Source of the DNA: Deltaproteobacteria bacterium
Lineage (GTDB): Bacteria > Myxococcota_A > Polyangia > GCA-2747355
Direction: 5' to 3'
DNA length: 32,935 bases
Assembly (NCBI GenBank): GCA_019314525.1
Contig: JAFCZD010000044.1
Location: 1 to 32,935, forward strand
Position 1 is the stretch's first letter, and the number at the start of each line of letters is the position of its first letter. The notes under the pieces are model-generated. The model searched no databases. It saw only the letters and a program-made list of their open reading frames with translations, and was not told the origin of the DNA. The translations under genes and the position numbers were made by a program. Below are positions 1-32,935 of this stretch, piece after piece.

Positions 1-1
1 G

Positions 2-52
2 CTCCTCGCCGGCGGCGTTATCGCTGAGTTTGGATATCGGCTGAGCTTCTAA
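2..52 (+). CDS. C-terminal end of an unrecognised protein, possibly outer-membrane (partial)
   Basis: Frame 2 is open from the window edge to a TAA at 50-52 and encodes 16 residues ending in G-Y-R-L-S-F. A terminal phenylalanine preceded by alternating hydrophobic residues is typical of the last strand of outer-membrane beta-barrels, so this may be the end of such a protein. Too little is present to identify a family. It converges on the lipoprotein gene at 74-715. Confidence 0.35.
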   Translation, partial: LLAGGVIAEFGYRLSF

Positions 53-73
53 GTCAGCGGGTCAGCTGGGTTG

Positions 74-715
74 CTAGGGATTCCCCTTGAGCTGGATCGT
101 GTAGGGTTTCTCCACCCAGTCGCTGACCTTCAAGAGGTAGTTGACCCCTGAGTTGGGCAGGCCACCGTTGATGAAATAGCCCTGGCCACTGAGGGTGGAA
201 TAGCCATCATCGACCACCGCGTCGATGCTCACAGATGACCCAGCCTTCGCCCCATCGATGAACACCTGCAGGTCGAAGCGATCAAAGCTGCCAGCGTTGA
301 AGATGTAGTGGTCTGTGTCGCCAGGGCTGAAGCTGCCCCAGATCACAATCCCCTTCTCGTCCAGGGTGTAGCCAGTATCCTCGGCCCCCGCCTTCAGCGT
401 GTTGGCGGTGTCGTCCTGCTCGTCGTATCTGAGAGCATCGGCGCCGACGATGTGGTCCTTTTGAGCGGGGTCTTTGCAGCTCGGCTCAGCGACCAGAGGA
501 TCGTAACAAATCTCGCCCTTCGCGGCGCAATCCGTCACCAGCAGCATGTTGACTTCCTCGCCCTCCCCCATGGGGCAGCGGTAGAGCTTGTCTTGGTTGC
601 AGGTGAACCACTCAGCCCCCTCTGTGATGCATATGATGGGATCTTCCCCACAGCCCAAGAGCGACCCGCTGCTCACAAGCAGCGCTCCAACCATCAAGAA
701 GCCGACACTCTTCAT
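74..715 (-). CDS. Cysteine-rich putative lipoprotein
   Basis: A 213-residue protein with a lipoprotein signal peptide: a lysine near the N-terminus, a hydrophobic core and a lipobox S-L-L-G-C placing the lipidated Cys at residue 22. Six further cysteines (29, 39, 47, 63, 70, 80) suggest a small disulphide-rich domain. The C-terminal half (about 115-213) contains a pattern of the type G-x-x-x-x-G-D-x-D-x-Y-x-F, resembling pre-peptidase C-terminal (PPC)-like beta-sandwich domains; this is a pattern impression only. The ATG at 715 has a GAAAGG Shine-Dalgarno about 8 nt upstream. It lies 47 bp after the CheA-like gene on the same strand and could be its last cistron, but nothing links the functions. 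Specific function unknown; likely located in the periplasm or at the surface. Confidence 0.8.
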   Translation of the reverse strand: MKSVGFLMVGALLVSSGSLLGCGEDPIICITEGAEWFTCNQDKLYRCPMGEGEEVNMLLVTDCAAKGEICYDPLVAEPSCKDPAQKDHIVGADALRYDEQDDTANTLKAGAEDTGYTLDEKGIVIWGSFSPGDTDHYIFNAGSFDRFDLQVFIDGAKAGSSVSIDAVVDDGYSTLSGQGYFINGGLPNSGVNYLLKVSDWVEKPYTIQLKGNP

Positions 716-762
716 AGCCTAAACCTTTCATGGCCGAGGGACCGGCCAAAACGATGTGGTGC

Positions 763-2496
763 TCACCCGAGGGCGCGCGCTCCTAGGAGCTTGCCGATGG
801 CTACGAGGAGGCTCTCCTGGCTCACCGGTTTACCGAGGAAGCTATCCGCTCCGGCGTCCCGCACTTCCTGCCGCTTGTGCTGCGCTGTGCGCGAGCTGAG
901 CGCGAGGATTGGCAAGGTGGCAGTCTCCTCAACGCGACGACACTTTTCGATCAATGCCAGGCCATGCAGGTGGGGCATCTCCAGATCCGTCACCAGCAGA
1001 TCGACGCCCCCTTGACAGAGCTGGGTCCAGGCTTCTAGCCCGTTGCAGGCCATCTGAACAACGTAGCCCGCGTCGCGCAAGATCGCACCCAACGCCTCCC
1101 GAATAGCCGCCGAGTCATCCACCAAGAGCACTCGTGGAGGCGACGCCCCCACCTCAAGCTCTTCACTTTGCACCGCCCTCGCCACTGGAAGTCGAATGGA
1201 AAACGAAGTGCCAACGCCCTGGGTGGAGCGAACCTTCACTTCCCCCCCCAACGCGGCCACGCTCCGGCGCACCACATCCAACCCCACACCCAGCCCCGAA
1301 ACCTTGTCTGCGTGGGCTCGTGTAGTGAACCCTGGGAAGAAAATCACATCCAAGACTTGGACGTCGACAAGATCGCCAAGAGCGTGTCTCTGCCCCTCAC
1401 CGCGCTCTTCCATCGCCGCCCTCACCGCCTGATGGTCAATTCCAGCCCCATCGTCCTCAACCCTCAGGCAAAGGTGCCCCCCCTCTTGGCATGCGCTGAC
1501 GCTAACTCGACCACAGGAGGGCTTGCCCGCGACGCGGCGTAAATCAGGCAGCTCGATGCCATGGGCCACCGCGTTGGCCAGAAGATGAACCATTGGGTCC
1601 GTGAGGCGCTCCAACAGGGTGCGGTCGACTTCTACTTGATCCCCATCAGTGATCAAGTCGACCTCTTTGTCCTCAGCGATGCAGAGGTCATGCAACTGCC
1701 GCTGCAAACGAGCGAAGAGCCAACCCACGGGCATCATGCGGACCCGTGTCAGCGCGTCCCCTAAGCTCTGTGTCTCACGCCCCAAGTTGGCTGAGTCCTC
1801 CAGCACCCCCGCGCCGACCTCCTCAAGGGAGCGCACCAGATTCTCCAACTCATCAATGGCATTGGAGTCCTCACCAAGAGCAGAATGTAGCGCCCCTCGC
1901 AGCGCCGCGAGACGCTGCGAGGCTCCGACGATCGCTTCACCCCGACCTTCCAGCTGGCTGCCCACCGCTACCAGGTCTTCGGTGACTCCCATCAGGCTCT
2001 CGAGCTGCTCGACCCCAAGCCGAAACGTGCTCAGATCTTCAAAGCGGCGCTCTCGGAGACGCCTTGAAGGCGCATACCCTGGGATGTGGGGCAACGCATC
2101 CATCGGACTGCCCGCGAGGTCATGAAGTTCGCGCGAGAAGCGCTCCGCGAGGGCCTCCGCGGTGGAGAGCTCTTTGGCGTTGACGATGGGCGCGAGGAGC
2201 TCGCTGGCGCTGATGATCCGTTCCAAGGAGAGCGCGTCTATCTTCAGCTCCTTGTCTCGTAGACGAACGAGCACCTCCTCCAAACGGTGAGCGGCATGTT
2301 GCAGACAGAAGAAGCCCACGGTCCCTGCAGAGCCTTTCAGCGTGTGAGCGCGACGCAGCGCCTCCTGCACAGCGTTGGGGTCTTTGGCGAGGCGAGGGAG
2401 TTGCTCCCCGAGCACAGCGAGGTGCTCCGCAGCTTCCTCGGCGAAGATCTCCCTCAGCTGCTGTGTGGTGGCAGGGTCCCAAGCGTCAATTACCAC
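763..2496 (-). CDS. CheA-like hybrid histidine kinase (HPt-HATPase-receiver), no CheW domain
   Basis: A 577-residue cytoplasmic signalling kinase. Domains in order: an HPt domain (about 8-125) with the phosphoacceptor His51 in A-H-T-L-K-G-S-A-G; a helical dimerisation-like region (150-290); a CheA-type HATPase (290-440) with N-box L-L-A-N-A-V-A-H-G-I (Asn308), D-D-G-A-G-I at 348-353 and G-L-G-V-G-L at 401-406; then a receiver (455-577) with Asp504 and Lys556. Classical CheA has a CheW-like domain after the ATPase; here the receiver follows within about 15 residues, so coupling to chemoreceptors through CheW is not expected. Start is GTG at 2496. It is the third gene of an operon with two receiver proteins, 31 bp or so after the CheY-like gene. 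Probably autophosphorylates His51 and passes phosphate to its own receiver and the two partner receivers. Confidence 0.9.
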   Translation of the reverse strand: MVIDAWDPATTQQLREIFAEEAAEHLAVLGEQLPRLAKDPNAVQEALRRAHTLKGSAGTVGFFCLQHAAHRLEEVLVRLRDKELKIDALSLERIISASELLAPIVNAKELSTAEALAERFSRELHDLAGSPMDALPHIPGYAPSRRLRERRFEDLSTFRLGVEQLESLMGVTEDLVAVGSQLEGRGEAIVGASQRLAALRGALHSALGEDSNAIDELENLVRSLEEVGAGVLEDSANLGRETQSLGDALTRVRMMPVGWLFARLQRQLHDLCIAEDKEVDLITDGDQVEVDRTLLERLTDPMVHLLANAVAHGIELPDLRRVAGKPSCGRVSVSACQEGGHLCLRVEDDGAGIDHQAVRAAMEERGEGQRHALGDLVDVQVLDVIFFPGFTTRAHADKVSGLGVGLDVVRRSVAALGGEVKVRSTQGVGTSFSIRLPVARAVQSEELEVGASPPRVLLVDDSAAIREALGAILRDAGYVVQMACNGLEAWTQLCQGGVDLLVTDLEMPHLHGLALIEKCRRVEETATLPILALSSRTAQHKRQEVRDAGADSFLGKPVSQESLLVAIGKLLGARALG

Positions 2497-2528
2497 TCAA
2501 AGCTGCCTTTCGTTGCCACCCACGAGCC

Positions 2529-2897
2529 TCACCCGCTAGGCAAGTGTTGCTCGAGGACACGGCGTAGGTCTTCCAACGACACAGGCTTGATGAGGTACTC
2601 GTCAGCCCCCTGCTTGAGCGCCCATGAACGATCCCCCTCCCGGTTCATCGCCGTGATGAGCACAACGGGCATTGTCTTGAGCTTGGGATCGGCCCGCAGG
2701 GCGCGCACCACGTCAAACCCGTTGAGCTTGGGCATCATGACATCGACGATGGCCAGGTCACAGGCAGCGGCTCTCAGCTGCTGGAGCGCCTCTTCGCCAT
2801 CACTAGCCGCGACGACGTCATGTTCCAGCTCAGAGAGGAGCGACGACAGGTAGGCTCCACTGGTCAAATCATCTTCTGCGATGAGGATGCACGCCAT
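2529..2897 (-). CDS. Single-domain CheY-like response regulator
   Basis: A 122-residue stand-alone receiver. The acidic triad E-D-D is at residues 8-10, the phosphoacceptor is Asp52 in I-V-D-V-M-M-P, the switch Thr is in L-I-T-A-M and the conserved Lys104 is in I-K-P. There is no output domain, so it acts by protein contact or as a phosphate shuttle or sink. Its ATG at 2897 overlaps the TGA of the upstream receiver-DUF4388 gene (TGATG), indicating translational coupling; a TTG one codon earlier at 2900 is an alternative start. The CheA-like kinase just downstream is the obvious phosphodonor. Confidence 0.92.
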   Translation of the reverse strand: MACILIAEDDLTSGAYLSSLLSELEHDVVAASDGEEALQQLRAAACDLAIVDVMMPKLNGFDVVRALRADPKLKTMPVVLITAMNREGDRSWALKQGADEYLIKPVSLEDLRRVLEQHLPSG

Positions 2898-4285
2898 CAA
2901 ACAGCAACAGGCTGCTCACGCCGGCGGAGGAGCCTCACAGAGAGCAGCCGATGGATGACCTGACTGACATCAAAAGAACTCATCCGACTGTTGCGGATGA
3001 TATCCTTCACGGTGTTCTTGCCGTTGACCAACTCCAGCACAGCCAGCTCGTCTCGCGTCAGCTGCCCTCTCCCGAGCTCACCAAGAGCATCATCGTTGCG
3101 CACGAAGATCAGCTCGACGTTGTCCACATTTTGAGCGATGAGATGCCACTGGTCTACGCGGCGGAAACCCTCCATCAACGCACCCTGTACGGAGATGGCC
3201 AGGGCCGCTTCAGCGGCCACCGGGCTCGCTTGCTCAGCAGGACGAAACACGAAACGCCCCTCTTTCCAGCTGAGCAGCTCATAGAGCAGCTCGCAGGTCT
3301 GATCACGTAGCGCACCTTTGAGTTCATCCACAGCAAGATACCCGAGCTTGGCCAGTTGATGCCCGAGCAGCTTGGAAGACCCCGCGCGGCTCTTCAAGAA
3401 GAGCCCAAGGTCATCCTCGCTCATCAACCCACGCTTGAGCACGAAGCGCCCGAGTAAGAACTCATCATCCATACCTGCCGCCGTGGCGAGATCGATGTTC
3501 CCCTTCTTGAAGTGAAGATCGATCTGCGCGGTGGCGCGGCTGATCGTCAGTACACCGGTCTGCAGCTGCTCCGCGAGGAGCGCCAGGACCCCTCCAAGGG
3601 GTACAGCGGCCAGGGCACCCGACAGAACAGCGTCTGTCGCGCCGGCCAGCTCTGGTGCGTTCGCACGCAACTCGCCAAGGAACAGCTCCAAGATGGTGTC
3701 CGTGAGCGCCTTGTTGATCCAGCCTTCGAACGCCTCGGCTTCCTGCTCTGGAGCGCCCTCTGCACCTCGTAGCCGCTCAGCGAGCGCCACCCTCAAGGTA
3801 CTCAACGCTGTTTGGCGCGCCTCCTTTTGGGCATCTGCAGCGCTGACAAGCTCTTCTTCTGATGGCTCTGGGAGGAGCGCCTCAGCTGCAGCTTGTTCCT
3901 CCGTGCGCTCACGCTTTTTTGCGAGGGTCTCCCCGACCATCGTGGTGATGCCTTCAGGGGAGAAGGGCTTGGTGATGAAATCTACGATGCCCATCACCTT
4001 CACGAAGCGGTCGCCGACCTGATCTCCTTTGGCGCTCATCAACACGACGGGTATCGCCGCCAGCGCCTCTTCATTGTGCAGGACCTGACACACCTGATAG
4101 CCATTCATCTTTGGCATCACGAAATCGAGCAGGATAAGGTCGGGGGTGTGCTCACGCGCGAGCTCGAGGCCCTCGTCCCCATCACTTGCAGTCAAGACCT
4201 CGTAGCCCGCCTTTGCCAGCACGAGCTGCACCACCTTCAAGATGGTGGGGCTATCATCTACAACCAGGATGGTCTCGCTCGCCAT
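2897..4285 (-). CDS. Response regulator with C-terminal DUF4388 (PATAN-like) region
   Basis: A 462-residue protein. Residues 4-125 are a receiver (acidic D10-D11, phosphoacceptor Asp54 in L-L-D-F-V-M-P, Lys106). A Glu/Ala-rich linker (125-165) and a helical segment (about 165-215) follow, then a DUF4388/PATAN-like region (about 220-375) with the recurring features L-x-G-x-L-x-x-x-P-L and an inner G-x-L-x-x-x-x-x-x-G-x-x-x-x-x-x-x-G-x-I pattern. The last 80 residues resemble a winged-helix-like end (N-x-x-x-T-V-K-D-I-I). DUF4388 regions are frequent on regulators of gliding bacteria and are thought to mediate protein interactions. ATG at 4285 has an AGGGG Shine-Dalgarno. First gene of the operon that continues with the CheY-like and CheA-like proteins. 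A second receiver-DUF4388 protein lies at 26406-27161. Confidence 0.9.
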   Translation of the reverse strand: MASETILVVDDSPTILKVVQLVLAKAGYEVLTASDGDEGLELAREHTPDLILLDFVMPKMNGYQVCQVLHNEEALAAIPVVLMSAKGDQVGDRFVKVMGIVDFITKPFSPEGITTMVGETLAKKRERTEEQAAAEALLPEPSEEELVSAADAQKEARQTALSTLRVALAERLRGAEGAPEQEAEAFEGWINKALTDTILELFLGELRANAPELAGATDAVLSGALAAVPLGGVLALLAEQLQTGVLTISRATAQIDLHFKKGNIDLATAAGMDDEFLLGRFVLKRGLMSEDDLGLFLKSRAGSSKLLGHQLAKLGYLAVDELKGALRDQTCELLYELLSWKEGRFVFRPAEQASPVAAEAALAISVQGALMEGFRRVDQWHLIAQNVDNVELIFVRNDDALGELGRGQLTRDELAVLELVNGKNTVKDIIRNSRMSSFDVSQVIHRLLSVRLLRRREQPVAV

Positions 4286-4514
4286 CGAACCCCTGCCAGC
4301 TTCTTAATAAAAATGCCCAGTTAGAATGACCAACTCTAGCACCGCCCCCGATCGAGGGTCAAGGTATCGCAAAGCCTTGCTGACATGCTCCAGAACGCCC
4401 TTTGAACACTCCAACTCTTCCGATAACACAAGACCATGTTACTCTAGTCAAAACGAACGAGGATCTGCGCAACCGAGCCCACCGCGGGCGTGCGGCTGGT
4501 TGTGCTGTGGATTG
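4286..4514. promoter_or_regulatory. Divergent intergenic region between phosphorelay operon and tandem kinase gene
   Basis: This 229-bp stretch separates the minus-strand phosphorelay operon from the plus-strand kinase gene. It is visibly more AT-rich in places than the flanking genes (for example around 4300-4320 and 4425-4455) and must carry the promoters in both directions. No clear -35/-10 pair or operator palindrome could be singled out. Part of it is open in the kinase frame back to an ATG at 4326, but that translation looks non-coding. Confidence 0.4.
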
Positions 4515-7238
4515 ATGCAGCTGAGGCACTACCCAAGGCTTTTTGGTAAGTATGTGCTGGTGGCGCCCCTAGCTCGGGGTGGAATGGGGGAGCTACATCT
4601 TGCGATAGATGGTGATGGCGAGCGCAACAAACTCTTTGTCATCAAAGAGCTGCTCTCCGCCCTGACCGACCGGGAGTTCGGCGCTCGTTTCCTTCGTGAA
4701 GCCAAGCACTTGACGAGGCTCAGCCACGGCAACCTGGTGCCGGTCTTCGAGAGCGGGGTGCACGCTGGACGCTACTTCCTCGTGATGGAATACATCGAGG
4801 GCAAAGACCTGCGCGATGTATGGAACACGCTCCACGAGGCTGGCCACGACTTCCCCCTCGAGGTGGTGCTTTGCATCATCAAGCAGCTCTGTTGTGGTCT
4901 TGACTATGCTCACTCCTTTGGTGACCTCAACCTCATCCACCGTGACATGAGCCCACCCAATATCCTGCTCTCAAGCTCTGGAGAGCTGCGTGTGGTGGAC
5001 TTTGGACTAACCCCGAGCAAGACCAAGCTGCAGAAAAGTTCTCCAGGCGTATTCTTCAGCAAGTTGGCTTATATGGCCCCCGAGCAGGCTCGCGACGAGA
5101 AGTCCGACGCCAGGACGGACATCTACTCGGTGGGGATCATCTTGTGGGAGTTGATCACAGGCAAGCGGTTCTTGCCTTCAGTGGGGTCTCAGACAGACCA
5201 ACTCCAGCGAGCGGCCACACCACAGTATCAGCCACCGTCTTCGCTCAGAAAAGGCCTCCCACCAGAGCTCGATGTGATCACAGCACGAGCCCTCGCTCCC
5301 CTACCCAAAGATCGCTTCCCCACAGCAGAGGCCATGCGCGAGGCTGTGGCTGCCCTCCTCTCCAAGATTGATGCGACGGCCGACACATCGACCTTGCGCC
5401 AGTTCCTGCTTGAGCTTTACGGAGAGAAGCTCAAGCAAGAGCAAGAAGAACACCAAGCGCTGCTGGATCACATCTCCCCCACCATCAGCGAGCTGCGCGA
5501 ACAGGCCCGTCAAGCCACCACCGAACCCACCAAGGAGATGGAGGCGCCGCCCGAAGATAGGGACCAACCAGAGCTCGCCGTTGGCACGATGCTTGGAGAG
5601 CGCTACCGCATCGAGGCTCGGATGCGCCGCGGAGGTATGGGGACCGTCTACCAAGCAACTCACACGGGCATCGAGAAGCAGGTGGCGGTTAAAGTGCTCC
5701 ACCCCGTCTACCGCAGACACCCTGAGGTCGCGTCACGTTTCCGCCAAGAAGCCCGAGCAGCCTCCCGCATTGGGCACCCGAACATCATTGAGATCTTCGA
5801 CTCCGGCACAACCGCTGCCGGAGATATGTACTTTGTGATGGAATACCTCGCCGGCCAGGACCTCGCGGATCTGCTCGAATCCCTCCAACAACTGCCGGTG
5901 GAGCGAACGGTCAACATCGGTCTGCAAATCTGCCATGCTCTGGACGCCGCACACGAAGCGGGCATTGTCCACCGGGATCTCAAACCCGAGAATATCTTCC
6001 TCGTACCACGGGAGGGCCAGCTCGACTTCGTGAAGGTGCTCGATTTTGGTGTCGCCCAGACCCTCGACCTCGAAGAGGGAGAGATCGAGGGACGTGCCAA
6101 ACGCCTCACCTCTCCTGGGACCGCCATCGGCACGCCCGAATATATGTCCCCTGAGCAAGCCTCGGGGCTGGACTGCGATCACCGCACGGATATCTATGCT
6201 GTGGGTGTATTGCTCTACGAAATGCTGGCCGGAGAGCCCCCACACCATGGCGAGAGCTTGGCTGAGGTGCTGACCAAAAAAGCCACGGACGCCATCATAC
6301 CGCTTGCCTCGCTTCGAGCGAGCGTGCCCCCTGAACTCGATGGCGTGATCCTACGAGCCCTCGCCAAGAGCCCTGAGGATCGCCCCCAAGCCATGACGCA
6401 TTTGGCCTACGAGCTAAACAAGCTGGTGAGCGGTCGTGTGGGTGCCGTCGCCTCGATGCTCGGTCTCAGTGATCAGGCGTCCTCCCCTCCGGCGTCCTCC
6501 TCTCCGGCGCCTGGGCAAACGGCGCCCTCCCACGAGAGTGAGCGAAACAACACAGCCACCATGCGCCGCTTGAACGATAACCACCCCCCAGTCCTCTTCT
6601 TCCTGGGAGCCGCCGCCCTCGTCGCGCTGCTGGGGATCATTGTGGCCGCTCTCCAACTCTTCAAAACACCTCCCAGCCTCACTGCCACCACCACCCATTC
6701 AGCCACACCCCTCCGAGGACCGTCGGAAGCTCTCCGACGAACAAGCACACACCCTCTGGCCGCGCCCCCGGCCCATGACTCAGGCACGACATCCGGCGCT
6801 GATGCCACAGCAAACACCACACCTCTGAACCCTGCCCAAGCGCCGACACATAGGGTGCATGCACGCCGCCGCAGGCCTCGCTCGGATTACCTTCGTGTGG
6901 GCCATCGCCACCTCAAAGCTGGACACTTTCAGCGCGCTAAGGTCGCCTTCGAAGCCGCGCAACGCACCCCCCGACAGCGCGCCGCAGCGCTGGTGGGTCT
7001 CGCCCGGGTTGCCTTTCAGCGCCGCAATTATCGAGGGGCCAGCAAACAGGCAACTCGCGCTCTTCGCCTCGGCGGTGGGTGGCGCGCGAACCTCTGGCTC
7101 GCCAACGCTCAGTTCAAGTTAGGTGAGCACCAAAAAGCAATACGCAACTATGAAAGGGTGTTGAAGAGATCCCCCCGAAATCATGAAGCCAAACGAAACT
7201 TGAGGGCAGCACGCCAGGCCCTCAATGGGCGACGCTAG
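4515..7238 (+). CDS. Membrane Ser/Thr protein kinase with two tandem kinase domains and TPR tail
   Basis: About 907 residues from the ATG at 4515. Kinase domain 1 (12-285): glycine loop A-R-G-G-M-G-E, Lys44, H-R-D at 142-144, D-F-G at 162-164, A-P-E at 188-190, all canonical. Kinase domain 2 (363-635): R-R-G-G-M-G, Lys393, H-R-D at 486-488, D-F-G at 510-512. A linker with E-L-Y-G-E (299-303) and a glutamate-rich helix joins them. After a Pro/Ser/Ala-rich stretch comes a single membrane segment (about 692-715), then an outside Pro/Thr linker and a basic TPR-like repeat region (about 790-907). Both kinase domains should be active and face the cytoplasm; the TPR region would be periplasmic and may sense a partner. 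The frame is open back to 4326, but those 63 residues lack kinase-family character, so 4515 is preferred. A paralogue with the same plan follows 188 bp downstream. Confidence 0.9.
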   Translation: MQLRHYPRLFGKYVLVAPLARGGMGELHLAIDGDGERNKLFVIKELLSALTDREFGARFLREAKHLTRLSHGNLVPVFESGVHAGRYFLVMEYIEGKDLRDVWNTLHEAGHDFPLEVVLCIIKQLCCGLDYAHSFGDLNLIHRDMSPPNILLSSSGELRVVDFGLTPSKTKLQKSSPGVFFSKLAYMAPEQARDEKSDARTDIYSVGIILWELITGKRFLPSVGSQTDQLQRAATPQYQPPSSLRKGLPPELDVITARALAPLPKDRFPTAEAMREAVAALLSKIDATADTSTLRQFLLELYGEKLKQEQEEHQALLDHISPTISELREQARQATTEPTKEMEAPPEDRDQPELAVGTMLGERYRIEARMRRGGMGTVYQATHTGIEKQVAVKVLHPVYRRHPEVASRFRQEARAASRIGHPNIIEIFDSGTTAAGDMYFVMEYLAGQDLADLLESLQQLPVERTVNIGLQICHALDAAHEAGIVHRDLKPENIFLVPREGQLDFVKVLDFGVAQTLDLEEGEIEGRAKRLTSPGTAIGTPEYMSPEQASGLDCDHRTDIYAVGVLLYEMLAGEPPHHGESLAEVLTKKATDAIIPLASLRASVPPELDGVILRALAKSPEDRPQAMTHLAYELNKLVSGRVGAVASMLGLSDQASSPPASSSPAPGQTAPSHESERNNTATMRRLNDNHPPVLFFLGAAALVALLGIIVAALQLFKTPPSLTATTTHSATPLRGPSEALRRTSTHPLAAPPAHDSGTTSGADATANTTPLNPAQAPTHRVHARRRRPRSDYLRVGHRHLKAGHFQRAKVAFEAAQRTPRQRAAALVGLARVAFQRRNYRGASKQATRALRLGGGWRANLWLANAQFKLGEHQKAIRNYERVLKRSPRNHEAKRNLRAARQALNGRR

Positions 7239-7426
7239 ATAACATCGGCGGAAGTGAACCCACCCCACAAGCTGCGAGGGGGAGTTTCTGACCGGTTCCT
7301 TCGCGTTTCTCTGCCATCATCGTTCGTTTCTCTTGGTTCGCGATGCCCCCAAAAAGAAACCTGTATGCCAGCCCATGTGCCGGTGGGGCTGGAGTACCTG
7401 TGCAACTCTTGATACTCTGAACGCTC

Positions 7427-10213
<2,787 letters not shown>

Positions 10214-10216
10214 ATC

Positions 10217-10233
10217 GCTCAGGTAGACTGAGC
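10217..10233. terminator. Short hairpin between convergent genes
   Basis: A perfect 6-bp inverted repeat (GCTCAG / CTGAGC) with a 5-nt loop lies 4 bp past the stop codon of the tandem kinase gene and before the end of the convergent TlpA-like gene. The position suits a bidirectional terminator, but there is no T-run on either side, so it would be a non-canonical one. Confidence 0.35.
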
Positions 10234-10244
10234 TTGGGAGCGGG

Positions 10245-10772
10245 CTAAAGACCATCGAGCGCGCGATAAAGCCGCGCGAAGTCAGTCTGGCCTCCCCTGT
10301 GATCCTGAATGACTCGCCCCCCCCTGTCGATCAACACGCTCCGTGGCACCCTCGAAGTCTTTCCCACAGCCGAAAGCAACCGAGGATCATCTGGAGACAC
10401 GAACGCCACGGGAAAGCTGAAACCCATGAAATCGACGTAGGCCCGGACCAGCGCTTTGCTCTTCACATCGAGCGCGATGCCCACCACCGCCAGCTGACCA
10501 TAACGAGCCGCGATGCGCTTGATCTGCGCTGCCTCTGCTTGGGCGCGCAGTGACCAGGTCGCGAAGAAGAAGAGCAGTACAGGGCGACCTCGAAGCTCGT
10601 GGAGGTCAACCATGCCTCCGCCCAACCGAGGCAGGCGCAGCTCAAGAGGCGAACGGGCATCTGCGCTGGGCGCCTCGACGAGGGCCCCCGAGGTCTCCTT
10701 TGACGTCACACAAGCGCCCATGAAGACGAGTGTGATGAGGCCGACGATTTTGTGGAGAGTTCGTGGGGGCAT
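10245..10772 (-). CDS. TlpA/AhpC-TSA-like thioredoxin-fold lipoprotein lacking the CxxC active site
   Basis: About 175 residues. A lipoprotein signal peptide ends in F-M-G-A-C with the lipidated Cys at residue 21. Residues 43-175 follow the TlpA pattern: P-x-L-x-G-G-x-V-D-L-x-E-L-R-G-R-P-V-L-L-type start, F-F-A-T-W (69-73), a V-V-G-I-A-L-D-type strand, and V-P-R-S-V-L-I-D-R-G-G-R-V near the end with the expected cis-Pro region. At the position of the W-C-x-x-C redox site the sequence is W-S-L-R-A, so both cysteines are gone and dithiol chemistry is impossible. It may act as a binding or structural protein in the envelope. The ATG at 10772 gives the best signal peptide; 10787 is a possible alternative, and the frame is open further upstream. 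It is divergent from mutS2, with its start 41 bp from that gene's start. Confidence 0.82.
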   Translation of the reverse strand: MPPRTLHKIVGLITLVFMGACVTSKETSGALVEAPSADARSPLELRLPRLGGGMVDLHELRGRPVLLFFFATWSLRAQAEAAQIKRIAARYGQLAVVGIALDVKSKALVRAYVDFMGFSFPVAFVSPDDPRLLSAVGKTSRVPRSVLIDRGGRVIQDHRGGQTDFARLYRALDGL

Positions 10773-10813
10773 GATCTCAAGGAACATTATCCAGGATCGA
10801 CAGGCCCGTCGAG

Positions 10814-13231
10814 ATGCAAGAATCTTTACATAGCAAGAGCGCTGAGGCGCTGGGCTGGCCGGAGTTATTGGCTGAGCTGGCGGCTCGCTGTCACAGCGAA
10901 AGAGCGCGGACGCTCGCTCATGCGCTGCCCCTCGCTGACTCCGCCGAGGCCGTGAACGCACTGCTGGACTGTGTTTGTGAGGCTCGCGTGCTTCACGAAC
11001 GCGGATACCCCTTGCCCTTCGAGGAGCTGGACGAGCTGCGCCCTGCCCTGCTGCGCTTGAGCAAAGAGGGGGTCCTCGCGCCAGCGACGTTGATCAGGGT
11101 GGCGCGCACGCTACGCATCGTCGATGCCCTTCATCAAGCCTGCAAAACGCAGGCGGAAGGCTCCCCTGCCCTCTGGCGTCTCGCTCGCGACATCACGCCT
11201 CTCGAGGGGGTCTGGCGCACCATTGGCGAGTGCTTCACCGCTGATGGGGAGATCGCCGACTATGCCAGCTTCGAGCTCGGCGAAGCCAGAGAGAAGGTGG
11301 GCGTCCTTGGCCGCCGCGTCATTCGACGCCTGCGCCGCCTGATGGAGCGTCCGCACATCGCGCGCCACTTGCAGGACCGCTTCTTCACCCAGCGCGAAAA
11401 TAGGTTTGTGCTGCCCATACGATCCGACGCGGGCGGATCCATCGAGGGGATCGTCCTGGGCTCCTCAGCCCGCGGCGCGACCCTCTTCATCGAACCCAAG
11501 GAGGTGGTGGAACTCAACAACCAAATCAAGGTTGCGCAAGTCACGGTGGAGCGCGAGGAGGCACGCATCCTCTTCGAACTCAGCGAGCTCGTGGCAGAAA
11601 ATCGGAGCGCCATCGAGCGTAACCTCGAGATCGGCACAGAGCTTGACCTTCTGAACGCCCGCGCGCGCCTCGCCATGGCGATGGACGCCGCGCGACCGAA
11701 GGTCCAACAGGCTGTTTCTTCTCCTAGCGCCTTGGGCCCGCGCCTCGTGCTGCGTCGAGCCCGCCACCCCCTGATGACCCTCACGAGCGACCACGTCGTT
11801 CCTTTGGACGTCGAGATCGATCATGGGGGTGGGCTGGTGATCTCTGGTCCCAACGCTGGTGGCAAGACTGTGGCCCTCAAGACTGTAGGGCTCTGTGCGC
11901 TGATGCTCCGCGGCGGCATGCTCTTGCCCGCGACGTTGGAGAGTCAAGTCCCCATCTATGGACACGTCTTGGCTGCCATCGGCGACGCCCAGAGCATCGA
12001 GATGAACCTCTCGACCTTCACGGCCCACGTGGAAGAGATGCGATGCTTCTTCGAACGCGCTGACCCGCACACGCTGCTGCTCATCGACGAGCTGATGACT
12101 GGCACCGACCCAGGTGAGGGTGAAGCGCTGGCCCAGGCCATGCTCGAGGCGCTCGTCGAGCGTTGCGGACAGCTGCTCGTCACCACACACTACGAGAGGC
12201 TAAAGGCGCTGCCCACCACCGATACGCGCTTTCACAACGCCAACGTCGGCTTTGATCTGGCAGAGATGAAACCCACCTTCGAGCTGCACCACGACGCCCC
12301 CGGCAGCTCCTTCGCCCTCGCCGTCGCCCGGCGACAGGGGCTGGGCGAAGCCATCGCGACCCGAGCTCAATCCCTGATGGCCGATGAAGAAACTCGCCTC
12401 TCGGAGCTGCTTCTGGAGCTCGCCGAGCTGCGCACAAAGCTTGGCTACGAGCGCCAGGAAGCCGAGCGGGCCATCTCCGAGGCGGAGGAGCGCCGACGCA
12501 CCTACGATAGCCAGCTCGCGCTGCTGAAACAGCGCGGCCACAAAGAGCTGGCTGCGGCCCACGCCACCGCCTTCAGGGAACTCAAGCAAGCGCGGCTACA
12601 GTTCGCGGAGGTGCGCTCCCGTTTGAAGAGGTTAGGGTCGCGCGACCAACTGCGTGACGTCGACAGGATCGTGAGCACCGCCGCGACGGCGGTGGTCCGA
12701 CATGAACCCCGCGAGGAGCTGCCGGCAGGGCAACCTGCGTCTGCCAGCACCCTGCGGGTTGGAACAAAGGTACAAATCCCCCACCTCGGGGGCATGGCGG
12801 AGGTCGTGGAGCCTCCTCAGCGGGGCAAGGTCACTGTGTCTCTTGGTGGCATGCGTTCTGTGGTGAAGATCGAGCACCTTCAGCTGCCCCCCACCAGCCA
12901 ACGCAGAGAGTCCCAGGAGAGAAAGCCCACCCCCAAGAAAGACCATCAAGCCCCTCCATCCAGCAGCCCCGTCGTCCCAGAGCGCCATATAGACAACACC
13001 CTCGATCTGCGCGGGCAACGGGTGGATGACGCGCTGCGCGAGCTCGATCGCTTTATCGACGAGAGCCTCCTCGCGAGCCGCGACGAGATCTACGTGCTGC
13101 ATGGCTATGGCAGCGGCGCGTTGATGGACGCTGTACGCAAATACGTCGGCGCAGCCTCCACCGTCTCCCATTGGCGCTCAGGTGAAAAAAACGAGGGCGG
13201 TAACGCCGTGACCTACATCGAGCTGCGTTAA
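10814..13231 (+). CDS. mutS2: MutS2/RqcU family ATPase with Smr domain
   Basis: An 805-residue protein of about the usual length for MutS2. It lacks the mismatch-recognition domain of MutS. The core and clamp regions (1-330) lead to the ATPase with Walker A G-P-N-A-G-G-K-T at 345-352 and Walker B L-L-I-D-E-L around 421-427, followed by a T-T-H-Y motif. A coiled-coil insertion (about 515-620) precedes a KOW-like segment (about 650-695). The C-terminal Smr domain (about 728-805) has L-D-L-R-G and H-G-Y-G-S-G. Family members bind branched DNA, and the Bacillus protein also acts on collided ribosomes in rescue and quality control. The Smr domain supplies nuclease activity in some members, while others lack that activity. 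A single-gene transcript is likely, since the next gene starts 85 bp later with its own strong Shine-Dalgarno. Confidence 0.95.
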   Translation: MQESLHSKSAEALGWPELLAELAARCHSERARTLAHALPLADSAEAVNALLDCVCEARVLHERGYPLPFEELDELRPALLRLSKEGVLAPATLIRVARTLRIVDALHQACKTQAEGSPALWRLARDITPLEGVWRTIGECFTADGEIADYASFELGEAREKVGVLGRRVIRRLRRLMERPHIARHLQDRFFTQRENRFVLPIRSDAGGSIEGIVLGSSARGATLFIEPKEVVELNNQIKVAQVTVEREEARILFELSELVAENRSAIERNLEIGTELDLLNARARLAMAMDAARPKVQQAVSSPSALGPRLVLRRARHPLMTLTSDHVVPLDVEIDHGGGLVISGPNAGGKTVALKTVGLCALMLRGGMLLPATLESQVPIYGHVLAAIGDAQSIEMNLSTFTAHVEEMRCFFERADPHTLLLIDELMTGTDPGEGEALAQAMLEALVERCGQLLVTTHYERLKALPTTDTRFHNANVGFDLAEMKPTFELHHDAPGSSFALAVARRQGLGEAIATRAQSLMADEETRLSELLLELAELRTKLGYERQEAERAISEAEERRRTYDSQLALLKQRGHKELAAAHATAFRELKQARLQFAEVRSRLKRLGSRDQLRDVDRIVSTAATAVVRHEPREELPAGQPASASTLRVGTKVQIPHLGGMAEVVEPPQRGKVTVSLGGMRSVVKIEHLQLPPTSQRRESQERKPTPKKDHQAPPSSSPVVPERHIDNTLDLRGQRVDDALRELDRFIDESLLASRDEIYVLHGYGSGALMDAVRKYVGAASTVSHWRSGEKNEGGNAVTYIELR

Positions 13232-13241
13232 CGATTTTTCC

Positions 13242-13273
13242 CTCACAGCGCTTTTTTTTCTGAGAGCTGTAAG
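13242..13273 (+). promoter_or_regulatory. Hairpin after mutS2
   Basis: Arms CTCACAGC (13242-13249) and GCTGTAAG (13266-13273) pair over 7 of 8 positions, with a 16-nt loop containing eight consecutive T. It sits between the mutS2 stop and the strong ribosome binding site of the next gene. The T-run is in the loop, not after the stem, so it is not a classical terminator; a leader structure or protein site is possible. Confidence 0.25.
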
Positions 13274-13316
13274 TGCTCCCCTGCCACGGCGTTAACCGAT
13301 GGCCAAAGGAGGAGCC

Positions 13317-14796
13317 ATGATTTCAACATCCCGACTTTCTCTGCTCTTGCTCGCCACCAGCCTCACCTGGGGTTGCGGTGTCAAGAACCCATCGAACTCA
13401 GCGACGCTACAAGCACGTCACCCCGCGCGCCTATCCCAGCACGACAACAGAATCTCTGGCTCCCGCCACGAGAGCTGCCCCTGCAGGTGGGGCCTATGCC
13501 AGAGAGCCAGCCCCGACCATCGCATCAACGCCTCGAGCCCATGCTCCTAGGAGCAGAGCGCCCAGGGCAAAACGCCGTGCCATGAAGGCGGAAGCGCCCG
13601 CCAGACCTTATCGGTCTAGCGCCGATCGCGGCGCCCGGAGCGCTGATGACGCCTCAAGCGCCAGGGGCATGAGCGCCCCGCCGCCTGGTGTCAGCGCTCC
13701 CGTCTTCACCCGCCCCCGCCCGCCCGTCTTGCCCCGACCCAGGACGCGTCTGCTCACCGCAGCCTCCGTAGGTGACGCCGATCGCTACCACAACTACCTC
13801 AACTACCTCTCCCGCCACGCCCGTGAGCGCAACGTCACAGGGCTGCAGACGAACCGTCGCCTGCGCATCCGGGTACTCGATACCGCAGGGCGCCCCATCA
13901 ACAACGCGAAGATTCAAGTCCAGGTGGCACAGGGACAAGAGATCGTCGGCCACTCCCATGCTGACGGCAGATGGGCCTTCTTCCCTTCCCTGGTCAATGC
14001 GCCCTCGGGCTCGGCGACGCTGAGCGTCAGCGCAGGTCAACGCACAGTGCGCGCCCGCGTCTCCCTGCCTCACCAAGGTGACGCCCAGCAGCTGACCGTG
14101 CGCCTCCCCGTCAACGCCATTCGCCCCAAGGCCCTCGACCTAGCCTTCGTTATCGACGTCACCGGCAGCATGAGTGACGAGCTGCGCTATGTGAACGGTG
14201 AGATCGCTGACATCACCCGCCGCATTCGCTTGGCCGTGCCCAACACCGACATCCGCGTCTCTGGTGTGTTCTATCGCGATCGAAGCGACGCACGACCGCT
14301 GGAGATCCTGCGCTTCACCCGCGACGTGCGTGGCTTTGGTCGCGCCATGACGCGCATCAGAGCCAGCGGTGGCGGCGATTACCCTGAAGATATGGCCGCG
14401 GGCCTGCACCTCGCCATGCGCAGCCTCGACTGGCGACGTGGAAACGTCGTGCGGGCGATGATCCTCATCGCTGACGCTCCACCAAAACGTTATCGAGATG
14501 CCAGCTACAGCTGCCGTCATGCGTTGCTCGAAGCCTCACAACGCGGGATCCGGATCCTCCCTGTGGCCGCCAGCGGCGCCAACCGCACCGTGGAGTATCT
14601 CTTCCGCGCCATGGGCGTCGCCACCTCGACGCCCTATGTTTATCTGACAGACGACTCCGGCGTTGGCAACGCCCACATGGAGGCCGACACAGATCGTGTG
14701 GGCGTCGAACGCTTCAACGACCTGCTCACACGCCTAGTGGTCTCGGACCTCAGAGGCCAAGGCATGCATGAACCGGGTCAACTCGGCCCTCGCTGA
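13317..14796 (+). CDS. VWA-domain lipoprotein, apparently frameshifted near its N-terminus
   Basis: An ATG at 13317 behind a near-perfect Shine-Dalgarno (AAGGAGGAG at about 13306-13314) opens a lipoprotein signal ending in L-T-W-G-C (Cys20). That frame stops at 13550. The main reading frame, open from 13321 in the +1 phase, continues to 14796 and holds the body of the protein, so one base too many appears to lie between about 13378 and 13415. The body has a Pro/Ala/Arg-rich linker, a beta-sandwich like a carboxypeptidase-regulatory fold (about nt 13850-14110), and a von Willebrand factor A domain (from about 14128) with MIDAS motif D-V-T-G-S-M-S and a G-G-D-Y-P-E-D loop. VWA domains bind metal and protein partners. 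It is a surface or periplasmic adhesion-type lipoprotein if intact. The frame break may be mutation, sequencing error or recoding. A GTG at 13378 starts the downstream frame but has no ribosome binding site. Confidence 0.8.
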
Positions 14797-14833
14797 ACCT
14801 TTGCCCGTCAAAATGAAGAGAGGAAGAACCGTC

Positions 14834-15583
14834 ATGACACCCAAATGCCTGCTCGTCACCTGCTGCGCCGCTCTGGCCCTGACCCTCGCTCCCGGGCTGG
14901 GGCACGCCTCTGGTCTTGTCTATGACCACAACGGACAAGTGGTGCGCTACCCGGTCAAGCTCTATTTTCCGGAGGTCGCGCCACCTGCGCCGGTGGTGGT
15001 GGTGCCCACACCTGTGGTCGTACCCGCGGCCATGGTCGTCCAGCCTTACCCCGTGGTGCTGCCCTCTGTGCATCTCGTGACACGGGATCCCTACAAGACC
15101 TCTGGCATCGTGATCGTCGGCGCTGGATTCGGCGGGCTCTTGCTGCACGCCAACGATTCATCAACCTTGGTGCCGAACTACCGGTTGCATATTGGGCTGG
15201 CGGTGGGCACCTCGGAAATCGCCGCGCGCATCGACCTCGCGCCCAAAGGCGCCGCGCTCTCGCTCGAAGAGGGTGTTGACACCCTCTCCATCGTCGCACC
15301 CCGATTGACCTTCGAGCATCGCTTCTTGCCACGCTCTCCCATTCATCCCATCGCCGGACTGGGCCTGGGCGCGATCATCGCGTCTCCAGACCAAGGTGAG
15401 ACAGCCTATGCCATGGCGGTCACCGCTCGCGCGGGCCTCGAATTCGCCTACCCCCTCGCCCACAGCGCCTTGGCCCTCGGGCTCGACATCACAGGTCATC
15501 TGCCCGTTGCCCGCTCCGATCCCTTCCCTGTGGATCTTACGGCCATGCTCAGCTTCGGCGCCTACCTCGATTTCCGCTTCTAG
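14834..15583 (+). CDS. Putative outer-membrane beta-barrel protein
   Basis: About 249 residues. A Sec signal peptide (1-26, ending G-H-A-S) is followed by a short domain, a Val/Pro-rich linker (about 50-80) and a region of alternating hydrophobic residues with glycines (90-249) that ends in Y-L-D-F-R-F, the terminal Phe typical of outer-membrane proteins. The family could not be named. An AGAGGAAG Shine-Dalgarno ends 8 to 9 nt before the ATG at 14834; the frame is open upstream to 14768 but with poorer start context. The gene lies 37 bp after the VWA lipoprotein and is probably co-transcribed with it. Its stop codon overlaps the stop of the convergent MYXO-CTERM gene. Confidence 0.75.
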   Translation: MTPKCLLVTCCAALALTLAPGLGHASGLVYDHNGQVVRYPVKLYFPEVAPPAPVVVVPTPVVVPAAMVVQPYPVVLPSVHLVTRDPYKTSGIVIVGAGFGGLLLHANDSSTLVPNYRLHIGLAVGTSEIAARIDLAPKGAALSLEEGVDTLSIVAPRLTFEHRFLPRSPIHPIAGLGLGAIIASPDQGETAYAMAVTARAGLEFAYPLAHSALALGLDITGHLPVARSDPFPVDLTAMLSFGAYLDFRF

Positions 15584-16659
15584 GGACGGCGGCGCCTGCG
15601 GCCGATGAAACCCAGGGCGAGCAACAAAGGCAACGAGAGCTGGGCGGTGTGCTCGCCACGAGCAGCGCAGCCGCAACCATCTCCACCGCCATCGGGTGCC
15701 CCGGCGTCAACGTAGGGCATGGCGTCACGGCCGCCCCCCCCGTCCACTATGGCGCCGTCCACTCTAACGTCCGGCCTGACGCCATCGTGGGTGACATCTG
15801 TCACACGCTGGTCACCCAGGTCCTCGTCTGGCAGATCTCCTGAGCCCACATCATGGGTCGTGTCCGGGCCGGCGTCCACGGTGGTATCGACGCTGCTATC
15901 CCCCTCCGCCCCGTCCACGCTGCTGTCCACCAACACATCCACCTGGAAATCAGCAGGCGCGACCAAGCGATAATGGGTGGAGCTGCTCACCGTGGCCAGG
16001 GCCGTCCACTGTGTCGCGCCCGTGGGGGCGTTCCAATCATCCTTAGGGGCGTTGATGGTATCCTGAGCGTTATCTGTGGGCACGGTCCCCGTGCTCAACA
16101 CCTCAACCCAGATCTCGGATGGATCGCCAATGTCACTGCGCGCAACTTTCCACTCGATAACGGTCCCGTTGGCGTTGGCGTGTGCCGCGGCTGCTGTGAC
16201 CACCACCTCGGTGGGGCTCCACGCGCTCCCCGTCCACGTTCGGATCCTCGCGTTGGACGCCCCATAGGCGCCGGTGCCCTTGATCCAGGTATTGATGGAG
16301 TATTCGGGTTTATGGGGATCCTTGGCGACGATCTGACGTGTCCACGCATCGCTGGTGGCTCCTGCCTGATCGTTGGTCGTGTCGACATAGAAGAGGAAAG
16401 ATTTCTCCTCGGTGGCGTTCTCATCCACGCTGCCCAGCAGCGAGAACGCGACGTAAAGGAAGGTTTCATCGTGGGTGATGTGCAAATCCACGAGATCCCA
16501 TTGTGGCTTGCGAGCGACGCTCGTGGCGTAGTCGCCTGCGCCATCGCTCGCCAAGGCGGCACCGTACTCCCCATCGACGACACCGTCCACGGTAGGCGCG
16601 GCATTCGCTGTGCAACACCACGAGATGATCAGCAAGCAGGCAAAGACGCTTCGCGACAT
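15580..16659 (-). CDS. MYXO-CTERM-type surface protein with sugar-binding-like domain
   Basis: About 359 residues from the ATG at 16659 (GGGAG ribosome binding site 7 nt upstream). A Sec signal peptide ends in A-N-A-A. Residues 22-220 form a beta-rich domain with V-D-G-V-V-D-G-E-Y near its start and W-D-L-V-D-L ... L-Y-V-A-F, a pattern seen in CBM9-like/DOMON-type domains; substrate unknown. An Asp/Val/Gly-rich low-complexity stalk follows (about 240-325). The C-terminus has G-C-G-C, a hydrophobic stretch and a terminal R-R-R-R-R-P cluster, the MYXO-CTERM plan of surface-sorted proteins in Myxococcota, thought to be processed by rhombosortase/CAAX-like myxosortases. The frame extends upstream to 16749 but the signal peptide and ribosome binding site fix 16659. 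Its TAG overlaps the convergent gene's TAG in CTAG. Confidence 0.85.
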   Translation of the reverse strand: MSRSVFACLLIISWCCTANAAPTVDGVVDGEYGAALASDGAGDYATSVARKPQWDLVDLHITHDETFLYVAFSLLGSVDENATEEKSFLFYVDTTNDQAGATSDAWTRQIVAKDPHKPEYSINTWIKGTGAYGASNARIRTWTGSAWSPTEVVVTAAAAHANANGTVIEWKVARSDIGDPSEIWVEVLSTGTVPTDNAQDTINAPKDDWNAPTGATQWTALATVSSSTHYRLVAPADFQVDVLVDSSVDGAEGDSSVDTTVDAGPDTTHDVGSGDLPDEDLGDQRVTDVTHDGVRPDVRVDGAIVDGGGGRDAMPYVDAGAPDGGGDGCGCAARGEHTAQLSLPLLLALGFIGRRRRRP

Positions 16660-16806
16660 GTGGATCTCCCAAAAGACGAAACGCCAGAAGTATACCAGAC
16701 CGTAGGGGCGACGTGACACCCTGAGGTCGTGGCTTTGGCAAAAGCACACCTGGATCTTTGCCGACAGGGCTGGCGATGGAGATTAATGTTGCGTATGGAA
16801 GGAAGG

Positions 16807-16832
16807 TGGGATCTCCTCGGAGAAGGATCCCA
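16807..16832. promoter_or_regulatory. Inverted repeat in the MYXO-CTERM/sppA divergent region
   Basis: Arms TGGGATC (16807-16813) and GATCCCA (16826-16832) are perfect complements, and the interval between them contains a further short palindrome, CTCCTCGGAG. It lies 23 bp upstream of the predicted sppA -35 element and about 150 bp upstream of the divergent gene's start, which suits an operator or a protein-binding palindrome. No T-run follows. Confidence 0.35.
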
Positions 16833-16854
16833 TTCTGCCGCCCGCCGACGAACG

Positions 16855-16882
16855 TTGACCGCAGCGAGCGATTATCTATGCT
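16855..16882 (+). promoter_or_regulatory. Predicted sigma-70-type promoter of the sppA operon
   Basis: TTGACC (16855-16860) matches the -35 consensus at five of six positions and TATGCT (16877-16882) matches the -10 at four of six, with a 16-bp spacer. It lies about 60 bp before the sppA start codon. Confidence 0.45.
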
Positions 16883-16944
16883 AGATCACGGTTTCTTCTC
16901 GTTCGCGGTGAGCCGCGAAGAATCTGGACTGAGCTGAGGTGAAC

Positions 16945-19551
16945 ATGTCCTTTGATAGAGCATCACGCCCAATCTTCAGCATCATCATCGCAACCTTCTG
17001 TCTTTGCCCCGCATCCACGCTCTACGCCCAAGATCTCCCCCGCTTACCCCTGGGGGGCGAAAGTCCCACTGTAGGCGTGCACCTCCATGCCCCCGCTCCT
17101 GCTGGTGGCGGCGACGCAGCGGACATCGAGGTGAACCCTGCTGGGCTCGGTATGTTGCGTGGTGGCAGCATACGACTCCATCACACCGAGTTGCGAGAGG
17201 AGAGCCGCGCCATCGGCACAGGCACCGCGCTCTTTCTGGCTGGACAACTACCTTTTTTGCGCAACATCTCTCTTGGCTTTGGTGCCCAATGGCTCCGCCC
17301 CTCCAACGCCATCGGCTACGATGAATACCTGAAGTTCAGCCTGGGCATGGCCCTCCGCGCCGGCCCCTACGCCTCTTTGGGGCTGAGCTACCATTTCTAT
17401 TCATCCGACGACGACCCAGGCGTCGACAATTTGCGCAGCATCGATTTGGGCCTCGTGGTCCGCCCCTATGAGTGGTTCAGCCTTGGCGTCGTTGTCCACG
17501 ATCTCAACACGCCAAGCTACCATGACCTACCGCTTCAGCGACGCTATGCCCTCGAGTTGGCGCTGCGCCCCTTCTCCACCCAACGTCTCGAGCTTGGCAT
17601 GGGATTTCAACTCTGGGAGCGGCGCGGTGATATCGATCCCCAGCTGCGCCTCGCCTTCGAGCCGACTTGGGGCCTGAAGATCTTTGGCCACGCCGAGGCC
17701 CTACGGCGAGATTTCTACCGTGATGGTGACAGGCGCTATGACGTTCGCGTCAGCACTGGCCTCTCCCTGAGCTTCGAACGCATGGGCTTCACCCTCTCCA
17801 CCCTCGTCGCGCGCCCCCTCGCCGAGGGCGTGGGCCCCCTGGCAGAGAGCAGCACACGCAGCGCGTTCCAGGGAGGCAGTCTCTCATTGACCCTCAGTGG
17901 TGAGCGCCAAGAGCCGCTGGTCCGGCCATCACGCCGTGCGCTGGTGATCAAGCTGAACAAGCGTCTCGACACACGGCGATTGTTCAGCCTCCTGCAGCAG
18001 CTCAGCGCCATCGAGCGGGAGGAGCACGTCACAGGGCTCCTGCTGCTGGTCGAGGGGCCAGCTCAAGGCTGGGCCAAGACTCAAGAAATTCGCAACGCGA
18101 TCCTCCGCCTGCGCAAGGCCAACAAACGCGTCGTAACCTTCCTGCGCCTCGCAGGCACACAGCAATACTACCTCGCCTCCGCCGCCGACAAGGTGCTGAT
18201 AGATCCCGCTGGCGGCCTGCGAGTTCAAGGGCTCGCGAGCCAAGCCCCCTACCTGCGCGGGCTCTTCGACAAGGTCGGCATCAAACCGCAGTTCGTGCGG
18301 ATCGCTGAGCACAAAACAGCCCCGGAGATGTTCACTCGGAGTGACCCCTCCGCCCCAGCGAAGGCTATGCAGCAACGGCTCCTCGACGGGCTCTTCACCA
18401 GGATGGTAGCGGACATCGCCAAGACGCGCGGGCTCGCACGCAAGGCGGTTCGGGCGGCCATGGACCAAGGGCCCTTCACACCACCGCGGGCGTTGAGCGC
18501 GAAGTTGGTGGACGCGCTGGTGGACCATCAAACGCTCCGTAAGAAGGCGAGCAAGCTCCTCGGTGCCCCTTTGGCGCCCGCACCTGCGTCCCCTCGGTCC
18601 CCCCCTCGCTGGCAAGCCCACCCACAGATCGCCATCATCGCCCTCGAGGGTGACATCGTGCGCGGCAAGAGCAGCCGGCTCCCTCTGGTGGGGCGCAAGG
18701 TCAGCGGGGACGAGACCATCGTCAAGGCGTTGCGCTGGGCCCAAGCACGCAGCCGCGTCCGCGCGGTGGTGCTCCGCATCGACAGCCCTGGGGGTTCCGC
18801 CGTCGCCAGCGACCGTATCTGGCGCGCGGTCCGCGCGTTGCAAAAGATCAAACCCGTGGTGGTCTCCATGGGGGACGTAGCGGCCTCTGGTGGATATTAT
18901 GCAGCGTGCGCCGCCCAGCGAATCTACGCCTCGCCATCCACCATCACCGGCTCTATCGGCATCTTCAGCGGAAAATTCGACATCAGCGGCCTGCTGAACA
19001 AGTTGGGTGTCACCTTTCACACGCTGCAAAAAGGCAAACGCGCCACCATGGAAAGCATGACGCGCGCCTACACGGACAACGAGCGGCGCTTCATCCTCGA
19101 TCGTCTGCGCTACTACTACAACGCCTTCACAGGCGCTGTAGGCGCCGGTCGAAAAATCTCAGCCAAGGACCTCGACAAATTGGCCAGGGGACGCATCTTC
19201 CTCGGCAGCGAGGCCAAAAGGGTCAAGCTGGTGGACGCCATGGGCGGGCTGGCCGACGCGCTGCGGGCTGCCCGAACGTTGGCCAAGCTGGGTGACCGCC
19301 CGGTGCAGCATGTGATGCTGCCCAGGGCCCCACGCGGTCTGCTGCGCCGAGCGTTACGCGCCATGGGAGCACACACCGCAGCACCACCCACCCTGCCAAC
19401 CTTCGTCCACCGGGTGCTGCGAGCGCTGCCCTCCATCTTCTGGTATGCGGGGTCGGGGCTACCCTTGGCACGTCTACCGCTGCAGATCGACATGCTGCAG
19501 ATGGGTCCCCCCCCGCTAGACACTGTGGAGTTGGGCGGCGCTGGTCGATGA
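16945..19551 (+). CDS. sppA: Signal peptide peptidase SppA (67K type) fused to an N-terminal barrel-like domain
   Basis: About 868 residues. A signal peptide (1-29) is followed by about 290 residues with the look of an outer-membrane barrel (N-P-A-G-L motif, repeated amphipathic strands with aromatic ends), as in FadL/PorV-like proteins. Residues about 330-800 are a full-length SppA with both halves: the general-base Lys aligns with Lys457 (A-E-H-K-T-A-P-E) and the nucleophile is Ser648 (V-A-A-S-G-G-Y-Y). E. coli SppA degrades cleaved signal peptides at the inner membrane and uses Lys209 and Ser409. The added barrel suggests a different site of action, perhaps the outer membrane. The last 100 residues are Pro/Arg/Leu-rich and family-specific. 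The ATG at 16945 follows GAGG by 5 nt; GTG at 16939 is a less likely start. Its stop overlaps the next gene's start. Confidence 0.88.
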   Translation: MSFDRASRPIFSIIIATFCLCPASTLYAQDLPRLPLGGESPTVGVHLHAPAPAGGGDAADIEVNPAGLGMLRGGSIRLHHTELREESRAIGTGTALFLAGQLPFLRNISLGFGAQWLRPSNAIGYDEYLKFSLGMALRAGPYASLGLSYHFYSSDDDPGVDNLRSIDLGLVVRPYEWFSLGVVVHDLNTPSYHDLPLQRRYALELALRPFSTQRLELGMGFQLWERRGDIDPQLRLAFEPTWGLKIFGHAEALRRDFYRDGDRRYDVRVSTGLSLSFERMGFTLSTLVARPLAEGVGPLAESSTRSAFQGGSLSLTLSGERQEPLVRPSRRALVIKLNKRLDTRRLFSLLQQLSAIEREEHVTGLLLLVEGPAQGWAKTQEIRNAILRLRKANKRVVTFLRLAGTQQYYLASAADKVLIDPAGGLRVQGLASQAPYLRGLFDKVGIKPQFVRIAEHKTAPEMFTRSDPSAPAKAMQQRLLDGLFTRMVADIAKTRGLARKAVRAAMDQGPFTPPRALSAKLVDALVDHQTLRKKASKLLGAPLAPAPASPRSPPRWQAHPQIAIIALEGDIVRGKSSRLPLVGRKVSGDETIVKALRWAQARSRVRAVVLRIDSPGGSAVASDRIWRAVRALQKIKPVVVSMGDVAASGGYYAACAAQRIYASPSTITGSIGIFSGKFDISGLLNKLGVTFHTLQKGKRATMESMTRAYTDNERRFILDRLRYYYNAFTGAVGAGRKISAKDLDKLARGRIFLGSEAKRVKLVDAMGGLADALRAARTLAKLGDRPVQHVMLPRAPRGLLRRALRAMGAHTAAPPTLPTFVHRVLRALPSIFWYAGSGLPLARLPLQIDMLQMGPPPLDTVELGGAGR

Positions 19552-20810
19552 GCGCTGCAGGCCTGCTGACGTCCCACCTTCGACCGGGACACCCCGACTT
19601 TCTCGATCTCCCATGGCAACACTCCCTCGCTAACTGGGACGACACCTTCCCACGTATTGAGAGCTTGCCTGTGGGAGACTCGCGCCACGCCGTGCGCTTC
19701 GTCAACTACGAGGGCCGGCTCTACGCGCTCAAAGAGCTCCCCCCCGACCTGGCGCAGAAGGAATACTCCGTGCTGCGGGAGATGGAAGAGCTTGGGCTGC
19801 CAGTGGTCCACCCCATAGGCTACATCCGCACCGAAACCCATGATGGCCCCTGCGGCGTGCTCGTCACGCGCTACCTCGACCGCTCCCTACCCTATCAACT
19901 GATCTTCCAGAGCGGCAGGCTGGAGCGCTATCGTGACCACCTCTTGGACGCCATGGCGATCCTCCTCGTGCAGCTCCACCTCAGCGGGGTCTTTTGGGGT
20001 GATTGCTCGCTCAACAACACCCTCTTTCGCCGCGACGCAGGCGCCCTACAGGCCTATTTCGTAGACGCCGAAACATCCGAGGTGCAGCCCAGCATCGCCG
20101 AGGGCATGCGTGAGCACGATCTGGAGATCACCGAAGAAAATGTCTACGGCGCGCTGCTCGACCTCCAGGCCCAAGGCACCCTAGACGCCAACTTCCCCGT
20201 CCCTGACGTTGGACGCTATCTCCGCGAGCGTTACGACCGCCTCTGGGATGAGGTCTGCCGTGAGGAGATCATCTCACGCGAAGAGGGTTATCGCATTCAG
20301 GAGCGAGTACGCAGCCTCAACGCCCTCGGTTTCTCCGTCGATGAGGTAGAGCTGGCGACCACCGAGGGTGGTTCGATGCTGAGTTACCGAGTACTCGTCA
20401 CCGATCGAAACTTTCACCGCAACCAGCTCGCCACCCTCACCGGCATCGACGCCGAAGAGGGACAAGCGCGGCAGATGATCAACGAGATCCAGGAGATGAG
20501 AGCCACGCTCTCACAGAAGCGCAACCGCAGCGTGCCCCTCTCTGCCACCGCGTTTCATTGGCTCACTCAACTCTTCACGCCCATCAGCGCGCAGCTCGAA
20601 AAGCTCAGCAGCGAGGATGTTGGGCTCGTAGAACTCTATTGCGAGCTCCTCGAGCACAAATGGTACCTCTCCGAAAACGCCGCGGGCGACGTCGGACACG
20701 AGTCCGCCCTCAAGGATTACCTGCGCGTCAAAGAAGCCCGTACAGAAGAAGACCACACAGAAGAAGACCGCAGGGAAGACCACACAGAAGCGCCAACAGA
20801 AGAAGACTAA
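19548..20810 (+). CDS. DUF4032/WaaP-like kinase-fold protein
   Basis: A 420-residue cytoplasmic protein. Residues 45-180 follow the lipopolysaccharide-kinase (Kdo/WaaP)-like fold: Lys62 in Y-A-L-K-E-L, W-G-D-C-S-L-N-N at 150-157 in place of the catalytic loop, and F-V-D-A-E-T at 171-176 in place of the metal-binding D-F-G. The rest (about 185-395) fits the DUF4032 family as remembered; substrate unknown. The last 25 residues are a Glu/Asp/Thr repeat rich in E-E-D. ATG overlaps the sppA stop by 4 nt (ATGA), so the two are translated together. This coupling suggests a shared envelope role, but no function is known. Confidence 0.82.
   Translation: MSAAGLLTSHLRPGHPDFLDLPWQHSLANWDDTFPRIESLPVGDSRHAVRFVNYEGRLYALKELPPDLAQKEYSVLREMEELGLPVVHPIGYIRTETHDGPCGVLVTRYLDRSLPYQLIFQSGRLERYRDHLLDAMAILLVQLHLSGVFWGDCSLNNTLFRRDAGALQAYFVDAETSEVQPSIAEGMREHDLEITEENVYGALLDLQAQGTLDANFPVPDVGRYLRERYDRLWDEVCREEIISREEGYRIQERVRSLNALGFSVDEVELATTEGGSMLSYRVLVTDRNFHRNQLATLTGIDAEEGQARQMINEIQEMRATLSQKRNRSVPLSATAFHWLTQLFTPISAQLEKLSSEDVGLVELYCELLEHKWYLSENAAGDVGHESALKDYLRVKEARTEEDHTEEDRREDHTEAPTEED
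20742..20807 (+). repeat. Short tandem-type repeat encoding an acidic tail
   Basis: Three exact copies of ACAGAAGAAGAC start at 20742, 20757 and 20796, with degenerate copies between them. They encode T-E-E-D units at the C-terminus of the DUF4032/WaaP-like protein. A slippage-prone tract whose copy number could vary between strains. Confidence 0.7.
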
Positions 20811-20831
20811 GGCGGCTGGTCGAAATTGTCT

Positions 20832-21782
20832 CTACCGTCTTCCGCACCAGAAGGAGTCCAAGTCGCCAGGGAAGGGGCTCTCCACAGTCATGGACTTCCT
20901 ATGGACAGGGTGCTCGAAGCAAATCCGCGCCGCGTGCAACGCGTGGCGAGGAAGCTCGAGCCGTGCCGCCAGGGCCTCGGTCCAGCCAGTCTCTAGATGC
21001 TCGAGCATGCAGCTGGGATCCGGGCCATAGAGCTTATCGCCAACAATGGGAGTGCCGAGGCTCGCGAGATGTACCCGGATCTGATGCTGTCGCCCCGTTT
21101 CCGGGTAAGCCTCCACCAACGCATAGCCTCCCTTCACGGCGAGGCGACGATACCGTGTCCTCGATGGGAGGCCATCAGCGCGTGCGCGCATCTTGACGCG
21201 AATGCCCGACTCAGGGTCGGGACCGATGGGTGCGTCGATCATGCCACTGGGGCCTGGGTCGCCCCAGGTGATCGCCAGATACGCCTTGTGCACGCTACGG
21301 GCCGCTAGCGCCTGCTTCAGCGCTGACTCCACGTCGCGCCGGCGCGCCAAGAGCAACACGCCAGAGGTCTCACGATCGATGCGATGCACCAGGCGTGGTA
21401 CCTGCTCCTCGGCTGCGTAGCGCTCTCTCAACACCGCCGTCAAGGTGTTGCGGTGATAGCGCGCGGTGGCGTGCACGGGCAGCCCCGCAGGCTTATCGAT
21501 GGCGATCAGGAATTCGTCCTCGTAGAGCACCTCAAAATGGCGGGGGACATCAGGTTCGTCAGGCGCAGGTCGCAACAAGATCAGTCGTTGGCCTGCCCGC
21601 ACACGCATTGCTGGACGCAGAACCTCACCTCCCAGCTGTTCTTGAGCGCGCAGCATCTGCTGAATCCGCGTCCGCGAGAGGCGTGGAATCCGCGCCTGCA
21701 CGAAGCGATCGATGCGCCAGCCATGGAATCGCTCAGCGACGTCTAATTGAATCTCGATCAGATCGAGCTCTTCATCGCTCAT
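20832..21782 (-). CDS. RluA-family pseudouridine synthase
   Basis: A 316-residue enzyme that isomerises uridine to pseudouridine in RNA, probably rRNA. An S4-like RNA-binding segment (about 17-70) precedes the catalytic domain. The signature H-R-I-D-R-E-T-S-G contains the catalytic Asp136. K-P-A-G at 97-100 and the later G-R-x-H-Q-I-R-V-H-L motif (about residues 229-238) are typical of the RluA/RluC/RluD group; the exact target cannot be assigned from sequence. Its ATG lies 2 bp after the stop of the upstream kinase gene, so it is translationally coupled to that membrane kinase, an unexpected partner. It converges on the DUF4032 gene with 21 bp between. Confidence 0.93.
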   Translation of the reverse strand: MSDEELDLIEIQLDVAERFHGWRIDRFVQARIPRLSRTRIQQMLRAQEQLGGEVLRPAMRVRAGQRLILLRPAPDEPDVPRHFEVLYEDEFLIAIDKPAGLPVHATARYHRNTLTAVLRERYAAEEQVPRLVHRIDRETSGVLLLARRRDVESALKQALAARSVHKAYLAITWGDPGPSGMIDAPIGPDPESGIRVKMRARADGLPSRTRYRRLAVKGGYALVEAYPETGRQHQIRVHLASLGTPIVGDKLYGPDPSCMLEHLETGWTEALAARLELPRHALHAARICFEHPVHRKSMTVESPFPGDLDSFWCGRR

Positions 21783-21784
21783 GA

Positions 21785-24229
21785 TTACTCAGGGTCGAAA
21801 TGGAGCTTGGAGGAGCGCCCCTCGTAGATCGTGATCAGCTTCGAGCGTGACGTGGTGCCCAAGGAGGGGAAGCTGACTTTGACCCTATAACGCCCAGGCC
21901 GAAGGCTGAGACGCAGGCCAGGCGTCCTGCCAACCTTCTGCCCATTGATCGTGACGATGCCCACCTGAATGCTGGTGACGGTCAGCTCCCCAACCCCCTG
22001 CGCCAGCCCTTGTCGTTGGGGACGCAGGGTGGCGTTGATCTTGATGCGCTTTTTGCGCAGCAACACCGACGTGCTGTAACTCTCATACCCCGCCAAGGTC
22101 AGCACCAGCTTGCAGCGCTTCTTGGGTCGCTGCCGAATCGTCGCAGGCGTCACCTTCCCCGTATCGCGACCGCAGAGGCGGATCGCCGCCCCACGGGGCG
22201 AGCTCGTGACGCGAAGCCGGACCAAGCTGGGGCGCCTCTCGCGCTTGGGCGATGCGTCGGGTTGGCTCGAAAGATCGGGGGTGACTGCGAACGCAAGGTC
22301 CTTCGCCTGTGCGTGCCCCGCTCCAGGCTTCCCGAGGTAAGAGCGTCCCGCGTAGAAGGCTCCTGCGCCGATGCCACCGATGAGTATCAAGAGCAGCAGC
22401 GCGTTGGTCAGCCCACGCCCCTGGCTGCGGGTGACCTGCTCTGTGTGGCTGATGCCCGTCCCCTGGGCGGGTGTTTGCGGGCGATCCTCTCGGATCTGCT
22501 GTGGGTCCACACGCCGCCGGCTTCGCGGTAGTTTCCGGCCAGCCTCCACAGGCTTGGCTCTCTCCCGACTGAACGCCCCACGTTGGTGGCGAGTTGGAGC
22601 AGTCGCTGGAGGAGCATCTTGTTCTTCATAGCGTGGGCTCTGCACGCCAGCAACGTGCTGGGGAGGCGCAACCTCTGTGGGCGCCTGGAGCAGCGGAATG
22701 CCTGCATCCGCCGGTGGGGGCTCGTCCACCGCGTAACGTGTCACCACCAGAGAGTCCTCGACCTGCCGTGGGTCCTCTGGGTAGTGCTCGTAGACCTCTG
22801 GAGTGGCTGCCACCGCAGGAGGGCGCGCGACGGTGGCGCGAAGGGATTGCTCACTGGACGGAGGAGCAGCGGGCCCTCGCGCCACACTCTGCTGGCGGGC
22901 GCTCGCAGCGTCCCTGCCACTAGAAAAACAGTTCGTCTGCTCGTTGGTGGCGATCGCCGACAAGGGGGAGCTGTGGGCGCTATTGTCGATCTCCCCGCTG
23001 ATGACCCGCTCCACCTCCCCTGAGGACGATCCCCTAGCCGAGGTGAACACAGGTTCTTGGCTGGAGATGGGGTTGGTGGACACGCTGCTGAGGGCCGAGT
23101 CGCTGGTTGCCGAAACCTTGTCGAGAAGCCGCGCCGAGGTCTCAGCGTAAGCGGCCTTAGAGACATCCTTTCTGCCCGTGACCACCGCGCTCTCCGCCTG
23201 GATCGCCGTGCCGCTTGGCGTCTCTGGCGCGAACGGATCCGGCGTCACCGCCACGCCTCGCTTGGCCTGACTTGTCTGACCACTGCGCTCCCGCCGCCGC
23301 TCCAGCGAAAAAACATCCTTCATCAGCCCCGAGAGCTGGGTGCGACCAAAGATCTTCCCTTGCCCCTGCAGATAGCCCAACAACGCTTGACGAAACTCTT
23401 CTGCCGTCCTCCAGCGCTTCTTCGTCTTGCGGTGCAGCGCCCGGGCGACAATCTTCAGCAATTCATCGGACACCTCTTCGGAGCCGCGCTGGATGGGCTC
23501 GAAGTCTGCTTCGCGCATACGTCGCAGCACTTCGGTGTCAGGCACATTCTGTGAGTGTGGACGTCCCCTCAGAAGCTCGTAGAGCACTACCCCAGCCGCG
23601 AAAACATCCGTACGATGATCCAGCGGATGTCCGGATGCCTGCTCAGGCGACATATAGCGAAACTTGCCCTTGATCACTCCTGCCTGAGTGTGAACCATCC
23701 GGCTACGGGCTTTGGCGATGCCAAAGTCGATCACCTTCACTTCACCCTCATAGCTGATGAGCACGTTCTGCGGGCTGACATCCCGATGAATCACGCCCAA
23801 GCTCTCTCCATCAGCGTCTTCTTTGCTGTGAGCGTAATCGAGCCCAGCCAGGGTCTCGGATACGATGTAGATCGCCGCCTCCACAGGCATGAACTCCCCA
23901 CGCCGCGCAAAGAGGTCGAGCAAGGTCCGAAGATCTTCGCCAGCGATGAACTCCATGGCGATGTAGTAGCTGTCGTCCACCGCTCCTAAATCGAGCACTT
24001 GGCAAATATTCGAGTGGGAGAGCTGGGAGGTGATGCGCGCCTCATCGATGAGCATCTGCACGAACTCGCTATCCTCATTGAGTCGTGGATGCAGCCGCTT
24101 GAGGACCACACTCTTGGAAAAACCAGCCTCGCCGTGAACCCTGCCCAGGAAGACCTCGGCCATGCCCCCAAAGGCGATCCGGCGCTCGAGCTTATATTTG
24201 CCGAAGGTCTGTTGTTCTGACGACGCCAT
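21785..24229 (-). CDS. Membrane Ser/Thr protein kinase with PEGA-like tail
   Basis: An 814-residue Hanks-type kinase. Kinase domain (11-290): glycine loop A-F-G-G-M-A-E, Lys44, H-R-D at 148-150 in H-R-D-V-S-P-Q-N, D-F-G at 168-170, and S-P-E at 194-196 in place of A-P-E. A long Ser/Ala/Pro-rich linker (about 320-600) is followed by one membrane segment (about 605-628) and two PEGA-like beta domains (about 665-735 and 745-814), recognisable from V-T-S-S-P-R-G-A-A-I and the G-R-T-P-G-L-type turn. PEGA domains are extracytoplasmic and may bind cell-surface components. The ATG at 24229 follows a GGAGA 11 nt upstream. It forms a two-gene operon with the pseudouridine synthase and is divergent from the small membrane protein gene at 24319. 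Confidence 0.93.
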   Translation of the reverse strand: MASSEQQTFGKYKLERRIAFGGMAEVFLGRVHGEAGFSKSVVLKRLHPRLNEDSEFVQMLIDEARITSQLSHSNICQVLDLGAVDDSYYIAMEFIAGEDLRTLLDLFARRGEFMPVEAAIYIVSETLAGLDYAHSKEDADGESLGVIHRDVSPQNVLISYEGEVKVIDFGIAKARSRMVHTQAGVIKGKFRYMSPEQASGHPLDHRTDVFAAGVVLYELLRGRPHSQNVPDTEVLRRMREADFEPIQRGSEEVSDELLKIVARALHRKTKKRWRTAEEFRQALLGYLQGQGKIFGRTQLSGLMKDVFSLERRRERSGQTSQAKRGVAVTPDPFAPETPSGTAIQAESAVVTGRKDVSKAAYAETSARLLDKVSATSDSALSSVSTNPISSQEPVFTSARGSSSGEVERVISGEIDNSAHSSPLSAIATNEQTNCFSSGRDAASARQQSVARGPAAPPSSEQSLRATVARPPAVAATPEVYEHYPEDPRQVEDSLVVTRYAVDEPPPADAGIPLLQAPTEVAPPQHVAGVQSPRYEEQDAPPATAPTRHQRGAFSRERAKPVEAGRKLPRSRRRVDPQQIREDRPQTPAQGTGISHTEQVTRSQGRGLTNALLLLILIGGIGAGAFYAGRSYLGKPGAGHAQAKDLAFAVTPDLSSQPDASPKRERRPSLVRLRVTSSPRGAAIRLCGRDTGKVTPATIRQRPKKRCKLVLTLAGYESYSTSVLLRKKRIKINATLRPQRQGLAQGVGELTVTSIQVGIVTINGQKVGRTPGLRLSLRPGRYRVKVSFPSLGTTSRSKLITIYEGRSSKLHFDPE

Positions 24230-24318
24230 CTGGCGTTGAGTCTCCTATAGCAGACAGCAGTGGTCAAACCTGACATGTTGCGGTTGACCTCCTGGCCCTC
24301 CCCACGCAGCATAGGGGG

Positions 24319-24897
24319 GTGTCACCTGCCCCCCCACCGACGCCCCCAAGGCCGGCTTGGCCTTGGATTCTGATCATCGCCCTTGGCCTCTCGAGCGCCC
24401 TGGGCGCCTGGCTACTCTTTGAGCACCTCGGCCCCAAAAAGAACGGTCCACGCGCCAAAGAGGGTCGCAACTCTGCTCTCAGCGACAGACAGATCATCCC
24501 CCCTTCCCCATCGAGGAGGGAGTTCACCTTTCCTGGGGGCGACGCAGGGCTCGCAGGCTCCGACGCTTCACCCCGACGACGCGGCCCCCCAGCAGCCAGG
24601 CGAGTCGTCGCCTCAGCCCCTCCCGTCACCCCGAGCGCCATCACCCAGGAGAAGGACCCTGTGGTTCGGGCGAAGTTGACAAAGATGCACCAACTCGCCA
24701 CAGCCCGCGTACGAGTAGCCCTGCTTGATCGCCGGCGACAGATGCTGCGACGCACCCTAGCGCGAGCCAAGGCCGACCCCACAACGACCGCGACGCCTCC
24801 ACAAGAGCTTGAACGCCAGATGGCCCGCCTCGAAGAAGCCCTCTCCAGCGCCCGTAAACGGCGCGAAGCGTTGGAGCCGGCGAAGGTGGCACCCTAG
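24319..24897 (+). CDS. Small membrane protein with coiled-coil tail, function unknown
   Basis: About 192 residues, not recognised. A Pro-rich N-terminus leads to one membrane segment (about 15-35), then a Pro/Arg/Ser-rich linker (40-110) and a strongly basic/acidic helical region (115-190) likely to form a coiled coil. The GTG start at 24319 directly abuts a G-run that could only be a poorly spaced ribosome binding site, so the start is uncertain. It precedes the FHA sigma-54 activator by 78 bp and may be co-transcribed with it. Confidence 0.6.
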   Translation: MSPAPPPTPPRPAWPWILIIALGLSSALGAWLLFEHLGPKKNGPRAKEGRNSALSDRQIIPPSPSRREFTFPGGDAGLAGSDASPRRRGPPAARRVVASAPPVTPSAITQEKDPVVRAKLTKMHQLATARVRVALLDRRRQMLRRTLARAKADPTTTATPPQELERQMARLEEALSSARKRREALEPAKVAP

Positions 24898-24975
24898 AAA
24901 GGGTTGCGACGCAAGCTCGACGATCTTACCATGGTCAACAGACCCCACCTGTCCCAAGCGCAAAGGCTTCTTTGA

Positions 24976-26391
24976 ATGCCCGATAAGGCGGAAAAATTTC
25001 CCGAGTATGCGGCGCCCACTAAGTTGACTTACGCCGAGGGCATGCCCCCGGAGATCCACCTCCGACGCTGTAAATTCCTCTACGAGAGGGGCAAACGTAC
25101 CCGTGAGAAGGTCTTCGACCAGAGCGTCATCACCCTCGGCGCGATGGACGACAACGACCTCAGGCTCAACCACGAGACAGTCTCCCGCCACCACTGCAGG
25201 GTGGTTCAAGAGCCCAATGGCTACCTCCTCGTGGACCTTGGGTCTACCAACGGAACCTTCGTCAACCGCGTGAGAATCCGTGAGGCCTACCTCAAGCCGG
25301 GCTGCACAGTGCACCTCGGCAGCGTTGAACTAAAGTTCCACTTCGCTGATGAGAAGATCCCTATCGTCCCCAGCCGCAAGAACAGCCTCGGCCCCCTGGT
25401 AGGTCGGAGCCGCAAGATGCGCGAGCTCTACAATATCATCGAGAAGATCGCGCCCACGGGGACGACAGTGGTCATCGAGGGCGAGACGGGCACAGGCAAG
25501 GAGGTCGTCGCGCAAGCCATCCATCAGCTCAGCGATCGCAACTCTGGTCCGATGATGGTCTTTGATTGTGGAGCGGTCCCCGAGAACCTGATCGAGAGCG
25601 AACTCTTCGGCCATGAAAAGGGGTCCTTCACTGGCGCCATCATGACAAGGCAAGGCCTCTTCGAGATGGCCCATGGCGGCAGCCTGCTCCTTGACGAGTT
25701 GGGCGAACTCTCCATCGACCTACAGCCCAAACTGCTGCGCGCCCTCGAATTGCGAGAGATCCGTCGTGTGGGGTCTAGCCGCTCCATCAAGGTCGATGTG
25801 CGCCTTATCGCTGCCACCAACCGTAACCTCGAGGAAGAGGTGCAAGCTGGCCGCTTCAGACAAGACCTCTTCTATCGCCTCTCCGTGGTCCGTATCACCC
25901 TGCCACCACTCCGCGAGCGACCTGAAGATATCCCGCTGCTGGTGGAGCATTTGCTGAAGAACCATCCCACCAACCAACGCCCCGACGGCTCTCAGCATAT
26001 TCACGACATCGCCCCCGCGGCGCTCGACCTGCTCACGCCCTACCACTGGCCAGGCAACGTACGAGAGTTGGTGAATGTCATCGAACGCGCGGTCTCCTTT
26101 GCCGAAAGCGATGTGATCCGCCCGGAAGATCTTCCCGAGACCATCCATTTGGGTGGTCACAATCCGGGGGTCAGCGCCGCCGTCTCCCCAAACGTCGCCT
26201 TCAAGGACGCCAAGGAGCGCTGGATCTCGAGCTTCGAGCGCGATTACATCCTCACGTTGCTCAAGAAGAATGGTGGCAACATCTCCCACGCTGCGAAAGA
26301 AGCAGAGATCGACCGCAAATATTTCCGCAAACTAATGAAGAAATACGGCATTGAAGCCGCTGATGTAGCCGCGATGGCAGAAACAGATTGA
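24976..26391 (+). CDS. Sigma-54-dependent activator with N-terminal FHA domain
   Basis: A 471-residue transcription activator. An FHA domain (about 45-122) has V-S-R-H-H at 69-73 and G-S-T-N-G-T-F at 89-95, the phosphothreonine-binding residues. The AAA+ domain (about 140-375) has Walker A G-E-T-G-T-G-K at 169-175, the sigma-54 contact loop as G-S-F-T-G-A at 216-221 (usual G-A-F-T-G-A), Walker B L-L-L-D-E at 237-241, and the W-P-G-N-V-R-E-L motif near 358. A Fis-type helix-turn-helix is at about 420-460. It has no receiver domain, so it is probably controlled by Ser/Thr kinases, several of which are nearby. Its end overlaps or abuts the receiver-DUF4388 gene that follows. Common type in myxobacteria. 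Confidence 0.93.
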   Translation: MPDKAEKFPEYAAPTKLTYAEGMPPEIHLRRCKFLYERGKRTREKVFDQSVITLGAMDDNDLRLNHETVSRHHCRVVQEPNGYLLVDLGSTNGTFVNRVRIREAYLKPGCTVHLGSVELKFHFADEKIPIVPSRKNSLGPLVGRSRKMRELYNIIEKIAPTGTTVVIEGETGTGKEVVAQAIHQLSDRNSGPMMVFDCGAVPENLIESELFGHEKGSFTGAIMTRQGLFEMAHGGSLLLDELGELSIDLQPKLLRALELREIRRVGSSRSIKVDVRLIAATNRNLEEEVQAGRFRQDLFYRLSVVRITLPPLRERPEDIPLLVEHLLKNHPTNQRPDGSQHIHDIAPAALDLLTPYHWPGNVRELVNVIERAVSFAESDVIRPEDLPETIHLGGHNPGVSAAVSPNVAFKDAKERWISSFERDYILTLLKKNGGNISHAAKEAEIDRKYFRKLMKKYGIEAADVAAMAETD

Positions 26392-26405
26392 CCGTCACGC
26401 CATCC

Positions 26406-27161
<756 letters not shown>

Positions 27162-27192
27162 CAGGTAGGCTTCAGTGATCGTTGGCAGCAGC

Positions 27193-28101
27193 TCAGCGGA
27201 ACACCAGCACCACTATTGCGGCCACGGTCGCAGCGATGGCAACCACCCAGAGGGCCAGCAACCCAAGGTTCACGCCTTGGCCGTGCCCCCTCGGAACAGC
27301 AGAGCGTGGCATCACGTTGGCTGTGGGGTCGGCAAAGACCTGATGGCGTGAAGACGTGTCCGCGTTGGCTTCGTAATGCGGCGGGGTTGGCCTCGATACC
27401 GGCTTTGGCGCTGTTGCAACGCCTTCTGGGCTCGAAACCTCATCGAGGACACCAAATCCCCGGCCAGGTGCCTCCTCTCCAACGGGAGAAGGCGCTGGGT
27501 CGACGGCCTCGGTGAGAGAAGACACCTCTGCCAGCGGAGCAGGTGGAGCAGGTGCCAAAGAAGAAGGGGGGAGCGTCTTTGCCGTGGACCGATTCTGCGA
27601 CGAGGCAGAATGCCGCAACGTATCAGCGAATTCAGGCTTCAGCTCTTCTGTGGCAGTCCCAGGGGGCTCGGAGTAGCTCGGCAGACGCTCGAGAGGCATG
27701 GTGGGCAGCCCACCAGCCTGTGGTTGCACAAGATCGTCCAGCTCACACTCCTGGGAACCCAACACCACGGGGGCGTCCCCCCACGCGGGGGGAGCCTCCT
27801 CAGAAAAATCAGCATGAGATGCCTCCCAAAGGGACTCTTTCTCATTGCCATCATCATCATCGATCGGAGGCACCATGCCTATGAGCGTCTGGGCGGGCGC
27901 GGATCGAGGGTCGAGCAAGGGAGGTTCAGTGGTGGCCTCGAGCCATTTGCGCCTTAGCTCGGGTGGAGGCTTGGAGATTGCCGTGGGTGTGGTAGGCGGT
28001 AAGGCAGCGCCACAACGAGCACAGACCGTCGCACCCTCCGCTTGGAGGGTGGATCCACACGCGTTGCAGCCCCGTTTGCCGAGTGCTGTTCTTACGCCCA
28101 T
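27193..28101 (-). CDS. Zinc-ribbon, tail-anchored membrane protein of unknown function
   Basis: A 302-residue protein. The N-terminus has C-x-x-C pairs at Cys12/Cys15 and Cys27/Cys30 forming a zinc ribbon. The long middle part (35-270) is disordered, rich in Pro, Ser, Glu and Ala, and contains a T-L-I-G-M-V-P-P segment (72-79), a short motif of a type I associate with myxobacterial signalling proteins (from memory). A single membrane segment at about 276-301 ends the protein, so it is anchored by its tail with the bulk in the cytoplasm. The divergent neighbour at 28239 is a kinase with the same N-ribbon, C-tail-anchor plan, so the two may work together. Function unknown. Confidence 0.82.
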   Translation of the reverse strand: MGVRTALGKRGCNACGSTLQAEGATVCARCGAALPPTTPTAISKPPPELRRKWLEATTEPPLLDPRSAPAQTLIGMVPPIDDDDGNEKESLWEASHADFSEEAPPAWGDAPVVLGSQECELDDLVQPQAGGLPTMPLERLPSYSEPPGTATEELKPEFADTLRHSASSQNRSTAKTLPPSSLAPAPPAPLAEVSSLTEAVDPAPSPVGEEAPGRGFGVLDEVSSPEGVATAPKPVSRPTPPHYEANADTSSRHQVFADPTANVMPRSAVPRGHGQGVNLGLLALWVVAIAATVAAIVVLVFR

Positions 28102-28238
28102 ATCGGCGCCACACTCATCATATCTTCAGATTAGCATGAAAGAGCACAAGACGTCACGATCTCGCCGAGAGAAGCAAAGGGGAGTAATCTTCCCCAACGG
28201 AGTCATCTGACGTAACCTCACTTGGAAGTAGGGAAGTG

Positions 28239-29702
28239 GTGAAAGCCTGTCCGCTCTGTAATCGAGTCTACTCGAACTCTGCCACTGTCTGTGAACACGA
28301 TGGCCAACGGCTGGCGTCCGTCCGCCGCAATGACGCCACCGAGGGAGCTCCCGTCGTCGATTGGGATGGGCCTCTAGCAGGAGACATCGTTGGCAGCTAC
28401 CGTCTCGAATCCCTCATCGCTGAAGGTGGGATGGGTCGAATCTTCCGTGCGGCACACCTGACCCTCGGGCGGAAAGTCGCGATCAAGTTCCTGCTGCCCG
28501 AGCACGCATCCCGCGCCGACCTCGTACAACGTTTCTTCAATGAGGCCCGCTCAATCAACACCATCCGCCACCCCCATATCCTCGAGATCCACGACTTTGT
28601 TCAGGAGCGCTTACCTGACGGTCCATCCAAGGTCTATATGGTCATGGAGTACCTCGAAGGTGAAGATGTCCGCATCCGCCTTGGCCGCAAGCGGCGACTG
28701 ACGCCTGAGGCCGTCGTCAATATCGGCGTACAAACTGCCGAGGCACTCGCCGCTGCTCACGAAAAAGGAATCCTCCACCGAGACCTCAAGCCAGACAATA
28801 TCTTCCTCTGCAAGCGCCCACGCGACTTCGTCAAGGTCCTCGACTTTGGGGCAGCCAAGGCCTTCGGCGATCGGCCGGGGCATGACTTGACGCGACCTGG
28901 TGTGGCTATCGGCACCCCTGAGTACATGGCCCCGGAGCAGATCCTTGGTGTCCCCCTCGATGGCCGCGTCGATGGCTACGCCCTTGGCGTCGTGCTCTAT
29001 GAGCTGCTCTGCGGCAAGGTGCCGTTCTCCTCGAAGAACGTTGCGGATGTGCTCGCCATGCACGCCCAGGAGGAACCGCCCCTCATCTCGCAGCGCACGC
29101 GACGCCCAGTAGACGTACCACCACGGCTGGAAGAGGTGGTGATGCGCTGTCTGCGAAAAAATCCGCGTGACCGCTTCGCTGACCTTTGGCAGGTATCCCA
29201 CGCCTTGACCAGCTCCATCTCTGGGACCGCTGTGACCGTCGCAGAGCGACGGAAGCCCGCCCGCGGGGACGACAGCCACGTCGACTTCGAGCCCGAGCAG
29301 GACACGATTCGGGCCCCCCCTCCAAACAAAGTGCCCGCTGACGAGCCTGCACCACTCTATTTGCAAGACGGGCCCTTTTCGAAGGATAGCGAAAACGTGC
29401 AGTCCTTCGCTGATGACTCCTGCGAGGGTGAGTTCTCCAACCAGGTAACAGCGCGTGAAGACTTGGCTCGCCCAACGGATTCAGGGGTCGATGAGATGCC
29501 GGCCTCTGAGAGCGGCGCCCCCATGCTGCTCGAGTTGTTGCGACAGAACTCGGCGGAGTTGCCACGAGAAATCTACGAAGACGAAGAATCAAAGATATTG
29601 CTGGTCCCTCCAAAGAGCAACAAACGGAGCGTGTCATGGGTGTTGGCCTTGGCCCTGACTATCATCAGCCTAACCACTATCGCGGTGGTCGTCTGGTGGT
29701 GA
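28239..29702 (+). CDS. Zinc-ribbon, tail-anchored Ser/Thr protein kinase
   Basis: About 487 residues. The N-terminus reads K-A-C-P-L-C-N-R-V-Y followed by a later C-E-H-D-G, a zinc-ribbon-like module common in front of deltaproteobacterial kinases. Kinase domain (about 50-320): A-E-G-G-M-G-R loop, A-I-K lysine, H-R-D-L-K-P-D-N, D-F-G and A-P-E all intact. A disordered acidic linker (about 340-455) leads to a C-terminal membrane segment ending in V-V-V-W-W with no extracytoplasmic domain. It therefore cannot sense outside signals itself. GTG at 28239 lies 5 nt after AGGG; GTG at 28236 is an alternative. The FHA protein gene at 29728 follows 25 bp later and is a natural candidate partner for its phosphorylation. 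Confidence 0.92.
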   Translation: MKACPLCNRVYSNSATVCEHDGQRLASVRRNDATEGAPVVDWDGPLAGDIVGSYRLESLIAEGGMGRIFRAAHLTLGRKVAIKFLLPEHASRADLVQRFFNEARSINTIRHPHILEIHDFVQERLPDGPSKVYMVMEYLEGEDVRIRLGRKRRLTPEAVVNIGVQTAEALAAAHEKGILHRDLKPDNIFLCKRPRDFVKVLDFGAAKAFGDRPGHDLTRPGVAIGTPEYMAPEQILGVPLDGRVDGYALGVVLYELLCGKVPFSSKNVADVLAMHAQEEPPLISQRTRRPVDVPPRLEEVVMRCLRKNPRDRFADLWQVSHALTSSISGTAVTVAERRKPARGDDSHVDFEPEQDTIRAPPPNKVPADEPAPLYLQDGPFSKDSENVQSFADDSCEGEFSNQVTAREDLARPTDSGVDEMPASESGAPMLLELLRQNSAELPREIYEDEESKILLVPPKSNKRSVSWVLALALTIISLTTIAVVVWW

Positions 29703-29727
29703 TCGGCGTGGAGCCGTAGTAACCTCT

Positions 29728-30807
29728 GTGAAGGTGAAGCCCTACTACTATCTCACTCCTGTCCTCGGTGGCTTGGATGCGCCTCGGTACCCCATAGACG
29801 AGCTGCCTCGTATCGTTGGGCGTGCCGAGGAGGCCGCAATCCCGCTGCTTGAGCCCACGGTTTCGCGGGAACACGCCACGATTTCATTGGTCAATGGACA
29901 AGTAATCCTCAAAGACCATGGCAGCAAACATGGCACCTTCGTCAACTCCAAGCGGATCACGCAGAAGGTGCTGAACACCGGCGATATCGTGGTCTTTGGG
30001 CTGAGCCTCGTCCTGCGTCTCGAGGAAAGTGACGAGCCTGTCCCTCTCCCTGCCCCCATTTATGAGCCAGAGGAACAGAATAGTGAGCCCCTATCGCAGG
30101 TGCCACGGACCCCTTCGAGCAACGCCCAGCCAGCAAGTGCTGCAGTGGACGAGGCTCGAGAGGTCACGGTGAAGCTGCGCAAGCTCGCCACCCTCGGCGG
30201 CCTCGTTGGGATACGGCTGCCGATGGTCCATCAGAACCTCGCAAATTTGGCGGATCTGGCTGGGCGCGAAGAGATCGAATTGCAGGTGCTAGCTCAGCGC
30301 CTGGTGCCCCTCGTCGCCCACATCGAATCCCTGCTCGACGAGGCCCACGTGGCGCGCCCGCAGCTCGATCCAGCCGATCTCTTGGTCGTCTGCAAAGCAG
30401 CGGTCGAGGACGTCAACACCCACGCACGTGAGCGTGATGTGCGCATCGTTACCAACGTCCCCAGCGACATCATCGTCCTCAGTGACGCCTTCCGACTGCA
30501 GGTGGCGCTCACGCGTTTGCTGGAGAACTCCCTTGAGGCCAGCCCCCCAGGTGGACAGGTCGAGTTGGATGGCTTCGCAGATGAGCAGTGGGCCTATCTC
30601 TCCGTCACCGATCAAGGGCGTGGCATACCTGCAGAAGTAGGAGAGCGCCTCTTCGACCCCTTCATCACCTCCAAGCAGGACTGGCAACATGTCGGGCTCG
30701 GTCTCTTTGAAGCCCGTCAAACCATTGGACTTCTTGGAGGTCGCCTCGAGCTGGACTCCGACGCCGCTCAGGGGGCCAGCTTCCGCATGACCCTACCGAA
30801 GCTCTAG
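29728..30807 (+). CDS. FHA domain and histidine-kinase-like ATPase protein lacking the H-box histidine
   Basis: A 359-residue cytoplasmic protein. FHA domain (about 25-100): V-G-R (30-32), V-S-R-E-H (45-49), H-G-T-F (68-71). A helical region (140-210) matches the H-box surroundings (L-A-T-L-G-G-L) but has Pro165 where a phosphoacceptor His would be; His168 is nearby and displaced. The HATPase domain (about 215-359) has L-L-E-N-S-L-E-A-S (N-box, Asn267), D-Q-G-R-G-I (295-300), F-D-P-F-I-T-S-K and G-L-G-L (323-326). ATP binding is expected; autophosphorylation is doubtful. It is in an operon with the upstream kinase (25-bp gap, GTG start) and 97 bp before the peptide/radical SAM unit. Confidence 0.87.
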   Translation: MKVKPYYYLTPVLGGLDAPRYPIDELPRIVGRAEEAAIPLLEPTVSREHATISLVNGQVILKDHGSKHGTFVNSKRITQKVLNTGDIVVFGLSLVLRLEESDEPVPLPAPIYEPEEQNSEPLSQVPRTPSSNAQPASAAVDEAREVTVKLRKLATLGGLVGIRLPMVHQNLANLADLAGREEIELQVLAQRLVPLVAHIESLLDEAHVARPQLDPADLLVVCKAAVEDVNTHARERDVRIVTNVPSDIIVLSDAFRLQVALTRLLENSLEASPPGGQVELDGFADEQWAYLSVTDQGRGIPAEVGERLFDPFITSKQDWQHVGLGLFEARQTIGLLGGRLELDSDAAQGASFRMTLPKL

Positions 30808-30820
30808 GCAACTCTAGGCA
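30802..30820 (+). repeat. 9-bp direct repeat over the end of the FHA gene
   Basis: CTCTAGGCA occurs at 30802-30810 and again at 30812-30820, separated by one A. The first copy includes the TAG stop codon. It lies at the boundary between the FHA gene and the peptide/radical SAM unit. Could be chance or a regulator half-site pair. Confidence 0.4.
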
Positions 30821-30904
30821 GCCCCTTCCCTTCTCATCTCCCTGTTCTGCTGGTATTGTAATGAACAGCCAACTGAACCTCACGCTCGATGAAAAGGTGG
30901 GCTC

Positions 30905-31255
30905 ATGGACCCCAAAACTGCTCGCGCGATGATCGACAAGCTTTGCGACGAAATTGACGAGAATCATCGCGGTCAATCGCGTTTTGCCGAGGTGATGAAG
31001 GTAGCGCGCACGCTGGGCTTTGGTATCGCCATCGGTCTCGCGACTGTGGGTTGTGGGGACGATGACGACAAGGTGCCAGACGCCACTGCCGCCTATGGTG
31101 TCCCAGATTCCGTCCTGGTCCAAGACAGCGGTGTGGATACGATCGCTGGCCCGGACGCAGCCTATGGCATCCCCATGGACGCTGGTGTGCCTGAGGCCGC
31201 CCTCCCAGAGATGGGACTGCTCTACGGGATCCCCGCCGACGACGGCGGCCAATAA
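30905..31255 (+). CDS. Lipoprotein-like peptide with three YG[VI]P motifs, putative substrate of the radical SAM enzyme
   Basis: A 116-residue protein. Residues 1-30 are charged and helical; 31-50 (M-K-V-A-R then a Gly/Ala-rich hydrophobic stretch) end in A-T-V-G-C-G, a lipobox-like site at Cys50 followed by D-D-D-D. The rest is acidic and carries A-A-Y-G-V-P (62-67), A-A-Y-G-I-P (85-90) and L-L-Y-G-I-P (105-110), with Y-to-Y distances of 23 and 20 residues and mostly Asp/Pro/Ala between. The strong AAAAGGTGG ribosome binding site 6 nt before the ATG at 30905 supports the long start; Met31 at 30995 would give a shorter signal. The radical SAM/SPASM gene starts 6 bp after the stop. Small motif-repeat proteins beside a SPASM enzyme are usually its substrates. 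It resembles the lipoproteins of the 'rSAM/lipoprotein' systems in Bacteroidetes as remembered; product chemistry unknown. Confidence 0.85.
   Translation: MDPKTARAMIDKLCDEIDENHRGQSRFAEVMKVARTLGFGIAIGLATVGCGDDDDKVPDATAAYGVPDSVLVQDSGVDTIAGPDAAYGIPMDAGVPEAALPEMGLLYGIPADDGGQ
31088..31240 (+). repeat. Three spaced xYG[VI]P motif units in the putative substrate peptide
   Basis: The Tyr codons lie at 31094, 31163 and 31223. Units 1 and 2 share P-D-A and A-A-Y-G-[VI]-P with flanking acidic residues; unit 3 has L-L-Y-G-I-P-A-D-D. Codon use differs between the copies (TAT/TAC, GGT/GGC/GGG), so the protein motif has been kept while the DNA has diverged. Confidence 0.85.
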
Positions 31256-31261
31256 CCCCTC

Positions 31262-32353
31262 ATGCTGCAGCTATTGGAGAAAGTGGGCTTTGTCCCGCGA
31301 CAGGGCGTATGGGAGATCACGCTGGCCTGCAACCTGCGTTGTGGTCACTGTGGCTCGCGAGCTGGCGAAGCACGGCCAGATGAACTGACCACCGAAGAGG
31401 CCTTTGGCGTCATCGACAACCTCGCCACCTTGGGTTGCAGGCACATGACCCTCGCAGGGGGCGAGCCCACGCTGAGGGAAGACTGGCCTCAGTTGGTTGG
31501 GCGCTTGCGAGAAAAGGGCGTCCTGCCCTCGTTGCTCTCCAATGGCCTGACCTGGACAAGAGAGCTCTGCGAGCACGCCAAGGCCGCGGGGATTCACCAC
31601 ATCGGCTTCAGCCTTGACGGGCTCGAGCGCACCCACGATTGCGTGCGAAAGGCCAACGACAGTTATAAGAAAGTCCTCGAGGCCATCGACATCAGTGTGA
31701 AGGCCGAGGTCCCCGTCGTCGCCGTCACCCACATCACGCGCCGCAATATCGCCCAGGTGGAAGAGCTCCATCAGCTTCTGCACGAGCATGGCGTCTTCAT
31801 CTGGCAGGTACAGCTGGGTGTGCCCATGGGAAATATGCGTGAGGACATGGAGGCGGTCTTGCCGCCAGAGGGCGTCTTGGAGTTGGTGCCGAAGATCGCC
31901 GAGATCAATCAACGAGGCGTATCACCACGAATCGTCGCGGCTGACAACATCGGCTACTACGGCGAGCATGAAGAGCACCTGCGGCGAGCTGGGAGACGCA
32001 TCCCGTTTTGGCTCGGATGCCGTGCTGGCATTGACGTCATTGGTATCGAAAGCAACGGCGATGTCAAAGGCTGCCTCTCCTTGCCTTCGGGCCTGAACGA
32101 TTGCAGTGACTTCATCGAAGGCAACGTGCGACGGCAATCACTGGTGGATATCTGGTGTAATCCCGAGGCTTTCGCCTACAATCGCAAGTTCAGCACCGAC
32201 CAGCTCAAGGGCAGCTGCGCGGGCTGTGATTATGGCGAGATCTGCCGCGGTGGCTGCACGTGGACGGCCGTATCGAATACTGGCCACCCCCACGACTTCC
32301 CGCAGTGCTATCACTGCCATACAAAAGGCAAAGCCAAGCCAGCCTCTGCATAA
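31262..32353 (+). CDS. Radical SAM/SPASM domain peptide-modifying enzyme
   Basis: A 363-residue enzyme. The radical SAM core (15-235) has C-x-x-x-C-x-x-C at Cys23, Cys27, Cys30 for the SAM-binding [4Fe-4S] cluster and G-G-E-P at 66-69. The SPASM domain (about 250-352) has Cys253, Cys271, Cys319, Cys322, Cys328, Cys332, Cys349 and Cys352, enough for two auxiliary [4Fe-4S] clusters as in AnSME, PqqE and RiPP maturases. No N-terminal RRE (PqqD-like) domain is seen; only about 15 residues precede the core. Neighbour context makes the adjacent YG[VI]P peptide the likely substrate, with reaction options such as thioether or C-C bond formation, epimerisation or tyramine excision. Start ATG lies 6 bp after the peptide gene, so they are co-translated. 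Cytoplasmic. Confidence 0.93.
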   Translation: MLQLLEKVGFVPRQGVWEITLACNLRCGHCGSRAGEARPDELTTEEAFGVIDNLATLGCRHMTLAGGEPTLREDWPQLVGRLREKGVLPSLLSNGLTWTRELCEHAKAAGIHHIGFSLDGLERTHDCVRKANDSYKKVLEAIDISVKAEVPVVAVTHITRRNIAQVEELHQLLHEHGVFIWQVQLGVPMGNMREDMEAVLPPEGVLELVPKIAEINQRGVSPRIVAADNIGYYGEHEEHLRRAGRRIPFWLGCRAGIDVIGIESNGDVKGCLSLPSGLNDCSDFIEGNVRRQSLVDIWCNPEAFAYNRKFSTDQLKGSCAGCDYGEICRGGCTWTAVSNTGHPHDFPQCYHCHTKGKAKPASA

Positions 32354-32356
32354 GCC

Positions 32357-32395
32357 CACACCATCCATCAGCGAGTGCATGATGGCGTGGGTGTG
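32357..32395 (+). terminator. Imperfect hairpin after the radical SAM gene
   Basis: CACACC (32357-32362) pairs with GGTGTG (32390-32395), and CCATC (32365-32369) pairs with GATGG (32381-32385), with an asymmetric internal loop between. An A-run (32404-32411) follows rather than a T-run, so it is not a canonical intrinsic terminator; it may reduce transcription into the CcmE-like gene. Confidence 0.3.
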
Positions 32396-32427
32396 CTAGG
32401 TTTAAAAAAAACTGACGGAAATTTGCG

Positions 32428-32922
32428 ATGACTGTGCAGCCTAATCCTCGAAAGAACACTTGGTTGATGGGGCTCATCTCGGCCCTCGTTGTGGCAGGTG
32501 GTATCGGCTACCTCGTGGTCAGCTCCATCGGAGATGGCAGCGCTCTCGAGTATTTCAAGGATGTCCATGAGGCAGTGGACGGCTCCACCAAGTGGGTGGG
32601 TCGCAAGCTGCGTATGCGAGGCAACGTAATCGCGGGCACCATCCAAAAGAAGAAGGGCTCTTTGGACTACCGCTTCGCCCTCTACACAAAGAATCGCTGG
32701 GTGGAGGTCAAATACCGCGGCCTAGTCCCAGACGCCTTCAAAGACTGTGCTGAGGTGGTCGTCAAGGGGGAGCTCACCGCCCCTGACCGCTTCAACGCTC
32801 ACACCATCACAGCTAAATGCCCCTCCAAATACGAAGAGAAGACACGCCTCAAAGGCTGCGGCACCCAGCTCAAGACCGCCGTGCTCACTGCACGCAGCAA
32901 GAGCAAGACTTCGGTAAACTGA
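32428..32922 (+). CDS. ccmE: CcmE-like haem chaperone with CxxxY haem site
   Basis: A 164-residue protein. A cytoplasmic N-terminus and one membrane segment (about 13-32) precede an OB-fold-like domain (about 55-132) with V-G-R-K-L-R-M-R-G and V-K-Y-R-G-L-V-P-D-A-F, as in CcmE. CcmE carries haem covalently on its way to cytochrome c, normally on the His of H-x-x-x-Y. Here the site is A-K-C-P-S-K-Y, with Cys131 and Tyr135, the C-x-x-x-Y variant known from some delta-proteobacteria and archaea. A further Cys144 lies in the tail. No other ccm gene is in the window up to its end. ATG at 32428 has a GGAAA ribosome binding site 8 nt upstream. It follows the radical SAM gene by 74 bp. Confidence 0.85.
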   Translation: MTVQPNPRKNTWLMGLISALVVAGGIGYLVVSSIGDGSALEYFKDVHEAVDGSTKWVGRKLRMRGNVIAGTIQKKKGSLDYRFALYTKNRWVEVKYRGLVPDAFKDCAEVVVKGELTAPDRFNAHTITAKCPSKYEEKTRLKGCGTQLKTAVLTARSKSKTSVN

Positions 32923-32935
32923 GTAGATTCACGCG

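Follow-up and report, generated by a model that had tools for sequence, protein, structure and literature searches.

Organization of the locus

The stretch of DNA analysed here (the window, 32,935 nucleotides) derives from a genome of 1,038 contigs that is 84% complete, and carries close to its end a tandem pair of genes for a small lipoprotein-like protein and a radical SAM/SPASM enzyme, both opening with ATG and separated by 6 bp from stop to start (Table 1). The listing of open reading frames placed both genes exactly where the original prediction had put them, and the observation of a motif-bearing lipoprotein paired with a radical SAM/SPASM enzyme was confirmed as a whole. Its interpretation, a pair devoted to the modification of a peptide or lipoprotein, was likewise supported, with corrections regarding the invariance of the glycine in the motif and the cut-offs of the enzyme families. 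Elsewhere in the window, positions 15583-16782 of the minus strand, read from stop to stop, form an open frame of 400 residues that had no Pfam match at E<=0.001 and is overlapped on the opposite strand by a frame of 290 residues.

Table 1. Coordinates of the gene pair, its internal features and its neighbours in the window.
Feature	Position	Strand	Evidence or remark
FHA/histidine-kinase protein, upstream of the pair	29728-30807		Pfam
Precursor lipoprotein, 116 aa	30905..31255	+	ORF; relatives with similar leader and motif
Leader, residues 1-32 (MDxK...LCDEID)	30905..31000	+	putative enzyme-recognition segment; similar N-termini in L005, L011 and L076
Hydrophobic signal segment ending in lipobox-like Cys50 (LATVGC)	31001..31054	+	lipidation predicted
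Motif 1, AYGVP (Tyr64)	31091..31105	+	
Motif 2, AYGIP (Tyr87)	31160..31174	+	
Motif 3, LYGIP (Tyr107)	31220..31234	+	
Radical SAM/SPASM enzyme, 363 aa	31262..32353	+	Pfam Radical_SAM 8.6e-23, SPASM 1.4e-07
CX3CX2C of the SAM-binding cluster (C23, C27, C30)	31328..31351	+	invariant in 22 aligned sequences
Hairpin directly 3' of the enzyme gene, possible end of a two-gene unit	32351..32404	+	-23.8 kcal/mol, z -2.64; 1 of 200 shuffles as stable; no U run after it
CcmE-domain protein, downstream of the pair	32428-32922		Pfam

The precursor lipoprotein

In the precursor a hydrophilic leader is followed by a hydrophobic segment, Cys50 and an acidic tail with the sites AYGVP, AYGIP and LYGIP, all of which contain the X-Y-G motif (AYG, AYG, LYG). 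The only three tyrosines of the protein lie inside these sites at spacings of 23 and 20 residues, in keeping with the near-even arrangement of [AL]-Y-G-[VI]-P copies first noticed. Their codons vary from copy to copy (GCC TAT GGT GTC CCA, GCC TAT GGC ATC CCC and CTC TAC GGG ATC CCC) and the motifs outlast the linkers in the comparison with the nearest relative given below, which bears out the view that the motif is kept in the protein and not in the codons. A chance origin was rejected on the basis of the reversed-motif control in the clade (see below) and of 200,000 shuffles of the precursor, none of which contained three YGxP copies and 35 of which contained two. Three is an unexceptional number of motifs, since relatives have up to ten sites. 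The GC content at codon positions 1-3 is 0.72/0.46/0.67 in the precursor gene and 0.63/0.44/0.73 in the enzyme gene.

Cys50 fits a lipobox pattern of the PROSITE type, yet it is placed at an atypical distance from the N-terminus because a leader of about 30 residues stands before the signal segment; in ordinary lipoproteins the lipobox Cys is nearer the N-terminus. The precursor gave no match in Pfam and none above cut-off in NCBIfam, and by the same searches no leader of the nif11 or nitrile-hydratase type was seen. Searched against its own genome, it retrieved only itself above noise (next E 0.24).

The closest relative is found at locus L005 (the same as L075 and L104), with an enzyme 67% identical to that of the window and a precursor containing AYGVP, AYGVP and AYGIP. 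The two precursors are identical at 11 of 12 motif positions and 18 of 46 linker positions, and share 11 of 32 leader residues and 7 of 17 residues of the signal segment. Conservation of the motif copies among homologues is thus seen in this relative, and the motif recurs across the clade. A larger block common to the window and L005/L104 was rejected, only the pair matching at 1e-5 and the flanks compared showing no match.

The radical SAM/SPASM enzyme

Besides the three cysteines of the CX3CX2C motif, the enzyme has C253, C271, C319, C322, C328, C332 and C349 in the SPASM region, and these positions together with the Pfam matches uphold its assignment as a radical SAM/SPASM protein with core and auxiliary-cluster cysteines. 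The AlphaFold2 model (mean pLDDT 91.7) has one short helix before the barrel and no extra N-terminal domain, and SkfB ranked best among the solved folds compared with it.

The two best curated models for the enzyme are those of the peptide maturases TIGR03913 (283.8 bits, cut-off 591.75) and TIGR04103, which we take to be the same family as IPR026482 (275.6 bits, cut-off 725), both scores lying below cut-off; the score to TIGR04133 is 163.2 bits (cut-off 425). The pair stays under the cut-off of every NCBIfam family among the matches listed, and membership in TIGR04103, TIGR03913 or TIGR04133/TIGR04134 was rejected on these scores. No RRE partner of the PlpY kind was found beside the pair, the neighbours being the FHA/histidine-kinase and CcmE proteins, and the two PqqD matches over cut-off in the source genome are on other contigs than the pair. 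The enzyme combines the cysteines required of SPASM peptide maturases with a genetically linked probable substrate.

Fusions and neighbours in the enzyme clade

The sample comprised 70 loci of named genomes and a search of 59 genomes, 57 of which gave some radical SAM match at E<=0.001 and two none. With further regions added, the number of distinct enzymes compared was 151 at first and 177 after a profile search of a larger set, identical core sequences being merged. A C-terminal lipobox-like segment was flagged in 20 of the 177 enzymes, and 19 of these 20 belong to the 33-member clade of the window enzyme. Seventeen of these 19 fused tails contain YG or Y[AMS]xP, the richest of them having ten such sites; the two exceptions are L089 and L091, whose lipobox-like segment is in frame and whose tail is free of both types. 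L156, flagged as fused, lacking YG and placed on a very long branch, was set aside. For five of the 33 enzymes (window, L005, L076, L078 and L084) the preceding frame is a separate lipoprotein, which at L076, L078 and L084 stops directly ahead of the open frame of the enzyme. The pairing is therefore kept in related genomes, as expected from the original prediction, 22 of the 33 clade enzymes having a motif-bearing lipoprotein fused or adjacent.

At least two Y[GAMS]xP sites in one tail or neighbouring frame were counted for 17 of the 33 enzymes (reversed-motif control, 1/33), and at least two YGxP sites, counted in the same way, for 14 (reversed, 0). In separate and fused forms alike, the lipobox-like Cys is kept between the leader or enzyme and the core. 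A motif-bearing tail or neighbour was not found for 11 of the 33 (L089, L091, L113, L114, L116, L118, L006, L077, L079, L080 and L081). The contig of L006 begins about 200 bp upstream of the enzyme. For L077, L079, L080 and L081, neither the sequence within 4 kb nor a leader search of the respective genomes (G018, G010, G034 and G049) yielded a precursor. At L011, left out of the count of 33 because its enzyme gene (3714-4798) is split over two frames, the precursor is apparently intact and contains LYGTP and AYGVP. Two fused enzymes stand in tandem at L087 (5-1471 and 1408-2835), one tail having YS only and the other YG, YS and YM.

Fusion is the strongest evidence that enzyme and lipoprotein are enzyme and substrate, and taken together with the co-occurrence it makes this putative link well supported.

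Leader-bearing lipoproteins away from the enzyme

A leader profile made from six precursor N-termini, which is not fully blind to the motif because three of its six rows include a YGxP site, was searched in the 59 genomes and recovered the window precursor and the enzyme-adjacent precursors of genomes G001, G004, G056 and G053. Matches from the first model position further comprised five stand-alone proteins encoded on other contigs, four belonging to G056 and one to G053, two of the 58 other genomes. Each of the five is lipobox-like with one or more Y[GAMS]xP sites, and in no case did the surrounding 4-6 kb show a radical SAM frame. The enzyme-adjacent precursor of G056 (L078) has YM and YA sites only, and the stand-alone proteins of this genome include YG sites (four YGxP in L261). 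Of seven weaker leader matches examined, six were lipoprotein-like without the motif and one (L269) had two YGIP.

Variation of the motif

Downstream of the lipobox Cys, 28 substrates of the clade comprise 4,043 residues, and 130 of the 193 tyrosines among them lie in Y[GAMS]x(1-2)P, a census that favours Tyr because the proteins were picked by a lipobox-like segment plus a Y site; it omits the site-free tails of L089 and L091 and includes the near-duplicates L007/L008 and L082/L083. The residue after Tyr is G in 86 sites, M in 20, S in 12 and A in 12, and the residue before it is D (31), L (24), A (24), E (21), K (8), V (8) or another. Phe, Trp or His in the place of Tyr were not seen at further sites of the 28 substrates, as searched with a slightly narrower pattern.

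Thirteen of the substrates have YG without Y[AMS]xP, nine are mixed and six have YM, YA or YS only. Therefore Gly is not needed clade-wide, whereas the known splicing motif is XYG, and a strict requirement for Gly after Tyr was rejected for the clade. The X-Y-G signature originally proposed holds for the window and does not hold as an invariant of its relatives: Tyr is the constant of the sites, and Gly is common without being required.

Kinship of the enzymes

Enzymes covering fewer than 280 model positions, and L011, were left out of the trees. In a careful tree of 69 enzymes picked by hand, the window clade, represented by 24 enzymes (93/87), was joined to a clade of 21 (100/100) by a branch with support 83/50. 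A quick tree of 137 rows, for which 30 loci were omitted (16 from Flavobacterium, the remainder from what looked like other close kin; the choice was made by organism and not by a test), gave support of 94 for nearly the same joint set of 75. The clade of 21 contains a true TIGR04103 enzyme (L164, 804 bits) and a true TIGR03913 enzyme (L018, 732 bits). The window clade is probably sister to this clade of the PlpX-type splicease family and TIGR03913, the joining branch (83/50) being weak; this placement and the two best models of the enzyme put it outside the non-peptide SPASM clades, in agreement with the original prediction.

The nif11-like precursors of L164 contain AMYGAILP, AMYGAVIP and AMYGVILP. 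Sister to L164 is L043 (Eremiobacterota; 100/98), which scores 636 bits against TIGR04103 and has a lipoprotein with VYGGP and VYGAP; the lipoprotein of L092 (495 bits to TIGR04103) has VYGAP twice and DYGAP. Across the PlpX clade the association is thinner, 2 of the 21 enzymes having at least two YGxP in a neighbour (reversed, 0) and the remainder one site or no site. Forty-seven alignment columns reach 90% identity or more in the window clade as well as in the PlpX clade; 13 of these 47 are not shared by the outgroup, A34, G35, R38, Q184, E263 and K269 (numbering of the 363-aa protein) among them. The window enzyme is 37.5% identical to L164.

The outgroup is TIGR04133-like and includes L189 (603 bits, cut-off 425), whose lipoprotein contains DMYGCP. 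TIGR04133 is also the best model for L223, L224, L227 and L217 (332-384 bits) and for L220 and L003 (257-267 bits), and the partner lipoproteins of these six enzymes contain CYGMP, CYGPP, CYGGY, CYGVS or KYGGP. TIGR04134, searched in 5 and later in 149 Bacteroidota genomes, matched a single protein over cut-off, beside L189. Lipoproteins with YG occur around the characterised splicease family on more than one side, and since they also stand beside the more distant TIGR04133-like enzymes, the motif is no specific mark of splicease chemistry.

Several other arrangements of the YG site were seen in the sampled loci. A second pair in the source genome (L003/L163, G000:C931) consists of a SPASM enzyme (best model TIGR04133, 267 of 425 bits) and a lipoprotein-like protein that has four KYGGP and begins with the twin-arginine-like SRRSFL; the repeat region shifts frame, and a counterpart at L220 has five KYGGP. 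At L223, L224, L217, L227 and L229 the YG directly follows the predicted lipid Cys (CYGMP, CYGPP, CYGVS, CYGGY), so that the X of X-Y-G would itself be lipidated. A zinc-ribbon-like leader (CxxC...CPFCG type) precedes the lipobox and YG site at L092, L099, L102, L151 and L269, four of which are beside PlpX-clade enzymes, L269 being found alone. Lipoproteins with YGVP/YAVP or paired YGxP lie near tandem SPASM enzymes of deeper branches at L130, L131 and L147, and peptides with Y[GA] ahead of a GDL-like motif occur on the TIGR03913 side (L012, L013, L015, L018, L029, L042, L060 and L061).

Proposed mode of action and alternatives

The enzyme very probably acts on the motif tyrosines, a site of action suggested by the conservation of both the Tyr and the motif. 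We favour, with a probability of about 0.55, the reading of the pair as a lipoprotein-directed, splicease-like unit in which tyramine would be excised at X-Y-G. In this scenario the precursor would be bound in the cytoplasm through its N-terminal leader, and before export the enzyme would act on the Tyr of each X-Y-G-[VI]-P site, with the presumed loss of tyramine at each of them. After export, cleavage and lipidation at Cys50 would follow provided that the lipobox is in use, and the flexible tail, now anchored, would bear three electrophilic ketoamides. Among the fused relatives the enzyme would take the place of the leader, and the lipobox could free the modified tail from the enzyme. As a guess, the ketoamides might serve as anchored protease inhibitors with X as the P1 residue, because protease inhibition by ketoamide products is stated in two papers (PMC10373908, PMC11117315).

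According to PMC10533398, PlpXY acts on MYG and LYG sites, removing C8H9NO (135.0757 Da) and leaving a ketoamide, and the XYG motif was shown by mutational analysis, as a review summarizes (PMC10373908). The LYGIP and AYG[VI]P sites of the window fit the XYG of known splicing. Of 16 tagged FtsZ constructs listed for PlpXY, the enzyme accepted only two, each with a GYGLPI tag, whereas the two carrying LYGLPI failed (PMC10533398); the motif alone is therefore not enough, even for PlpXY. The failure of the LYGLPI tags weakens the splicease reading, as do the lack of a visible substrate for 11 of 33 enzymes, the substrates with YM, YA or YS only, the missing adjacent RRE protein, the scores below cut-off and the weak joining branch (83/50). 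Most of these counter-results leave the enzyme-substrate link untouched.

It is rather unlikely, and still deserves weight, that the enzyme acts on the Tyr of Y-[GAMS]-x-P with another chemistry, be it a crosslink of Tyr with a neighbour (-2 Da), a mycofactocin-like reaction of the decarboxylation type or some other modification of Tyr. Tyr and Pro are constant while the residue between Tyr and x varies across the 130 sites, as another chemistry would allow, but YG sites dominate. SkfB, PqqE and SuiB, which we take to be crosslinking enzymes, are among the nearest solved folds, and the window enzyme is below the family cut-offs among the matches listed; on the other hand, the probable sister clade contains the PlpX-type family, and YA is found beside YG in peptides of this sister clade too, so that Ala after Tyr need not mean other chemistry. 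A conventional secreted RiPP, with leader and signal removed and the YG core released as a peptide in place of an anchored lipoprotein, is improbable: the layout of leader and core with several sites per precursor is RiPP-like, but a lipobox-like Cys is retained ahead of the core in both separate and fused forms, and the immediate neighbours are not a protease or transporter. That the lipoprotein is structural or signalling, the enzyme modifies something else and their adjacency is coincidental is very improbable, for the enzymes without motif tail or neighbour (11/33) and the stand-alone lipoproteins without an enzyme within 4-6 kb are set against 17 in-frame fusions with motif tails, the 6 bp between the window genes, the abutting frames of L076, L078 and L084 and a reversed-motif control of 1/33.

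Extending the splicease-like reading beyond the window is more tentative. It may be that a widespread, possibly ancestral system exists in which splicease-like enzymes excise tyramine from X-Y-G-x-P repeats of surface lipoproteins to give ketoamide membrane proteins, one enzyme serving several scattered leader-bearing lipoproteins and some enzymes bearing their own C-terminal substrate tail released by signal peptidase II, with nif11-type spliceotides and GDL peptides as later offshoots. If tyramine excision holds true, bacteria would make β-amino-acid, ketoamide proteins anchored at the cell envelope besides secreted peptides, and the function of several little-characterised SPASM families (rSAM/lipoprotein, GDL peptide and KYGGP) could be tested by one assay. 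The fused forms would represent natural single-chain enzyme-substrate systems, and labelling could profit from an enzyme that has no RRE partner and encounters many different residues in front of Tyr.

Comparison with known systems

PlpX is assigned to IPR026482 and was expressed together with the RRE protein PlpY, according to PMC11002830. The window pair shares with PlpX/PlpY a SPASM radical SAM enzyme, several X-Y-G sites per precursor and the 47 columns mentioned above, and differs in having neither a nif11-type leader match nor an adjacent RRE protein, in the lipobox of its precursor, and in the distance of its enzyme from TIGR04103 in both score (275.6 of 725 bits) and identity to the true member L164 (37.5%). 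The maturases of GDL-motif peptides (TIGR03913) provide the best-scoring model, and Y[GA] was present in the peptides beside 8 of 8 enzymes examined (LYGVSI, PYGVAV, LYAAGI), in a listing filtered for YG or GDL. The window score, in contrast, is 283.8 of 591.75 bits, the TIGR03913-side tails extend some 105-140 residues past the shared domain, and no lipobox-like segment was seen among the peptides listed.

The likeness to the Bacteroidetes rSAM/lipoprotein pairs (TIGR04133/TIGR04134), already remarked upon in the original prediction, was substantiated: in both cases an enzyme stands beside a small lipoprotein with YG soon after the lipobox (DMYGCP in L189; CYGMP and CYGPP in L223 and L224), and the sole TIGR04134 match over cut-off is the DMYGCP protein beside the true TIGR04133 enzyme. 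These pairs nevertheless form a separate branch (100/100), the window enzyme reaches 163.2 of 425 bits, its precursor has no TIGR04134 match (cut-off 39.8), and the L189 lipoprotein has one YGxP site versus three in the window. SkfB, PqqE and SuiB share the overall fold of the window enzyme (TM by query 0.65-0.73) at 18-24% identity, and the N-terminal RRE domain that SkfB and SuiB presumably possess is absent from its model.

No description of the fusions or of this lipoprotein group was found in the literature searched, which did not cover the splicease survey of Scott et al. 2022 (Chem), where the group may have been described before. The group is marked by repeated motifs, a leader placed before the lipobox and fusions of enzyme and probable substrate, on a splicease-like or rSAM/lipoprotein-like background.
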